From contig BAABWY010000005.1 in the NCBI GenBank assembly GCA_040367435.1, positions 124,001 to 188,000 on the forward strand: a DNA stretch of 64,000 nt, read 5' to 3'. The translations under genes and the position numbers were made by a program. The notes under the pieces are model-generated. The model was not told the origin of the DNA. It worked only from the letters and a program-made list of their open reading frames with translations, and searched no databases. This stretch comes from Hyphomicrobiales bacterium 4NK60-0047b (GTDB lineage Bacteria; Pseudomonadota; Alphaproteobacteria; Rhizobiales; HXMU1428-3). Every line of letters starts with the position of its first letter. The first letter of the stretch is position 1. Shown one piece after another: positions 1 to 64,000 of this stretch.

Positions 1-505
1 CATCATCGGCACTTGAAGGTGCACGTGCTGCGACAGCTGGAGCTGCATTCTTTTGAGCGCCGCCTTGATCAATAGCACTTAAGATATCTTCTTTCAGCAC
101 TTGGCCACGTCTGCCAGAGCCATTTACACTTGCTAGATCAATATTATTTTCTTTGGCAAGTTTTCCAGCTGATGGGCTTGGCGGCATATCATCATTGGCA
201 GCTGCTGCTTTTTCTTCTTTTTTCGGACTTTCAGCTTTGGCTGCTGGGGCTGCAACGGCCGCTGCTTCACCTTCTGCGATGGCGCCAAGAAGAGCACCAA
301 CTTCAACGGTGTCTCCTTCTTCAACTTCAATCGCTCCCATTACGCCTGCCACTGGTGATGGCACTTCAACGGTTACTTTATCAGTTTCTAATTCAACGAG
401 AGGCTCATCAACATTGACGGCCTCGCCAGGCTTTTTAAACCATTGTCCAATGGTTGCTTCAGTGACACTTTCACCAAGAGTTGGAACTCTTATTTCTGTT
501 GACAT
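1..505 (-). CDS. sucB: 2-oxoglutarate dehydrogenase E2 (dihydrolipoyllysine succinyltransferase), N-terminal part only
   Basis: Partial gene: transcription runs leftward and the C-terminal catalytic domain lies beyond position 1. The protein starts [20 protein letters not shown], a standard E2 lipoyl-domain start. The lipoyl attachment site is visible as ETDKVTVEV with Lys43. An Ala/Pro-rich linker follows, then a peripheral-subunit-binding domain around residues 115-150 ([20 protein letters not shown]), which docks E1 and E3. Only the N-terminal ~168 residues are present. It lies 33 bp downstream of sucA on the same strand, so the two are almost certainly co-transcribed. E2 transfers the succinyl group from E1 to CoA in the cytoplasmic 2-oxoglutarate dehydrogenase complex. 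The succinyl- rather than acetyl-transferase call rests on the adjacent sucA and the GESVTEA start. Confidence 0.95.
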
Positions 506-538
506 TGTATTGCCCTCATATTTGCAATTTCATCAAAA

Positions 539-3517
539 TTATACAGTTAATGCTTCATCTAAGAAGGCATTGAGTTGCGCCATGTGCCTGCTCATCATGC
601 CAGTTGCAGTGGATGCACTTGCCGCACGCCCAACATAAGATGGACGTTTGGTTTTAGCTCCTGTGTGATCCAAGACCCACTCAATATTACTTTCAACAAA
701 GCTCCAAGCGCCCATGTTTTTAGGCTCTTCCTGACACCAGATGACATCTGCATCTTTAAAGCGCGATAGCTCTTGGGCCAAAGCGCGCGCCGGGAATGGA
801 TAAAGCTGTTCAACACGCATTAGATAAACGTCTTTTATGCCGCGTTTTTCGCGCTCTTCAAACAAATCATAATAAACCTTGCCTGTGCACAAGACCACGC
901 GCTTGATTTTCTCATCAGCAACCAGCTTATCTTTTTTATCTGATGCCAACTCAGCGTCATCCCACAAAACACGGTGGAATGTTGAGTCTGGACCGAATTC
1001 ATCTAAACGAGATATCACACGTTTGTGCCGCAATAATGATTTTGGCGTCATCAGAATAAGTGGTTTTCTGAATTTACGATGTAATTGACGGCGCAGAATA
1101 TGGAAATAGTTCGCTGGTGTTGTACAGTTCGCTACTTGCCAATTGTCCTCAGCAGACAATTGCAAATACCGCTCGAGACGCGCTGAAGAGTGCTCTGGCC
1201 CTTGCCCCTCATAACCGTGAGGCAGCATCACAACCAAGCCCGACATACGAAGCCATTTGCGCTCGCCTGAACATAAGAACTGATCAAAAATAACCTGTGC
1301 CCCATTGGCAAAGTCACCAAATTGAGCTTCCCACATGGTAAGAGCTTGTGGTTCTGCCAGGCTATAGCCATATTCAAAGCCAAGAACCGCTTCTTCAGAA
1401 AGACTGGAGTTGATCACCTCAAAATGACCTTGGGTCTCTGAGATGTTATTTAGGGGTGTATATTTATCTTCATTTTCCTGATCAAGCAAAACTGAATGGC
1501 GATGAGAAAAAGTGCCGCGTTCACAATCTTGGCCTGAAAGGCGAACTCTGAAGCCTTCATTGACCAGCGAACCATAGGCCATATGCTCTGCCATGCCCCA
1601 ATCAATGCCAGCTTCGTCGTCGATCATTTTTCTGCGTTTTTTAATCAAACGCCCGATGGTTTTATGGATTTTAAAACCTTCCGGGATCTCGGTGATTTTA
1701 TTACCAATATTTCTTAGTTCATCCAATTCAACGCCTGTTTCACCACGCCGCGCATCATCTTCAGCAAAACCAATCGCTGACCAACGACCATCAAGCCAAT
1801 CTGCTTTGTTTGGCTTATAATCTTCACCAGCAGAAAACTCAACATCGAGCATTGCGCGTACTTCACCGCGCATGGCTTCAACTTCGTCTTTGGTCATCAC
1901 ACCTTCTTTGACGAGTTGTTCTGAATAGAGCTCAATGACAGATGGATGAGATCTGATTTTCTTGTACATCAATGGCTGTGTGAATGACGGCTCGTCGCCT
2001 TCATTGTGGCCAAAGCGACGATAGCAGAACATATCAATCACAACTGGTAATTGGAATTTCTGACGATATTCAACAGCCACTTTGGCAGCAAAAACCACGG
2101 CTTCAGGATCATCTCCATTTACGTGGAAAATTGGTGCGTTCACTGTTCTTGCTACATCTGATGGATATGGAGATGAACGCGAGAAATGCGGACTTGTTGT
2201 AAAGCCAATTTGGTTATTTACGATAAAGTGGATTGAACCAGCTGTTCTATGTCCCACCAAACCAGAGAGACCAAAACATTCAGCAACAACACCCTGGCCG
2301 GCAAATGCGGCATCACCGTGAAGGAGCAATGGTAGTACGGTTGTTCTATCAACCCTGCCTTTTTCATTTTTCACACCATGTAAATCTTGCTTCGCGCGCG
2401 CTTTGCCAAGCACAACAGGATTAACAATTTCAAGGTGAGATGGGTTTGCTGTTAGTGACAAATGAACTGAGTTGCCGTCAAATTCACGGTCACTTGAAGC
2501 ACCTAAGTGATATTTAACATCTCCAGAACCTTCAACATCATCAGGATTAGAAGACCCGCCTCTAAACTCGTTAAACACAGCGCGGAACGGCTTGCTCATC
2601 ACATTACATAAAACGTTTAGGCGACCACGATGTGGCATGCCTAGGATGATGTCTTTTACACCAAGGTTACCACCACGTTTGATGATTTGTTCAAGTGCAG
2701 GCACCAAGGCTTCACCACCATCCAAGCCAAATCGTTTTGTTCCTGTATATTTTACATCGAGGAATTTCTCAAAGCCTTCAGACTCCATCAGTTTATAAAG
2801 AATGGCTTTTTTGCCTTCAGGCGTGAAGCTGATGGCTTTATCTTTGCCTTCAATGCGTTCCTGGATCCAGGCCTTTTGCTCTGGATCAGAAATGTGCATG
2901 AATTCCACACCAACATTATGGCAATAGGTTCTTTTCAAGATCGCCATGATCTCGTTCATTGTTGCGGTCTCTAACCCCAACACGTGATCTAGAAAGATTG
3001 GGCGATCCATATCAGCTGCTGTAAAGCCATAGCTTTCAGGCTGTAGTTCTGTGTGTGCTGTTTTTTCAGCCAGACCAAGCGGATCAAGGTTCGCTCCTAA
3101 ATGGCCACGAACACGATAAGCACGAATGAGCATAAGAGCGCGAACACTGTCTTTAATGGCCCCTTGAGCTTCACTTTCTGAAATTTCAGCGCCTGTTGAT
3201 TTTGCACGCTGACTTATTTTTTTATCAAGATCTTTTTCAACGGCACCCCAATTACCATCCATTGCCGAAATCAGTTCGCCATTGGCAGCAATTGGCCAAT
3301 TGTCTTGTTTCCAGCTTGGGCCTTCAGAATTTTTATTGGCGTTGGCCATTGCTTCAATATCGGCTGGTTGCAAGCCCTCGAAAAAGCCTGCCCACTCATC
3401 TGATACTGATGCGGGGTTGGTTGACCATTTGGCATATAGTTCTTCTATATAGCCAGCATTTGCCCCATATAAAAATGAGGTTTTTAAGAAAGCATCATTT
3501 TCTTCATTTCGCGCCAT
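539..3517 (-). CDS. sucA: 2-oxoglutarate dehydrogenase E1 component
   Basis: Encodes 992 aa, the normal length for alphaproteobacterial SucA. It is the thiamine-diphosphate-dependent decarboxylase that starts oxidative decarboxylation of 2-oxoglutarate in the TCA cycle. Visible family features are the N-terminal segment with FLYGANAGYIEELYAKW (binds the E2 core), RVRGHLGANLDPLGL, the substrate/TPP region GMPHRGRLNVL, the TPP/Mg motif HGDAAFAGQGVV...NNQIGFTT, and the C-terminal transketolase half with LPHGYEGQGPEHSSAR. The chosen ATG has AAGGAA upstream. It lies between sucD (281-bp gap containing a nested inverted repeat) and sucB (33-bp gap). Separate expression of sucA-sucB from sucCD is possible because of that gap. 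No anomalies in the reading frame. Confidence 0.98.
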   Translation of the reverse strand: MARNEENDAFLKTSFLYGANAGYIEELYAKWSTNPASVSDEWAGFFEGLQPADIEAMANANKNSEGPSWKQDNWPIAANGELISAMDGNWGAVEKDLDKKISQRAKSTGAEISESEAQGAIKDSVRALMLIRAYRVRGHLGANLDPLGLAEKTAHTELQPESYGFTAADMDRPIFLDHVLGLETATMNEIMAILKRTYCHNVGVEFMHISDPEQKAWIQERIEGKDKAISFTPEGKKAILYKLMESEGFEKFLDVKYTGTKRFGLDGGEALVPALEQIIKRGGNLGVKDIILGMPHRGRLNVLCNVMSKPFRAVFNEFRGGSSNPDDVEGSGDVKYHLGASSDREFDGNSVHLSLTANPSHLEIVNPVVLGKARAKQDLHGVKNEKGRVDRTTVLPLLLHGDAAFAGQGVVAECFGLSGLVGHRTAGSIHFIVNNQIGFTTSPHFSRSSPYPSDVARTVNAPIFHVNGDDPEAVVFAAKVAVEYRQKFQLPVVIDMFCYRRFGHNEGDEPSFTQPLMYKKIRSHPSVIELYSEQLVKEGVMTKDEVEAMRGEVRAMLDVEFSAGEDYKPNKADWLDGRWSAIGFAEDDARRGETGVELDELRNIGNKITEIPEGFKIHKTIGRLIKKRRKMIDDEAGIDWGMAEHMAYGSLVNEGFRVRLSGQDCERGTFSHRHSVLLDQENEDKYTPLNNISETQGHFEVINSSLSEEAVLGFEYGYSLAEPQALTMWEAQFGDFANGAQVIFDQFLCSGERKWLRMSGLVVMLPHGYEGQGPEHSSARLERYLQLSAEDNWQVANCTTPANYFHILRRQLHRKFRKPLILMTPKSLLRHKRVISRLDEFGPDSTFHRVLWDDAELASDKKDKLVADEKIKRVVLCTGKVYYDLFEEREKRGIKDVYLMRVEQLYPFPARALAQELSRFKDADVIWCQEEPKNMGAWSFVESNIEWVLDHTGAKTKRPSYVGRAASASTATGMMSRHMAQLNAFLDEALTV

Positions 3518-3714
3518 AACCCAATATTCCTTGAAAAAAGCCGCATATATATTCTTTGTATTTCATACGAAAACACAATCACTTCAAAATCACTTTTTGG
3601 TTTATGGGTATCTAGCAACTTTAAAGCTACTTTATTTGCGCCTTTTTATGGGTGCCATTTCATAAGTATAAAGGTTCATAAATAAATATGCCCATAAGCC
3701 TCTATGATTTTTAA

Positions 3715-3759
3715 ATGCAGGCCAATTTTTCAAAATTGGCCTATAAAACTGGCCTGCAT
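3715..3759. other. Nested inverted repeat in the sucD-sucA gap
   Basis: The 281-bp gap between sucD and sucA contains an inner perfect hairpin (AGGCCAATTTT / AAAATTGGCCT) and an overlapping outer pairing ATGCAGGCCA / TGGCCTGCAT. On the sucA-sense (minus) strand the two are mutually exclusive, because the second AGGCCA can pair with either partner. On the plus strand a run of eight T follows. It could be a leaky terminator, an attenuator or a processing site separating sucCD from sucAB mRNA. The remainder of the gap is AT-rich with nothing else I recognise. Structure seen; role inferred. Confidence 0.55.
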
Positions 3760-3798
3760 CATTTTTTTTATCACTATCAATTCAGATAATGAGTGTAA

Positions 3799-4674
3799 TT
3801 ATCCCTTTAGGACATCAACCAAAGTTGTGCCTAGTGAAGCTGGGCTATCAGCAACTGCGATACCGGCCGATTTCATAGCTTCGATTTTGTCGCCTGCGCC
3901 ACCTTTACCGCCAGATACAATCGCACCAGCGTGACCCATTGTGCGGCCTGGAGGTGCTGTGACACCAGCGATGAAGCCTACAACTGGCTTCTTAACAGAG
4001 TTTTGCTTGAGGAATTCAGCTGCATCTTCTTCAGCTGAGCCACCAATTTCACCAATCATGATGATGCTTTCAGTTTCTTCGTCCGCCAAGAACATTTCTA
4101 GAATGTCGATGAACTCAGTTCCCTTCACTGGGTCACCGCCAATACCAACACATGTTGTTTGGCCAAGACCTGCAGCTGATGTTTGACCAACAGCTTCATA
4201 TGTCAATGTCCCTGAGCGAGAAAGAATGCCCACTTTACCGCGCTTATGAATGTGACCTGGCATAATACCGATTTTACATTCATCTGGTGTGATTACACCT
4301 GGGCAGTTAGGGCCGATAAGGCGTGTTTTAGAGCCTTCAAGTGCCCGTTTCACTTTTACCATATCCATCACTGGAATGCCTTCAGTGATACAGATAGCAA
4401 GTGGAATTTCAGCATCAATCGCTTCTAGGATAGCGTCACCAGCAAATGGTGGCGGTACATAGATAGCTGTCGCATTGGCGCCAGTTTTATCCATTGCTTC
4501 ATGAACTGAATTGAAAATTGGCAAATCAAGATGTTCGCCGCCACCTTTACCAGGTGTTACACCGCCAACCATTTGCGTGCCATATGCAATCGCTTGTTCT
4601 GAGTGAAATGTGCCTTGGCTACCTGTGAAACCTTGGCAGATAACTTTTGTATCTTTATTTACGAGAATTGACAT
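3799..4674 (-). CDS. sucD: Succinyl-CoA synthetase (ADP-forming), alpha subunit
   Basis: 291 aa, typical length. It converts succinyl-CoA + ADP/GDP + Pi to succinate, CoA and NTP, as a complex with SucC. The N-terminal CoA-binding Rossmann domain reads [12 protein letters not shown]. The CoA-ligase signature is SRSGTLTYE near residue 153, and the active-site phosphohistidine is His248 in [12 protein letters not shown]. Its ATG immediately follows the sucC stop (TAAATG), so translation is coupled. It is the last gene before the 281-bp gap to sucA. Confidence 0.98.
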
Positions 4675-5874
4675 TTACGCTGCCTCCTTCACTGCTGCCA
4701 CAATTTTTTGTGCAGCGTCAGCCAAATTGTCTGCCGGAATAATGGCAAGGCTTGAGCCCGCTAGAATTTCCTTACCTTTTTCAACGTTTGTGCCCTCAAG
4801 GCGAACAACCAATGGAACTTTCAAGTCCATTTCAGTTGCTGCTGCAATCACACCTTCTGCGATCACATCACAACGCATGATGCCACCAAAGATATTTACT
4901 AGAATACCTTTTACATTCTCGTCAGACAGAATGATTTTAAAAGCTTCAGTTACTTTTTCTTTTGTGGCGCCGCCGCCTACGTCAAGAAAGTTCGCTGGCT
5001 CTTCGCCATAAAGCTTGATGATGTCCATAGTGGCCATTGCCAAACCAGCACCGTTCACCATGCAACCAATGCTGCCATCTAGCTTGATGTATGAAAGGTC
5101 ATATTTTGACGCTTCAACTTCAGCTGCATCTTCTTCTTCAAGATCGCGAAGTTCCATAATTTCAGGGTGGCGATACAGTGAATTACCATCAAAGCCAATT
5201 TTAGCGTCAAGACATTTAAGTGTGTTTTCTTTTGTAACCACTAGTGGGTTGATCTCAAGAAGTGCCATGTCTTTTTCAGTGAAAGCTTTGTAAAGAGCTG
5301 CGCCAATTTTAGCGACTTGCTTAGCAAGGTCACCATGCAAGTTTAAAGCACCAGCTAGTTTACGACCATGCAGAGGCATAAAGCCTGTTGCTGGGTCAAC
5401 TGAAAATGTGATGATTTTTTCAGGTGTTTCTTCTGCCACAGCTTCAATGTCCATGCCACCTTCGGTTGAGGCTACGAATGCAACGCGAGATGTGTCACGA
5501 TCAACTAGAATTGAAAGATAAAGCTCATCTGCGATGTCTGTACCGTCTTCGATATAGAGGCGGTTAACTTGCTTGCCTTCAGGGCCTGTTTGGTGAGTTA
5601 CCAAAACCTTACCAAGCATTTCAGCTGCATTTGCTTCAACTTCATCAACAGAGTGGGCCAGGCGCACGCCGCCAGCTGCATCCGCGTCCAAACCTTTAAA
5701 TTTACCTTTACCACGGCCACCAGCGTGGATTTGAGACTTCACAACCCATAATGGGCCACCCAGTTCTTGAGCTGCTGCTCTAGCTTCAGCTGGTGTAAAA
5801 GCAATGCCGCCTTTTGATACAGGAACACCAAATTCCTTTAACACAGCCTTGCCTTGATATTCATGAATATTCAT
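4675..5874 (-). CDS. sucC: Succinyl-CoA synthetase (ADP-forming), beta subunit
   Basis: 399 aa from the chosen start ([16 protein letters not shown]), the canonical SucC N-terminus. An in-frame TTG nine codons upstream is possible but has no ribosome site, whereas the ATG at 5874 is preceded by AAAAAGG at good spacing. The ATP-grasp domain occupies the N-terminal ~240 residues ([23 protein letters not shown]). The C-terminal domain has [14 protein letters not shown] and [11 protein letters not shown], which provide the nucleotide and power-helix contacts. It lies 72 bp downstream of mdh, with a GC-rich stem-loop in the gap, and is fused back-to-back with sucD. Confidence 0.98.
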
Positions 5875-5922
5875 ATGTTTTGCCTTTTTAGCTTTTTCCA
5901 ATTCCCAGGATCAGAATAAGAT

Positions 5923-5943
5923 AAGGCGGCTTACGCCGCCTTT
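5923..5943 (-). terminator. Stem-loop between mdh and sucC
   Basis: A perfect hairpin AAGGCGGC-GTAA-GCCGCCTT (minus-strand sense) directly follows the mdh stop codon. Only TTATCTTATT follows, not a clean T-run. It could partly terminate mdh transcripts or protect the mdh mRNA 3' end while allowing read-through into sucCD. Confidence 0.55.
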
Positions 5944-5946
5944 AAA

Positions 5947-7242
<1,296 letters not shown>

Positions 7243-8421
7243 TTAAGATTTTGTGCTTTCAACATCTTTTTCGTCTTCAACTAAATGGGCACCGCGTTGC
7301 ATTTCTATTAACCGAGAGGCAGTTCTCTCAAATAAAAAGGCATTATCACCCTCTTCATATAGCAGATTCGGCTCGACTTCTGCTGAGGCAACTAGGCGCA
7401 CCTGACTGTCATATATCGTATCAATTAATGTGATAAATCTTCGCGCCTGATCTCTTTGAGCTGCCCCTAATTTCGGAATGTCTTCGATAAAAATCGTGTG
7501 ATATTTTTCGACTAAAGTCAAATAATCATCGCGGCCAATTGGCTTTCCACACAGATCATGAAACGTAAATCTTGCGACGCCGTTCAACGCTTCTGGCACA
7601 ATTAACGTTCGCCCTTTTACGATAATTTGCGCCTGCTTCCCTTCAACTTTTCCGGTAATGTGCTGCCATAGACGACAGAGGTTTTCATCCGCTAATTGAT
7701 CATTTGGGCTGAAGAAAAGTTTAGCCCCTTCCAGTTCTCTTAAGCGAAAATCAATTGGAGAGACCACTTCATGGGTCATCATTTTACCGTTTAACATCTC
7801 AATAAAGGGGAGAAACAGCTGCCTGTTCAGCCCGTCTTTATACAAATCCTCAATTAGGCAGTTCGACGTGGCGACTAATACAACGCCCTCCTTAAACAAG
7901 GCATCAAAGAGACGACCTAAGATCATCGCATCTGCAATATCTGTTACATAAAACTCATCAAAACAGAGTAATTTGGCATCTTTTGCTATTTTTTCAGCGA
8001 CTAAGGGCACGGGATCGCCTTCGTGAGACTGTCTGAATTTATTGATTTGATCATGGACCAAAGCCATGAACTCATTGAAATGAAACCTTTTTTTGGGCTT
8101 AAAAGAAACGCTTTCAAAAAACAAATCCATCAACATGGTCTTACCACGCCCAACACCACCAAAAAGGTACAATCCCTTTGGTGCAGTCTCAGTCGCATCT
8201 TTCCGGCCGAAAATGCTCGATAAGATCCCATTTTCCGGAGGTTCATAAGAAGAGAGACGTTTTTCTAAACTGGTTAAATTCTGCACAGCCAAAGCCTGAG
8301 CGTCATCTGGAGTTATTGCTCCAGATGCAATCTGACTTTGATAATAGTGAAGAAAGTCGCTTACCACTCTTGATGCCTCAATTTTGCTGAAATCAGCCTT
8401 ACCACATGCCTTAATTAACAA
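7243..8421 (-). CDS. zapE: Cell division protein ZapE / AFG1-family ATPase
   Basis: 392 aa as annotated. It is an AAA-like P-loop ATPase of the AFG1/ZapE family, associated with FtsZ-ring function in bacteria and with membrane-protein quality control in mitochondria. Walker A is GGVGRGKT at residues 88-95. Walker B is LLCFDEF with Asp155 and Glu156, followed by VTDIADAM typical of the family. The start is uncertain: the listed start is a TTG with a distant GAGG, and an alternative GTG at 8367 has GAGG at 8-nt spacing. Location upstream of mdh is the usual alphaproteobacterial arrangement. Confidence 0.92.
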
Positions 8422-8692
8422 GGGCTAACCAATTGCCTCTTCAGCGTCAAGGGATACCCACTAAAGTAGCTCTATTTTACCCTTATATGAGGTGTTATTT
8501 GCTTCGTAAATATTAGCTTTAAGCTATGCAATAAACGCAGACCTGGTATGCCAGCATTTCGCACAGATTTTGTTGGTATAATCATTGCGAGACCATAATT
8601 ATAAGTCATGCTCAATTCAAATTTAAGATGAAACTCTATGGTTCATTTTTACTCATGATTTGTAGCTAATTGTTTAATAATTGGAGGTTCCT

Positions 8693-9274
8693 ATGGGATC
8701 TGTCTCATTTAATGGGGGACATTTTCGCAAGCTTTGGAACGTGGAACTTGAAGAATTTCGCGACCATTTATTGCGCCTTAGCTCAGAAAGTCGGCATCTT
8801 AGGTTTGGTGCTGAAGTTTCTGATACATTTATTGAAGACTACGCCTCGCATGCTCTTGATAGCAATTGCCGTGTTTGGGGCTTTTTTGGCCCCCGCGGTA
8901 ATTTACGAGGCACCGGCGAGTTAAAGAGCTTTCCGAATAAGCCTGACTGTGCTGAAGCGGCTTTTACTGTTGAAGACCGTTACCGCGGACACGGCATTGG
9001 CTCAGAATTGCTGAGCCGTATTATCCGTTCAGCTCGGAACCGTGATATTCATCATCTTTATCTGAATTGCCTTAGTGAAAACCTCGTGATGCAGAGTGTT
9101 GCTCGCAAATTTCAAGCTGATCTAACATTTGATCAAGGCGATGTGGTTTGCGATCTAAAGCCTAGCCATGCCACGGCACTTACGCGTCTTGGTGAAGTTA
9201 TTGAAGATAGCAGTGGCCTAGTTTATGGGGTCCTTGATCTTCAGCACCGGTGGGTCGATTCTCATCTGCAATAA
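8693..9274 (+). CDS. GNAT-family N-acetyltransferase
   Basis: 193 aa from ATG at 8693, which has a strong GGAGG at 8683-8687. An in-frame TTG at 8681 overlaps that ribosome site and is rejected. The acetyl-CoA-binding core is visible as AAFTVEDRYRGHGIGSELLSRIIRSA (the R-G-H-G-I-G-S-E pyrophosphate loop) around residues 90-115, followed by HHLYLNCLSENLVMQSVARKF, a GNAT beta5/alpha4 pattern. Substrate unknown. It stands alone: zapE is divergent, and downstream it meets the convergent arsC across intergenic repeat A, which starts immediately after its stop codon. Confidence 0.85.
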   Translation: MGSVSFNGGHFRKLWNVELEEFRDHLLRLSSESRHLRFGAEVSDTFIEDYASHALDSNCRVWGFFGPRGNLRGTGELKSFPNKPDCAEAAFTVEDRYRGHGIGSELLSRIIRSARNRDIHHLYLNCLSENLVMQSVARKFQADLTFDQGDVVCDLKPSHATALTRLGEVIEDSSGLVYGVLDLQHRWVDSHLQ

Positions 9275-9550
9275 TTTCTCTCACGGCTATACTTTTTAGT
9301 GGCGCTTCAGGTTGCCCACCAGCAACCGCGCAGGCGCTTGGGCCTCCGAGGAGCGGCGCTTTTTTGCGATCAGCTTATCCGTACTCGCTGTGTTCCTTTC
9401 GGGCTGATCTTGTGCGCCGGACTTCGCTGACGCTTCGCCATGTCCCTCAGCCCGAAGTGGACTGAGCTCCTTCTTCGTTCAGTTGCCCACATGCAACCGT
9501 CGCTGCGACGGTGCCAGTTTAAACGTCAGACCTCCGAGAGGCGGTGCTTA
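9275..9550 (+). repeat. Structured intergenic repeat, copy A (long form)
   Basis: Fills the whole gap between the convergent GNAT and arsC genes and overlaps the arsC stop codon. It starts TTTCTCTCACGGCTATAC, shared with copies B and D. The short hairpin unit (GCTTCAG, then GGTTGC-CCACCA-GCAACC at 9310-9327) follows. Next come CCTCCGAGG...GCGGCGCT and GCGCCGGACTTCGCT. A hairpin with arms CTCAGCCC / GGACTGAG (one mismatch) and loop GAAGT at 9446-9466 lies between ATGTCC and CTCCTTCTTCG. A further CCACATGCAAC unit and a partial repeat of the CCTCCGAG...GCGGTGCTT block close it. Relative to D it carries an inserted segment bounded by GATCAGC / GCTGATC. Non-coding; family name unknown to me. Confidence 0.8.
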
Positions 9551-10009
9551 CACTGGATCGTTAAACTCTTTTGATGTGGTTAGAAACTCATCTACTTTGT
9601 TGCGGATCATTGTAAACACGTCTTCAAAGTCATCGTAGACTTTTGGATCATCCAATGGGGTTGCTGCTGGATCTGGAAACGGCCAATGATAGACAACTGG
9701 AGCGCCTGGCCAAACTGGGCAGGTTTCGTTTGCTGCATTATCACACACTGTTATAACCAAGTGCATTTGGGCTGCACCTTCAGCTTCAAACTCATCCCAG
9801 CTTTTTGACCGTGCATCTGTTACAGAAATTCCATGCTTTTCAAGTGTTTCCAATGCAACAGGATTCACCACACCTGTTGGTTTTGAACCAGCGCTATAAG
9901 CTTTCCATTTATCACCAGCGATATGATTGATATAGGCTTCGCTTAAAATAGAGCGCGCGCTATTGCCGGTACACAGGATTAAAACATTTCTTTGTTTTGG
10001 AGTTTCCAT
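9548..10009 (-). CDS. arsC: Arsenate reductase, thioredoxin-coupled (low-molecular-weight phosphatase fold)
   Basis: 153 aa. The P-loop CTGNSARS (Cys13, Arg19) is the C-x5-R-S motif of the LMW protein tyrosine phosphatase fold. Cys89 and Cys97 in VCDNAANETCPVW match the second and third redox cysteines of thioredoxin-dependent ArsC, so this is a reductase rather than a plain phosphatase. It reduces arsenate to arsenite in the cytoplasm. The usual ars partners (ArsR, ArsB/Acr3) are not next to it, so it stands alone here. Its stop codon lies inside the edge of repeat copy A. Confidence 0.9.
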   Translation of the reverse strand: METPKQRNVLILCTGNSARSILSEAYINHIAGDKWKAYSAGSKPTGVVNPVALETLEKHGISVTDARSKSWDEFEAEGAAQMHLVITVCDNAANETCPVWPGAPVVYHWPFPDPAATPLDDPKVYDDFEDVFTMIRNKVDEFLTTSKEFNDPV

Positions 10010-10111
10010 AGCTTGGCCCTTTAAAAAATGAGATAGTGAACGTTTATCAAACTTTGATTTGGGGAAATCAGTCTTGGCTATATGTCATTTTCACGACAGT
10101 GATATGACAAG

Positions 10112-10237
10112 TTTTCTCTCACGGCTATACTTTTAATGGCGCTTCAGGTTGCCCACATAGCATCCGCTTTTCTTTGCTTCAGATGCCCACAAAGCATCCG
10201 TTTTCTTTGCTTCAGATGCCCACAAAGCATCCGCATG
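10112..10237 (+). repeat. Structured intergenic repeat, copy B (short form, three hairpin units)
   Basis: Begins with TTTTCTCTCACGGCTATAC as in copies A and D. Three hairpin units follow, at 34- and 33-bp spacing. The first, GGTTGC-CCACATA-GCATCC, has a mismatched stem. The next two are GATGC-CCACAAA-GCATC. The block 10175-10237 recurs exactly at 11828-11890 on the other side of the pentapeptide gene. It ends 7 bp beyond that gene's stop codon. Confidence 0.8.
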
Positions 10238-10244
10238 CCCCACG

Positions 10245-11750
10245 CTATTTCATTTTTAGGTGGTTGCGGAGGCCGAGGATGAACATGCCTATCAGTGAGA
10301 GATGCAAGACCAGTTGCAAGAGAGCGAGGAAGGTTACGTTGCTTTTTTCTGCAGCTTTTTGCCCTGCTTTACCAAGACTGCCGGTAATGATTTCATCGTC
10401 ATTTTCTAAATTAGAGAATAATCTAGATTGATCTTTGGAAACCGCTTTTGGTTTTCGGAAATATTTATGTTCTATCTGTACATAATTATCCAAACAGCTG
10501 TGCGCCCGTCCGACCTTGTCACTGTAGCCCTCGCTTAAGAAAAACAGAGCATTGTTTAATGAGATTGTTTTCGCGGCTTCAAAAGTTGTTAAAGTTTGTT
10601 CGTTTTGGCATTTACCCGCCATGAAGGCAGGCGAACTTGCTAGATAGATATAGCTAAAGCCATAAAGAACCGCGACCCAGCATATCACTGGTCTTGAAAG
10701 TGAGCGGCCAAAGTTTGAGCTAATTTCATAAGCGGCGCCAAAACAATATCGCAAAAACCCTGTAGGGAATTCTTTGATCTTATCTTTCATATGACGGCGC
10801 GCTCTTATTTCGCCGGCAAAAAAGGCCCGCTCTCTTTGTTGATCTCCCGCTTCATTTGCTAGAGTTCGTAGTGAGCGAAAGTTCAATTCATCATCACGAT
10901 TTCGGCGATAGTTTACTGCTTGCTTAATAGAATGTTTGACACGGTTCACTGCCCATTCCGTCCAGACCAAATCGTTAAAAAAGAATTTACGGCGACGGCG
11001 AGATTCTTTTTTTGTTGATCTCACGACATTTCGAATGCTTGGGCTGAAACAGCTTTTTTTCGGCGCTGGAAGAACTTCTACATTTGTTATGCGTGGAGTT
11101 TGCTCGAAGCTTGCATCTTTGAAGCTTGGCACCTGGTTGATGAACTTTGCGTCCGTTAGGGCAAATGTTTTAGCGGCGCTTATGGCTTCAAAATTTGAAG
11201 ATTTTAAAAACTTGCTGTTCTCAAAGGTTGCAAAGCTTGCAAACTCAGTTTGGTGGAAGCCTGCATAAGCTCTAAAGAGTGCGCCTTGAAACCAGGCTGC
11301 TTCTTCAAATTTTGCGTTGCTAAACCAGGCTGTTGCATGGAAATCTGCCTTATTAAAGAGAGCTATGCCTTTTAATTTTGCATGATCAAAGCGAACGTCA
11401 CCTGGGAAAATGAAATCTCTAAAATCGATATTTATTCCATGGACGGGAACTTTTTTCTCGTTTGCGTATTTTTCATCCAAACGGTGCTTGGCTTTGGCTT
11501 TATTTGTACAGCTATCACCGCTGATAAATTCAATATGTGAGAAATCAACACGGGCTCGATCTAACCAAGCTTGAGTGACTTCATTCAAGCCTCTGGTATG
11601 ATAGCAATTCTTTTCGAAATCAAATTCTGTGGTGATGTCCCATTTGCCCAATTTTATGAGCTTTTGCTTACGGCGGAGCAACCGAATAGCCCATATATTC
11701 CAGGCTGACTTGCCTTTTAGGTATAGATATATTGACTTTTGCTGGTTCAT
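10245..11750 (-). CDS. Pentapeptide-repeat protein with C-terminal membrane segments
   Basis: 501 aa, function unknown. Residues ~105-215 carry degenerate pentapeptide repeats (patterns such as ALFNKADF, AWFSNAKF, AWFQGALF, ATFENSKF) that should fold as a right-handed beta-helix. A very basic segment follows (STKKESRRRRKFFF), then a helical region (FRSLRTLANEAGDQQRERAFFAGEIRARRH) seen in other membrane-linked pentapeptide proteins. Two hydrophobic segments follow: around 345-365 (PVICWVAVLYGFSYIYLAS) and at the C-terminus (FLALLQLVLHLSLIGMFIL). The central soluble stretch contains two cysteines, possibly disulphide-forming if periplasmic. The gene is flanked by exact 63-bp direct repeats, so it may be a cassette acquired or moved by recombination. 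No partner gene. Confidence 0.75.
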   Translation of the reverse strand: MNQQKSIYLYLKGKSAWNIWAIRLLRRKQKLIKLGKWDITTEFDFEKNCYHTRGLNEVTQAWLDRARVDFSHIEFISGDSCTNKAKAKHRLDEKYANEKKVPVHGINIDFRDFIFPGDVRFDHAKLKGIALFNKADFHATAWFSNAKFEEAAWFQGALFRAYAGFHQTEFASFATFENSKFLKSSNFEAISAAKTFALTDAKFINQVPSFKDASFEQTPRITNVEVLPAPKKSCFSPSIRNVVRSTKKESRRRRKFFFNDLVWTEWAVNRVKHSIKQAVNYRRNRDDELNFRSLRTLANEAGDQQRERAFFAGEIRARRHMKDKIKEFPTGFLRYCFGAAYEISSNFGRSLSRPVICWVAVLYGFSYIYLASSPAFMAGKCQNEQTLTTFEAAKTISLNNALFFLSEGYSDKVGRAHSCLDNYVQIEHKYFRKPKAVSKDQSRLFSNLENDDEIITGSLGKAGQKAAEKSNVTFLALLQLVLHLSLIGMFILGLRNHLKMK

Positions 11751-11763
11751 TCTCTGCTCGGCC

Positions 11764-11929
11764 AGAGCATGTCACTTATTATTAAATTAAAGAACATGCT
11801 CAATCTTTTAGTTGAAGCGTGTCATTTTTTGCTTCAGATGCCCACAAAGCATCCGTTTTCTTTGCTTCAGATGCCCACAAAGCATCCGCAAAACCTAAAA
11901 CCGGTATCCACTTTTAGGTGACACGCTCT
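11764..11929. repeat. 166-bp element bounded by 12-bp inverted repeats, containing repeat copy C
   Basis: Outer ends AGAGCATGTCAC (11764-11775) and GTGACACGCTCT (11918-11929) are inverted repeats with one mismatch. Inside lie a second CATGCTC and a GCGTGTCA, then two hairpin units identical to copy B (11828-11890; GATGC-CCACAAA-GCATC twice, 33 bp apart). The tail is AACCGGTATCCACTTTT. That tail plus the GACACGCTCTAG end resembles, from memory, a palindromic intergenic repeat common in Rhizobiales; I could not verify this. No open reading frame of note. MITE-like architecture, but no target-site duplication is obvious. Confidence 0.6.
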
Positions 11930-12017
11930 AGTTCATTCGATTTTTTCGAATCACTTCATAATAGCAGATCACAGAGTCGTGAAAGTTAATTTGCATTAAC
12001 ATTCTTAAGAAAAAATA

Positions 12018-12422
12018 TTAATTTTTAGGAGGAGAGGGGCGCGAAAATAAAAAAGCACACACGCAGATCAAAACAACGATCTGGATGAGTATGATATATA
12101 GAGGAACATCTAGTAGATAGCTAATTAATAAAGCCGCTCCCATTGATATGGCTGCCATGAATTTGGCCTTGTACGATATGGCACCGTGGCGCTGCCAATT
12201 TTTAATTGGCGGGCTTAATTTGGGGTGTGTCATTAGCCAATTGTGCAATTTTTCAGAACTTTGAGAAAAACAAAATGCAGCCAATAATAAAAATGGGGTT
12301 GTGGGTAAAAGGGGTAAGGGAATGCCGATAAGCCCCAAGAGAAGAGCAATGCCCCCTGCTATTGCCCAAAGAGTACGCCGAAAATGACGTTTGTTTTTCA
12401 ACTTCACTCCTCTTTTCAACAT
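12018..12422 (-). CDS. DUF454 (YbaN-like) inner-membrane protein
   Basis: 134 aa. Hydrophobic helices at ~15-50 (TLWAIAGGIALLLGLIGIPLPLLPTTPF) and ~90-125, with the family hallmark LPLLPTTPFLLLAAFCFS followed by S-x-x-LHNWLMTHPKLSPPIKNWQ. Family function is unknown; members are small cytoplasmic-membrane proteins. It lies 70 bp downstream of the SDR gene start region on the same strand, with no evident operon partner of related function. Confidence 0.85.
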   Translation of the reverse strand: MLKRGVKLKNKRHFRRTLWAIAGGIALLLGLIGIPLPLLPTTPFLLLAAFCFSQSSEKLHNWLMTHPKLSPPIKNWQRHGAISYKAKFMAAISMGAALLISYLLDVPLYIILIQIVVLICVCAFLFSRPSPPKN

Positions 12423-12491
12423 GGGGGTTGTTCTTTCAATCTTAATTGCGTTCAGTTCTTTAATTCTGCCTATTACCCAGGTTGTGAGACC

Positions 12492-13154
12492 TTACCAGGG
12501 CAACTCATAACCTTCTGCATGCCAAAATGACCCAGTTTGCTCAATTGTTAGTGTGTCCATACGCTCAATGAGCCCCTTTGCAGAAACATCTGGTGGTGTT
12601 GGGCCTGCAAAATTCACCATCTCAGTTGCGACATATCCTGGATGAAGAAGAAATAGCGCGATGCCGCGTGGCTCTAAGTCAATAGACAAATTTTTCCCAG
12701 CCATATTCACGGCTGCTTTAGAGATACGGTAGCCATAATTTCCACCGCCGCCATTATCTGTCATGGACCCAACGCGAGAACTGATGATGCCAACCTTACT
12801 TCCTCTGGCCATGAGTTGAGAAAGAAGATGGGTAACACGTAATGGCCCTAATGTGTTGACCTCAAACTGACGGCGCATTTGATCATAGTTCATGTCCAAC
12901 ATATCTTCAGATGTGAGAATGCCTGAATTATTAATAAGAACATCAACAGTAATATCGCCTAAGTCTCGTTTGAACTTTAGAACTTTGTCATCATCGGTTA
13001 CATCAACATCGGTGCGAACGTCAACATCAAGAGCGTCTAAGCTTTCTGAGCTTTTACGGACGGCCGCTATGACAGTGTCACCGCGTTCTTTATAAATTTT
13101 AGCCAATTCCAGACCAATGCCACGATTGGCACCTGTGATAACAATGTTTGCCAT
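12492..13154 (-). CDS. Short-chain dehydrogenase/reductase
   Basis: 220 aa, classical SDR. The NAD(P)-binding motif is TGANRGIG at residues 7-14, with NNSGIL at the beta4 position. The catalytic Ser lies in the GIISSRVGS stretch and the catalytic Y-x3-K is in YRISKAAVNM. The sequence style (GANRGIGLELAKIY, LHPGYVATEM) resembles the CsgA/C-factor-like subgroup of small SDRs. Substrate not predictable. A monocistronic gene by spacing. Confidence 0.85.
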   Translation of the reverse strand: MANIVITGANRGIGLELAKIYKERGDTVIAAVRKSSESLDALDVDVRTDVDVTDDDKVLKFKRDLGDITVDVLINNSGILTSEDMLDMNYDQMRRQFEVNTLGPLRVTHLLSQLMARGSKVGIISSRVGSMTDNGGGGNYGYRISKAAVNMAGKNLSIDLEPRGIALFLLHPGYVATEMVNFAGPTPPDVSAKGLIERMDTLTIEQTGSFWHAEGYELPW

Positions 13155-13316
13155 GGGAGGCCTTCTTTCTTGGTATTCTTATTATTCTTTATTTTATTCT
13201 TAAGTTGCATTCTTACTTTGCATAATTAATGGCAATAGCACAGTTAGGTCAGAAATTCACCTGCCACTCACTTGTGACAGGTGAATTAATTGTGATGTTT
13301 TAAGTCCTTTAAACTC

Positions 13317-14063
13317 TTAAAAAGTCGGGACGATTTTACTCAACTTCCAATCCATATCAACAAAGCTCATACCCGCGATGACATCTGCTTTTCTGGCTGT
13401 TGGAGATTTTGCTAAGCCCACTTCGAAATTAAACGGACCATTAAATGTGATACTTTTGATGTTGTTCAGGCCATATTGAGTTTTAGTTGATGAGCCTGAT
13501 TTTTTAGCGCTATTTTTATTTATCGTTTCCGATAAATCTTTTCCGTAAGTGCCTAGCGCATTTCCAACCAGCTCTTTACCACCAGGAATTTTACCGGCGA
13601 TTTCATTGGCCTTGTCTAAAAGGCCGCCAATTAGACCGCCACTGGAATTATCTCCATCGTTATTGCCTGCATTATTTTTTCCTAATTTTTGCACCAAACC
13701 ACCAATGCCTAAATCAGCTGTATTGATGTTGCCCCCTTGATTGGCCAACATGATAATGCCCTTTGGAGTGACATAAGCATCCAAGATTTTCTCAACTAAT
13801 TGAGGGGCGAATTCTCCAGCTAATTGGCCCATTAATGCACCCTCTATTCCTTGGCTTTTTGTTTGATTGCCAATTTCTTTTTTCACACGCTTGGTCACAG
13901 GCTCGCGAAGTGACGCGCGCACACTTTGCCAGGCAATTTTGTTTTGTAACTTAGATTCATCCTTTACCTTCACGCCATCGGCGATTTGATAAAGTGAGTA
14001 AGCTGGCCAGGCCATATAAAACCCGGCGGCCAAAATAATGGCGAATAAAATTATCTTTTTCAT
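13317..14063 (-). CDS. DUF2939-family exported/membrane-anchored protein
   Basis: 248 aa. It begins MKKIILFAIILAAGFYMAWPAYSLYQIADGVK, an N-terminal signal anchor followed by the A-x-P-x-x-x-L-Y-x-(I/L)-x-x-(A/G) stretch typical of DUF2939. The body has IAWQSVRASLREPVTKRV and Gly/Asn-rich low-complexity loops around residues 115-150 (NNAGNNDGDNSSGG). The C-terminal part (FNGPFNFEVGLAKSP...ADVIAGMSFVDMDWKLSKI) matches the conserved end of the family. Function unknown; expected on the periplasmic face of the inner membrane. Confidence 0.75.
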   Translation of the reverse strand: MKKIILFAIILAAGFYMAWPAYSLYQIADGVKVKDESKLQNKIAWQSVRASLREPVTKRVKKEIGNQTKSQGIEGALMGQLAGEFAPQLVEKILDAYVTPKGIIMLANQGGNINTADLGIGGLVQKLGKNNAGNNDGDNSSGGLIGGLLDKANEIAGKIPGGKELVGNALGTYGKDLSETINKNSAKKSGSSTKTQYGLNNIKSITFNGPFNFEVGLAKSPTARKADVIAGMSFVDMDWKLSKIVPTF

Positions 14064-14286
14064 TTTAAATCCCTCAACAAGTTTGTTTGACTTTTAATCA
14101 GAAGCCAAAAAGACACAAGTCATGTAATCATAAGCCACCCACTTTAATTGGTGATAGCGATTGTTTTATGACTTCACTATTTTGTCAATTTTATTCATCA
14201 TGATTACAATCTATTTTTAGCAATGATAAGCTTTTTATTTCTTATTTAATTCTCAGCAACTTACTCATCTAAGGGAGCACACCTCA

Positions 14287-15003
14287 ATGGTCGTTTTACA
14301 GAAATTTGGTCCTCATTTTGGTGTTCCGGACCCTAGTCCGTTTGTTATGAAGCTTGAGACTTATTTGCGCTTAGCGAATATTGATTACACCCCAGTGAAT
14401 GCTGATTTACGTAAAGCGCCCAAAGGGAAACTGCCCTGCATTGAAATGGACGGCAAGATCATTCCTGACAGTTATTTTGCTATAGAGGCATTGAAAGAAA
14501 AATTTGGTGATACGCTGGCTAGCGGTTTAACGGACCTTCAATTGGCGCAGCATCATATGCTTAGAGTGGGACTTGAGAACCATACTTATTTTATGTTGTT
14601 TCCTTATCGCTGGCTGCATCCTCAAAATGCACCCACAATGCAAAAAGCGTTTTTTGGTAAAATGGGCTTCCCAGGCAAATTGATTTTTAAAATCGTTCAG
14701 CGAGATATGCGCCGCACGGTTCATGGACAAGGCATGTTGCGTCATAGTTGGGAAGAGATCGACAGTATGATTGCTGTTGATATTAAAGCTCTTGAAACTT
14801 TGTTAGATGAGAAACCATTTTTTGGTGGTGATGAGCCGAAAGAAATTGATGCCACGACCTTTAGTTATGTAGCGAACATGCTGGTGCCAGAAATTGACAC
14901 GCCTTTTCGCAAGCTTGCTCTCGCCTCTCGTCCCTTGGTTGACTACAACAACCGCATGACAGAAAAAGTCTTTCCGGATTATAAAGGTACAATGATCATC
15001 TAA
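14287..15003 (+). CDS. Glutathione S-transferase-like protein (FAX/metaxin-type)
   Basis: 238 aa. The N-terminal thioredoxin-fold domain reads FGVPDPSPFVMKLETYLRLANIDY...KGKLPCIEMDGKIIPDSYFAIEAL, with the cis-Pro region (KLPCIE) and the acidic D-S pair that binds the glutathione gamma-glutamate. The alpha-helical C-terminal domain ends with FRKLALASRPLVDYNNRMTEKVFPDY. The overall pattern resembles the bacterial 'failed axon connections'/Tom37-metaxin-like GST branch rather than classical detoxifying GSTs. A leader with GGGAGC precedes the ATG. It is convergent with hisG. Confidence 0.8.
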   Translation: MVVLQKFGPHFGVPDPSPFVMKLETYLRLANIDYTPVNADLRKAPKGKLPCIEMDGKIIPDSYFAIEALKEKFGDTLASGLTDLQLAQHHMLRVGLENHTYFMLFPYRWLHPQNAPTMQKAFFGKMGFPGKLIFKIVQRDMRRTVHGQGMLRHSWEEIDSMIAVDIKALETLLDEKPFFGGDEPKEIDATTFSYVANMLVPEIDTPFRKLALASRPLVDYNNRMTEKVFPDYKGTMII

Positions 15004-15047
15004 AAACGAAAGCTGAATAATAGAGCTGCTAATTTAATGCAACTACT

Positions 15048-15755
15048 CTAAGAAGGCTCACTATTCAGTTTGGACATAATATCTAAGCGGATTTCGGCAG
15101 CCCCGCCGCTCCATTCAGCGGCTCGTGAGGCCACCAGGTTGGCTTCTGATTTTAGCATCAATCCATCGTCCAAAATACGAAGATGATTGGCCTCAAGAGT
15201 TTCACCCGTTGATGTGATATCTACAATCAGATCTGCTGTGCCGCCCATAGGTGTGCCTTCTGTTGCACCTAAGCTTTCAACAATTCTGTAGCCAGCAACA
15301 GCTTTTTTAGTGAAAAACTGACGGGTTAAATTCATATATTTGGTTGCCACTTTTAAGCGCCGTTTGTGACGCCTGCGGAATTCCATAGCCATTTCTTCCA
15401 GATCAGCCATGGTGTGAACATCTAACCAGCAATCAGGGACTGCGACGACAACATCGGCGAACCCAAAGCCAAGCCTTTTTAGAAACTCAACTTTTTGATC
15501 AACGCCAATAATATTTTCACGCACAAGATCTTCACCAGTGACGCCCATATGGATTTGACCGGTTTTCAATTGATAGGCAATTTCTGAAGCTGATAGATAA
15601 ACAATATCAACATCATCATAACCTTCGATTTCCCCCTGATAACCACGATCATGACCAATCTTTTGGAGGTTTAACCCTCTGGCTCTGAAGAAATTGGAAG
15701 TTTCTTCCATTAAGCGGCCTTTGGAGGGTACGGCGATTGTTAATGTTTCCGTCAT
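15048..15755 (-). CDS. hisG: ATP phosphoribosyltransferase, catalytic subunit (short form)
   Basis: 235 aa, the short HisG form lacking the C-terminal ACT-like regulatory domain, which therefore needs HisZ. It catalyses the first step of histidine synthesis, ATP + PRPP to phosphoribosyl-ATP. Visible motifs are IAVPSKGRL at the N-terminus, MGVTGEDLV, and the PRPP-binding loop region EGTPMGGTADLIVDITSTGETL. Its ATG overlaps the hisZ stop (ATGA), so translation is coupled. Last gene of hisS-hisZ-hisG. Confidence 0.97.
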   Translation of the reverse strand: MTETLTIAVPSKGRLMEETSNFFRARGLNLQKIGHDRGYQGEIEGYDDVDIVYLSASEIAYQLKTGQIHMGVTGEDLVRENIIGVDQKVEFLKRLGFGFADVVVAVPDCWLDVHTMADLEEMAMEFRRRHKRRLKVATKYMNLTRQFFTKKAVAGYRIVESLGATEGTPMGGTADLIVDITSTGETLEANHLRILDDGLMLKSEANLVASRAAEWSGGAAEIRLDIMSKLNSEPS

Positions 15756-16978
15756 AGCACGTCTCCATCAATTAAGGCTGCCAGCCGATCTAAATTTATT
15801 GCAGCACCGATAGCTGGAATGTTTTTTGGCAATCCAAGACTATGTAAGAGATGATCATAGCGGCCACCACCAGCGATGTGCCCTTCAGGTCCCATATTAT
15901 GTTTTTCAATTTGGAAAACGAAACCGGTGTAATATTCAAATTTGCGGCCGAACTCAGCCGTGAACTCTGCATTTCCTAAATCGATGTCAGCGCTTGATAA
16001 AAGTTCGATGCGTTTTTGATAACGATCAAGAGCTTTTGTTAGGTCGAGACCAGCTGTTTCAGCTAGATCTTGTAACCGGGCACCTACAGCTTTAGGCGGC
16101 GCTGAAATTTCTAAATATTTTTTGATGATGTCTATTTTTTCTGATTCAAGCGGCTCTGAAGTAAGGTCGGCAGCTTTTGCGATCAGTTGATTAGTGATTT
16201 CTTCTAAAGTGCGAGCGCCAATTAACGGAATGGCTTTGGCGGCTAAATATTCACCAACATGCTGTTCAGCTTCTTTTGGAGATTCATTTATGATTTTTTT
16301 CAATAAGCTGCGGAGCTCATTTTCATATTCTAAGTTATGAGGCTCGCTTAATTGCGTTAAGATATTTTGAAAATCTTCATGGCGCCAGAAATTTTCTGCA
16401 AGGCGTTTTCTCCAACGATCAGGCATGTCGATGGCATCAAGCAACGCGAAAAATAGTCCCAAATCGCCCATGCGGATAGTAAAATCTGTTGTGCCGACTT
16501 CCTTTAGTGCTTCTAATGTGAGCTTTAGAACTTCGACTTCTGCCTTTTCTTTTTCTTCTTTACCAAAAATTTCAATGCCAGCCTGACGAAACTCTCTTGT
16601 GTTTCCGTGCGCTGGTGCCGACTGACCGCTCTCTTCTTCAGAAGAGGCTGGTTCTTCATATGGGTAGCGAAATGTAGGTCCAGAATAGTAATAGCGGGCT
16701 TTTTCTGCCGTTTGGTCTTCACAGCGCTCAATATACACTCTTGCTGCTGGTACTGTTAAATCTGGGCGCAGACAAAGCTCATCGCCATTGATGTCAGAAA
16801 AAACATACGTTCTTCCGCGAATGGCTTCACCAATTTGCTGCAGGTAGACATCTGCCGGTTGCATGATGGCCGGATCAATATGCTCAAACCCGGCTTTTTC
16901 AAACGTATTTGAAACCTTGTCTTCAAGGGTTTTCATTGTGTTTAGATCTGGGATCGCGCTTGCTGACATATCGTTCAT
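15752..16978 (-). CDS. hisZ: ATP phosphoribosyltransferase regulatory subunit (HisZ)
   Basis: 408 aa HisRS paralogue that forms the hetero-octamer with short HisG and confers histidine feedback control; it has no aminoacylation role. Class II synthetase-like motifs remain: YYYSGPTFRYPYEE (motif 2-like), EFTAEFGRKFEYYTGFVFQIE and AGGGRYDHLLHSLG. An acidic stretch EEPASSEEESGQ (residues ~111-122) and a long charged central region make it somewhat longer than many HisZ. It starts 3 bp after the hisS stop and overlaps hisG by 4 bp. Confidence 0.93.
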   Translation of the reverse strand: MNDMSASAIPDLNTMKTLEDKVSNTFEKAGFEHIDPAIMQPADVYLQQIGEAIRGRTYVFSDINGDELCLRPDLTVPAARVYIERCEDQTAEKARYYYSGPTFRYPYEEPASSEEESGQSAPAHGNTREFRQAGIEIFGKEEKEKAEVEVLKLTLEALKEVGTTDFTIRMGDLGLFFALLDAIDMPDRWRKRLAENFWRHEDFQNILTQLSEPHNLEYENELRSLLKKIINESPKEAEQHVGEYLAAKAIPLIGARTLEEITNQLIAKAADLTSEPLESEKIDIIKKYLEISAPPKAVGARLQDLAETAGLDLTKALDRYQKRIELLSSADIDLGNAEFTAEFGRKFEYYTGFVFQIEKHNMGPEGHIAGGGRYDHLLHSLGLPKNIPAIGAAINLDRLAALIDGDVL

Positions 16979-16981
16979 GGG

Positions 16982-18505
16982 TTAGCCCGCCTCATTATTT
17001 CCAAGAGCTTTTTCTCTGGCTTCAAGCATCTCTTTGACTGTTGCAACCAACTCATCATTGCCAACTGTTTTTTGAGCGACACGTGCTTCGCGCCATTCTT
17101 TATTATCTTCGATTTCTTTCGACATCTCTGCACCAGCGTCCATATCTTTAATGGTCACTTTGCCTTCAGACCTTTCGTCTTCCCCCTGGATGACGACCAA
17201 GGAAGCGGCGCGTTTATCAGCGTATTTGAGTTGGGCGCGCATACCAGATGTGCCTAAATAAAGTTCTGACTTCACGCCTGCGCCCCGTAAATTTTGAACC
17301 ATGGCCTGATAATCACCTTTGTTTTCCTGGTCCATGACCAAGACGACAACGGGGCTCATTAATTTTTCATGCTCAAGTTTGCCCAGCGCTTCTAGAGCAG
17401 CGTAGGCGCGCGAGACGCCAATGGAAAAGCCCGTGGCTGGCACTTTTGTGCCTTTAAATCTTGCGACCAAACCGTCATAGCGACCACCGCCGCCTAATGA
17501 GCCGAAGCGAACCAATTGACCATCTTCATTTTTGTGCTCAAAGGTCAGCTCAGCTTCCATCACTGGACCGGTGTAATAATCAAGGCCGCGCACAATTGTT
17601 GGGTCAAAGCGTACACGGTCTGCTTTAAAACCACCTGCACTTAATAGATCATCAATATCTCTTAACTCTTTCAGCCCTTCCTGGCCAATTTCACTACTAG
17701 CCACCAAGCTTTCTAAATTACCAAGAACATCTGTACGCTGATCTGAGCTTGCTGCCAGGTACGCTAAAATTTGATCGATTTGTTTTGGCTCTAGCCCAGC
17801 GCCTTTAGTAAAGTCACCGCTCTCGTCTTTGCGCCCTTCACCCAGAAGCAACTGCACTCCTTCTTGGCCAAGACGTTCGAGTTTATCAATGGCCCTAAGA
17901 ACAGTGAGGCGCTGGAGTTCATTTTCCTCAGCGCTTGAATTAATGCCAGCACTTTCAAGGACGCCGTCCAAAATTTTGCGATTGTTCATGGTGATTTGAT
18001 AATCACCGCGCTTTAAACCTAAATGCTCTAAGCTATCTGCGCCTAACATGGCGAGTTCGGCGTCAGCCGCGACACTATCAGCGCCAACGCTATCAGCATC
18101 AAATTGAGTGAATTGACGAAAACGGCCTGGGCCTGGTTTTTCATTGCGCCAAACTGAGCCTGTTTGATAACGGCGAAATGGCTTTGGCAAGCCATCATAA
18201 TTGGCCGCGACAAATCTGGCGAGCGGCGCTGTTAAATCGTATCTTAGAGAGACCCAATCACCGTCCTCATCTTCTTCAAATGAGAAGACACCAGCGTTTG
18301 GCCGGTCTTGGTCTGGTAAGAATTTACCTAAGCAATCCGAATATTCAAATGCAGGTGTCTCTAGTGCCTCGAAACCATAGAGCTCATAGATCTCTTTGAG
18401 TTTGGCCAACATGTTATTCATCGCGCTGATTTCATTTGCGCGGATGTCTCGCATGCCTTTAGGCAGGCGGGGCTTTGGTCGAAAGGTTTTTTGCTTCTTA
18501 GCCAT
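16982..18505 (-). CDS. hisS: Histidyl-tRNA synthetase (alphaproteobacterial type)
   Basis: 507 aa, longer than the ~420-aa enterobacterial enzyme, as usual in this group. Motif 1 region KLKEIYELYGFEALETPAFE. Motif 2 region FRRYQTGSVWRNEKPGPGRFRQF shows the RNEKPGPGRFRQFTQFD form rather than ERPQxGRYRQF. HisA motif GLDYYTGPVMEAEL, GGGGRYDGL, motif 3 ATGFSIGVSRAYAAL. The C-terminal anticodon-binding domain follows. The divergent motif 2 matches the known alphaproteobacterial HisRS class that recognises tRNA-His without the extra G-1. First gene of the hisS-hisZ-hisG operon. Confidence 0.96.
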   Translation of the reverse strand: MAKKQKTFRPKPRLPKGMRDIRANEISAMNNMLAKLKEIYELYGFEALETPAFEYSDCLGKFLPDQDRPNAGVFSFEEDEDGDWVSLRYDLTAPLARFVAANYDGLPKPFRRYQTGSVWRNEKPGPGRFRQFTQFDADSVGADSVAADAELAMLGADSLEHLGLKRGDYQITMNNRKILDGVLESAGINSSAEENELQRLTVLRAIDKLERLGQEGVQLLLGEGRKDESGDFTKGAGLEPKQIDQILAYLAASSDQRTDVLGNLESLVASSEIGQEGLKELRDIDDLLSAGGFKADRVRFDPTIVRGLDYYTGPVMEAELTFEHKNEDGQLVRFGSLGGGGRYDGLVARFKGTKVPATGFSIGVSRAYAALEALGKLEHEKLMSPVVVLVMDQENKGDYQAMVQNLRGAGVKSELYLGTSGMRAQLKYADKRAASLVVIQGEDERSEGKVTIKDMDAGAEMSKEIEDNKEWREARVAQKTVGNDELVATVKEMLEAREKALGNNEAG

Positions 18506-18661
18506 TTGAATATCTGATGTATTTTTCTTTAAAAAGGTTGCTCGCGGTTCTACCTGATCTGCTGCTTTGGGGCAAGTGTTAAGGGGGTAAAGCGACCTAA
18601 ATAACGCGAGCTTTTTCTATTAACTCACCTTCAAACTTCTATTAACTCACTCTAACGTGGA

Positions 18662-19399
18662 TTAATCAGCCAAAACTTCAGCTATATGACGAACTTCTAA
18701 GTTATGGCCTTCTTTAGTTAATTTGCCGCCGATATTCATTAAACAGCCTAAATCTACCCCTGTTAACAGATCTATATTGGCGTTTTTAATGTGATTTACT
18801 TTGGTTTCAACCATCGCATTCGAGATTTCATCAAATTTCACAGAGAACAAACCTCCAAAACCGCAACATTCTTCGTTCGCTGCTAATTCAATGATTTCTG
18901 CATCTTTGATTGTGTTTAAAAGCTGAAAAGGTGCTGTAAGTTTCATCTCTCTGCGAGCTGAACAACTTTCATGGTAAGCGATTTTACCTTTAAATTCTGT
19001 GTTGACCTGTTTAAGATTTTTTTGATGGTAAAGGAAATCCGTGAGTTCGTAAGTGCGTGCACTTAAGCTTAGGGCCTTTTTATGCCACTTATCCGAAGTA
19101 TCTGATGGATCTTCAAACAGCGTTTTCACATGATGTTTTAGCATCCCAGCGCAAGATGCTGAAGGGACAACTACGGCTTCGCAATTTTGAAACGCCTCTA
19201 TCGTTACTTTGGCAATCTCTTTTGCCTCTTGTTTGCACCCAGAATTGTAAGCTGGCTGTCCACAACAGGTCTGTTTAGGGATAGTAACTTTGCAGCCTGA
19301 TTGCTCTAGTAGTTTCACAGCTGCAAAACCAACCTCTGGCCGTGTCAAATCTACTAAGCAGCTGACGAAAAGTCCGATATTACTAGATGATTTATTCAT
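18662..19399 (-). CDS. Cysteine-rich CCG-domain (LutA/YkgE-like) protein
   Basis: 245 aa. Two CCG-type domains: PKQTCCGQPAYNSGC near residues 40-55, and AANEECCGFGGLFSVKFDEIS near 190-210, with HESCSARRE in between. This is the layout of LutA/YkgE, the subunit of L-lactate-utilisation and related oxidoreductases that binds a non-cubane iron-sulfur cluster or heterodisulphide-type site. The expected partners LutB and LutC are not adjacent; the neighbours are hisS (same strand) and DUF3422 (divergent). Whether it acts with the distant glcDEF is unknown. Confidence 0.85.
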   Translation of the reverse strand: MNKSSSNIGLFVSCLVDLTRPEVGFAAVKLLEQSGCKVTIPKQTCCGQPAYNSGCKQEAKEIAKVTIEAFQNCEAVVVPSASCAGMLKHHVKTLFEDPSDTSDKWHKKALSLSARTYELTDFLYHQKNLKQVNTEFKGKIAYHESCSARREMKLTAPFQLLNTIKDAEIIELAANEECCGFGGLFSVKFDEISNAMVETKVNHIKNANIDLLTGVDLGCLMNIGGKLTKEGHNLEVRHIAEVLAD

Positions 19400-19558
19400 T
19401 ATTTCTCGTTAAAACTAGGGACTAGGGTCTAGCCCCTCTTGTAATTTATAAAAAATCATTAATTCGTTGTATCATAAACTTAATTTTTAGAACTATATTA
19501 AGTCTCAAACGTCTTGGATGTTTCTTCATAGAACCAATCCGAATACAGGATATGTTAA

Positions 19559-20881
19559 ATGGATAATCAAGAAAGTGCAAAGATGCACTCAACTCCCCAA
19601 AATCAACAATTTGAGGCTTTTGAAAGCCGTGCTGAAATATTGGGCGAACTCCATGCGCGACCATTTGAGAAAGTGACAGTTCCGCGCCGCGTTTTCTTAA
19701 TGGCATTTTTGACCACGAAAGATGATGCGCAAATTGATAGAGAAAACATCAAGCAACTGGCACTCACACACGGCATGGCACCGCCAGCTGAAACCGCCAA
19801 CTTTCACAGTTTGACCATTGGCAAATGGAATTTCCGCTGGGAACAGCACAATGAATTTACAAGCTATCGCTGGGATATTGAAGATAGTGAAGGGGATGAT
19901 TTTAGGGGCGATGATGGCGCGCGGCTTTTATCTGAACTTGATTTTAATCCGCCAGGGAAGTTGATTGTTGCCACTCAATTGAAAGTGACAAAAGACATTC
20001 ATCCTGTCAGTGACTATGAGGAAATCTTTAATCCTAATAGCCTTTGTATGATTAATACTGACCGGGGGAAGAGCCGTGTAATTACTGACTTCCAAGTTGA
20101 TACGATGGGCTTTACCAGATTTATAATTGAAGATCATGGTATGAGCCAGTTTCGGGCTGGCGCGCTTGTTCAACGGGTTTTAGAAGTTGAGACTTACCGA
20201 ACGCTAGCGTTACTTGGTTTGCCTGTTGCCAAAAGAGCGCTTCCTGTTGTGAACGCAACACAAGATGGTTTGGCACTATTAACTGCCGAAATTGCAGCAG
20301 CTGAGACAATTGAGGATAATCATCAGCTTCTTCATAAGCTCACTGATTTGGCAGCTAAATTAGAGGCACAAGCTGCGGCAACGTCTTTTCGCTTTGGCGC
20401 ATCTGTTGCTTATAATGATATTATTATGTCTCGTTTGCAGGCTATGCATGAAGCGCCGGTTGATGGGGCGCGTCGGTTTTCAAGTTTTTTTCGCAGGCGG
20501 CTTTCTCCTGCGATTTCAACATGTTCTATGGTGGAGCAAAGGCAAACAGCTCTGTCTCGTAAATTAATGCGAACGGCTGAGCTGTTGCGCACGCGCATTC
20601 AATTTGAACTTGAGCAGCAAAACCGGGACTTGCTTGAATCTATGAACAAGCGAGCTCGCTTGCAGCTGCGGTTGCAACAAACAGTTGAGGGACTTTCTGT
20701 CGCGGCGGTGAGTTATTATATCGTGGGGCTCATTAAATATATGACCGAGGGGCTTTATAAATCAGGCTTGACATTTGGCATCAGCCCGACATTGCTCACA
20801 GCAGTATCTGTTCCCTTTGTTATCTTTGCTATGTGGATGGTGACCCGACAAATTCATAAAAAATTTGCGGAGCATGATTAG
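19559..20881 (+). CDS. DUF3422-family membrane-anchored protein
   Basis: 440 aa. It begins ...ESRAEILGELHARPFEKVTVPRRVFLMAF, the characteristic ELHARPF start of DUF3422, with HFEW-like KWNFRWEQHNEFTSYRW further on. A long helical region with RMQAMHEAPVDGARRFSSFFRRRLSPAISTC follows. The C-terminal ~80 residues contain two hydrophobic segments (VEGLSVAAVSYYIVGLI; LLTAVSVPFVIFAMWMV) around the RLQLRLQQTVEGLS motif, suggesting anchoring in the inner membrane with the bulk in the cytoplasm. Resembles CorA-like topology at the C-terminus, but no GMN motif is present. Function unknown. AGGA at 8-nt spacing supports the start. Confidence 0.85.
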   Translation: MDNQESAKMHSTPQNQQFEAFESRAEILGELHARPFEKVTVPRRVFLMAFLTTKDDAQIDRENIKQLALTHGMAPPAETANFHSLTIGKWNFRWEQHNEFTSYRWDIEDSEGDDFRGDDGARLLSELDFNPPGKLIVATQLKVTKDIHPVSDYEEIFNPNSLCMINTDRGKSRVITDFQVDTMGFTRFIIEDHGMSQFRAGALVQRVLEVETYRTLALLGLPVAKRALPVVNATQDGLALLTAEIAAAETIEDNHQLLHKLTDLAAKLEAQAAATSFRFGASVAYNDIIMSRLQAMHEAPVDGARRFSSFFRRRLSPAISTCSMVEQRQTALSRKLMRTAELLRTRIQFELEQQNRDLLESMNKRARLQLRLQQTVEGLSVAAVSYYIVGLIKYMTEGLYKSGLTFGISPTLLTAVSVPFVIFAMWMVTRQIHKKFAEHD

Positions 20882-20918
20882 GGGAGGAAGGTGTTTTTTC
20901 TAATGCTCCTTCTTATTA

Positions 20919-21250
20919 CCTACTAGCAATCGTGTTTTTAGTGGCGCTTTAGTTGCCCACTAGCAACCGCGCTTTTTAGTGGCGCTTTAGTTGCCCACTA
21001 GCAACCGCGCTGTTTTCTCTCACGGCTATTCCATGAGCTGAAGCTCATGGGCCTGCGAGGGCGCGGCGCTAGGCGCCGGGCTTCGCTCTCGCTACGCCAT
21101 GTCCTGATGCCGAAAAGGCATCACTCCTTCTTCGTATTGGGAGGTTTGTTCTTTTGGGGGCAAGTTGCAACTGTATTTTTTAGTAACGCTTCAGATGCCC
21201 ACTAGCAACCGCGCTTTTTAGTTGCGCTTCAGTTTGCCTACTCGCAGCCG
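20919..21250 (+). repeat. Structured intergenic repeat, copy D (long form)
   Basis: Lies between convergent DUF3422 and cytochrome c genes. It opens with a degraded unit and two exact hairpin units, each TTTTTAGTGGCGCTTTAG followed by GTTGC-CCACTA-GCAAC, 38 bp apart. TTTTCTCTCACGGCTAT follows, then a perfect 9-bp hairpin CCATGAGCT-GA-AGCTCATGG (21031-21050) and GCGGCGCTAGGCGCCGGGC. A hairpin TGATGCC-GAAAA-GGCATCA sits between ATGTCC and CTCCTTCTTCG (21105-21123). Two more short units close it: GATGC-CCACTA-GCAAC (unpaired at one position) and a diverged one with CTACTC in the loop. Non-coding. Confidence 0.8.
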
Positions 21251-21254
21251 CGGT

Positions 21255-21283
21255 AAAAAAAGAGGAGCCTAGGGCTCCTCTTT
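21255..21283 (-). terminator. Rho-independent terminator of the cytochrome c gene
   Basis: On the minus strand a 9-bp stem (AGAGGAGCC / GGCTCCTCT) is followed by TTTTTT, ending 25 bp past the cytochrome c stop codon. Classic intrinsic terminator. Confidence 0.9.
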
Positions 21284-21307
21284 GGAATTCATATGAAAGA
21301 AAAAAAC

Positions 21308-21745
21308 TTACTTAGCTTCTTCTTTTGGCGCTTCTTCTTTAGCCGGTGCTAATGATTTGAAGTAAGCAATGATTGCGTTGCGATCTTTTTCTTTACGTAG
21401 ACCACCAAAGGCCATTTTTGTGCCTTTTAAGAATTTTCTTGGCTTTTCTAGAAAAGCGGCAAGATTTGCCTCATCCCAGACTAGGCCTTCAGCAGCTTTT
21501 GCTTTCGTAGCGTCTGAGTATGCATAACCTTCTACGGCACCCACTTTACGACCAACGATACCTACTAGGTGAGGACCAACTTTGTTTTTAGCTTCATCCG
21601 GTACATGGCATGCCTTGCACTTTTTAAAGACTTTTGAGCCTTTTTTGATAAGCTTTGCTTCGTCAGCGTGCACTGATGTTGTCATTGTTCCTGAAACTGA
21701 AATCGCTAAAATTGCGGCGCCGAGGAGGGCGGTAAATTTGCTCAT
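21308..21745 (-). CDS. Exported class I c-type cytochrome
   Basis: 145 aa with a signal peptide (residues 1-27, cleavage after SVHA). A single haem-binding motif CKACH is at ~residues 43-47, and the distal Met ligand is in GTKMAFGG. GPHLVGIVGRKVGAVEGYAYS and EKPRKFLKGTKM match the mitochondrial-cytochrome-c/c2/c-552 family. It is likely a soluble periplasmic electron carrier between the bc1 complex and an oxidase. The C-terminus has a charged Ala/Glu/Lys tail (APAKEEAPKEEAK). Followed by a strong terminator; single-gene unit. Confidence 0.92.
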   Translation of the reverse strand: MSKFTALLGAAILAISVSGTMTTSVHADEAKLIKKGSKVFKKCKACHVPDEAKNKVGPHLVGIVGRKVGAVEGYAYSDATKAKAAEGLVWDEANLAAFLEKPRKFLKGTKMAFGGLRKEKDRNAIIAYFKSLAPAKEEAPKEEAK

Positions 21746-22384
21746 GTTTTTTCCCTTACTATAAATTATTCCCTATTTTCAATATAAATAGAGTGCAGCT
21801 TATAAAGTGCTTATTCTTATCCCATTCATTCTAATGCCTAAAAGAGGATAAAAATAAGGTGCTGAAGTTATAACTTCCCTTATATCAGTTTATTTACACT
21901 GGTCATGTTCACAATAAAAGAAGAAAATATGGCATGTTTTTGGATAAAATTTCAAATTGCTATTTGAATGCCCTCATTCGTTTTTCATTAAAATGACTTC
22001 ATTGTAACAATTGATGATGTCGAAGACTCCCCGTCTTATCGTTTCATTTACCAAAAACATTCTCTCAACAAAACACACAAAACTTCTTTAGATCTTTTCT
22101 ACTTTTTTCTTATTTTTCAGTATATTAATCTCACAACTACCGCTTTTTCTACACTTCGTAACATTCTAAAATTCGCATGTTTGAATTTGTTTTTATGTGC
22201 GACAGATTATTCGTTAGTATTTGCCGGTATTGTTTGCACGCCCTCATATTAACCTTTATTATTTAATCACATGGGGAAAGTCTTTTACATTCATGATGGT
22301 CGCACCTGGTGACTTTTTGTCACACGCCAACTGTCACTTTAATTTCTTATGCTTCCTCATACTGATGTGAATAGAAGGTCCTTG
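21746..22384. other. 639-bp gap between divergent cytochrome c and glcD genes
   Basis: AT-rich, with no supportable ORF. The only clear structure is a short inverted repeat near the glcD end, GGTGAC-TTTTT-GTCACA at about 22308-22324, followed shortly by CTGTCAC. It could be an operator for a GntR- or LysR-type regulator of glycolate genes, but no regulator gene is adjacent. The gap should contain both divergent promoters. Its length is unusual for this compact region. Confidence 0.45.
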
Positions 22385-23857
22385 ATGGGTATATTTAGTA
22401 AATTACAGGAAAAGATTAAGTCGGCCATCCCACGGTCTGTGATCAGGGATCTATCTGAAGTTTTAAAGCCAGATCAAATTGTTTTAGATCAGGCTGGTTT
22501 ACAAGCATTTGAAACAGATGCCTTAACTGCTATTCAGGTCCTTCCCTTTGTGGTGGTTATGCCTGAAAGCACAGCCGATGTGGCAGCAGTTGCTAAAATT
22601 TCTCATAAATATGATGTGCCCATGGTTCCGCGTGGTGCTGGTACGTCTCTTGCCGGTGGGGCTATTCCTACATCTAACGCCATTGTTGTTTGCCTTTCTC
22701 GTATGAATAAAATACTGGATATTGATTTGGTAAACCGCTCCGCCAAAGTTCAGGCTGGCGTGACGAACCTTGCTATTAGCGCCGCTGTTGACCGAGACGG
22801 TTTTTTCTATGCACCGGATCCTTCCAGTCAACTTTCATGTACGATAGCAGGCAACATCGCCATGAATTCTGGTGGTGCGCATTGTTTAAAATATGGTGTG
22901 ACGACCCATAATATTCTTGGTGTTAAACTGGTAACTGCCGAGGGGGAAATTCTTGAGTTTGGCGGACCTTTTCTTGACCCGGCTGGTTATGATTTTCTCA
23001 GCTTAATTGTTGGATCTGAAGGCGGACTTGGTATTGTGACGGAAGCAACCGTCATGCTTCGCGCTAAACCTGAAGGGGCGCGGCCTCTTCTACTTGGGTT
23101 TGAAAGCCATGAGCAGGCTGGTGATTGCGTAGCTGCCATCATCGGGAAAGGTTATTTACCTGTAGCGATTGAATTTATGGATAAGCCTGCCATTAAAGCT
23201 TGTGAAGAACATGCACGTGCTGGTTATCCACTTGATGTAGAAGCCCTTTTAATTATTGAATTTGAAGGAGCAACAGAAGAAATTGATGCGTCTTTCCAAC
23301 AAGTTCTACGAATTGCCAGTCAATTTAATCCTGTTCATAAGCGCATAGCAAATACTGATGAAGAGGCGCAAGCTATTTGGCTTGGGCGGAAATCTGCCTT
23401 TGGAGCCATTGGACGCATTTCAGAATATTTATGTATGGATGGGGTTATTCCTTTATCAAAACTCTCGCATGTTCTCTCCAAGATAGCTGAGATTTGTAGC
23501 TCATATAAATTTCAAGTTTCTAATATTTTTCATGCTGGAGATGGGAATCTGCATCCCCTTATTCTCTATGATGCCAATCGCACTGGAGAATTTCAACGGG
23601 TTGAAAAATGTGGTGCGGAAATTTTAGAGCTTTGCGTTATGGCTGGAGGTTGCATCACCGGTGAGCATGGCGTTGGCCTTGAAAAGAGAGACTTGATGAC
23701 TTTACAGTTTTCTGAGACCGACTTAATCAATCAGATGCGTGTGAAATTATTATTTGATCCTAACTGGGTCCTCAATCCAGATAAAGTTTTCCCCCTTGAG
23801 CTTGCCGAGACTTTTCGCCGTGATGAGAGCTCACTGTCTGATGGAGAGAGTACTTAA
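22385..23857 (+). CDS. glcD: Glycolate oxidase subunit GlcD (FAD-linked)
   Basis: 490 aa from ATG at 22385, chosen because AGAAGG precedes it at good spacing; an in-frame ATG 12 codons upstream lacks one. FAD-binding type 4 (PCMH) domain: VMPESTADVAAVAKISHKY and the flavin-binding PRGAGTSLAGGAIP, then GNIAMNSGGAHCLKYGVTTHNI. The FAD-oxidase C-terminal domain follows, with ITGEHGVGLEKRDLM, a His-containing signature near the substrate site. It oxidises glycolate (or D-lactate) to glyoxylate as the catalytic subunit with GlcE and GlcF at the membrane. Its stop is followed one base later by the glcE start. Confidence 0.95.
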   Translation: MGIFSKLQEKIKSAIPRSVIRDLSEVLKPDQIVLDQAGLQAFETDALTAIQVLPFVVVMPESTADVAAVAKISHKYDVPMVPRGAGTSLAGGAIPTSNAIVVCLSRMNKILDIDLVNRSAKVQAGVTNLAISAAVDRDGFFYAPDPSSQLSCTIAGNIAMNSGGAHCLKYGVTTHNILGVKLVTAEGEILEFGGPFLDPAGYDFLSLIVGSEGGLGIVTEATVMLRAKPEGARPLLLGFESHEQAGDCVAAIIGKGYLPVAIEFMDKPAIKACEEHARAGYPLDVEALLIIEFEGATEEIDASFQQVLRIASQFNPVHKRIANTDEEAQAIWLGRKSAFGAIGRISEYLCMDGVIPLSKLSHVLSKIAEICSSYKFQVSNIFHAGDGNLHPLILYDANRTGEFQRVEKCGAEILELCVMAGGCITGEHGVGLEKRDLMTLQFSETDLINQMRVKLLFDPNWVLNPDKVFPLELAETFRRDESSLSDGEST

Positions 23858-23858
23858 A

Positions 23859-25079
23859 ATGCAAGACATGCTGACGCCCTTGGTCAATCGGGATCTGAAA
23901 GATATGATCCTTGATGCCAAAGACAAGGGAACATCCCTTGAAATTTTGGGTCACGGAACAAAACGTATGATCGGGCGATATTCTGAAAAGAATGTTCCTC
24001 TTACCATGCGCCGTTTTAGTGAAGTTACGCTTTATGAGCCAAGTGAATTGGTTATTTCAGCCAGGGCTGGTACTCCAATTGTTGAAATTGAGAGAGAACT
24101 TAAGGGCTATGGTCAACATCTACCTTTTGAACATCTCGATTTTTCAAAGCTTTTTGAAACAGAGCCAGGCTATGGCACCATAGGATCTTTGTTTGCCACA
24201 AACTTTTCTGGTTCACGCCGTTTGTTAAAGGGAAGTGCCCGAGATCATCTCATTGGTGTTAAGGGTATTAATGGGCGCGGCGAGAGCTTTTCATCTGGTG
24301 GCCGCGTTATGAAAAATGTTGCCGGCTATGACCTCGCAAAATTAATGGCTAATAGCTGGGGCACTTTGGCGGTGATGACTGAGGTGACAATTAAACTTCT
24401 TCCCACTCCTCCGTCTGAATGCACATTGTTTCTCTATGGTCTTGAAGAAGATATTGCCCTTGAAGCCTTGCGCACTGCCATTGCGACACCTTATGAAGTT
24501 TCTGGTGCTGTGCATCTGAACAAAACGCATGCTTTTCCATGCCTTGAGGGTGTGACTTATGTTCAAGATAAAGCGGTTACAGCTATTCGGCTAGAAAACA
24601 CTCCTAAATCACTTGCTTATCGTAGCGAAAAAATAAGAGAGCTTCTTTCAGCTTTCGGAGAACTTTTCTATATTGATGAACCGGAAAGCAAGCTGTTTTG
24701 GCAGAATATGCGCCAACTTGCTTTTCTCGCTAACAGAGATGATGCGATTTGGCGGGTATCAACATCTCCACAGCGAGCATTCCAATCTGCGCGTCAAATT
24801 AAGAAGCTCGTTGATAGCCAAGTTTCGTATGATTGGGGCGGTGGTTTATTATGGATTTCGACCCGCGGCGTCGCTGATATGGGAAGTAGTGACATCCGTA
24901 GGATTATCGCTCAAGCTGGCGGACATGCCACTTTGATTTATCCAGGCGTAGATGCCACCCAACCAGTTAGTCCGTTTCACCCTCTTGACCCAGCGCATAT
25001 GCAGCTGACTAAAGGCTTGAAATCTATGTTTGATCCAGCTGGTGTTCTTAACCCAGGCCGCATGTATGACGGGGTTTAA
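23859..25079 (+). CDS. glcE: Glycolate oxidase subunit GlcE (FAD-binding)
   Basis: 406 aa from ATG at 23859, with GGAGAGAG about 9 nt upstream inside the glcD tail. A longer in-frame ORF extends back into glcD but is not supported. A second FAD-binding type 4 domain: PSELVISARAGTPIVEIERELKGYGQHLPFE, then GYGTIGSLFATNFSGSRRLLKGSARDHLIGVKGINGRGE and GGRVMKNVAGYDLAKLMANSWGTLAVMTEVTIKL, the GlcE hallmark. Smaller than GlcD and without its catalytic C-terminal His motif. Translationally coupled between glcD and glcF. Confidence 0.94.
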   Translation: MQDMLTPLVNRDLKDMILDAKDKGTSLEILGHGTKRMIGRYSEKNVPLTMRRFSEVTLYEPSELVISARAGTPIVEIERELKGYGQHLPFEHLDFSKLFETEPGYGTIGSLFATNFSGSRRLLKGSARDHLIGVKGINGRGESFSSGGRVMKNVAGYDLAKLMANSWGTLAVMTEVTIKLLPTPPSECTLFLYGLEEDIALEALRTAIATPYEVSGAVHLNKTHAFPCLEGVTYVQDKAVTAIRLENTPKSLAYRSEKIRELLSAFGELFYIDEPESKLFWQNMRQLAFLANRDDAIWRVSTSPQRAFQSARQIKKLVDSQVSYDWGGGLLWISTRGVADMGSSDIRRIIAQAGGHATLIYPGVDATQPVSPFHPLDPAHMQLTKGLKSMFDPAGVLNPGRMYDGV

Positions 25080-25082
25080 TTA

Positions 25083-26429
25083 ATGAAAACTGAATTTACG
25101 AAACGCCAGCTTCGCAACTCTGACACGCAGCTTGCCAATGATATATTGCGGCGGTGTGTTCATTGCGGCCTTTGCACAGCAACTTGCTCAAGCTATGTTG
25201 TTTTAGGCGATGAACGTGACAGCCCTCGTGGCCGGATTTATATGATTAAAGAGATGTTGGAAACTGGGGCTGCACCTGACCAATCTCTTACAACCCATAT
25301 GGACCGTTGCCTGACGTGCCTTTCATGCATGACGACTTGCCCCTCTGGTGTTGACTATATGCACCTTTCGGATTTGGCCCGAAAAGAAATTGAAACCAGA
25401 GGTCATCGCCCCCTAAAACAAAGATTTATCCGCCGTCTTTTAAGCGAAACTCTGCCCTACCCTAACCGGTTATCTCTTTCCTTAACTCTTGGTTCTTTAG
25501 CGCGCCCCTTTCGTTCCCTCATTGCTAAGATGGGATTTAAAGAAATTGTCGCCATGTTAGAACTTTTACCCAAGCGCGCTAAGCGTACGGCAGAATTTAA
25601 AGGTGGCGGCATAGCGCGGCCAAGAGGACCTCAATTAAAACGAGTTCTCTTAATGACTGGTTGTGCACAAAAGGTCATACGCCCTGCGATTAACGATGCA
25701 AGCATTCGCTTAATGGCACGCCAAGGCATTGAAGTTGTTATTTCCAAAAATGCGGGATGTTGTGGTGCTATGGATCAACATATGGGACGCGAAAAAGAAG
25801 CGATTGATCATGCGATGCGTAACTTTAAAGCCTGGCAGGCCCTTGAAGAAGACGACCCCATTGATGGTATTATCATGAATGCCTCTGGTTGTGGCACATC
25901 TGTAAAAGATTATGACCACCTACTTTCAAAGCAAAAAGGCATTGCAGAAGAAGTTAAGAAATTTACGGATAAGGTTTTTGATATCAGCGAATTTCTTATT
26001 GATTATGATTTGCGAACAACTGAACAGTGGACTGACCTTAAAATTGCTGTTCATATGCCATGTTCTATGATGCATGGGCAACGTCTTACTCATCAACCTT
26101 TTGAACTTTTACAAAATGCCGGCTTTACTGTTATGGCTCTGGATGAACCTCATATTTGTTGTGGGTCTGCGGGTACATATAATATCTTACAGCCTGATAT
26201 CGCATCATCTCTTGGCACTCGAAAAGCTGAACATATCAAACGAGTTAAACCTGATATTGTTGCTACCGGCAATCTTGGCTGCCTTACTCAGATGGCTCAT
26301 CATTCTGATACACCAGTTGTTCATTTTGTTGAACTTCTTGACTGGGCTTACGGTGGCCCTTGCCCCGAGGGAGTTGAACACCTTCAGCATAGAGTTGACC
26401 GTCTTAAGACATCTGAAACTGGTCACTGA
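25083..26429 (+). CDS. glcF: Glycolate oxidase iron-sulfur subunit GlcF
   Basis: 448 aa. Two 4Fe-4S ferredoxin motifs, CVHCGLCTATC (residues ~23-33) and CLTCLSCMTTCPSG (~78-91), are followed by two CCG cysteine-rich domains (KNAGCCGAMDQHMG; EPHICCGSAGTYNIL). It passes electrons from the GlcD/GlcE flavins towards the quinone pool. It starts 3 bp after glcE. This is the end of the operon; a short AT-rich inverted repeat GGCCTAAATTTAGACC followed by TTTTATG lies about 30 bp after the stop and may help terminate. Confidence 0.95.
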   Translation: MKTEFTKRQLRNSDTQLANDILRRCVHCGLCTATCSSYVVLGDERDSPRGRIYMIKEMLETGAAPDQSLTTHMDRCLTCLSCMTTCPSGVDYMHLSDLARKEIETRGHRPLKQRFIRRLLSETLPYPNRLSLSLTLGSLARPFRSLIAKMGFKEIVAMLELLPKRAKRTAEFKGGGIARPRGPQLKRVLLMTGCAQKVIRPAINDASIRLMARQGIEVVISKNAGCCGAMDQHMGREKEAIDHAMRNFKAWQALEEDDPIDGIIMNASGCGTSVKDYDHLLSKQKGIAEEVKKFTDKVFDISEFLIDYDLRTTEQWTDLKIAVHMPCSMMHGQRLTHQPFELLQNAGFTVMALDEPHICCGSAGTYNILQPDIASSLGTRKAEHIKRVKPDIVATGNLGCLTQMAHHSDTPVVHFVELLDWAYGGPCPEGVEHLQHRVDRLKTSETGH

Positions 26430-26579
26430 GGCTAAAAATTAATAATTTTTTATAAAAACGGCCTAAATTTAGACCTTTTATGCCTTTTTTTGCCCTGAAT
26501 CTGACCACGAATGAACTTCTTGTTAGGATTCTTGTGACTATTGTTAATCTCTTACTAAGTTTTTGGGAGATTTTACCTC

Positions 26580-27323
26580 ATGAGTCGGGCTTTTCGCATT
26601 GAACGCTACATAGACCCAAGTGATGAACAATCATTTGAAGAAGATAATACTGATAAGCGTCATAAAGAAATAATGGATACCTTGAGTGTTCTGCAAAAAT
26701 CAATTTCACAAGGTGTTAGCCTTAAAGAGGGTGATACAGCAAATTCTGAAAAAGTGAGCAATTTACTCACTGATGAAGTTGAAGAAAAGCGTGAAGAGTT
26801 AAACCAACTCAGACATGAGATGGGCGAAATTTACAAGGCCATTCATGATACAAAAACACAAATCATGACAATTAAAGAAAGCGGTGCTGATGGCCATGAA
26901 ATGGCTCGTGCTGCTGAAGAATTAAGCTTGATCGTTAAGGGCACAGAAGAAGCGACCAATAACATTCTACATGCCGCTGAAACTGTTGAAACCAATGCGG
27001 GTAACCTTGTTGCTAGTTTACAGGATGAGTCTCAGCAAGCCTTAGCTTGTGAAATTCAAGAACAGACTGTTGGTATCTTTGAAGCCTGTAACTTTCAGGA
27101 TTTAACCGGCCAACGCATCACCAAGGTTGTTAAAACCTTTTGTTTTATTGAAGCTCGAATATTGAAAATGATTGAAATTTGGGGTGGACCAGACAAGTTC
27201 CTTGGAATCTCTGCTGAAGAATTGGAAAGCCGTCAGGGTGATAATGCCCTTCTCAATGGCCCTGCTTTAATGGATGAAGAAAGCATTGCCAATCAAGATG
27301 ACATTGATGCCTTGTTTGATTAA
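26580..27323 (+). CDS. cheZ: CheZ-family chemotaxis protein phosphatase
   Basis: 247 aa. The C-terminal half contains the CheZ signature ACNFQDLTGQRITKVV with the catalytic D-x3-Q pair Asp174 and Gln178, which dephosphorylates CheY-P. A long amphipathic helical region precedes it (residues ~65-165), expected to form the four-helix-bundle dimer. The last residues (ANQDDIDALFD) match the CheY-binding peptide found at the CheZ C-terminus. The chemotaxis operon itself is not here; the gene stands alone between glcF and a strong terminator. Cytoplasmic. Confidence 0.9.
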   Translation: MSRAFRIERYIDPSDEQSFEEDNTDKRHKEIMDTLSVLQKSISQGVSLKEGDTANSEKVSNLLTDEVEEKREELNQLRHEMGEIYKAIHDTKTQIMTIKESGADGHEMARAAEELSLIVKGTEEATNNILHAAETVETNAGNLVASLQDESQQALACEIQEQTVGIFEACNFQDLTGQRITKVVKTFCFIEARILKMIEIWGGPDKFLGISAEELESRQGDNALLNGPALMDEESIANQDDIDALFD

Positions 27324-27346
27324 GTCTATTTTTGAATTTATTCACT

Positions 27347-27383
27347 AAAAAAGGGTGCCTTAAAATTTAAGGCACCCTTTTTT
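27347..27383 (+). terminator. Rho-independent terminator after cheZ
   Basis: Nearly perfect stem AAGGGTGCCTTAAA / TTTAAGGCACCCTT followed by TTTT, 23 bp past the cheZ stop. The A-run on the 5' side makes it bidirectional. Confidence 0.92.
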
Positions 27384-27410
27384 GTTTCACAAGCTCATTT
27401 TTCGGTGAAA

Positions 27411-27570
27411 AAGCGAAAAGCCCTCCAACGGGGCGGCACTAAGCGCAGGACGCCTATGGCGTTATGTCTGTACTCTGAAAAAGAGCACTTCCTTCTTCGG
27501 GTGGACATTTTAGTGTTTTTTGTGGCGTTTCTGTTGCCCACGAGTGCCCACGCAGTCAAAATCAATATTG
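27411..27570 (+). repeat. Structured intergenic repeat, copy E (diverged long form)
   Basis: Between convergent cheZ and a small membrane-protein gene. It contains CCCTCCAACGGGGCGGCACTAAGCGCAGGAC in two parts aligned with CCTGCGAGGGC...GCGGCGCTAGGCGCCGGGC of copy D. CGCC-TAT-GGCG follows, then ATGTCT. The next hairpin, GTACTCT-GAAAA-AGAGCAC (one mismatch, 27471-27487), is followed by TTCCTTCTTCGG. It ends with a decayed hairpin unit TGGCGTTTCTGTTGCCCACGAG. Same orientation as the other copies. Confidence 0.7.
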
Positions 27571-27602
27571 TTTCAGGGTCGAAATGATTTAAGCTTTAGA
27601 AC

Positions 27603-27917
27603 TTAATTTAGAAAAATTTCTATTTTTTTACGCTTGCGGCCGATCCAATAAAGCCAACTGCCAACAAGACCTAAAGCAAACCAGGCTGGTAATAAAAATG
27701 CCCACTGAAAAACAGGATCCCAAACAAGTGGGTGGAGACTGGTACTAATTAGATTTTCCAGAAATTTGAAACTCGCCTCATTTAGTGCCGTCCAATGGCC
27801 TCCAAGTGAAGTAATCGAAATATTACCGTCATTTGCCATGGTTTTTGTACCATCGTAAACCAATGCTATAAAACCAAGGATTAATATCCATAATCCAACA
27901 ATTCTTAATATGAACAT
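27603..27917 (-). CDS. Small two-helix membrane protein, function unknown
   Basis: 104 aa from ATG at 27917, preceded by AAGAAG; an upstream in-frame extension is not supported. It has an N-terminal transmembrane helix (FILRIVGLWILILGFIALVYDG), a central soluble part (NISITSLGGHWTALNEASFKFLENLI), a second helix (FQWAFLLPAWFALGLVGSWLYWIG) and a basic tail GRKRKKIE. Similar ~100-aa proteins in alphaproteobacteria sometimes carry a doubtful 'PetM/cytochrome b6f subunit 7' label; I see no basis for that function. Single gene. Confidence 0.7.
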   Translation of the reverse strand: MFILRIVGLWILILGFIALVYDGTKTMANDGNISITSLGGHWTALNEASFKFLENLISTSLHPLVWDPVFQWAFLLPAWFALGLVGSWLYWIGRKRKKIEIFLN

Positions 27918-28355
27918 GTTGCTAATCTTCTTAAAAAATATTTGTGAATAAAATCTACTATTTCTGAGTCTCTCTCTCTTGTCTATTTTTGAACACAATT
28001 ATTTTTGTGTCTTTTTATAGAGCTTTTGCATAATTTAGAGTGTGTTAACTCATTTTTTGCAAAGTCGTTCTTGCGTCTTTGCTCGACATGAGTATAGTCC
28101 CAGTTTCGAAATGCTCTTTGCTTGATGAAACTCTAAAATTCTTAATGAGAATTAAGATTTTCATTTTCAAGTCTTTCGAGCTTTATTATCTGTGCTTTTT
28201 TCACAGCTTATGTACAGTTTTACTAACTCAAAACTTGTGCCAATTTATATTTGCATAGTGCATTTTTATCACTATAGCATTTATAAGACCGTAAGTCTGG
28301 TATTAATTTTTTCATGGTTTATATCAATCTGTGTTTATTTTGAGCTGGATTTAAT
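27918..28355. other. 438-bp non-coding stretch upstream of the tRNA-Ser repeats
   Basis: AT-rich with no supportable gene. One short hairpin CTTAAT-GAGA-ATTAAG at 28141-28156 followed by ATTTTCATTTT is the only structure noted. The promoter for the tRNA-Ser locus, if it lies before the tandem units, should be in the last 100 bp; I see no confident -35/-10 pair. Confidence 0.4.
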
Positions 28356-28394
28356 ATGATGAGAGAGGAGTGCCGAGTGGCTGAAGGCGCACCC

Positions 28395-28421
28395 AAAAAT
28401 GCTTTCGCATTTTACTTTTTT
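28395..28421 (+). terminator. Terminator-like hairpin in tRNA-half unit 1
   Basis: AAAATGC-TTTC-GCATTTT followed by ACTTTTTT. It lies directly after the tRNA 5'-half copy, so a transcript begun upstream could end as a short tRNA-half RNA. AU-rich stem, so strength uncertain. Confidence 0.55.
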
Positions 28422-28511
28422 GGTAAGCGACGCGCTTATCTTAAGCCAATCGGTGTTAGATCCGATTTTAAAATGATAGGAGAGGTGCGCCGAGTGGCTG
28501 AAGGCGCACGC

Positions 28512-28538
28512 AAAAATGCTTTCGCATTTTACTTTTTT
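28512..28538 (+). terminator. Terminator-like hairpin in tRNA-half unit 2
   Basis: Identical to the hairpin in unit 1, 117 bp later (AAAATGC-TTTC-GCATTTT then ACTTTTTT). It lies 58 bp before the true tRNA, which would therefore need a promoter in the tail of unit 2 or read-through. Confidence 0.55.
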
Positions 28539-28595
28539 GGTAAGCGACGCGCTTATCTTAAGCCAATCGGTGTTAGATCCGATTTTAAAATGATA

Positions 28596-28685
28596 GGAGA
28601 GGTGGCCGAGTGGCTGAAGGCGCACGCTTGGAAAGCGTGTAGGCGGGTAACCGTCTCGAGGGTTCGAATCCCTCTCTCTCCGCCA
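28596..28685 (+). tRNA. tRNA-Ser (anticodon GGA)
   Basis: A complete class II tRNA of 90 nt including encoded CCA. The acceptor stem GGAGAGG pairs with TCTCTCC, with discriminator G. The D arm has GCCGAGTGGCTGAAGGC, anticodon stem-loop CACGC-TTGGAAA-GCGTG gives GGA, a long variable arm follows, and the T arm is GAGGG-TTCGAAT-CCCTC. It decodes UCC/UCU. Two truncated copies of its 5' half lie immediately upstream. Reading the region as protein yields the familiar spurious [11 protein letters not shown] peptide. Confidence 0.97.
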
Positions 28686-28730
28686 TTTTTTTGCACTTTT
28701 CCGCCCACCAATCCAAAACACTCAAGCCAA

Positions 28731-28775
28731 AGCACTGTGACCCTGAGCACTGTAACTCTGAGCATTGTGGCTCTG
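28731..28775 (+). repeat. Three 15-bp tandem repeats after tRNA-Ser
   Basis: AGCACTGTGACCCTG, AGCACTGTAACTCTG and AGCATTGTGGCTCTG are in direct succession, differing at 2-4 positions each. No function evident. Confidence 0.75.
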
Positions 28776-28837
28776 AGTTAGAACTCCCCGCCTAAACTCT
28801 CCGCTGTTTTACTTAGCCCCTATTGATTGTTAATAAT

Positions 28838-29599
28838 TCAATCCAATCTAAGTTCATTACCATCCGAAAGCAGTTTTATCCCATCTTCAGAAAATGAAAG
28901 CGCTGTTTTGGAATAACGACGATTGTCATCAAATAAATGACTATATTTCGCGACGATTGCGTCTGCCTCTGCCCTTGTTTCTGTCTTGATAAACTCTTCA
29001 TGAAACGCGAAGGACTTTTGCAGCTCAGTATAGTGGCTTGTGAGAGCATGCAATGTTCGTAATTCTCTATCAATTCCCTCATTTTCGTTTAAAGCCTGTT
29101 TAAGTTCTTTCGAATATGGGTAATCAGCGGGGAGGATAATTTTTCCTTCACTATTATAAGTAATCTCTTCTGGGGCGTGCGGTATGTTATATTTTTCCAG
29201 CAACTTATTAAACCGCTCTTCAGCATGGGCTGTCAGGGCTTTTAAGTTCTCGGCATTTGGTAAAAGAAGCGGAATATCATCTAAGTTTATTCTCTCTTTT
29301 TGAGAATTAGGTGAGAAATATTCGTCTAAGTTTATTTCTTGTGCCCCTTTAGAGGTGCTTAAAATAACGGACTGGCTGGGCTGTCCGGCATTCTGTTTCT
29401 CTTGCAAAGCTAATAGTGTGTTTTGAACATCATTCGTTACCAACGGAGATACTGGTTTTTCCTTTGACTGGGAAATATTTTCCTCATGAATAGAAAATTT
29501 TTCCGCTTTGTTTTTTTGCAAATCAGTCGGTGAAATTGTTTTTTGAGACGTAGGCGATTGATAATGATGGTTATTTAAAGTGTTTGTGTGCAATTGCAT
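28838..29599 (-). CDS. Conserved hypothetical protein, 253 aa
   Basis: Not recognised functionally. The N-terminal ~110 residues are polar and probably disordered (Gln/Ser/Lys-rich: NNHHYQSPTSQKTISPTDLQ). The C-terminal half (~125-253) is more ordered: PNAENLKALTAHAEERFNKLLEKYNIPHAP, then ILPADYPYSKELKQALNENEGIDRELRTLHALTSHYTELQ, which looks like a recurrent conserved core. No signal peptide, membrane helix or catalytic motif visible. It stands alone, convergent with tRNA-Ser; the next gene upstream on its strand side is the NTF2-like/RidA pair ending 158 bp away. Confidence 0.65.
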   Translation of the reverse strand: MQLHTNTLNNHHYQSPTSQKTISPTDLQKNKAEKFSIHEENISQSKEKPVSPLVTNDVQNTLLALQEKQNAGQPSQSVILSTSKGAQEINLDEYFSPNSQKERINLDDIPLLLPNAENLKALTAHAEERFNKLLEKYNIPHAPEEITYNSEGKIILPADYPYSKELKQALNENEGIDRELRTLHALTSHYTELQKSFAFHEEFIKTETRAEADAIVAKYSHLFDDNRRYSKTALSFSEDGIKLLSDGNELRLD

Positions 29600-29720
29600 G
29601 AGCAGAACTCCGTGTTTAAAATTGCGGTTCTATTGAAAGAAGCAATTTGCACGCCAAATATTCATTATTTTAGATGTACAGCAAGACATTGATATACGAT
29701 CTCTATAATTAGCTCAGTAA

Positions 29721-29748
29721 TCGAGAGAAAGTAATTACTCTCTCTCGA
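29721..29748 (-). terminator. Stem-loop after the NTF2-like gene
   Basis: TCGAGAGA / TCTCTCGA with a 12-nt loop, nested inside a weaker AGCTC/GAGCT pairing, 10 bp past the stop codon at 29758. No T-run follows on the minus strand, so it is an mRNA 3'-end structure or a weak terminator. Confidence 0.45.
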
Positions 29749-29757
29749 GCTAATTTG

Positions 29758-30147
29758 TTATACTGCTTTAAGAAAAGCTCTATCTAAAATTCCAGTTTCT
29801 GCGTGCTGCTTGATAGAAGTGATAAGGTTTTTATGCACTGTCCAGAGATGAGTAAAGGGGATTTCTAATATCTCTGATGTTGGTGAAAGCCTTGCTATAT
29901 ATCGCCCGATGATCACCACTTTTTCCTCTTCACTTAGCCCCACATCTCTTTCAAGAGAAAAACTTTCAAACATAGGAATAAGTTTAGCAAAAAAATTATC
30001 ATAGACTTCACGCCTTCCTTTATAAACTCCACTTAAAGGATAGGTGCTGCAGACATGAAATAGAATATCTTCATGAAATAGTTCTGGATCTCTCGTTTCA
30101 TACCATTTGTTTACAATTTCTGCTGGCGTTATGATGTTTTGTTCCAT
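29758..30147 (-). CDS. SnoaL/NTF2-like protein
   Basis: 129 aa. The pattern ITPAEIVNKWYETRDPELFHEDILFHV...YPLSGVYKGRREVYDNFFAKLIPMFESF...VVIIGRYIARLSPTSEILEIPFTHLWTVHKNLITSIKQHAET is the alpha+beta cone fold of SnoaL-like/NTF2 proteins. Many of these are small isomerases, dehydratases or ketosteroid-isomerase relatives; the reaction here is unknown. Its ATG overlaps the RidA-like stop codon (TAATG), so the two are co-translated and probably work together. No signal peptide, in contrast to its partner. Confidence 0.8.
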   Translation of the reverse strand: MEQNIITPAEIVNKWYETRDPELFHEDILFHVCSTYPLSGVYKGRREVYDNFFAKLIPMFESFSLERDVGLSEEEKVVIIGRYIARLSPTSEILEIPFTHLWTVHKNLITSIKQHAETGILDRAFLKAV

Positions 30148-30608
30148 TAATTTTTCACCCTCGCCACGATTTTAATCTCTGTAACGAATTCTTTTTCCCA
30201 TAGGCGATCAACGTCAATTGCGGTCCAGGTAGGATAGGGTTCTTTTTGTAAATATTTTGAGCGGACTTTTAGGAAAATTTCTTTTTGACCTTCTAAGTCT
30301 GTGTGAAAGCTTGTCATGTCAATTACATCTGCCCAACTCAAACCAGCTTCGTTCAAGACTTTTCCGACATTATTAAACATCGTCACGTAAGCGGCTTTTA
30401 AGGCTTCTTTTGATTGATTTGTTGGCTGCGCTGTGTGTCCAGAAAGGTAAACCGTATTGCCAACTTTTAGACCTGGTGACATTTTATATTCTTTGGTCCA
30501 TTCCATACCTTTTGGAGTTAGGGCTTTAATATCATCTGCCAAAGAGGGAGTTGTGCTTAGTAAAAGAGGTAGTGTTAACGCAAAGGCTAATTTATGTTTC
30601 ATCGCCAT
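30147..30608 (-). CDS. RidA-family protein with a signal peptide
   Basis: 153 aa. N-terminal signal peptide (KHKLAFALTLPLLLSTTPSLA, cleavage near residue 24; the start could also be the Met at residue 3). The mature part is a RidA/YjgF chorismate-mutase-like fold: GNTVYLSGHTAQ, NVGKVLNEAGLSWADVIDMTSFHTDLE, and PYPTWTAIDVDRLWEKEFVTEIKIVAR. In enamine/imine-deaminating RidA the latter segment reads P-A-R-S and its Arg is essential. Here it is P-T-W-T, so classical deaminase activity is not expected. Exported to the periplasm by prediction. In an operon with the NTF2-like gene and divergent from a LysR regulator. Confidence 0.85.
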   Translation of the reverse strand: MAMKHKLAFALTLPLLLSTTPSLADDIKALTPKGMEWTKEYKMSPGLKVGNTVYLSGHTAQPTNQSKEALKAAYVTMFNNVGKVLNEAGLSWADVIDMTSFHTDLEGQKEIFLKVRSKYLQKEPYPTWTAIDVDRLWEKEFVTEIKIVARVKN

Positions 30609-30685
30609 TTCCTATAAATTTGATTTGGTAGATGATCAAATTATCGGAATGACAAACATAATTGAAATTGATAGTATTGATTTCA

Positions 30686-31615
30686 ATGATCAATGAAAAT
30701 GAACTTAGAAAAATTGACCTCAATCTGCTTTTAATCTTTTCCTCCCTTATGAAGGAAAGGAGTGTCACTGTTGCTGCGCAAAAACTTTATCTTGGCCAGC
30801 CTGCCGTTAGCATGGCTCTCAAGAGATTGAGACTTGTCTTCCATGATCCTTTATTCATACGTGAAAAGGGGCAACTAACTCCTAGTAAGCGGGCTGAAGA
30901 CCTTTATGACATCATTGAACCTGCTCTTGAAAACTTACAATCTGCGCTTCGCCCCATTGCACCTTTTGACCCAGCAACAGTCAAAATTGAATTTAGACTA
31001 GGCATGTATGATGATATGGAGATGGCACTAATGCCAGACCTTTTGCCTCATTTATCAAAGCTCGCTCCTGGCATAGAAATATCAGTCCATCGAGCTGATC
31101 TTTATCAAGTCGTCGATTTACTTGAGGCCCAAAAAATCGACATTGCAATTTCTCATTACCGTAACCTACCTAAATGGGCTATGCATGATGTCATCAGCCA
31201 AGCCTCTTTTACAACAGTCTATGACCCCAAAGTTCTATCTCTGACTTCCCCTATTCGTCTTAAAGATTTTTTAGAAGCTGAACATTTGCTAGTGAGTTTT
31301 AATGGAGAGAGAAGCGGTTGGATTGATGATGCTTTAGCTGCCTCAGGTGAACGACGGAAAATTTCATATATAACGCCACATTTTGCGTCCGTTCCTTTCA
31401 TCCTTAAAGGCACACCTTATATAGCAACACTTCCGACATATGTTGCAAAGCGCTGCGCTAATTTTTTTGACTTGGCCCTTTCAGAGCCCCCAATCGACTA
31501 TGAACTTGCTGATATCAGCCTCAACTGGCACAGACGTTTTGATAACGACCCTGTTCATAGCTGGGTACGAGATCAAATCCGATTTATCTATGACCAAGTC
31601 ATTCTGAATGACTGA
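30686..31615 (+). CDS. LysR-family transcriptional regulator
   Basis: 309 aa from ATG at 30686; an in-frame TTG 8 codons upstream is less likely. The winged helix-turn-helix at residues ~9-65 reads LRKIDLNLLLIFSSLMKERSVTVAAQKLYLGQPAVSMALKRLR in overlapping segments. The effector-binding domain follows, of the NodD/LinR-like subgroup (FRLGMYDDMEMALMPDLLPHLSKLAPGIEISV). Divergent from the RidA/NTF2 operon with a 77-bp spacer, so probably its regulator. Confidence 0.9.
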   Translation: MINENELRKIDLNLLLIFSSLMKERSVTVAAQKLYLGQPAVSMALKRLRLVFHDPLFIREKGQLTPSKRAEDLYDIIEPALENLQSALRPIAPFDPATVKIEFRLGMYDDMEMALMPDLLPHLSKLAPGIEISVHRADLYQVVDLLEAQKIDIAISHYRNLPKWAMHDVISQASFTTVYDPKVLSLTSPIRLKDFLEAEHLLVSFNGERSGWIDDALAASGERRKISYITPHFASVPFILKGTPYIATLPTYVAKRCANFFDLALSEPPIDYELADISLNWHRRFDNDPVHSWVRDQIRFIYDQVILND

Positions 31616-31919
31616 AAAGAATGAACAATATTACGTCTCTTATTTGATCTTTTCCATTAAAACTCGGGGTTCTACTCTTTCACTCATTGATGAATAATTG
31701 CGCATAAAATATAGGCTTTGGTTAAAAAACGGGCAAATATTACGGCTGTTTGAGGTGAAGATGCTGCTTAAAATTCGCTCAGGGTGATTATTTTGCGGGC
31801 TTTTTGAAAAATTCTCCAAATTTATCAATTTTTAAGAGTTGGCATAAGGGTTGCGAAAGAGTGACCATAATTTAGCTGCTTGCCTATTTTTCGGGCGGCC
31901 CTCTTTCGTTGGAGATAAA
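31616..31919. other. 304-bp gap between LysR gene and MFS transporter
   Basis: No supportable gene; a 62-codon minus-strand ORF here lacks any ribosome site or family feature. It should contain the MFS promoter. TTAAAAAACGGGCAAATATTACGGC and neighbouring AT-rich text show no confident promoter or operator. No terminator hairpin was recognised after the LysR gene. Confidence 0.35.
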
Positions 31920-33398
31920 ATGTCTGAGACCTCTTCCTCACGGCTTAATCTGTTTTCATTTGAGCCCAAGATCAAAACTTTGCACTTAACCTGGATTGCA
32001 TTTTTTATCAGCTTCTATGTCTGGTTTAACTTTGCGCCTTTACTCTCATCTATTCGTGAGACCTTTGACTTGTCTGATCAGGACATTAAAGCCCTCCTTA
32101 TTTTAAACGTTGCCCTCACCATCCCAGCACGCATTGCCATTGGTATTGCTGTTGATCGTTTTGGTCCTCGCATCACCTATAGTTCACTGCTCACTCTTTC
32201 TGGTTTGTTATGTTTGGCCTTTGCCTTTGCGCAAGATTTTCAGACCCTGGCTATTACACGCTTTTTACTTGGCTTTGTCGGCGCTGGTTTTGTGATTGGC
32301 ATTCGCATGGTTGGTGAATGGTTCCCCGCTAAACAAGTTGGTATTGCTGAAGGCATTTATGGAGGCTGGGGTAATTTTGGCTCAGCTGCTGCTGCGATGT
32401 CTATTCCGACCATTGCTCTATTTTATGGTGGTGATGATGGGTGGCGTTATGCTGTAGCGTCGACTGGTGTCATCGCAATTATTTATGGTGTGATCTACTT
32501 CTTTTCAGTAAGTGATACTCCTAAGGGTGCGACATACTTCAAGCCAAAGAAAGCTGGTGCACTTGAAGTGACCAGTAAAGGTGACTTCTTCTTATATATC
32601 ATCATGCAGGCTCCATTACTTTTAGCTCTGGCTGTACTCACTTGGAAACTTGGCCCGTCGAATTTAAAGATGATTGATGGAACGAGCGAAATGGTTATTT
32701 ATGGCGTTCTTGTGCTTTTATATACATATCAGGTCTTCCAGGCATACCGCATTAACAAGGATATTTTCACAACTGAAGTTGATGACATACACAAATATGA
32801 GTTCCGCCAAGTGGCTGTTCTGAACCTTGCTTACCTGGTTACATTTGGATCTGAGTTGGCGGTTGTGTCTATGTTGCCGTTGTTCTTTAAAGATACATTT
32901 GGTCTTAGTCAGGTTCTTGCTGGATTGCTTGCTTCTGGTTATGCCTTTATGAACCTGGCGGCGCGTCCGGGCGGTGGTTATATTTCAGATAAGTATGGAC
33001 GCCGGAAAACTTTGCTTATTCTACTTGCTGGATTGACAGTTGGTTATTTTGGTATGTCTCAGATTAATTCTGAGTTCTGGCTGCCTCTTGCAGTTCTCAT
33101 GACTATGTGTTGCTCGTTCTTCGTGCAAGCCGGTGAAGGGGCAGTATTCGCCATGGTTCCGATTATTAAGCGCCGGATGACTGGTCAGATTGCTGGTATG
33201 GTTGGGGCTTATGGTAATGTGGGAGCGGTTTGTTTCTTAACTGTGCTTTCATTTGTTGAGCCGCAAATCTTCTTCCTTGTGATTGCAGCTGCTGCTATTT
33301 TCACCTTCATTATTACGTTCTTCTTCTTGAAAGAACCTGAAGGTCAGATGGCTGAAGTGATGCCTGATGGCTCTGTGCAGATGATTGACGTCACTTAA
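31920..33398 (+). CDS. MFS transporter of the nitrate/nitrite porter (NNP) family
   Basis: 492 aa from ATG at 31920, with GGAG upstream; an upstream in-frame extension is rejected. Twelve predicted membrane segments. The N-terminal half has [18 protein letters not shown], the DRFGPR loop and the family signature GGWGNFG after [14 protein letters not shown]. The second half has [16 protein letters not shown] and [32 protein letters not shown], the paired nitrate-signature-like glycine motifs of NarK/NrtP transporters. Probably imports nitrate or exchanges nitrate/nitrite at the inner membrane. No nitrate or nitrite reductase is in the window; the next gene is a phosphatase-kinase fusion. Confidence 0.88.
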
Positions 33399-33431
33399 CA
33401 TGTAGATAGCCTATTTACGATAAACTGAAAG

Positions 33432-33465
33432 AAGGCCCGCACTTTGATTGAATGCGGGCCTTTTT
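33432..33465 (+). terminator. Rho-independent terminator after the MFS transporter
   Basis: Stem AAGGCCCGCA / TGCGGGCCTT with a loop of about 11 nt, then TTT. Separates the transporter from the kinase gene 64 bp downstream, though partial read-through is common at such sites. Confidence 0.9.
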
Positions 33466-33529
33466 CCAAATAAGCTATTTTGTTCCTCACAATAAATTTA
33501 GAGTTTTGGAAGAATGGAGACCGATTTAA

Positions 33530-35233
33530 ATGAGACTTCCTGAAATTTCTATCGGCCAATATTCTGACAAAGGCTTGAAGGACCGCAATGATGATTCATA
33601 CGGTGTTGTCATGCCAGAGCCCCCTTTGCTGATGAACAAGGGAATTGCTATGGCGATTGCCGATGGCATGAGCACCAGTGAAGCTGCGAAGGAAGCCAGT
33701 GAAAGCTGTATTAAAAGCTTTTTGATGGATTATTACTCCACACATGACAGCTGGACTGTTCAGACATCAGTTGCACGTGTGCTCAACGCAACGAACCGCT
33801 GGCTTTATGGACAAGGTCAAACACAATATTTATCTGACCGAGGCATGGTCAGCACATTTTCTGGCTTGGTTCTCAAATCTGGTATTGCTTATATTTTTCA
33901 CGCGGGGGACAGTCGCATTTCGCTATTACGGCAAGGCTCTGTTGAGCCTTTGACCAATGAACATCGCACACGGCTCTCTCGCAGTGAGGAAGTGCTTTCT
34001 CGTGCTTTTGGGATCGACCCTGAATTAGAGATCGATTATAAATCCCTCCCCCTTAGAGATGATGACATTCTTATTTTCACAACGGATGGCATTCATGATT
34101 TTGTCAGCTCGCCAGAGATCATTTCAACCATTAAAAAAGAAGATGATTTAAACAATGCTGCAAAAGCTCTTTCACTTCTCGCTATAGAGAATGGCAGCGA
34201 AGATAATGTTACTTGCCAGATTGTGGGGGTGACTAAAGTTGGTGAAGCCGATGCTAATTCTCGGCAGACTATTTTGGCCTCCCTTCCCTTTCCTCCTGAT
34301 CTTGAACCTGGAGCGAAGTTTGAGGGTTATGAGATCATCAAGCTTTTGCATGCAAGTAACAAAACACAGATTTATTTGGCTGCCATTGAATCTACCGGGC
34401 AACGCGTTGTTTTAAAAACGCCTTCAGTTAATTTTGAAGATGACCCTTTATATATTGAACACTTTACACGGGAAGAATGGATTGGCCGTTCGCTCAATTC
34501 GGACCATGTTGTGAAAGTGATTGAACCGGCTGGGCAAAGGCGTGCTCTTTATTACACAACAGAACATATTGAGGGCATCACGCTTGCTCAATGGATGAAT
34601 GATAACCCGCAGCCGAGTGTGCATGAGGTGCGTGAGATTATTGTTCAAATTGCAAAAGGACTGCGTGCGTTTCATCGCAAAGAAATGCTGCACCAAGACC
34701 TGAAGCCAGACAACATCATGATTGACAAAAATGGAGTTGTGAAACTGGTTGACTTTGGCTCGACTTGGGTTGCGGGCTTAGAGGAGATTACGCGATCTGA
34801 CGATTTACAAATGCGCGGCACGGTTGATTATACAGCGCCTGAATATCATTTGGGCGTGAAACCAAGCAACAAAGCTGACATCTATTCACTTGGTGTTTTG
34901 GCTTATGAAATGCTGTGCCACAAACTCCCTTTCGAGAAGGGGTTTGCAACGAAGGGAGCCGTCGATAAGTTAAAACATACCCTTGCCCATCACCACCGTG
35001 ATGATATTCCATATTGGATTTCTGCTGCGCTCCGCAAAGCTGTTCGGCGCAACCCTTCGTTTCGGTATGATACCCTTTCAGAATTTGAACAGGACCTTTA
35101 CAAACCTAATCCCAAATTTTTAAATGAAAGCCATATCCCATTAATTGAGAAAAACCCAATCGCTTTTTGGAAGACCGTTTCATTAATTTTGTTTGTTATT
35201 AATTTGGTTTTGTTGTTCCAGTTCTTTGGCTAA
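33530..35233 (+). CDS. PP2C phosphatase-Ser/Thr kinase fusion with C-terminal membrane anchor
   Basis: 567 aa in three parts. Residues ~1-235 are a PP2C-type phosphatase (QYSDKGLKDRNDDSYG, AIADGMSTS, HAGDSRISLL, TTDGIHDFV and EDNVTCQIV, supplying the metal-binding Asp residues). Residues ~265-520 are a Ser/Thr kinase with the Lys in VVLKTP, catalytic loop HQDLKPDN near 388, VDFGSTW and GTVDYTAPEYH. The glycine-rich loop is degenerate (LLHASNKTQIYLA) and the usual HRD Arg is Gln. The last ~20 residues (SLILFVINLVLLFQFFG) are one membrane helix. Such fusions often accompany nitrate-assimilation transporters, and here it follows the NNP-family gene, so it may control that transporter or nitrate metabolism. 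Confidence 0.92.
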   Translation: MRLPEISIGQYSDKGLKDRNDDSYGVVMPEPPLLMNKGIAMAIADGMSTSEAAKEASESCIKSFLMDYYSTHDSWTVQTSVARVLNATNRWLYGQGQTQYLSDRGMVSTFSGLVLKSGIAYIFHAGDSRISLLRQGSVEPLTNEHRTRLSRSEEVLSRAFGIDPELEIDYKSLPLRDDDILIFTTDGIHDFVSSPEIISTIKKEDDLNNAAKALSLLAIENGSEDNVTCQIVGVTKVGEADANSRQTILASLPFPPDLEPGAKFEGYEIIKLLHASNKTQIYLAAIESTGQRVVLKTPSVNFEDDPLYIEHFTREEWIGRSLNSDHVVKVIEPAGQRRALYYTTEHIEGITLAQWMNDNPQPSVHEVREIIVQIAKGLRAFHRKEMLHQDLKPDNIMIDKNGVVKLVDFGSTWVAGLEEITRSDDLQMRGTVDYTAPEYHLGVKPSNKADIYSLGVLAYEMLCHKLPFEKGFATKGAVDKLKHTLAHHHRDDIPYWISAALRKAVRRNPSFRYDTLSEFEQDLYKPNPKFLNESHIPLIEKNPIAFWKTVSLILFVINLVLLFQFFG

Positions 35234-35245
35234 GACCATTAATTT

Positions 35246-35734
35246 CTAGTGCTTGATATCAGTGCGTTCTGATAGAGCCATGAGTGTACCTGTCATTGAC
35301 GCGATAAGTTTTTTCTCTTCACCCTGCAACGCAAATGCTTTGGCTTCTGCCACTGTTATGGTTCTTCCTGGTTTGATCACGTTTGCTTCGAACTGAAAGT
35401 TATCTCCTTTTGCGGGAGATAAGAGATTTGTTTTAAACTCCACGGTTAAAACGGCAGCTGTTGGGTCCATCAAGGTAAAGGCGGCGTAACCACAAGCACT
35501 ATCTAAAGCGGTTGTGATGATGCCTGCGTGAATGAAACCATGTTGTTGTGTGTATAATTGATTAAAGGGCATAGAGAGTTCGATTTTGCCCGGCTCAATT
35601 TTGCTCATGGTTATATTCAGGCTGGCCATGCATTGTTGGCGGTCAAAACTATTCTGAACGCGCGCTTTAAAATTTTCATCATGAGGGGTGAAGGCTTTTG
35701 ACATCTTGTTCTTTCTATTCTTTTGGGTTTTCAT
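35246..35734 (-). CDS. PaaI-type hotdog-fold thioesterase
   Basis: 162 aa from an ATG that overlaps the AraC stop (ATGA); the Met at 35704 (MSKAFTPHDENF) is an alternative start. Hotdog core: QQHGFIHAGIITTALDSACGYAAF carries the PaaI H-G-x(2-3)-H/G-G...D signature, followed by AAVLTVEFKTNLLSPAKGD and GRTITVAEAKAFA. It probably hydrolyses an acyl- or aryl-CoA thioester. Last gene of a four-gene unit with two regulators and a sensor kinase, next to an acyl-CoA-ligase/ABC transporter cluster, so it may recycle CoA from stalled intermediates. Confidence 0.88.
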   Translation of the reverse strand: MKTQKNRKNKMSKAFTPHDENFKARVQNSFDRQQCMASLNITMSKIEPGKIELSMPFNQLYTQQHGFIHAGIITTALDSACGYAAFTLMDPTAAVLTVEFKTNLLSPAKGDNFQFEANVIKPGRTITVAEAKAFALQGEEKKLIASMTGTLMALSERTDIKH

Positions 35735-36624
35735 TTCCAGAATAGAGTTCTTAAATTGTCACCCTTATGGTTGTCTTGTAAAATTTGGACATGCATGTTT
35801 TTTATTGCGTCTGTCCAATTTTTAGAAAATTCGCCAGGTGGCCTCCCGACAATTGTTTTAAACTCTTTGCTAAAATGCGATTGATCAACATAATCACTTC
35901 CTATGAGCTCATGGATAAAATCAGGTGATTGAAGTTTATCGGATGAGTGAAGGATATTTGAAAGCACATGTTTTAACCGCTTTATCTTCAATAGCTTTTT
36001 AGGAGCCAATCCAAAAGTTGCTATTGTTTTTCTTTGTAATGTTCTTTGAGAAATAGATAGATGGTCTGCGAGATCTTGAGTGCGGATATATTGCCCTGCA
36101 TCTTCATAAAGCAACCCAAGCTCTTTTAAGCTGATTTCATGCGAAGCATATGAATGCACTAGTTTATTTTTTACTTCACGACAGAGGTGGGTAAACAAAA
36201 CAGGAGATTGATCAAAATGTTCCTCCCCTATTATTATTTGTTTTTGAGCATGAATGACCCTGTTCAAAATTTGCGGGGATACATTTTTTAGAACGTTTTC
36301 ACATGCATAATTAAACCGAATACCGAAGAGCCATCCTGAAAATTTTGCAGTTCTCTTTTTATGTCTGCTTGTTGGTTTTTTGATGGATATTTTTGGATAT
36401 GAAAAAGTTTCATTAAAAGAGGGAACTTTTGCAGCATCAGGATAATAGAACGTTAGGTCTGTGGTATTTGAGGCAAAAATCGTTTGATTGATATTTGTTA
36501 AATCGCCCTCATCTTTCAAGCAATAGATGCTCTCAACAAAACCATCAAATTCAGTCGTTGGTTTGAACTCTGCGTAAAAACTCTTTGCTGTTATTAATTG
36601 ATTTTTGACAATGACGCTCAACAT
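35731..36624 (-). CDS. AraC-family transcriptional regulator
   Basis: 297 aa. The C-terminal ~100 residues form an AraC/XylS double helix-turn-helix: YIRTQDLADHLSISQRTLQRKTIATFGLAPKKLLKIKRLKHVL and YVDQSHFSKEFKTIVGRPPGEFSKNW, the latter being the family signature. The N-terminal ~190 residues (FVESIYCLKDEGD..., SGWLFGIRFNYACENVL) are an unassigned sensor region. It begins 11 bp after the response-regulator stop and overlaps the thioesterase start, consistent with an operon. Confidence 0.9.
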   Translation of the reverse strand: MLSVIVKNQLITAKSFYAEFKPTTEFDGFVESIYCLKDEGDLTNINQTIFASNTTDLTFYYPDAAKVPSFNETFSYPKISIKKPTSRHKKRTAKFSGWLFGIRFNYACENVLKNVSPQILNRVIHAQKQIIIGEEHFDQSPVLFTHLCREVKNKLVHSYASHEISLKELGLLYEDAGQYIRTQDLADHLSISQRTLQRKTIATFGLAPKKLLKIKRLKHVLSNILHSSDKLQSPDFIHELIGSDYVDQSHFSKEFKTIVGRPPGEFSKNWTDAIKNMHVQILQDNHKGDNLRTLFWK

Positions 36625-36635
36625 ATCATCAAGAC

Positions 36636-37388
36636 TTAACTCCAGATAACCTGACTTACAAACAGATAACCGGCTCCATAAACTGTTTTGATCAACACTG
36701 GATTTCTTGGGTCATCTTCCAGTTTCGACCGCAACCTTGAAATTCTTACATCTACACTTCGGTCAAAGTTTAAATCCGGATCATCAGTGATCTGATCAAG
36801 GATTTGAGACCTTGAAAGAAGCCGGTTGGGATTGTCGACAAAAATCTTTAAAATTGCCGCTTCTCCGTGAGAGAGATAAATTGTTTGCGTTTCTTTTAGA
36901 GCTTCCCCGACCCAACTCAATTTATAGGTGTTAAAATCTATTTCCCAATTTCCGAAAGCAGCGATCACATTTGATTTTTCTGAAGCGATTGTTCGCCTTG
37001 TTCTTCGTAGTACGGCATGCACCCTGGCTACAACTTCATTTGGCTCGAAGGGTTTGACTACATAATCATCGGCCCCTAATTTTAGGGCCGTTATTTTTTC
37101 ATCTGCGTCAGACCGGCCTGAAATGATGATTGTAGCTGCCTGGGTTGAGGAGATGATGGCGTCCATTAATTTCATACCGTCTTGATCAGGCAAGCCTAAA
37201 TCAACAAGACACACATCAGGCTTGATTTTGTCCAGAACACTTAAGAAAGACGCTCCATTACCAAAGCTCGACGTGCGAAAGCCGTCTTGCTGCAATGATG
37301 TTTGCAACAGAGCTGAGATATCTGGATCATCTTCTATTATAGCTACATGGCTATCGTTTTTATTGTCTACCATTTGGGTTCTGACCAT
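36636..37388 (-). CDS. OmpR-family response regulator
   Basis: 250 aa (or 245 from the Met at 37373; neither start has a clear ribosome site). Receiver domain residues ~15-130: AIIEDDPDISALL (acidic pair), phospho-acceptor Asp in CLVDLGLPDQDG, Thr/Ser in IIISGRSDA, and Lys in YVVKPFEP. The winged-helix DNA-binding domain is at ~150-245: LSHGEAAILKIFVDNPNRLLSRSQILDQI and RSVDVRISRLRSKLEDDPRNPVLIKTVYGAGYLF. It lies 36 bp downstream of the hybrid kinase, its likely partner. Confidence 0.94.
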   Translation of the reverse strand: MVRTQMVDNKNDSHVAIIEDDPDISALLQTSLQQDGFRTSSFGNGASFLSVLDKIKPDVCLVDLGLPDQDGMKLMDAIISSTQAATIIISGRSDADEKITALKLGADDYVVKPFEPNEVVARVHAVLRRTRRTIASEKSNVIAAFGNWEIDFNTYKLSWVGEALKETQTIYLSHGEAAILKIFVDNPNRLLSRSQILDQITDDPDLNFDRSVDVRISRLRSKLEDDPRNPVLIKTVYGAGYLFVSQVIWS

Positions 37389-37424
37389 TTGTTTTTAGTA
37401 TTATATTTAAAACAGTTATACGAT

Positions 37425-39455
37425 TTAGTTCGTCAATGATTGGTGAATGGTGTTGAGTAATTTTGTATTATCAAAAGGTTTCCTCAATGTCTCAAATTCC
37501 TTGACGGCATCACACCAAATTTGATCTGTCTCAGCCAAACCACTCATCAGTATGATTTTCATATCGGGGAGTATTTTTTTCGTTGTTCTAGCGAGATCTA
37601 GGCCATTAATAGACCCTGGCATTGTGATATCTGAGATCACCAATTCAATTTCTTCTACAACATTCAATATTTCTAATGCTTCGGCGCCTGAGGCTGCCTC
37701 TATGATTGTTAGATCTGCATTTCTAAGTACATAGCGTATATTTTCCCTGATATCTGCCTGGTCTTCTACTACCAATATTGGGCCAATAGTACTAGATATT
37801 TTCAAAGTTGATACATCTTTATCTTCTTTGATCACAATATCTTCTTGACCAATGTTCATTGCAGGTAGTTTTAGATGGACTTGGGCCCCTTTTCCCAACT
37901 CACTTTCAATCCAAATATCACCGCCAGATTGAAGTGCAAAGCCTTGAACCATTGAAAGACCAAGACCTGTGCCAGCCCCTCTTTCTTTGGTGGTAAAGAA
38001 AGGTTGATAGGCATTTTCAAGCATTTCGTCATCAAAGCCGTGACCATTATCTGAGATGGTGACGATTAAACTGTCTGGTTGCTCTGCTTTGAGAGTTATT
38101 TCTATTTCTCCGTACCCTCCTGGAAGTGCATCTCTGGCGTTAAATAATAGATTGATTACAGCATCCTGAAAGGCACTTTCATCAATGAAGGCCGTCATAG
38201 ACGCATCTGGCATTTGTAATTTTAACTGGATACTTGGTGGTAGATTAGGAACAGCCAGACCATAAAGCTCTCGAAGAACACGGCTAACATTCGTTGCGCG
38301 AGGTTCTAGAGCTCGGCGTCTTGAAAAGGCAACCAAACTTTCCATAATTCTAGCCGCCCGCCGAGCTGCTTTTTTGGTTGAAATGATTGTGTTTTCAGCG
38401 TCATCATCCTCACTATCACCTAACTGCTCATGTAATCGTGATAAATTTCCAAGGACAATGGTCAAAATGTTATTGAGGTCATGGGCCAGACCGCCTGTTA
38501 ATTGAGTTACTGCCTCTAAACGTTGGGCGTTGATGATTGAATTTGCGACTTTGCGTTGATCAGTTATATCAGTCGACAGAACAAAAAGGCCGATGACTTC
38601 GCCTTTCTGATTTTTTTCTGGTGTAAAAATAACTCTCACAGCGTGATCTGGCTGAGTCTCTGTGGGGTTATCATATTCAGTTGATATGGTTTCTCCGCCT
38701 AAGGATTGTTCCAGAAATGGTTTGAGGTAAGTGAAAATATCGTTTGGAAAAATATCTTCCATTTTTTCACCGACAACCTCTTTTTTAGCACTGTTTTTAG
38801 GAATCCCCCAAATTTCAGGTAATCTTAGATTAGAAAAGCGGTAAACTAAATTTCGATCTAAATAGGCAATGTGCGCAGGAAGAGATTTATTTATAACCTG
38901 CAGCCGGTCTTCAGATGCAGTAAGAGCATATTTTACTTCTTCCAAAGCCCTATTGGCTGCCAAGAGTTGTCTATTGGTTTCGGAAAGACGGGCAGAATCT
39001 TGTAATAATCGATCAGATAAAAATTCTGATCGCTCTTTTAATAACTCTTCCTGATTCTTTTGCGCCGTTACGTCCGTATAAACCGCAACCCATCCTCCGT
39101 TTTTTAAGGGATGTCCTTCTACAGCAATGCTAGTTCCATTAGGGCGCTTACGTTCTAAATAGTGGGGCTCGAACATACGGGCTCGGTTTACCCGTTCCTC
39201 GACCAATTTGTCGATGTCACCAGGGCCATATTCTCCCTTGGTTGCCAGGAACTTCACCACATCTTCAAAGGTAGACCCTCTTTTTACTAAGCCATTGGGC
39301 AAGCTGTAGATTTCTACAAAACGGCGGTTCCAGGCTACCAGTTCTAGATTTGAGTCATAGATGGTTACCCCTTGCTGGATCAGGTTTAAACCACTTTCAA
39401 TTAGTGAGATGTCCTGCTCAGTTAAAGCACCGTGATTTTGCCAGAGTGATGGCAT
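37425..39455 (-). CDS. Hybrid sensor histidine kinase (PAS-PAS-HisKA-HATPase-REC)
   Basis: 676 aa from ATG at 39455, preceded by GGGAGGG; the TTG four codons upstream lies in that ribosome site. No membrane segments, so cytoplasmic. Residues ~15-130 are a PAS_7-type domain (IQQGVTIYDSNLELVAWNRRFVEIY), followed by coiled coil 130-185. A second PAS occupies ~185-300. HisKA has the phospho-acceptor His325 in TGGLAHDLNNILT. HATPase boxes are INLLFNARDAL, DNGHGF and GAGTGLGLSMVQG. The C-terminal receiver carries Asp in VISDITMPG. The output is probably the adjacent OmpR-type regulator; the attached receiver may act as a phosphate sink. Divergent from the ABC/ligase cluster across 265 bp. Confidence 0.93.
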   Translation of the reverse strand: MPSLWQNHGALTEQDISLIESGLNLIQQGVTIYDSNLELVAWNRRFVEIYSLPNGLVKRGSTFEDVVKFLATKGEYGPGDIDKLVEERVNRARMFEPHYLERKRPNGTSIAVEGHPLKNGGWVAVYTDVTAQKNQEELLKERSEFLSDRLLQDSARLSETNRQLLAANRALEEVKYALTASEDRLQVINKSLPAHIAYLDRNLVYRFSNLRLPEIWGIPKNSAKKEVVGEKMEDIFPNDIFTYLKPFLEQSLGGETISTEYDNPTETQPDHAVRVIFTPEKNQKGEVIGLFVLSTDITDQRKVANSIINAQRLEAVTQLTGGLAHDLNNILTIVLGNLSRLHEQLGDSEDDDAENTIISTKKAARRAARIMESLVAFSRRRALEPRATNVSRVLRELYGLAVPNLPPSIQLKLQMPDASMTAFIDESAFQDAVINLLFNARDALPGGYGEIEITLKAEQPDSLIVTISDNGHGFDDEMLENAYQPFFTTKERGAGTGLGLSMVQGFALQSGGDIWIESELGKGAQVHLKLPAMNIGQEDIVIKEDKDVSTLKISSTIGPILVVEDQADIRENIRYVLRNADLTIIEAASGAEALEILNVVEEIELVISDITMPGSINGLDLARTTKKILPDMKIILMSGLAETDQIWCDAVKEFETLRKPFDNTKLLNTIHQSLTN

Positions 39456-39720
39456 ATACCCTCCCAATTAAACACAAGCTCGTATTACTATACTTTTTGA
39501 CGAGTTATTGAATTATAATGGGATAAAATTGGAGATGGCAATCAGTTTTAAAATTTTTCATTACCAAAAAATCTTTGATATGGTTTTGGTAAAAATTGGC
39601 TAATTAAATGGCTGGCGCAACAAATCGTAACAATTGTGAAATTTTAATGCAACGTCACTCCGGCATAGTCATTGAAACGAAAGCATTCAATAAGAGATGC
39701 TACTGGGAGGACATACTGGG

Positions 39721-40500
39721 ATGCTACTAAGCGTCGATAATATTAATTTGTCTTTTGGCGGCTTAAAGGCACTAAAAGATGTCGATTTTTCAGTTAAAGA
39801 AGCTGAAGTTTTTTCTATTATAGGCCCCAATGGGGCGGGTAAGACGTCAATGTTGAATTGTATTTCTGGGCGCTATAAGCCGCAGCAGGGGTCAATCAAA
39901 TTTGGCAAAGATCAAAAAAGCCTTATTCCTTTGAAACCCAATCACAGAGCTGATTTGGGAATTGGCCGTACATTTCAAAACCTAGCGCTTTTCGGACACA
40001 TGACAGTGCTTGAAAACATTATGGTTGGTCGTCACCATTTATTGAAAAACAATTTTCTTACCGGCATGGCTTATTGGCTTGGCGCTCAAACTGAAGAGCT
40101 CGATCATCGCCGTGAAATTGAAGATGTTATTGATTTTCTCGAAATCCAACATATCCGTAATTCTGTTGCGGGCACACTTTCTTATGGGTTGCGCAAGCGC
40201 GTAGAACTTGCGCGCGCTGTGGCCCTTAGGCCAAAGCTAGTTTTGTTAGATGAGCCAATGGCCGGCATGAACCAAGAAGAAAAAGAGGACATGGCTCGGT
40301 TTATCATTGACCTCAATGAAGAATGGGGCATGACGGTAATCATGATTGAGCATGATATGGGAGTTGTTATGGATATTTCTCATCGTGTGATGGTTTTGGA
40401 TTTTGGCCAAAAGGTTTGTGAAGGGTTGCCTGATGAAGTGATGCAGAATGAACATGTGCAGAAAGCTTACCTCGGTGCGGAAATTGAGGAGTATGCATAA
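39721..40500 (+). CDS. ABC transporter ATP-binding protein, LivG-type
   Basis: 259 aa from ATG at 39721, with GGGAGG 10 nt upstream; an in-frame ATG 24 bp earlier overlaps that site. Walker A GPNGAGKTS, Q-loop GRTFQNLALFG, LivG-type insertion after MVGRHHLL, signature LSYGLRKRVELARA (variant of LSGGQ), Walker B LVLLDEPMAGM, and switch EHDMGVVMDI. One of two ATPases of a branched-chain-amino-acid-type (HAAT) importer. Its stop overlaps the ligase start by one base. First gene of the seven-gene cluster. Confidence 0.95.
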   Translation: MLLSVDNINLSFGGLKALKDVDFSVKEAEVFSIIGPNGAGKTSMLNCISGRYKPQQGSIKFGKDQKSLIPLKPNHRADLGIGRTFQNLALFGHMTVLENIMVGRHHLLKNNFLTGMAYWLGAQTEELDHRREIEDVIDFLEIQHIRNSVAGTLSYGLRKRVELARAVALRPKLVLLDEPMAGMNQEEKEDMARFIIDLNEEWGMTVIMIEHDMGVVMDISHRVMVLDFGQKVCEGLPDEVMQNEHVQKAYLGAEIEEYA

Positions 40501-42422
40501 TGGCTTTTGATTCCAACTTAGATACTCTTCCAAAACTTCTGTTGCATAATGCTCAAAATTTTGGTTCAGAAACAGCTCTTCGTGAAAAAACTTTTGGGAT
40601 TTGGCAAAGCCAGACCTGGGAAGACTATAACCTTAATGCAAAACGAATAGCAGCTGGTCTCAGCACTCTTGGTGTTGCGAGCGATGATGTTGTCGCAATT
40701 ATTGGTGATAATCGTCCTGATTGGGTCGCTGGTGAAATCGCCATTCATTCACTTGGTGCGGTCTCTATTGGTTTGTACCGAGACTTAATGGAAGACGAAC
40801 TTGCTTATCTGATTGATTACTCTCAAGCCAAAGTTGTTTTGGCTGAAGATGAAGAGCAAGTTGATAAATTCCTTAACCTGAGTGACAGATTAACTTCGCT
40901 TGAATATATCGTTTACGAAGACCCGCGCGGCATGCGGAAATATGAAGATAGCAAACTTATCAGCCTTGAAGATCTGCGCAAAAAAGGAGACACACTCCTT
41001 CAACACAATCAAAATTGGTATGAAAATAAAGTGGCTGCTACTGATGGTGAAAAACTTGCCATTTTGTGCACCACTTCAGGTACGACCAGCCATCCCAAGC
41101 TGGCTATGATTTCTGCGGCAGCGCTTGTTCGCCACTGCCATGATTATTTATCTGTCGCCCCGATGGAAGAAACTGATGAGTATGTTTCGAATTTGCCGTT
41201 GCCGTGGATCATGGAACAAATTTATGCTCTTGGGAAATCTCTTATCTCTCGTATGACAGTCAACTTCGTTGAAGAAGGGGAAACCCTGATGTCAGATTTC
41301 AGAGAAATTGGACCGAATTTTGTTTTATTTGCACCTCGAGTTTGGGAACAAATTGCAGCTGATGTGCATTCTCGTATGATGGACTCTTCTTGGATCAACC
41401 AAAAGCTCTATAATTGGCTCAGTAAAAGAGGAATGAAAGCTTTTGAAGCTGGTAAAACGGACTGGCTTGCACAAAAATTCCTTTATGACCAACTGAAAGA
41501 CCGCCTTGGCCTTACTAACGTTAAATCAGCGGCGACCGGTGGTGCTGCTCTTGGCCCTGATACATTTAAATTCTTCCTCGCCATGGGTGTGCCACTTCGT
41601 CAACTTTATGGTCAAACAGAATTAATGGGCGCCTACACTATTCATGAAAAAGATGATGTAGATTTTGACACAGTTGGTATTCCGTTTACCGATGATATTA
41701 AAGTTTCAATCAAAGACCCTGACAATGAAGGTATAGGAGAGATCATCTCTGAGAACCGAAACAGATTTATTGGATATTACAAAAATGAAGACGCCACTGC
41801 AGAAGATTTGCGTGATGGCATAATGTATACCGGTGATGCCGGTTATTATAATGATGCTGGACATCTGGTCGTTATTGATCGTATTGCAGACCTGGCCGTT
41901 ATGTCCTCAGGTTTGAAATTCTCCCCTCAATTTATTGAAAACAAACTCAAGTTTTGCCCTTACATCGGCGAGGCTGTGATTTTGGGAGCAGGGCGAGATT
42001 ATCTCGCTGCAATGGTTTGCATTCGTTATTCAATTGTTTCCAAGTGGGCTGAGAAAAATCGTATTTCTTTCACGACCTATACCGATTTATCTGCACGCGA
42101 AGAAGTTTACAAACTTCTTAGAAAAGAACTTCTTGAAATTAATAAGACGCTTCCAAAAGCGCAGCAGATCAAAAAGTTTGTTCTTCTTTATAAAGAACTC
42201 GACCCTGATGATGGGGAACTCACACGAACACGTAAGGTACGGCGGAGTGTGATCAATGAAAAATATGGTGAAATTATTGATACGATTTATTCGGATCAAA
42301 GCCATGTTGACATTGATACGACCATCACATTTCAGGATGGTACCAAACAACGTATTCAAACCACTCTTGAAGTGGAAAATCTTGCCGGATCTGGCGATCA
42401 AATAATGCAAGCGGCGGAGTAA
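40500..42422 (+). CDS. Long-chain-type acyl-CoA synthetase (AMP-forming)
   Basis: 640 aa, ANL superfamily. The P-loop near residues 183-202 reads LCTTSGTTSHPKLAMIS. A5 motif RQLYGQTELMG, A7/A8 region MYTGDAGYYNDAGHLVVIDRIADL, and a C-terminal domain ending in KKFVLLYKELDPDDGELTRTRKVRRSVI, where the catalytic-Lys region is T-R-T-R-K-V-R-R as in FadD15/bubblegum-type enzymes. It activates a carboxylic acid to its CoA ester with ATP. Embedded between transporter ATPase and permease genes with 1-nt overlap and 4-bp gap, so the imported solute is probably its substrate. Specificity unknown. Confidence 0.92.
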   Translation: MAFDSNLDTLPKLLLHNAQNFGSETALREKTFGIWQSQTWEDYNLNAKRIAAGLSTLGVASDDVVAIIGDNRPDWVAGEIAIHSLGAVSIGLYRDLMEDELAYLIDYSQAKVVLAEDEEQVDKFLNLSDRLTSLEYIVYEDPRGMRKYEDSKLISLEDLRKKGDTLLQHNQNWYENKVAATDGEKLAILCTTSGTTSHPKLAMISAAALVRHCHDYLSVAPMEETDEYVSNLPLPWIMEQIYALGKSLISRMTVNFVEEGETLMSDFREIGPNFVLFAPRVWEQIAADVHSRMMDSSWINQKLYNWLSKRGMKAFEAGKTDWLAQKFLYDQLKDRLGLTNVKSAATGGAALGPDTFKFFLAMGVPLRQLYGQTELMGAYTIHEKDDVDFDTVGIPFTDDIKVSIKDPDNEGIGEIISENRNRFIGYYKNEDATAEDLRDGIMYTGDAGYYNDAGHLVVIDRIADLAVMSSGLKFSPQFIENKLKFCPYIGEAVILGAGRDYLAAMVCIRYSIVSKWAEKNRISFTTYTDLSAREEVYKLLRKELLEINKTLPKAQQIKKFVLLYKELDPDDGELTRTRKVRRSVINEKYGEIIDTIYSDQSHVDIDTTITFQDGTKQRIQTTLEVENLAGSGDQIMQAAE

Positions 42423-42426
42423 TATT

Positions 42427-43320
42427 ATGAACTGGTCTTTATTATCTCAATTATTAATTAATGGCGTCGTTGTTGGTATGCTTTATGGCGTCGTGGCGAT
42501 GTGCTTTGTCCTTATTTATAAATCAACTCAAGTTGTGAACTTTGCTCAGGGTGAGTTTTTAGTCCTTGGCGCTTGGGTTTGCTTGTGGCTTGTTGTTGAT
42601 ATGGAACTGCACTTTGCTGTTGCGTTTCTCTTCACCCTTGTCTTCATGACAATCTTTGGCATCATATTACAGATGGTTGTTTTGCGACCTCTTATTGGTG
42701 AGCCGATTATCTCGGTGATTATGGTGACGATTGGTTTATCTATCTTTTTCCAATCTCTAATGAACTGGATCTTTGGCAATTCGGCTGTGGCCTTTCCGCA
42801 GGTGTTTGAGACACAAAGCGTTGAACTGTTTGGTTTGAATATTGAAACAGCTTATCTGTTTAGTCTTGTCATTTCAGTATTCATCATGCTCGGATTTTTC
42901 TACTTCTTCAAATATTCACGCTATGGCCTGGCAATGCGAGCAACGGCTTTTGACCAACAGGTTGCTCAAAGCCTAGGGATCTCGGTGAAAAGCGTTTTCG
43001 CTATGGCGTGGGCGATTTCAGCTGTTGTTTCTGGGATAGCCGGCATTGTGATTGGTCTGGTTAATTCAGTTTCATCTGCTCTGGCCTTTATCGGCATTAA
43101 AGTTTTCCCGGCTGTTATTTTGGGAGGGCTTGACTCAATCATTGGCGCTGTTGTCGGCGGTGTCATTATTGGAATGCTAGAAAATGGCGCTGAGTTTGTT
43201 GATGGCCAATATTTACATTGGGGCAATCTTTATACGATCGCACCGTTTTACATTCTAATTATTGTTTTGATGATCAAACCCTACGGGCTGTTTGGCACCA
43301 AAGATATTGAACGCATTTAA
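42427..43320 (+). CDS. ABC transporter permease, LivH-type
   Basis: 297 aa with about eight hydrophobic segments. Family features: NGVVVGMLYGVVAMCFVLIYKSTQVVNFAQGEFLVLGAW near the N-terminus, RYGLAMRATAFDQQVAQSLGISVKSVFAMAWAISAVVSGIAGIVIG in the cytoplasmic EAA-like loop, and FPAVILGGLDSIIGAVVGGVIIGMLE near the end. Inner-membrane channel half of the HAAT importer, pairing with the LivM-type protein. 4 bp after the ligase gene. Confidence 0.95.
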   Translation: MNWSLLSQLLINGVVVGMLYGVVAMCFVLIYKSTQVVNFAQGEFLVLGAWVCLWLVVDMELHFAVAFLFTLVFMTIFGIILQMVVLRPLIGEPIISVIMVTIGLSIFFQSLMNWIFGNSAVAFPQVFETQSVELFGLNIETAYLFSLVISVFIMLGFFYFFKYSRYGLAMRATAFDQQVAQSLGISVKSVFAMAWAISAVVSGIAGIVIGLVNSVSSALAFIGIKVFPAVILGGLDSIIGAVVGGVIIGMLENGAEFVDGQYLHWGNLYTIAPFYILIIVLMIKPYGLFGTKDIERI

Positions 43321-43332
43321 GGGAGCGAACAC

Positions 43333-44403
43333 ATGTCTTCAACTTCACTAAGACCTTGCGGTGATTTTCGCACCACTTATAAGGCAGACCAATCTTTATT
43401 TCCGACCAAATGGATCTTTCGTTGGAGTGTTATTGGCTTGTTGGTTTTATTATGCTCACCGTTACTGGTTGACGAATATATTATTAGTCTTTTCATTCTT
43501 ATTGGAATTTATGGCATTGCAGCTTTGGGGCTCAATGTGCTCGTGGGAATGACTGGCCAGATCAGTCTTGGTCACTCAGCCTTTTTTGGCTTTGGCGCTT
43601 TTTCTTCAGCTTGGCTCAATACGACGACTGAGATACCTGTGTTAATTACCATTCCTCTTGCGGGTCTTATGACCACTGCGGTTGGTTTAATTTTTGGCAT
43701 ACCGGCAGCTCGTATTAAAGGGCTTTACTTAGCGATTGCCACTTTAGCTTCTCAATTTATCTTGGAAGACTTTTTTGCCAGGGCTAATTGGTTTACTGGC
43801 GGGTCTTCAGGATCGGTTGCAGAAACTGCCATGTTCTTTGGCATCCCTCTTGATACTGATATTCGCTTTTTCTATCTGGTATTGTTCTGGACAGTTGTTA
43901 GCTGTATTGCTGTAGCCAACTTAAAACGCTCTCGTGATGGACGCGCTTTGGTTGCAGTGAGAGATCATTATCTATCTGCTGAAATTATGGGTATTAACCT
44001 CACAAAATACCGCATTCTTGCTTTTGGTATTTCCAGCTTTTTTGCTGGGCTTGGCGGTGCTTTGTTTGGTCATTATCTTGGTTATGTATCAGCTGAAGGT
44101 TTCACCATCATTCTTTCTATACAATTTCTTGCCATGATTATTATTGGCGGACTTGGCTCTGTTCCTGGTGCGATAATGGGAGCGATCTTTATTGTTCTGT
44201 TACCTGAAGTCATGGAAGCACTTGTTTCACTACTTATAAATTCTGCTCCGATTTTCTCGGGGCTGGAATCTGGCAAAGCCTATATCAAAGAAATGTCAAT
44301 TGGCGCTGCTATTATTCTTTTCCTAATTTTTGAACCGGATGGTTTGGCTCATCGTTGTGGTCAAATCCGCAAATCGATCAAGCTTTATCCGTTCTCATAT
44401 TAG
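43333..44403 (+). CDS. ABC transporter permease, LivM-type
   Basis: 356 aa with a ~30-residue polar N-terminal extension before the first helix. Features: YGIAALGLNVLVGMTGQISLGHSAFFGFGAFSSAWL, AARIKGLYLAIATLASQFILE and SRDGRALVAVRDHYLSAEIMGINLTKYRILAFGISSFFAGLGGALFGHYLGYVS, typical of LivM. RBS GGGAGCG precedes the ATG. Partner of the LivH-type permease in one importer. Followed by a stem-loop, then the binding-protein gene. Confidence 0.95.
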   Translation: MSSTSLRPCGDFRTTYKADQSLFPTKWIFRWSVIGLLVLLCSPLLVDEYIISLFILIGIYGIAALGLNVLVGMTGQISLGHSAFFGFGAFSSAWLNTTTEIPVLITIPLAGLMTTAVGLIFGIPAARIKGLYLAIATLASQFILEDFFARANWFTGGSSGSVAETAMFFGIPLDTDIRFFYLVLFWTVVSCIAVANLKRSRDGRALVAVRDHYLSAEIMGINLTKYRILAFGISSFFAGLGGALFGHYLGYVSAEGFTIILSIQFLAMIIIGGLGSVPGAIMGAIFIVLLPEVMEALVSLLINSAPIFSGLESGKAYIKEMSIGAAIILFLIFEPDGLAHRCGQIRKSIKLYPFSY

Positions 44404-44411
44404 GTTCTTTA

Positions 44412-44441
44412 GGCGGGTCAATAATTTATGATCCGTCTTTT
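44412..44441 (+). terminator. Weak stem-loop between the LivM- and LivK-type genes
   Basis: GGCGGGTCA / TGATCCGTC pairs over nine positions, two of them G-U, with an 8-nt loop, followed by TTTT. Probably attenuates or marks an mRNA processing point, letting the binding protein be expressed at a different level from the permeases. Confidence 0.5.
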
Positions 44442-44494
44442 AAAAAAGTTGAGGGAAATCTCAACATTCATGTTGTCCACTGGGAGGAAAAAAT

Positions 44495-45727
44495 ATGAAA
44501 TCCATTGTTAAATTAGCGGCAGGTGTTGCAGTTGCTTCACTTGGCGTGACCACAGCTAAAGCAGACAGTATTTTTGTCGGCAATTTAGTTGACTATACTG
44601 GCCCAACAGCTTTTGTTGGCAAGCACTATGGTCCTGGCATTAAAGATGCTCTTGACTATATTAATGCTAATGGTGGCATTAGCGGCACCAAGATTGAATA
44701 TGAGCAAGTTGACTATGCTTATAAAGTGCCTGCTGCCATTGCGACTTACAAGCGCTGGAAATCACGCAAGAAAATGGTTGCTTTACAAGGCTGGGGAACT
44801 GGTGACACTGAAGCTCTGATCACGTTTGTTGCTAAAGATAAAATTCCTGTTTGGTCGGCTTCTTACTCTGGTCACCTAACAGATCCAACTGGTAAAAACC
44901 CTAAAACAAAAAAACCAGCTCCTTATAACTTCTTTTATGGCCCTAGCTACACTGATGGTTGCCGTGCTCTTGTTCAATGGGCTGCATCTGACGCAAAAGC
45001 TAAGGGAATTAAAGACCCTAAATTTGTACACACAGGTGATAACCACCCATATCCGAATGCACCTAAAGAAGGTTGTGCACTCTATGCAAAAGAACTTGGA
45101 TTTAAAGTGCTATCACCAATTGTTGTGCCACTGAAACCAGGTGACTTTAAAGCTCAATGTTTGACCATTAAAGAATCTGGCGCTCAATATGCCTGGATTG
45201 GTAACCTTGGTGGTTCTGTGATTTCACTTCTAAAATCATGCAACACTGTTGGTACTGATGTGACTTACATTGCTAATGTTTGGGCTGGTGATCACCTTAC
45301 AATTAAGGCATCAGGCGCTAAAGATTTTCGCTTCCCTTCAGCTTCACCTTTCTGGGATTCAAAAGCCAAAGGTATGGGGCTTATTCGTAAAATCCATGCA
45401 GCTGGCAGTTATGACAAATCAATCACACCTACACACCACTATGTACGTGCGATCTGCTCTGTATATTACATGAAAGAAGCCATGGAATGGGCAAAAGCAA
45501 ATGGTGGCCTAACTGGTGAAAACATCAAAAAAGGCATGTATGTGAAGAAAGACTGGGTACCTGTTGGTCTTGAAGAAGTTTGTCTTCCTTCAACATGGTC
45601 AGCAACTGACCACCGCGGAACAACTGTTGTATCTATCAACAAAGGTTCTCTTGTTGATGGCAAAGCCAAGATTGAACTTGAAACTAACGTAACTCTTCCA
45701 CGTCGTGATGACTGGATTGGTTTCTAA
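44495..45727 (+). CDS. ABC transporter periplasmic substrate-binding protein, LivK-type
   Basis: 410 aa with a signal peptide (MKSIVKLAAGVAVASLGVTTAKA). Periplasmic-binding-protein type I fold: GNLVDYTGPTAFVGKHYGPGIKDALDYINANGGISGTKIEYEQVDYAYKVPAA is the canonical Leu/Ile/Val-binding-protein start. It has four-plus cysteines in the mature part (DGCRALV, EGCALYA, SCNTVG, EVCLPS) that could form disulphides. The residues that bind the amino-acid alpha-amino group are not clearly conserved, and the neighbouring ligases suggest an organic or aromatic acid ligand. Flanked by stem-loops on both sides, consistent with differential expression. Confidence 0.92.
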   Translation: MKSIVKLAAGVAVASLGVTTAKADSIFVGNLVDYTGPTAFVGKHYGPGIKDALDYINANGGISGTKIEYEQVDYAYKVPAAIATYKRWKSRKKMVALQGWGTGDTEALITFVAKDKIPVWSASYSGHLTDPTGKNPKTKKPAPYNFFYGPSYTDGCRALVQWAASDAKAKGIKDPKFVHTGDNHPYPNAPKEGCALYAKELGFKVLSPIVVPLKPGDFKAQCLTIKESGAQYAWIGNLGGSVISLLKSCNTVGTDVTYIANVWAGDHLTIKASGAKDFRFPSASPFWDSKAKGMGLIRKIHAAGSYDKSITPTHHYVRAICSVYYMKEAMEWAKANGGLTGENIKKGMYVKKDWVPVGLEEVCLPSTWSATDHRGTTVVSINKGSLVDGKAKIELETNVTLPRRDDWIGF

Positions 45728-45740
45728 AGACTGATGTGTT

Positions 45741-45774
45741 GTTGGCCTGCCATTTAACTCATGAGCAGGCCAAC
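45741..45774 (+). terminator. Stem-loop after the binding-protein gene
   Basis: Perfect 10-bp stem GTTGGCCTGC / GCAGGCCAAC with a 14-nt loop, followed by ATTTCTTGTTTT. A partial terminator or 3'-stabilising hairpin for the binding-protein mRNA; the LivF-type gene starts 39 bp later. Confidence 0.7.
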
Positions 45775-45812
45775 ATTTCTTGTTTTATTTAATTTTTTAA
45801 AAGGCAATTTTC

Positions 45813-46655
45813 ATGCTTAAGCTTGATGAAGATAGTGACCGTGCTGCTGGTCCTGACAAGGCCTCTGATACCGTTCTCTCAGTAGATAATATTGAGGTTG
45901 TTTATAATGATTATGTTTTAGTGCTTCGCGGTCTTAGTCTGCAAGTTGCTAAAGGATCTATCACTGCGTTGCTTGGTGCAAATGGCGCTGGCAAATCAAC
46001 AACCCTTAAGGCTATTTCCGGGCTCTTAAAAAGTGAAGATGGAGAGGTGACGCGCGGCTCTATTTCATTTGAGGGTAAAAAACTACAACATATGGACCCG
46101 GAAAACATTGTTCGTTCTGGTGTCTTTCAAGTTATGGAAGGTCGTAGAATTGTTCAGGATATGACAGTTCTGGAGAATTTGAAACTTGGGGCATTTACTC
46201 GTAAAGACAGATCGAACGTCGCTGACGATATTGACTTGGTTTATTCTTATTTTCCACGCCTTAAAGAACGACATGGCTTGGCGGGTTACCTTTCGGGCGG
46301 CGAACAACAAATGCTTGCTATCGGGCGCTCTATGATGGCGAGACCAAAACTCATTCTTATGGATGAACCCTCTATGGGATTGTCACCTCTTTTGGTGAAA
46401 GAGGTTTTCACGATTATTAAACGACTAAATAAAGAGCTTGGAGTTTCCATCCTTTTAGTTGAGCAAAATGCTGCTATGGCGCTGCAAGTGGCTCAGCATG
46501 GATACATTATGGAAAACGGCAAGATCGTTCTGGATGGTACGGCAGATGAGTTACGGGAGAATGAAGATATTAAAGAATTTTATCTCGGCGGTGGTGGGGA
46601 GCGCAAAAGCTTCAAAAACTTACGCTCCTTCAAACGACGCAAGCGCTGGTTATAA
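45813..46655 (+). CDS. ABC transporter ATP-binding protein, LivF-type
   Basis: 280 aa. A ~22-residue polar N-terminal extension precedes the ATPase core. Walker A GANGAGKST, Q-loop FQVMEGRRIVQ, signature LSGGEQQMLAIGRSMMARP, Walker B LILMDEPSMGLSP, and switch LVEQNAAMALQ. The C-terminus has a basic extension (ERKSFKNLRSFKRRKRW) not usual in LivF. Second ATPase of the HAAT importer, completing G, H, M, K and F. A ligase-family gene follows after 13 bp. Confidence 0.95.
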   Translation: MLKLDEDSDRAAGPDKASDTVLSVDNIEVVYNDYVLVLRGLSLQVAKGSITALLGANGAGKSTTLKAISGLLKSEDGEVTRGSISFEGKKLQHMDPENIVRSGVFQVMEGRRIVQDMTVLENLKLGAFTRKDRSNVADDIDLVYSYFPRLKERHGLAGYLSGGEQQMLAIGRSMMARPKLILMDEPSMGLSPLLVKEVFTIIKRLNKELGVSILLVEQNAAMALQVAQHGYIMENGKIVLDGTADELRENEDIKEFYLGGGGERKSFKNLRSFKRRKRWL

Positions 46656-46668
46656 TAAAGGAGACACT

Positions 46669-47931
46669 ATGTCATTGGCATCAAATCTGGAAACTGATGT
46701 TCCTTTGTTAGAGCGCCGCTCTCATAAAGAACGGTCAGCTTCGCAAGATCAACAATTGCATCACTTACTAACTTCTACCATTCAATCTATTCCTTATTAC
46801 CAAAAAGCATTTGCAAATATTGATCTCTCACATATTCATGATCGAAAAAGTTTGGAATTATTGCCAATTATTCGCAAGGATTCTCTCATTGAATTGCAAG
46901 CGAATGTACCTCCCTTTGGTGGACATTTACCTGGCGGCTTAAAGGAAGCTGACTATCTGTTTGCTTCTCCAGGCCCTATTTACGAACCTGGATTTATGAA
47001 TGCAGAATATTGGTCAGTTGTTTCTGCACTTAAGGCTGCGAACTTTACTGAAGATGACGTGATCTTTAATACATTTTCTTATCATTTAACGCCTGGTGCC
47101 TGGATTTTTGATAGTGGTGCACGGGCGATTGGTTGCCCGGTTATTCCGGTTGGCAGTGCACCGAGAGATTTGCAAATTCAAGCGCTTGATCATTACCGGC
47201 CCACTGCTTATTGCGGCACACCTGATTATTTAAAACAATTGATTAGTTTCGTTGAAACGGATGGTACAAAACCACTTTCAATTAAGAAGGCAATGGTTTC
47301 TGGGGGTGCTCTAACGCCCTCTCTTCGTGAATTTTTCGATGAGAAAAATGTTGAAGTTCTTCAATGTTATGCCACAGCCGAAGTTGGGGTAATTGCCTAT
47401 GAGAGCCCTTCAAGGGATGGTCTGATTGTTAATGAAGATGTGATATTAGAAATCATTGATCCTGATACGGGCAAATCACAACCGCCTGGACTTGTTGGTG
47501 AGGTTGTTGTGACCAAACTTCGTGGAAGTTATCCGCTTATCCGTTTTGGAACGGGCGACCTATCTTGCTTGGTAGAGGGGGACAGCCCTTGCGGCCGCAC
47601 ATCTCCTCGAATTCAAGGCTGGCTTGGCCGCGCAGATATGACGACTAAAATTAAAGGTATGTTTGTTCGACCGACACAAATAAACAGCCTTGTTTCGCAA
47701 TTACCTGTGTTAGAGCGTGCTCGTCTTATTGTTGATCGTGATAATGATAAAGATAAATCCATTTTGCATTGCGAATTGTCTCCGACTGAAATTCAAGACC
47801 GAAATGAAGATGAAATTGAAGATTTAATCGGACAAAAATTTCGTGACCTTTGCCATATTCGCGCATCTGTTTCCGTCGTTCCCCTAGGCACTCTTCCCGA
47901 CGACGGAAAAATCATTGTTGATTTAAGATAA
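46669..47931 (+). CDS. Phenylacetate-CoA-ligase-family (PaaK-like) adenylate-forming protein
   Basis: 420 aa from ATG at 46669, with AAAGGAG upstream; a longer frame reaching into the LivF-type gene is rejected. The N-terminal region resembles PaaK (LLTSTIQSIPYYQKAFANIDLSHIHDRKSLELLPIIRKDSL). Where PaaK has the SSGTTG P-loop this protein has FASPGPIYEPG, so the ATP phosphate loop is altered. Later motifs survive better: CYATAEVGVIAYES, GEVVVTKL, PLIRFGTGDLS, GWLGRADMTTKIKGMFVRPTQI. It may activate an aromatic acid, or have lost or changed activity. Closes the ABC/ligase operon; a strong terminator follows. Confidence 0.85.
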   Translation: MSLASNLETDVPLLERRSHKERSASQDQQLHHLLTSTIQSIPYYQKAFANIDLSHIHDRKSLELLPIIRKDSLIELQANVPPFGGHLPGGLKEADYLFASPGPIYEPGFMNAEYWSVVSALKAANFTEDDVIFNTFSYHLTPGAWIFDSGARAIGCPVIPVGSAPRDLQIQALDHYRPTAYCGTPDYLKQLISFVETDGTKPLSIKKAMVSGGALTPSLREFFDEKNVEVLQCYATAEVGVIAYESPSRDGLIVNEDVILEIIDPDTGKSQPPGLVGEVVVTKLRGSYPLIRFGTGDLSCLVEGDSPCGRTSPRIQGWLGRADMTTKIKGMFVRPTQINSLVSQLPVLERARLIVDRDNDKDKSILHCELSPTEIQDRNEDEIEDLIGQKFRDLCHIRASVSVVPLGTLPDDGKIIVDLR

Positions 47932-47946
47932 TCAATCAACAATTTT

Positions 47947-47991
47947 ACCAGATGGCTTCTCCCCCTAGAGCGAGCCATCTGGTTTTTCTTT
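47947..47991 (+). terminator. Rho-independent terminator between the convergent PaaK-like and liuC-type genes
   Basis: Stem ACCAGATGGC / GCCATCTGGT with a loop of about 15 nt, then TTTTCTTTTTT on the plus strand. On the minus strand the hairpin is followed only by AAAATT, so it mainly serves the plus-strand operon. Confidence 0.88.
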
Positions 47992-47992
47992 T

Positions 47993-48784
47993 TTATTCAT
48001 TTAACCATGGCGCTGGTTGTTTATTAAAAAAAGCGTCGATGCCAGCCATAGCTTCTTTGCTTTCCCATCTGTCAGCTAGTTGATTGGCTGTGTAGTCTGC
48101 CATTTCACTTGGCACGCTTCCTCCTAATTTCTGACAAAGGGTTTTAGCGCTTGCGATCGCGCCTGGTGCACATTTTAAAATGGCTTGAATTTCTTCTTCA
48201 ACAGCTTTTTCTAAATCGGCTTCATCAACAGCTGTTGTGACCAGACCTGACCTCATGGCGAAGTCAGCAGTAAATGCTTTACCTGAATAAAAAACTTGTC
48301 TTGCGAAATTTTCGCCCATACGCGCGACAACAAAAGGACCGATGGTTGCAGGGATGAGACCTAGCTTGGTTTCTGTTAATGCGAATTTAGATTGGTTATT
48401 AGCGATTACAACATCTGCTACCGCCATCATACCAACACCACCGCCATAAGAAGAGCCTTGCACTTTTGCAATTAAGAATTTTGGAAGTGAATTTAAAGCA
48501 CCTAGCATAGTGGCAAGGGCACGGCTTTCTTGCATCTTTCCATCTCTGTCTTTCTCCATTTGAGACTGCATCCACTTTAGATCACCGCCGGCGCAAAATG
48601 ATTTACCATTTGCAGCCAAGACAACAGCCCTTACCGATGTGTCATTCCCTAACTGTTCTGCAGCTATGTTCAGCTCTTTAATCATTAAGCTATTCAGAGC
48701 ATTGTGTTTTTCAACGCGGTTCAATGTGATGGTTGAGATGCCGCGTTTGTCCTGCTCTAGTTGAATGGTTTCAAAATTTGTCAT
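47993..48784 (-). CDS. liuC: Enoyl-CoA hydratase, probably 3-methylglutaconyl-CoA hydratase
   Basis: 263 aa crotonase. The oxyanion-hole segments are KSFCAGGDLKWMQSQ and GSSYGGGVGMMAVADVVIA. SKFALTETKLGLIPATIGPFVVARMG follows, a pattern shared with methylglutaconyl-CoA hydratases of leucine breakdown, including the LGLIPATI text. Position at the end of the ivd-mccB-mccA-ligase-lyase operon supports the assignment: it hydrates 3-methylglutaconyl-CoA to HMG-CoA, the substrate of the preceding gene's product. 18-bp gap from the lyase gene. Confidence 0.88.
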   Translation of the reverse strand: MTNFETIQLEQDKRGISTITLNRVEKHNALNSLMIKELNIAAEQLGNDTSVRAVVLAANGKSFCAGGDLKWMQSQMEKDRDGKMQESRALATMLGALNSLPKFLIAKVQGSSYGGGVGMMAVADVVIANNQSKFALTETKLGLIPATIGPFVVARMGENFARQVFYSGKAFTADFAMRSGLVTTAVDEADLEKAVEEEIQAILKCAPGAIASAKTLCQKLGGSVPSEMADYTANQLADRWESKEAMAGIDAFFNKQPAPWLNE

Positions 48785-48802
48785 ATTGGCGTCTCAACTT
48801 CC

Positions 48803-49672
48803 TTAGTTTTTATTGGCAATGTTTTGTGCCAAATAATCTTCGGCTTTTTGCAGTTTTTGCATATCCAAACCAGTGATGTAACCTTCAGCATGAAGCATCT
48901 CAGCAAGGGACTTCGTCGACAAATTCCCCTTTGCTCCTGGTGCATAAGGGCAACCACCTAAACCACCAACGGCGCTATCATAGGTTGTTACACCATATTC
49001 CAAACTGGCCTGCACATTGTCTAAGGCTTTACCGTTCGTGTCGTGATAGTGGCCAGCAAGTTGGTTGGCTGGCACAGTTTTCAAAACAGCTTCCAGCATT
49101 TTTGATATTAAGTCAGGCGTGCCTTTTCCTATTGTGTCTCCGAGTGAAACTTCATAGCAGCCCATTTCTAGAAGCTGCTCTGCGACTAGCTTCACCGCGT
49201 CTGGCGAAATGTCCCCTTCATAGGGACAACCTGCTACGCATGACACATAAGCTCGAACAGGCACGTTAGCTGCAAGCCCGGCTTTGACGACAGGGAGGAA
49301 GCGGTCCAAACTTTCTTTGATAGAGCAATTGATATTTTTTTGGCTAAATGTTTCTGAAGCTGATCCAAAAATAGCGACTTCTTCCACGTTGGCTTCAATG
49401 GCTTTCTCAAAACCTTTCATATTCGGCGTTAATGCTGCGTACGTTACATTGGCATTACGGTTGATGGCTGAGAGCACTTCAATTGCATCCGCCATTTGCG
49501 GGACCCATTTGGGAGAGACAAAACTTGTCACCTCAATTTTTTCAAATCCGGTATCTGATAACAGATTGACAAGTTCAACCTTTTGTTTAGTCGCGATCAA
49601 CTCTTTTTCATTTTGCAAACCGTCTCTTGGTCCGACTTCATATATTCTTATTTTTGTTGAACTATTACTCAT
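48803..49672 (-). CDS. mvaB: Hydroxymethylglutaryl-CoA lyase
   Basis: 289 aa. It cleaves HMG-CoA to acetoacetate and acetyl-CoA, the last leucine-specific step. TIM-barrel of the HMGL/DRE family: IYEVGPRDGLQNE (catalytic Arg and metal-ligand Asp), KWVPQMADA, CVAGCPYEGDISPDAV, AGHYHDTNGKALDNV (metal-ligand His pair), and the HMG-CoA lyase signature region GGLGGCPYAPGAKGN with the catalytic Cys. Its ATG overlaps the end of the acyl-CoA ligase gene by 8 bp. Confidence 0.95.
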   Translation of the reverse strand: MSNSSTKIRIYEVGPRDGLQNEKELIATKQKVELVNLLSDTGFEKIEVTSFVSPKWVPQMADAIEVLSAINRNANVTYAALTPNMKGFEKAIEANVEEVAIFGSASETFSQKNINCSIKESLDRFLPVVKAGLAANVPVRAYVSCVAGCPYEGDISPDAVKLVAEQLLEMGCYEVSLGDTIGKGTPDLISKMLEAVLKTVPANQLAGHYHDTNGKALDNVQASLEYGVTTYDSAVGGLGGCPYAPGAKGNLSTKSLAEMLHAEGYITGLDMQKLQKAEDYLAQNIANKN

Positions 49673-51332
49673 TTTCTACTCGCTCAAATTCTTCTTTGGC
49701 TTGCTCTCTTAAAGTCCGCCTGATTATTTTCCCTGTATTTGTCAAAGGTAACTGGCTTAGAAACTCAATTTCTCTTGGGTATTCATATGAGGCGAGATGA
49801 TCTTTAACGAAGGCTTGTATTTCTTCCACGAGCTGTTCTGAGGCTTTTTCTTTTTCGTGCAAGACAATGTAAGCTTTGACAATTTCTGTGCGTAGTTTAT
49901 CTGGCTTTCCAACTACAGCCACCATATAAACAGAAGGGTGTTTGATGATTGTTTCTTCAATTTCTCCTGGCCCAATACGATAGCCCGCTGACGTGATGAC
50001 ATCATCATCGCGGCCGACAAATCTAATCCAGCCGCCTTCTTCATATTGCCCGATATCACCGGTTAGGAGATAGTTATGAAGGAATTTATTTTGTGTTGCG
50101 TCTTCATTGTTCCAATAGTGGAGAAACATCACAGGATCGTTCCTTTTCACGGCAATTAAACCTTGCTCGCGCAATGAGCAATCACTGCCGTCTTGGCGAA
50201 GAACTTTGACGACATGGCCTGGTACAGGGCGGCCCATAATTCCTGGTCTAGCTTCCATCATCGAGGCGCATGATGAGATGATTAGATTGCATTCAGTTTG
50301 ACCGTAGAACTCATTGATATTCACGCCGAGTGTTTCTTTCCCCCAGCCTAACAAATCTGTTCCCAACGTTTCGCCGCCACTTGCAATGGTGCGTAATTTT
50401 AGCGGATAGACATTAGCGTCATAGTTCGTATTTCGTAACATTTTCAGTGCGGTAGATGGCATGAAGACATTTGTCACATTGCATTTTGACATGAGCTCAA
50501 AAGCGGCTTCACCGGTGAATTTTTTAAATCTACCAGCGACAACTGGTACACCGTGATGCAAGGCAGGAAGGAGTACATCTAATAAGCCACCAATCCAGGC
50601 CCAATCAGCTGGGGTCCAGATGATATCTTCTGATTTCGGAAAGAAATCATGGCTCATTTCCATACCAGGCAAGTGGCCTAATAAAACACGGTGTGCGTGC
50701 AGTGCACCTTTGGATGGCCCTGTTGTTCCAGAGGTGTAAATGATCAAAGCTGGATCATCAGCTTTGGTTTGAACCGGTGTGAACTCTTCGCTGGCCTCTG
50801 TAAGCAAAACATTCAAATCAAGAGTTTGAAAATTGAGAACTTCCTTCTCATCTTCAGTTATCTCTTCATTGATAAGAACTGTTAACTGCTCATAAGCTTT
50901 AGAGCTCATCTGATTTAATTTTTTGGCGCCCTCATGATTGGTTATGATGAGCTTTATGCCTGCATCTATGATGCGGTGTTCTAAAGCACTTGGACCAAAC
51001 AAAACAAAAAGAGGCACAGCAATCGCGCCCATTTTATAAACGGCAATATGACTAGCTGCGGTTTCAACAGATTGCGGTAAAAGGATGCCGACACGATCGC
51101 CAACTTTGACATCGCTTAAAACTAAGCTGTTGGCGATTTTGTTTGAGAGTTTTTTTAATTCCTCAAAGCTTGTGTGTTTTTGCTCGCTACCGAACGCCGA
51201 TATTATTGCGGTTCTATTTGGGTCTTTTTCTGCCCATTTATCGCAAACATCGAAACCAATATTATAATATTCAGGAATTTCCCAACTAAAATTTTCATAT
51301 AAATCAGTATAATTATTGGCTTCTTTTAACAT
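49665..51332 (-). CDS. AMP-forming acyl-CoA synthetase in the leucine operon
   Basis: 555 aa ANL-family ligase. P-loop LIIYTSGTTGPSKGALHAH, A5 FYGQTECNLI, LTGDIGQYEEGGWIRFVGRDDDVITSAGYRIGPGEIE, and C-terminal catalytic Lys in LPLTNTGKIIRR, so all catalytic motifs are intact. It lies between mccA (6-bp gap) and the lyase (8-bp overlap). Plausible substrates are isovalerate or another short branched acid (entry to the pathway) or acetoacetate released by the lyase. It is shorter than classical acetoacetyl-CoA synthetase (~650 aa), so I lean to a short/medium-chain acid. Confidence 0.9.
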   Translation of the reverse strand: MLKEANNYTDLYENFSWEIPEYYNIGFDVCDKWAEKDPNRTAIISAFGSEQKHTSFEELKKLSNKIANSLVLSDVKVGDRVGILLPQSVETAASHIAVYKMGAIAVPLFVLFGPSALEHRIIDAGIKLIITNHEGAKKLNQMSSKAYEQLTVLINEEITEDEKEVLNFQTLDLNVLLTEASEEFTPVQTKADDPALIIYTSGTTGPSKGALHAHRVLLGHLPGMEMSHDFFPKSEDIIWTPADWAWIGGLLDVLLPALHHGVPVVAGRFKKFTGEAAFELMSKCNVTNVFMPSTALKMLRNTNYDANVYPLKLRTIASGGETLGTDLLGWGKETLGVNINEFYGQTECNLIISSCASMMEARPGIMGRPVPGHVVKVLRQDGSDCSLREQGLIAVKRNDPVMFLHYWNNEDATQNKFLHNYLLTGDIGQYEEGGWIRFVGRDDDVITSAGYRIGPGEIEETIIKHPSVYMVAVVGKPDKLRTEIVKAYIVLHEKEKASEQLVEEIQAFVKDHLASYEYPREIEFLSQLPLTNTGKIIRRTLREQAKEEFERVENE

Positions 51333-51338
51333 TGCTGA

Positions 51339-53342
51339 TTACTCCTGCTCGCTTTCTTCAAAACGAACAAGTACCGCACCACTTTCTACGGAGCTGCCTT
51401 CTGTGCACAGCCATTCAGCAATGACACAATCGCGCGGGGCTATGAGGCTATGTTCCATTTTCATGGCTTCGATAACGCCTAGTCTATCTCCTTCTTTAAC
51501 CGCATCTCCAGCTGCAACTTTGATTTGACTAATGACACCTGTCATTGGTGATTTGAGAGTGTCTGCAGCGCCTTCTTCACTACCAGCTTGTGACAAAGGA
51601 TCTGGATGATTGAGCACCCAGGTGACACCTTCGAACAAAACTGAGATTGAATTTGTAAAATCAGCACCTTGATAGGAAACAACATCAGCCGATATTTGTT
51701 TACTTTCAATTGAGGTGTTTTCAGATTGTTGAATTAGAGTTGCTGTTATTTGATTGTTTGAGCGCTCAACCTCTTCAAGCCTTAGAGTTTCTCCTTCTTC
51801 AAAAACACTGAGACTTTGATTCCCATTTAATATTATTGTTTTGGTGGTTTTTTCGTCATCTATAACCAGCGTTATTTTATGACTTGCCTCACCCCACAAG
51901 CGCCAGCCTGAAAGAGGTTCTTTTAGATCAAGCTTCAGGGCTTCTAGAGCGGCTAGAGCAAAAACAACCTCTGGCATTTCCTCTTTTGCTATGAGTGTTT
52001 CCATGTCCCTCTCGATTAAACCAGTGTCCACTATGCCGTTTCCAAAGTCTTTGTGGTTACAAAGGCTGATAAGGAAACTTACATTGGTAATCGTACCTGC
52101 GACATGGGTATTCGTTAAGGCTTTATTTAATTTAGATAGAGCTTCTCTTCTGTTTTTTCCATGAGTTGTTAGTTTTGCAATCATCGGGTCGTAATGGGGT
52201 GAAATTTCCGAGCCTGATTGTACTGCAGTATCAATGCGTGCGCAGCCAAATTCTATATGATGAAGCTTGCCTGTGACGGGGAGAAAATTATTACTGGCGT
52301 CTTCTGCATAAACTCTAGCTTCAAAGGCGTGACCATTGATTTCCAGTTCATCTTGAGTTTTTGGCAAGGCTTCTCCAGCAGCTACGCGCAATTGCCATTC
52401 CACTAGGTCGGTTCCTGTTATGGCTTCGGTGACCGGGTGCTCTACCTGCAGTCTTGTGTTCATTTCCATGAACCAGAAACCATCTACGGATAACTCTCCG
52501 CTGCCGTCCACGATAAATTCTATGGTGCCAGCACCTGTATAATCAATTGCTTTTGCTGCATTTTTTGCTGCATTTGTCATTGCGTCACGCATCTCTTGCG
52601 TCATGCCAGGAGCCGGGGCTTCTTCAATGACTTTCTGATGGCGCCTTTGCAAGGAACAATCACGCTCAAACAAATGAACAACATTGCCTTTGGTATCGCC
52701 AAAGACTTGCACTTCGATGTGTCTTGGTGCTGTGATGTATTTTTCAATCAGTACATGAGGGTCCCCAAAACTTGATTGACCTTCGCGCTGTGCACTTTCA
52801 AGAGAACTATTAAAATCTGCTGGATCATCAACCTTGCGCATGCCCTTGCCGCCACCGCCAGCGCGCGCTTTGATTAAAACAGGATAGCCAATTTTCTTCG
52901 CTTGTTCAGCTAAAAACCCAGTTTCTTGTTTCTCACCGTGATATCCAGGCACAACAGGGACACCGGCTTCTTCCATCAGTTTTTTAGCCGCATCTTTTAG
53001 TCCCATTTTGTGAATGGCATCTGCTGTTGGTCCAACAAATTTTAGGCCTGCGTCCTCTACAGCCTCTACGAACTCAGGATTTTCTGATAAAAAACCATAT
53101 CCTGGATGGATTGCCTCAGCACCTGTTTTCAAGGCAGCTTTGATGATTACATCCCCTCTTAAATAGCTTTCAGCCACAGGAGGCTTGCCAATGAGCACAG
53201 CTTCATCAGCCATTTGGACATGAAGTGCATTTTTGTCTGCCTCTGAATAAACAGCGACCGTTTTAACGCCCATTTTTCTGGCTGTTTGAATGACACGGCA
53301 GGCAATTTCACCGCGATTGGCAATGAGTATTTTTGAAAACAT
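51339..53342 (-). CDS. mccA: Methylcrotonyl-CoA carboxylase, biotin-carrying alpha subunit
   Basis: 667 aa. The biotin carboxylase domain takes the first ~450 residues (KILIANRGEIACRVIQTARKMG, ARAGGGGKGMRKV, FMEMNTRLQVEHPVTE), followed by the BT linker. The biotinyl domain has biotin-Lys628 in the EAMKMEH motif. It carboxylates biotin with ATP and bicarbonate and passes CO2 to MccB. The acetyl/propionyl/methylcrotonyl alpha subunits look alike; the leucine-operon context (ivd, HMG-CoA lyase) selects methylcrotonyl-CoA. ATG is preceded by AAGGAG. Confidence 0.95.
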   Translation of the reverse strand: MFSKILIANRGEIACRVIQTARKMGVKTVAVYSEADKNALHVQMADEAVLIGKPPVAESYLRGDVIIKAALKTGAEAIHPGYGFLSENPEFVEAVEDAGLKFVGPTADAIHKMGLKDAAKKLMEEAGVPVVPGYHGEKQETGFLAEQAKKIGYPVLIKARAGGGGKGMRKVDDPADFNSSLESAQREGQSSFGDPHVLIEKYITAPRHIEVQVFGDTKGNVVHLFERDCSLQRRHQKVIEEAPAPGMTQEMRDAMTNAAKNAAKAIDYTGAGTIEFIVDGSGELSVDGFWFMEMNTRLQVEHPVTEAITGTDLVEWQLRVAAGEALPKTQDELEINGHAFEARVYAEDASNNFLPVTGKLHHIEFGCARIDTAVQSGSEISPHYDPMIAKLTTHGKNRREALSKLNKALTNTHVAGTITNVSFLISLCNHKDFGNGIVDTGLIERDMETLIAKEEMPEVVFALAALEALKLDLKEPLSGWRLWGEASHKITLVIDDEKTTKTIILNGNQSLSVFEEGETLRLEEVERSNNQITATLIQQSENTSIESKQISADVVSYQGADFTNSISVLFEGVTWVLNHPDPLSQAGSEEGAADTLKSPMTGVISQIKVAAGDAVKEGDRLGVIEAMKMEHSLIAPRDCVIAEWLCTEGSSVESGAVLVRFEESEQE

Positions 53343-53365
53343 GATCGCTCCTTACTAACCGCGAA

Positions 53366-54973
53366 TTACATACGGAACATGCCAAAGCGGGTTTCTTCCA
53401 CTGGCGCATTCAAACAAGTTTTTAAAGACAGAGAGACCACGTCACGCGTTTTTCTCGGATCGATAATGCCGTCATCCCATAAACGGGCTGAGGCATAAAA
53501 GGGGTGACTTTGCGTTTCAAATTGCTCTAATACAGGGCGCTTGAATTCAGCTTCTTCTTCTTCACTCCACTCACCGCCACGGCGTTCAATTCCTGCACGC
53601 TTTACAGTTGCTAAAACGCCAGCGGCTTGTGGCCCGCCCATAACTGAAATTCGCGCATTTGGCCACATCCAGAGAAAACGCGGCCCAAAAGCGCGGCCGC
53701 ACATGCCGTAGTTGCCAGCGCCAAAAGAACCACCGACTATGACTGTGATTTTGGGAACAGCCGCTGTTGAAACGGCCGTTACTAATTTCGCACCATCTTT
53801 CGCGATGCCGCCTGCTTCATATTTTTGCCCAACCATAAAGCCTGTAATGTTTTGCAAAAACAAAAGTGGCGTTTTGCGCTGACAGCAAAGCTGAATGAAG
53901 TGGGCCCCTTTTGTGGAACTTTCAGAAAAAAGCACGCCATTATTCGCAATGATGCCCACTGGCATGCCGTCAATATGAGCAAAGCCACAGACTAATGTTG
54001 AACCATAGTTTGCCTTAAATTCTTCAAATTCTGACCCGTCGACCAACCGAGCGATGAGCTCTCTGGCGTCATAAGGTGTTTTGGCATCAGCCGGAACAAC
54101 CCCCATAACTGAGGCTGGATCATAATTCGGTTTATTTGGCGTTTTTAACTTTATATTTGGTGTAGATACACACCCTAAATTGCCAATAATTTCGCGCCCT
54201 AAAGCGAGTGCATGAGTATCATCTTCGGCCATATAATCTGCAACACCTGAGAGGCGGGTGTGCGTGTCAGCGCCGCCCAAAGTTTCAGCATCAACGATTT
54301 CACCTGTTGCTTCTTTCACCAACGGCGGGCCGGCTAGAAAGATAGTCCCTTGTTCTTTCACGATAATTGTTTGATCGCACATGGCTGGCACATAGGCACC
54401 ACCGGCTGTGCAAGGCCCCATTACAATGGCGATTTGAGGAATGCCTTTGGCGCTCATGTGGGCTTGGTTATAAAAAATCCGCCCGAAGTGATCTTTATCT
54501 GGAAAGACTTCATCCTGGTTGGGAAGGTTGGCACCGCCTGAATCAACCAGATAAATACAGGGAAGATTATTTTCAGCAGCGATCTCCTGACCGCGCAGAT
54601 GTTTCTTCACACTGAGAGGAAAATATGTGCCGCCCTTTACGGTTGCATCATTGCAAATGATCATGCAATCGCGGCCCATTACACGGCCAACACCAGCAAT
54701 AGAGCCAGCGCCTGGGATGTCATCTTTATAAACATCTTTTGCAGCAAAGAGCCCGACTTCGAGAAAAGGTGAGCCTGGATCCAAAAGACCAGCGATGCGA
54801 TCTCTTGGCAAAAGTTTACCGCGTTTCACATGTCGCTCACGAGATGCTTCTGAGCCCCCTTGCATAATGCGGGTTGCTTCTGTTGCCACCACTTGCAAGT
54901 GAGCATCCATAGCTTTTTTATTTTCAATAAAGCTCGGAGATTGTTCTGATATTTTTGATTGGAGTATTGCCAT
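53366..54973 (-). CDS. mccB: Methylcrotonyl-CoA carboxylase, carboxyltransferase beta subunit
   Basis: 535 aa, the normal MccB length. N-terminal carboxyltransferase half: [61 protein letters not shown] (a methylcrotonyl-type signature), [19 protein letters not shown]-terminal half: [32 protein letters not shown] and [41 protein letters not shown]. It transfers CO2 from biotin to 3-methylcrotonyl-CoA. Lies between ivd and mccA. Confidence 0.96.
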
Positions 54974-55038
54974 TTGATCCTCACTTTTTTGTTCACCCTT
55001 TTCTCAGGATGAACAGCACACATCATTGATCGTGTTTG

Positions 55039-56202
55039 TTATTTGGTTTCTTCAAACAATTCACGGCCGATGAGCATGCGACGAATTTCAGATGTGCCAG
55101 CGCCAATTTCATAGAGCTTGGCATCTCGCAGCAGACGTCCCGTTGGATATTCGTTGATGTAACCATTTCCGCCCAAACATTGGATCGCTTCTAGTGCCAT
55201 TTGGGTTCCTTTTTCAGCTGCGTAGAGAATACAACCTGCTGCATCTTTTCGACTTACTTTGCCATTGTCGGCAGCTCTTGCAGCTGAATAAACGTATGAG
55301 CGACAGGCATTCATGGTTGTGTACATGTCTGCGATTTTACCTTGCATGAGCTGGAATGTGCCAATGGGTTTACCGAACTGCTCTCTTTCGTGAACATATG
55401 GCACGACGATATCCATAGCGGCGGCCATGATACCAAGGGGGCCAGCTGCTAAAACCAAACGTTCATAGTCAAGGCCAGACATGAGAACATTTACTCCTTT
55501 GCCTTCTTCTCCGAGGATGTTTTCAAATGGAACTTCGCAATCTTCAAAGACAAGCTCGCAAGTGTTCGAGCCACGCATACCGAGTTTGTCTAGCTTTTGC
55601 GCGGTTGAGAAACCAACCATATCTTTTTCAATGATGAAGGCTGTGATGCCCTTAGGGCCTGCATCCGGGTCTGTTTTTGCGTAGACTACGAGCGTCGTGG
55701 CATCAGGGCCATTTGTGATCCACATTTTATTGCCATTTAACAAATAGCACGAATTTCTTTTTTCCGCCTTTAGTTTCATAGATACAACGTCTGACCCAGC
55801 GCCAGGTTCTGACATAGCTAATGCACCAACATGTTCACCCGTGATTAGTTTCGGGAGATATTTCTGGTGCTGCTCTGGTGTGCCATTGCGTTGAATTTGG
55901 TTAATGCAGAGGTTTGAATGAGCACCATAAGATAGCCCCACAGAGGCAGAAGCACGGCTAATTTCTTCAATTGCAATGCAATGAGCTAGATAGCCCATAT
56001 CAACGCCGCCATTTTCTTCTGGAATTGTAATTCCGTGGAGACCTAGTTCGCCCATTTTTTCCCACAGATCATTAGGAAACACGTTTGTTTCATCAATGGA
56101 AGCGGCGCGTGGTGCTATTTCTTCTTGTGCGAAACGGCGCACTGTATCTCGCAGGGCTTCAATATCTTCTCCAAGATCAAAATCCATTACGGCATCAAAC
56201 AT
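55039..56202 (-). CDS. ivd: Isovaleryl-CoA dehydrogenase
   Basis: 387 aa FAD-dependent acyl-CoA dehydrogenase. It converts isovaleryl-CoA to 3-methylcrotonyl-CoA. The usual catalytic Glu position near the C-terminus is Ala368 ([12 protein letters not shown]), while Glu247 in [13 protein letters not shown] matches the relocated catalytic base known for isovaleryl-CoA dehydrogenases. Other signatures: [45 protein letters not shown] and [24 protein letters not shown] preceded by GGGAGGAG. First enzyme gene after tetR. Confidence 0.96.
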
Positions 56203-56228
56203 TTTAAACTCTCCTCCCGAGCGTGTAC

Positions 56229-56828
56229 TTACTCTCTCTCGCAGCCAACGCTACGCAGAACCATATTGACGTAGATATCTTCGATTTTCTTTTGTGACAA
56301 ACGGCCGCCTGAGCGGTACCAGGTGTTAATTCCTGTTAGCATGGCCAAAGTCGCCATTGCTGTGACGTGTGCATCTTCAACTTTAAAGCTATTTTCTTTG
56401 ATGCCTTTGGCAATGATTGTTTTTAACTCGTCTTCATATTGACGGCGCAGCTCTTCGATTAATTTAAACTCATCCGGCTCGAGTGAGCGCAATTCCATGT
56501 AAGCAATGAAGACTTCATCTGGTCTTTTGATATTGTAGCGAATGTGAAATCTCGCGAAGCGCTCCAGAGCCTCAATAACTGGCAGTTCTGTTTGGCTTTC
56601 TTTAACCCATGCTTGTAACAGGGCTTCAAGATGCTTCTGCATAATATCAAGCAGCAAAGCTTGTTTTGTTGGGTGGTATTGATAGAGCGCGCCTGGTTGA
56701 ACACCAACTGCATCAGCGATCATGCGCATTGATACAGCTGCAAAGCCGTGGCGTGCAATTAGCTCCAGACTATGTTTGTGAATAGCCTTTGCCGTTGCTT
56801 TCCCATTTGACCCTGCCAAACGTGCCAA
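56229..56828 (-). CDS. TetR-family transcriptional regulator of the leucine operon
   Basis: 199 aa. The start is TTG at 56828, supported by GGAGG seven bases upstream and by protein similarity starting right away ([59 protein letters not shown]). That segment is a standard TetR helix-turn-helix, residues ~12-60. The C-terminal ligand domain is unassigned. It lies 26 bp upstream of ivd, in the same operon, with a 38-bp palindrome just upstream of its start. It probably represses the operon until a CoA-ester intermediate binds. Confidence 0.92.
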
Positions 56829-56860
56829 AGCAGTCCCTCCTCAATATCATCATTGTTTTT

Positions 56861-56898
56861 ACCTATTAATTGAATGTACGTTCATTTAATTAATAGGT
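56861..56898. promoter_or_regulatory. 38-bp palindrome, likely TetR operator
   Basis: ACCTATTAATTGAATGTAC and GTTCATTTAATTAATAGGT form 19-bp half-sites matching at 17 of 19 positions. An overlapping shorter palindrome TGAATGTACGTTCA lies inside, slightly off-centre. It is 33 bp upstream of the tetR start, where an autoregulatory operator and the operon promoter would be expected. Symmetry seen; binding inferred. Confidence 0.75.
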
Positions 56899-57082
56899 AA
56901 AAAGGTATGCGTGTCAAGGAAAGATTGTTTTTAATTTGAGGGACTGTTATGCGGCTCTGAGCGAGATATGGGATTTAAAATGGAGATTTATCTCTAGGAA
57001 ATTTTGTTTTCCCCAGGCTCTCTCAACCATTAAATCATTGATTTTATTTAGTCTTTTTATTTTAGACAGGGTGGTAGCCTGT

Positions 57083-57976
57083 TTATTTTGGCATCGATTT
57101 CAAAACGGCTCTCATGCCTTCTATTATGGCTTTTGAGCAAACTCTTACCCGTTCTAATTGAGCGTAATCTTCATGCACAATATACCAAAATGAGCGTTTA
57201 AAGGATATTTCATCTGGCAGAACCTTGACCAAACTCTCATGTGGTGCGGTCATAAAATCTGGCAAAATTCCCACGCCTGCACCATTTAACAACGCCCTTA
57301 ATTGCACATGGATGCTCGTGCTGGTGAGGTGTGGGTTAAAAGATCCATCGACTAGGGGTATGTAGTCGAGTTCATCATCAAAGATCATATCTGAGATATA
57401 TCCAACGCCTCTTATCTTGATGAGATCAGAGACCTTTTTTATCTTTTTTTGTTGGCTTAGATAGGCTTTTGATCCATTGAGGTGCAATCTATAATCGGCA
57501 ATTTTTTGCACACGCACACGCCCTTTTTGTGGCTTTGAAACTGCGATGACAAAATCTGCCTCTCTTTTAGAAAGAGAAAATTTTTGTGGTAAGGCAACCA
57601 TTTGCATTTCTAGTTTGGGGTATGTCTCACACAACTTTTGCGCAACATCTACAACAATTTGGGAGGCAGCGCCTTCTGGCACACCAACGCGAACTGGACC
57701 AGAGAGTTTTTCCATTTGGCCGCCAAAGGTATCTTCTGCTACTAACGCTTCGCTTTCTATTCGTTCAGCAAAAGGAATTAAATCACCACCAGCCCTTGTG
57801 AGACTATAGCCGGTTGGGGCGCGATCAAACAAAACGATATTTAAGGCTTCTTCTAAAGATTTTATACGACGAGCTACAGTGGCGTGATCAACCCCCAATT
57901 GCCGCCCAGCGACACTTAACCGACCAGACCGCGCAACTGCAAGAAAGAAACGGTAATCATTCCAATTTAGTGACAT
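57083..57976 (-). CDS. LysR-family transcriptional regulator
   Basis: 297 aa. Winged helix-turn-helix at residues ~3-62: LNWNDYRFFLAVARSGRLSVAGRQLGVDHATVARRIKSLEEAL, a subgroup typical of alphaproteobacterial LysR proteins next to mmsA. The co-inducer domain follows (GPVRVGVPEGAASQIVVDVAQKLCETYPKLEMQMV). The ATG has AAGGAGG upstream. Divergent from mmsA across 315 bp, so a likely regulator of valine catabolism or of methylmalonate-semialdehyde dehydrogenase. Confidence 0.93.
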   Translation of the reverse strand: MSLNWNDYRFFLAVARSGRLSVAGRQLGVDHATVARRIKSLEEALNIVLFDRAPTGYSLTRAGGDLIPFAERIESEALVAEDTFGGQMEKLSGPVRVGVPEGAASQIVVDVAQKLCETYPKLEMQMVALPQKFSLSKREADFVIAVSKPQKGRVRVQKIADYRLHLNGSKAYLSQQKKIKKVSDLIKIRGVGYISDMIFDDELDYIPLVDGSFNPHLTSTSIHVQLRALLNGAGVGILPDFMTAPHESLVKVLPDEISFKRSFWYIVHEDYAQLERVRVCSKAIIEGMRAVLKSMPK

Positions 57977-58291
57977 TAAACTCGTTTCCTCCTTGTTAAC
58001 CTTACAGCTTTCTCTGCTACTTCACCATTGTGACCTGGTCGCTTTTGGGGTATTCGGGCCACTTTAGCACGTTAAACCCTTCCTGTGAAATTTTGCACAA
58101 CTGATAGCGCATTCTAAGCACTTTCGCTCATGTAAAACTATTTGTACACTAAAGTCTAATCACAATCAGACCGGTAACAAATGTTATTGAATTAAATCAA
58201 TTGATTACTGCACTGCCACCTACCAGTCTGACCAGATTTTTCACAAAATACTTGATCCACATTGTTTTTAACGAAATGAAAGACTGTCCTT
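57977..58291. other. 315-bp divergent promoter region, LysR gene / mmsA
   Basis: No gene is supported here. It should hold both divergent promoters and LysR-binding T-N11-A boxes, several of which can be drawn (for example near TTTTGCACAACTGATAGCGCA at 58091-58112), but none is convincing alone. mmsA has only a weak ribosome site. Confidence 0.4.
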
Positions 58292-59794
58292 ATGGTTACT
58301 GAAATTGGAAATTTGATTGGCGGGAAACAAGTTCCCAGCACCTCAAACCGAACGGGTGATGTTTTTAACCCAGCAACAGGTGAAGTCATTGCCAAGGTTG
58401 CTCTTTCAAGCGCACCTGAATTGGCCGAAGCTGTTGAGGTTGCTAAAAAAGCACAACCAGCTTGGGCGGCTACAAACCCGCAAAAACGTGCTCGTGTCAT
58501 CATGAAATTTGTTGAATTGCTTAATCGCGACATGGACAAGCTTGCTGAAGCTTTGTCGCGTGAGCACGGCAAAACTATGCCAGATGCGAAGGGTGATGTT
58601 ATTCGCGGGCTTGAAGTGGCTGAGTTTTGTATTGGCGCTCCGCATTTGCTAAAAGGTGAGTTTACTGAAGGCGCTGGCCCGAATATTGATATTTATTCAA
58701 TGCGCCAGCCTCTCGGTGTTGTAGCTGGTATCACGCCATTTAATTTCCCAGCAATGATTCCAATGTGGAAGTTTTGTCCAGCGATTGCTGCTGGTAACGC
58801 GTTTATTTTGAAGCCATCTGAACGCAACCCCACTGTGCCGATTATGCTTGCTGAATTGATGCTTGAGGCTGGTTTGCCTGAAGGCATTTTGAATGTTGTT
58901 AATGGCGATAAAGAAGTTGTTGATGCTCTTCTCGATCATCAGGATATTTCGGCCATTGGTTTTGTTGGCTCCACGCCTATCGCTGAATATATCTATACTA
59001 GAGGCTGTGCCAATGGGAAGCGCGTACAATGTTTTGGTAGCGCGAAAAACCATATGATCATTATGCCTGATGCTGATCTTGACCAAACAGCTGATGCTCT
59101 TATTGGTGCTGGCTATGGCGCTGCTGGTGAACGCTGCATGGCGATTTCTGTGGCTGTGGCCGTTGGTGAGAAAACGGGCGATGAGCTTATTGCTAAATTG
59201 AAACCTCGTGTTGAAGCCCTAAAAATTGCCCCTTATACAGATGGTGATGATGCTGACTTTGGTCCGCTAATTACTAAAGCTGCACGTGATCGTGTGCTTG
59301 GGCTTATTAATTCAGGTGTTGATCAAGGGGCTGACTTGGTTGTCGATGGCCGTGACTTTAGTATGCAAGGATATGAGAATGGCAATTTCATTGGTGGTTG
59401 TCTTTTTGACAATGTCACCACTGATATGGACATTTACAAAGAAGAAATTTTCGGCCCCGTCCTTAATGTTATGCGTGCAGATACCTATGAAGATGGCATT
59501 CGCCTTCCTATGGAAAATGAATTTGGTAATGGGGTTTCTATCTACACACGTGATGGAGACACGGCCCGTGATTTCGCATCACGCATTAATGTTGGCATGG
59601 TAGGGGTGAATGTTCCTATTCCTGTGCCACTTGCTTATTACACATTTGGTGGTTGGAAGAAATCTGGATTTGGCGATTTGAACCAACACGGACCAGATGC
59701 TTTCCGTTTCTATACGAAAACAAAAACGGTTACCTCTCGCTGGCCATCTGGCATCAAAGAAGGTGCTGAGTTTGTTATTCCAACTATGGACTAA
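58292..59794 (+). CDS. mmsA: Methylmalonate-semialdehyde dehydrogenase (CoA-acylating)
   Basis: 500 aa, typical length. It oxidises methylmalonate semialdehyde with CoA and NAD to propionyl-CoA, the end of valine breakdown. Aldehyde-dehydrogenase fold with GVVAGITPFNFPAMIPMWKFCPAIAAGNAFILKPSE, FVGSTPIAEYIY, and catalytic Cys282 in GERCMAIS. The Glu of ordinary ALDHs is replaced, as usual in CoA-dependent MmsA (CFGSAKNHMIIMPDADL). C-terminal GGWKKSGFGDLNQHGPDAFRFYTKTKTVTSRW. Followed by a long hairpin, then the rest of the valine operon. Confidence 0.97.
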   Translation: MVTEIGNLIGGKQVPSTSNRTGDVFNPATGEVIAKVALSSAPELAEAVEVAKKAQPAWAATNPQKRARVIMKFVELLNRDMDKLAEALSREHGKTMPDAKGDVIRGLEVAEFCIGAPHLLKGEFTEGAGPNIDIYSMRQPLGVVAGITPFNFPAMIPMWKFCPAIAAGNAFILKPSERNPTVPIMLAELMLEAGLPEGILNVVNGDKEVVDALLDHQDISAIGFVGSTPIAEYIYTRGCANGKRVQCFGSAKNHMIIMPDADLDQTADALIGAGYGAAGERCMAISVAVAVGEKTGDELIAKLKPRVEALKIAPYTDGDDADFGPLITKAARDRVLGLINSGVDQGADLVVDGRDFSMQGYENGNFIGGCLFDNVTTDMDIYKEEIFGPVLNVMRADTYEDGIRLPMENEFGNGVSIYTRDGDTARDFASRINVGMVGVNVPIPVPLAYYTFGGWKKSGFGDLNQHGPDAFRFYTKTKTVTSRWPSGIKEGAEFVIPTMD

Positions 59795-59810
59795 CCCCTC
59801 CCTACAATTA

Positions 59811-59864
59811 GCTACCCCTTGGCTCTGTTTCTTTCTCCTATAACTCTCAAAGCCAAGGGGTAGC
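59811..59864 (+). terminator. Long hairpin after mmsA
   Basis: Perfect 14-bp stem GCTACCCCTTGGCT / AGCCAAGGGGTAGC with a 26-nt loop, but no T-run after it (GCTTATCT). Probably an mRNA-stabilising or attenuating structure rather than a full terminator, since the next valine gene begins 36 bp later with no obvious promoter. Confidence 0.65.
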
Positions 59865-59900
59865 GCTTATCTAAACATTCAAACGAGCAGGCATGCAGAT

Positions 59901-61049
59901 ATGAATAATTTTGATTTAAATGAAGAACAGTTGGCCATTCAAGAGATGGCGCTAAGTTTTGCGGCAGACAAGATGGCGCCCCATGCTGTGCAGTGGGATG
60001 CAGACAAACATTTCCCTGTTGATGTGATTAAAGAGGTTGCCCCTCTTGGCATGGCTGGAATTTACGTCAATGAGAATGTTGGTGGCTCTGGTCTTGGACG
60101 TCTTGATGCGGCGATTATTTTTGAAGCTTTGGCTACCGGTTGTCCTTCGACTTCAGCTTTTATCTCTATTCATAATATGACGGCCTGGATGATTGATAAA
60201 TTTGGTTCAGAAGATCAAAGACAAAAGTGGGTACCTAAGTTGTGCTCGATGGAGACTATCGGGGCTTATTGTTTAACTGAACCTGGCTCTGGTTCTGATG
60301 CTGCAGCTTTAAAAACACGAGCTGTTCGCGATGGAGATCATTTCGTTCTTAACGGACAGAAGCAATTTATTTCAGGGGCTGGTGCAGCTGGTGTTTACAT
60401 CGTTATGGTTCGCACTGGTGACGATGGCCCAAACGGCATTTCAGCATTAATCGTTCCTGAAGATACTCCTGGTTTAAGCTTTGGCCCTAACGAGCATAAA
60501 ATGGGATGGAATGTCCAACCAACGTGCGCCATGATTTTTGAAGATGCGCGCGTGCCTGTTCAAAATTTAATGGGAGCAGAAGGTGAAGGCTTTAAATTTG
60601 CCATGGCTGGTCTTGATGGTGGACGGCTCAACATTGGCGCTTGCTCATTAGGTGGGGCTCAATTTGCCTTTGACAAAGCGCTTACTTATATAGATGAGCG
60701 CGAAGCTTTTGGTAAAAAACTAAATGAATTCCAAGGCTTACAATTTCGCATTGCTGAAATGAAAATGAATTTAGAGGCGGCAAGAACGCTACTCTATAAA
60801 GCAGCCTGTAAACTTGACCAGAAAACTCATGATGCAACGATGTGGTGTTCTATGGCGAAAGCACGAGCAACAGAGACCGGCTTTGAGGTTGCAGACCAAG
60901 CGCTACAACTCCATGGTGGATATGGCTATTTATCGGAATATGGCATTGAAAAAATCGTTCGTGATTTGCGGGTTCATCGCATCCTTGAAGGCACGAACGA
61001 GATCATGCGCTTGATTATTTCTCGTCAACTCATCAAAGAGGCGCGCTAA
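59901..61049 (+). CDS. Acyl-CoA dehydrogenase, probably isobutyryl-CoA dehydrogenase
   Basis: 382 aa FAD enzyme converting isobutyryl-CoA to methacrylyl-CoA in valine catabolism. Catalytic Glu363 is in the usual place (RVHRILEGTNEIMR), unlike in ivd of this window. YCLTEPGSGSDAAALKTRAV, QKQFISGAGAAGVYIVMVRTG and LHGGYGYLSEYGIEKIVRDLRVHRI match ACAD8-type enzymes. Its stop overlaps the next start (TAATG). Substrate assignment follows from its operon with hydrolase and mmsB. Confidence 0.93.
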   Translation: MNNFDLNEEQLAIQEMALSFAADKMAPHAVQWDADKHFPVDVIKEVAPLGMAGIYVNENVGGSGLGRLDAAIIFEALATGCPSTSAFISIHNMTAWMIDKFGSEDQRQKWVPKLCSMETIGAYCLTEPGSGSDAAALKTRAVRDGDHFVLNGQKQFISGAGAAGVYIVMVRTGDDGPNGISALIVPEDTPGLSFGPNEHKMGWNVQPTCAMIFEDARVPVQNLMGAEGEGFKFAMAGLDGGRLNIGACSLGGAQFAFDKALTYIDEREAFGKKLNEFQGLQFRIAEMKMNLEAARTLLYKAACKLDQKTHDATMWCSMAKARATETGFEVADQALQLHGGYGYLSEYGIEKIVRDLRVHRILEGTNEIMRLIISRQLIKEAR

Positions 61050-62116
61050 TGAATAAAACTGTTATGAGTAATGAGGACGATCTAATAATTTATCAAGAAG
61101 GCGCTATTGGTAGATTCCATCTGAACAGGCCAACAGCTCTTAACGCGCTCACAGCTCCAATGGCCTATAAAATGAAAGATCAGCTCTATGCTTGGGCCGT
61201 TGATGACAGCATAAAAGCCATACTCGTTGACGCTGAGGGTGACCGTGCCTTTTGCGCAGGCGGTGACATTCGTGATCTCTATGAAAATGGTAAAAAGGAT
61301 CCGAAACCTGGGCAAGATTTTTGGCGAGAAGAATATAAGTTAAACGCTCTCATTCATAATTACCCCAAACCGTACATTGCTTATATGAACGGCATTGTCA
61401 TGGGCGGCGGCGTAGGCATCTCCTCGCATGGGTCGCACAGAATTGTCACTGAAAACACGATGCTTGCCATGCCTGAAACTGGCATTGGCTTTTTACCTGA
61501 TGTCGGAGGTACCTATATTCTTTCTCGATCACCTGGCTTGACAGGACTTTACCTTGGCATGACTGGGGCGCGGATGAATGGGGCGGATGCCATTTTTGCT
61601 GGTTTTGCGGATCATTATATTCCTTCAGAGAATCTCTCCACATTAACTGAGAAACTTATTGATGGAGCGAACATTAATACTGTAATAGCAGAACTTTCAG
61701 TAGAGGCACCGGACGGTAAGTTAGCTCAGTTACAAACAGATATTACAGATGGCTTTAATGGCGCTACAGCTTTGGAATGTACGCAAAAGATTACGACAAT
61801 GGCTGAGACAGGAAATGAGTGGGCGGCGAAGACATTGAAGCTTTTAAGGCGTCATTCACCCATTGCAATTTCAGCCGCTTTTACTGCAATTTCACAAGCT
61901 CGTTCGTTTGACACAATTGAGCAATGTTTAAATGTAGAATACAGATTCGCACACCGCGCTCTCTTAGGCACAGAATTTTATGAAGGGGTAAAGGCTATTA
62001 TCATTGATAAAAACCACGTCCCTCAATGGCAACCTCCAACCTTAGAGAGTGTAACGACTGATCAGCTAGATGCTTTGTTCGCCCCTCTTGGCACTGAGGA
62101 ATGGCTGAGCAACTAA
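61049..62116 (+). CDS. 3-hydroxyisobutyryl-CoA hydrolase
   Basis: 355 aa crotonase-superfamily enzyme of the HIBCH type, longer than hydratases. It releases 3-hydroxyisobutyrate from its CoA ester. Features: RFHLNRPTALNALTAPM, RAFCAGGDIRDLYE, YPKPYIAYMNGIVMGGGVGISSHGSHRIVTENTMLAMPETGIGFLPDVGGTYILSR (catalytic Glu/Asp in PETGIGFLPDVG), and C-terminal CLNVEYRFAHRALLGTEFYEGVKAIIIDKNHVPQWQPPTL, diagnostic of the family. One-base overlap with the dehydrogenase gene. Confidence 0.95.
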   Translation: MNKTVMSNEDDLIIYQEGAIGRFHLNRPTALNALTAPMAYKMKDQLYAWAVDDSIKAILVDAEGDRAFCAGGDIRDLYENGKKDPKPGQDFWREEYKLNALIHNYPKPYIAYMNGIVMGGGVGISSHGSHRIVTENTMLAMPETGIGFLPDVGGTYILSRSPGLTGLYLGMTGARMNGADAIFAGFADHYIPSENLSTLTEKLIDGANINTVIAELSVEAPDGKLAQLQTDITDGFNGATALECTQKITTMAETGNEWAAKTLKLLRRHSPIAISAAFTAISQARSFDTIEQCLNVEYRFAHRALLGTEFYEGVKAIIIDKNHVPQWQPPTLESVTTDQLDALFAPLGTEEWLSN

Positions 62117-62161
62117 AATACTTAAAGAAACAATTTAAAAGACTTTGTTTGGGAGGATGAA

Positions 62162-63040
62162 ATGGCAAAAATCAGTTTTATTGGCTTAGGTAACATGGGT
62201 TTACCTATGGCACAGAACCTCGCCAAAGCTGGGCATGATGTTATTGGATTTGATGCATTACCTGCAGCCAGGGAGGCAGCAACTTCAGCTGGATTTACAA
62301 TTGGTGAAAGCAATTCACAAGTCGCAGAGACAGCTGAGATTATCATTTTGATGCTGCCAAACGGGCAGATTGTTCAAGACGTTGCGAGAGAAATTTTAAC
62401 AACGCTACCCAAAGGGAGCCTGCTTATTGATTGTTCTACGATTGATGTGAGCTCAGCTAAAGCTCTGCATGAAATGGCAAATGCTACTGAAGTACTTAGC
62501 CTAGATGCCCCTGTTTCTGGTGGTGTTGGAGGGGCTGCTGGCGGCACACTTACCTTTATGGTTGGTGGCTCTCAAGATGCTTTTGAGACAGGTGCTCCTT
62601 ATTTTGAGATTATGGGACAAAAGGCTGTTCACTGTGGTGATGGAGGCTCTGGTCAATCAGCTAAGATTTGTAACAATATGATGCTTGGTATTTCAATGAT
62701 TGCCACTTGCGAAGCCTTTGCAATGGCTGAAAAACTGGGACTTTCTCAATCAGCTTTGTTTGATGTTGTCTCGACCTCTTCTGGATCTTGCTGGTCTGTA
62801 AATACTTATTGTCCTGTTCCTGGAGTTGGCCCGCAGTCTCCTGCTGACAATGATTACAAGGCTGGCTTTGCTGCCGCATTGATGTTGAAAGATATGGACC
62901 TTTCCCAACAGGCTGCTGGCTCTGTTGAAGCTGCAACGCCGCTTGGGGAACATGCAACGCGTCTTTACAAGCAAATGGTTGATGATGGCCAGGGCGGGGC
63001 TGATTTTTCTGCAATCATTCATCATCTAGATAAAAAGTAA
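62162..63040 (+). CDS. mmsB: 3-hydroxyisobutyrate dehydrogenase
   Basis: 292 aa. It oxidises 3-hydroxyisobutyrate to methylmalonate semialdehyde with NAD. N-terminal Rossmann motif [22 protein letters not shown], substrate-binding [22 protein letters not shown], and catalytic Lys168 and Asn172 in [14 protein letters not shown]-terminal helical domain with [20 protein letters not shown] has GGGAGG upstream. Its product is the substrate of MmsA. Confidence 0.97.
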
Positions 63041-63063
63041 TTTCAAACGATTGGAACATAATC

Positions 63064-63834
63064 ATGAGCACAACAGTCACATTTGAAAAAAAGGGCCGCG
63101 TTGCTTTATTAACGTTAAACCGCCCAGAAGCTTTGAATGCCTTAAACTCTGAATTACTTGAAACTTTAATGGGCCATATTAACACTCTGGCTGATGATCC
63201 TGACACGGGTTGCATTGTCATCACCGGCTCTGACCGGGCTTTTGCAGCCGGAGCTGACATTAAGGAAATGTCTTCTAAATCTTACATCGAAATGCTGATG
63301 ACAGATCATTTTGGGCGACATAATGCCATGGAGCGGTGCCGCGTTCCAATAATCGCGGCTGTATCTGGGTTCGCATTAGGTGGCGGCTGTGAGCTTGCCA
63401 TGATGTGCGATTTTATTCTTGCTTCCGATACTGCCAAATTTGGCCAACCAGAAATTAAACTCGGCGTCATTCCTGGCATGGGTGGTTCTCAACGCTTAAC
63501 CCGCGCAATTGGTAAATCCAAGGCGATGGATATGATCTTAACAGGCCGGATGATGGATGCTGATGAAGCAGAACGTGCTGGCCTTGTTTCTCGCATCATT
63601 CCTGTAGATGAGCTTTTAGATGGGGCATTGAAAGCAGCTGAGACCATTGCTGACTTTTCTCGCCCTTCCGTTTTTGCAGCCAAAGAAACTGTTGACCGAG
63701 CCTTTGAGACAACCCTTCAAGAAGGGCTTCATTATGAGCAACGTGTGTTCTATCCGCTTTTCTCAACTGAAGACCAAAAAGAAGGAATGGAAGCCTTTAG
63801 TGAAAAGCGTGCTCCAAATTTCAAACATAAATAG
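63064..63834 (+). CDS. Enoyl-CoA hydratase
   Basis: 256 aa crotonase. [33 protein letters not shown] (first oxyanion segment) and [65 protein letters not shown] contain the two catalytic Glu positions of short-chain enoyl-CoA hydratases ([18 protein letters not shown]). In this operon it probably hydrates methacrylyl-CoA, and perhaps tiglyl-CoA from isoleucine. 23 bp after mmsB and 11 bp before a thiolase. Confidence 0.94.
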
Positions 63835-63845
63835 GAAGCTAACTC

Positions 63846-64000
63846 ATGTCTGATGCAATTGTAATCGTGGGTGCGGCCCGCACACCTTTGGGCGCTATGC
63901 AAGGTGAACTCTCTGACCTAACTGCCAGTGAACTTGGAGGGCATGCAATTTCTGCGGCGCTCGAGGGTTCTGGTGTCGATAAATCAGAAGTCGATGAAGT
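63846..64000 (+). CDS. Thiolase (acetyl-CoA acetyltransferase), N-terminal fragment
   Basis: Only ~51 residues before the window ends. The start MSDAIVIVGAARTPLGAMQG followed by ELSDLTASELGGHAISAALEGSGVDKSEVDEV is the standard thiolase N-terminus (A-R-T-P-x-G and the helix with L-G). Biosynthetic/degradative class and exact substrate cannot be told from this part. Directly follows the enoyl-CoA hydratase, so likely a branched-chain or acetoacetyl-CoA thiolase of the same operon. Confidence 0.9.
   Translation, partial: MSDAIVIVGAARTPLGAMQGELSDLTASELGGHAISAALEGSGVDKSEVDE

Follow-up and report, generated by a model that had tools for sequence, protein, structure and literature searches.

Imperfect copies of a tRNA-Ser(GGA) 5' half with an antisense tail upstream of the gene itself: a candidate bistable leader of a tRNA precursor in alphaproteobacteria

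Riboswitches, attenuators and T-box elements are bistable 5' leaders of mRNAs, in which mutually exclusive helices share bases ahead of the gene that they control; single tRNA genes are usually regarded as constitutive. In Escherichia coli, tandem repeats downstream of tyrT carry the 3' end of the tRNA (rtT RNA), and integrative elements that use tRNA genes duplicate the tRNA 3' end and carry an integrase. One segment in forward, inverted and again forward order is found in tandem inversion duplications and in quasi-palindrome products of template switching. The locus described here resembles each of these systems in part. Like the mRNA leaders, it would place exclusive helices with shared bases in a 5' leader before the controlled gene, but what it precedes is a tRNA gene, whose own 5' half is mimicked by the competing strand, and neither a terminator (scan of 28000-28800) nor a ligand was found. 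Like tyrT, it has tandem repeats with part of a tRNA beside the tRNA's own gene, but here the repeats lie upstream and consist of the 5' half, their copies separated by an antisense strand, whereas at tyrT the 3' end is repeated downstream. As with integrative elements, part of the tRNA gene is duplicated alongside, although it is the 5' half and there is no cargo. With the template-switch products it shares the order of the arms, but differs from them in its recurrence in several families and orders, in an extra hairpin that is mostly present and in a conserved interruption of the inverted arm. The reading that we prefer, with a probability of about one half, is that the repeated units act in cis, as a bistable leader on the precursor of tRNA-Ser(GGA) with two competing 5' halves. 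Bistable leaders as such are known; one that imitates and opposes half of its own tRNA is new as far as checked, and a literature search, mostly of papers accessible without subscription, gave no description of such a leader in the titles and abstracts listed. No Rfam family matched the unit in the window, where only the tRNA itself scored at or above the gathering score, and the same was true of the 8 of 33 unit loci that were scanned, sX4 reaching 45.2 bits on one of them (L120) against a gathering score of 70 and lying mostly on the tRNA.

The window (the whole 64,000-nt stretch of DNA that was analysed, contig C5 124001-188000 of genome G000) contains a single tRNA called by ARAGORN, tRNA-Ser(GGA) at 28596-28685 on the forward strand, as are all window features given below; its nt 9-34 (28604-28629) are the region pairable with the antisense tail. 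A repeat search returned direct repeats of 117 nt at 28339-28455 and 28456-28572 with 91% identity, and the two tandem 117-nt units noticed before this tRNA by an earlier, sequence-only reading are therefore real; in the register of the tRNA they occupy 28362-28478 (unit 1) and 28479-28595 (unit 2). Because related loci occur in other families, a chance origin of the unit pattern is excluded. Each unit consists of an imperfect copy of tRNA nt 1-30 (the pseudo 5' half), hairpin B, hairpin C, a linker, hairpin D and the tRNA leader. In unit 1, the pseudo half lies at 28362-28392, hairpin B at 28396-28413 (AAAATGC-TTTC-GCATTTT), hairpin C at 28422-28440 (GGTAAGCG-ACG-CGCTTATC), the antisense tail, partly complementary to tRNA nt ~10-33, at 28425-28453 and hairpin D at 28448-28467 (AATCGG...CCGATT). 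In unit 2, the pseudo half (28479-28509) has one extra base, hairpin B (28513-28530) and the tail (28542-28570) are identical to those of unit 1, hairpin C lies at 28539-28557 and hairpin D, read from the sequence, at 28565-28584; the tail of this unit adjoins the tRNA and is the one that represents the window in the duplex and covariation tests.

A 23-nt piece of the 5' half is present three times, at spacings of 117 and 116 nt, the first copy being 96% identical. Copies of the 5' half thus exist as had been read, but both are imperfect, with AGAGAGGAGTGCCGAG in unit 1 and GGAGAGGTGCGCCGAG in unit 2 against GGAGAGGTGGCCGAG in the tRNA. Similarly, the identity of the tails was correct, while their length had been put at 79 nt and the match between the units extends over 87 of 87 nt, that is, the 85-nt tail and the first 2 nt of the next copy. 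In folds of single units, the stability of unit 1 is unremarkable (z -1.16, 23 of 200 shuffles equally stable), that of unit 2 is unusually high (z -2.44), and seven units from relatives gave z values from -1.90 to -3.90. In this genus the pseudo half has become a hairpin of its own (window 28479-28509, L004 789-818, L006 1561-1608), with the stem GTGCGCC/GGCGCAC or GCGCC/GGCGC and, in G007, an insert in the former D-loop. A DNA search (E≤0.001) found the repeated unit stretch at no second site of the same genome. Among the 36 tRNA matches of this genome, one of which (C6:121856-121922) was not called by ARAGORN, a single tRNA-Ser(GGA) gene was seen, and no copy of a 5' half lay within 400 nt upstream of the 34 other tRNAs (the highest alignment score was 18, compared with 47 and 58 for the window units, for which the gap costs differed slightly).

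The survey comprised 33 distinct unit loci with the window included (32 plus L183, which was found last), and in 29 of them a complete tRNA-Ser(GGA) lies directly downstream; the remaining 4 are cut by contig or locus ends, L015 and L124 ending inside the tRNA and L114 and L121 inside the array. Since L114, L121 and L015 end in or just after the array, assembly breaks may conceal longer arrays. When 41 genomes were searched at the DNA level, related units came to light ahead of tRNA-Ser(GGA) elsewhere in the genus as well as in two further families. With a covariance model built from the tail (R1), units were detected in 6 of 8 genomes belonging to the genus and, across the order, in 14 of 397 sampled genomes, 6 of which (G049, G151, G205, G233, G267 and G310) had not been used in the model. 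The second model (R3), made from 31 units including those loci, recovered the same 14 of 397 genomes, and both models were trained on several of the 14 genomes that they recover. Among 71 retrieved loci R1 confirmed the strong units, but a divergent one in G785 (L089), which passed inspection by eye, scored only 12.7 bits; in view of this poor score and of the strict filters, 14 of 397 is a lower bound. In another order of the class, that of G697, units were found with R3 in 3 of 174 genomes; the letters of the G852 unit are those of the UBA6178 unit, and its locus (L181) was counted once with UBA6178. A further model, R2, was unspecific, with matches in 87 of 385 class genomes, in 17 of 30 genomes of the family of G310 and in 3 of 4 of the family of G151, many of them tRNA-Ser itself; above 40 bits it matched only G000 and G697 in the class, G310, G233, G267 and G777 in the first family and G151 and G049 in the second.

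In named genomes, a pattern scan picked out 23 stretches; 20 were judged by eye to be true units, at least 5 of them (L106, L112, L116, L123 and L124) being already among the other loci, and the remaining 3 (L109, L113 and L118) have no unit. The carriers include Methyloligella, which is cultured, Nitratireductor, Salaquimonas, Thermopetrobacter, Rhodobiaceae, Phyllobacteriaceae, records of the Rhizobiaceae group and other Hyphomicrobiales, the unclassified alphaproteobacterium UBA6178 and, beyond these, Robiginitomaculum, Hellea and an uncultured member of the Caulobacterales. Carriers are patchy across several alphaproteobacterial families and orders. The sequence-only reading had called the layout unusual and had looked to relatives for the answer, and both were borne out; its alternative of an inert, single slippage event fails, as tail-like sequences recur, always before tRNA-Ser(GGA) where the tRNA is readable. 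The comparison of orthologous loci that it proposed did reveal units in some relatives, in varying copy number, and not a single recent duplication. Note that individual loci have peculiarities of their own: L183 (G871) carries a tail-like remnant without a pseudo half upstream of a full unit, L125 (a MAG of the Rhizobiaceae group) has a degenerate first unit with a different insert before a normal unit, and the MAG HKST-UBA55 (G205), possibly a mixed bin, has two separate unit loci (L117 and L124) with different tRNA-Ser D-loops.

Patchiness over several orders, at one tRNA in the loci read, could suggest a mobile element with tRNA-Ser(GGA) as its insertion site, the 5' half being restored on insertion, and the footprint of an element at the anticodon loop had been among the early suggestions. 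However, a homologue of the gene upstream of the window tRNA is present at 30 of the 38 loci tested, with or without units (L046 and L106 in this set are one genome; the homologue was not found by this test in L052, L107, L111, L115, L120, L122, L126 and L128), so that within Rhizobiales the units mostly occupy an old shared locus and are not scattered insertions. Moreover, with lengths of 85-152 nt the units are too short for cargo, and it is the 5' half that is duplicated, not the tRNA 3' end together with an integrase cargo that marks an integrative element; copies at several unrelated sites or carriers would mark a mobile element, and the tail occupies one locus in its own genome. Viral contigs held 0 exact matches to the unit pattern, and no unit occurred among the best 10 of 126 plasmid and the best 10 of 23 phage records listed, in which the matches were confined to the surroundings of the tRNA and covered at most 29% of the query. 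An element footprint is accordingly disfavoured, and we regard it as very improbable.

The close relatives G003 and G006 have the same locus without units, and the units are therefore easily lost or replaced. Between the unit-bearing tRNA (identical in the window and G002) and the unit-free one (G003, G006), 4 of 90 positions differ, three of the four lying in the tail-pairing region; the upstream protein is 96-100% identical between those relatives, and the downstream ORF is 95.7% identical in G003 and 63.5% in G006. Copy number is 3 in G004, 2 in the window, 1 in G002 and 0 in G003 and G006. Such variation and ready loss would be expected if the units were a neutral array, that is, a forward-inverted-forward duplication of the tRNA 5' half that arose once or a few times and has no function, in which unequal recombination changes the copy number, cleanly deletes units and keeps the copies alike, while template switching keeps the tail complementary. 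The order of pseudo half, antisense tail and real half is that of a tandem inversion duplication and is the remnant that such a rearrangement should leave, although the inverted arm has a conserved interruption. The flank before the pseudo half is also duplicated in several loci (L107, L115, L126 and L128, by eye), which fits the same origin. This explanation is the strongest rival of the bistable leader, somewhat unlikely in our estimate, and the evidence that bears on it further comes from the tail itself.

Reverse-complementing tRNA nt ~10-33 yields the consensus of the tail, AGGCGUGCGCUUNUCUUCGACC(A)CUCGG, apart from an interruption that reads UUNN (mostly UUNU), and this antisense relation to the real 5' half is a point that the sequence-only reading did not contain. 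Over 29 loci, the mean duplex energy was -31.4 kcal/mol for the tail with the real tRNA against -24.5 kcal/mol with the pseudo half, and pairing with the real tRNA was the stronger in 27 of them, the exceptions being the window (-28.2 with the pseudo half against -25.0 with the real tRNA) and Methyloligella GL2. In GL2 a double change preserves the pairing of the tail with the pseudo half, and at one position of L122 the pseudo half is the better pairing partner. Where the D region of the pseudo half has diverged, in G007 and NORP169, the tail gave -13.7 and -23.7 with the pseudo half against -26.3 and -34.7 with the real tRNA. When D-loop classes were compared, the tail's own class provided the best or tied duplex in 24 of 32 loci and strictly the best in 22, and none of 10000 permutations of the class labels reached the observed mean; for L114 and L121, loci without a tRNA, the heads in this test were those of the next unit. 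The duplex, class, precursor-fold and tail:tRNA covariation tests used the tRNA-adjacent unit only and omitted further tandem units. L114 and L121 were omitted from the duplex comparison, the precursor folding and the tail:tRNA covariation, L117 from the first two of these, and L015, L122 and L124 from the precursor folding as well.

In the alignment of 30 loci, 84.9% of the cells of the tail:tRNA helix are paired, against 30.3-43.3% in slid controls. The column pair 26/98 is paired in 30 of 30 loci (19 G-C, 11 A-U), 27/97 is A-U in 22 and G-C in 4, 25/99 is C-G in 18, A-U in 4 and unpaired in 8, and 9/111, with a tRNA base beyond the pseudo half, is paired in 26 (14 G-C, 8 A-U, 4 G-U) and unpaired in 4; the outer columns 30-35 pair more weakly, with 6 to 17 of 30 loci unpaired. 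Double-change cells numbered 27, a value reached in 0 of 500 shuffles, while there was no excess of pairs with a change on both sides (4 against a shuffle mean of 3.3, 194 of 500 as high) or of further pair types (13, where the shuffles average 14.4 and all 500 of 500 are as high). Since the loci are related, these shuffle counts and the permutation count above are not probabilities. RNAalifold on 29 units gave 10 pairs, none with a double change, and so lends no support to the structure by itself. The pseudo half shows the same inner covariation (29 units) because it is mostly equal to the tRNA; at the same time, its nt 29 is unpaired in 18 of 29 units, whereas the real tRNA pairs there in 25 of 30 loci. 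On these grounds of sequence comparison, the tail is best described as an imperfect antisense of real tRNA nt ~10-33 that tracks lineage changes in the tRNA, and its potential to pair with the tRNA is well supported.

Hairpin C covaries independently, with 79.3% of cells paired against at most 51.1% in slid controls (30 loci) and 13 double-change cells against a shuffle mean of 7.1 (2 of 500 as high); its column pair 7/20, outside the tail:tRNA helix, is U-A in 8 loci, A-U in 5, U-G in 3, G-U in 2 and unpaired in 12. Columns 8-11, 16-17 and 22-24 are common to hairpin C and the tail:tRNA helix, and the two helices, both covarying, would therefore be mutually exclusive, as a matter of pairing potential. 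Hairpin B varies in sequence between lineages with its stem kept (by eye) and is absent in G004, G005 and Thermopetrobacter. It had been taken for a terminator-like hairpin, and an intrinsic terminator or attenuator, which would be expected to have a G+C-rich stem and then a T-run, was considered and rejected: a terminator scan of 28000-28800 returned 0 sites, and in other lineages the hairpin is missing or, by eye, has a T-run behind it only inconsistently. In G151, G049, L125 and L127 an acceptor-like helix of the pseudo acceptor with GUCC after hairpin B can be seen by eye; it is absent in L115.

Template switching is described as homogenising inverted repeats (PMC7202029, PMC8604942), and homogenisation of this kind would mimic covariation in a neutral array. 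However, the UUNN interruption of the tail persists, with its bases used in the independently covarying hairpin C; the units have lasted over families and orders even though one recombination between direct copies would delete them; and the match of the tail to the real tRNA has outlasted divergence of the pseudo-half D region in G007 and NORP169. The persistence across families of the interruption and of the tail's own hairpin, which homogenisation against the tRNA should remove, argues for selection; ready loss, varying copy number and duplicated flanks argue for neutrality.

For the bistable leader, the following course can be envisaged. A promoter upstream of all units would give one transcript with the pseudo 5' half, hairpin B, the antisense tail and the real tRNA. 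In fold A, the real tRNA would form its cloverleaf, with the tail in the local hairpin C or paired with the pseudo half, and RNase P would release a normal tRNA. In fold B, the tail would capture the real 5' half (nt ~10-33), the pseudo half could close an acceptor stem with the real 3' half, and the product would be a tRNA-like body without a usable anticodon arm, joined to a long helix cleavable by nucleases such as RNase III. The balance of A and B would set the amount of mature tRNA, and the leader would thus probably limit tRNA maturation; the nuclease steps, the regulation and any trigger of the leader are what we infer.

Equilibrium folding of 26 precursors, from the pseudo half to the end of the tRNA, is consistent with this scheme. 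In 25 of 26 the predicted minimum free energy (MFE) is lower than when leader and tRNA are folded separately (difference -5.8 kcal/mol on average, -5.2 for the window), so that joint folds of the fold B type are predicted to be the more stable. The real acceptor stem is missing from the predicted MFE structure in 23 of 26 precursors and kept in 3. The pseudo acceptor is predicted to pair with the 3' acceptor strand by at least 5 pairs in 17 of 26 and by at least 7 pairs in 14 of 26, and under the strict definition of fold B, with at least 14 further pairs between the leader and the real 5' half, 12 of 26 qualify; the window MFE structure has only 13 leader:5'-half pairs and 4 pseudo-acceptor pairs. 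The real acceptor stem has a probability of 0.80-1.00 in the tRNA alone; of the 26 full precursors only 1, that of Phyllobacteriaceae, gives a value above 0.5, and omission of the pseudo half raises the number to 7 of 26, which argues that the pseudo half favours fold B in some loci, while on paper the tail alone would suffice to disturb the tRNA in most. Folding energies ignore kinetics, and co-transcriptional kinetics may favour fold A, and hence normal tRNA, throughout, since the pseudo half and the tail are transcribed first. Normal tRNA is needed by the cell, given that only one GGA gene was seen in its genome.

If fold B were itself productive, the pseudo half would be the true 5' exon and the insert would be removed like an intron. 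The 14 of 26 predicted MFE structures with long pseudo-acceptor helices agree with this, as does the copying of acceptor strands other than GGAGAGG into the pseudo half (e.g. GGACAGG, GGTGAGG and GGATGGG). However, the pseudo halves of L108, L119 and L012 align only from tRNA nt 12, 6 and 17, respectively, many units have GGCGCCC or similar where the tRNA has GGCGCAC, and we know of no bacterial splicing machinery for such an insert; we give this explanation very little credence, the least of all those considered.

Transcription of the units as one precursor is plausible. A weak candidate promoter, TTGCGT-N16-TATAGT, was read from the sequence at 28071-28098, ~260 nt before unit 1; the same motif is present in the unit-free G003, and a stock sigma-70 scan of 28000-28800 returned no promoter. 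A scan of 30 loci, which included L183 (entered in this test only) and omitted L117, L121 and L128, covered the 200 nt before the first pseudo half, a span that for the window does not reach 28071-28098. A sigma-70-like match of at least 10 of 12 was present in 6 of the 30 loci; the corresponding figures are 10 of 300 for background windows and 7 of 19 for loci without units. As most loci are without a strong consensus promoter match, it is by inference that the units are taken as transcribed.

The same scan bears on whether the leader acts in trans, as a small RNA that serves as a tRNA-half decoy or as an antisense to tRNA-Ser precursors or mRNAs. A structured leader would remain after RNase P cleavage, and the consensus tail pairs with the 5' part of the tRNA-Ser(GCT) of the window's genome nearly as well as with that of GGA (-37.1 against -38.1); for the window tail, the duplex with its own tRNA (-25.0) is only slightly more stable than those with Ser-TGA (-23.6) and Ser-GCT (-21.5). 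But a site of sigma-70 type matching at least 9 of 12 positions was found inside the units in 0 of 30 loci, which speaks against the decoy RNAs proposed earlier, the window region 28000-28800 has no terminator-like site, and the tail tracks the adjacent tRNA. Because the tail follows the tRNA beside it, cis action is favoured, and we consider a trans-acting RNA unlikely. Taken as a whole, the interpretation offered by the sequence-only reading is partly supported.

The fuller claim that the bistable leader invites, namely that a tRNA gene controls its own maturation by swapping halves, through a two-state switch kept with compensatory changes in scattered alphaproteobacteria, is a tentative one, possible but on balance doubtful. 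Seryl-tRNA synthetase does not read the anticodon, and the off-state body, like tRNA-Ser but without an anticodon arm, might for this reason be charged by the enzyme. The locus also provides a natural setting in which to ask to what extent RNA covariation can be imitated by recombination and template switching. If the bistable leader is real, the abundance of a single isoacceptor, here tRNA-Ser(GGA), would be set by a mechanism of a new kind.
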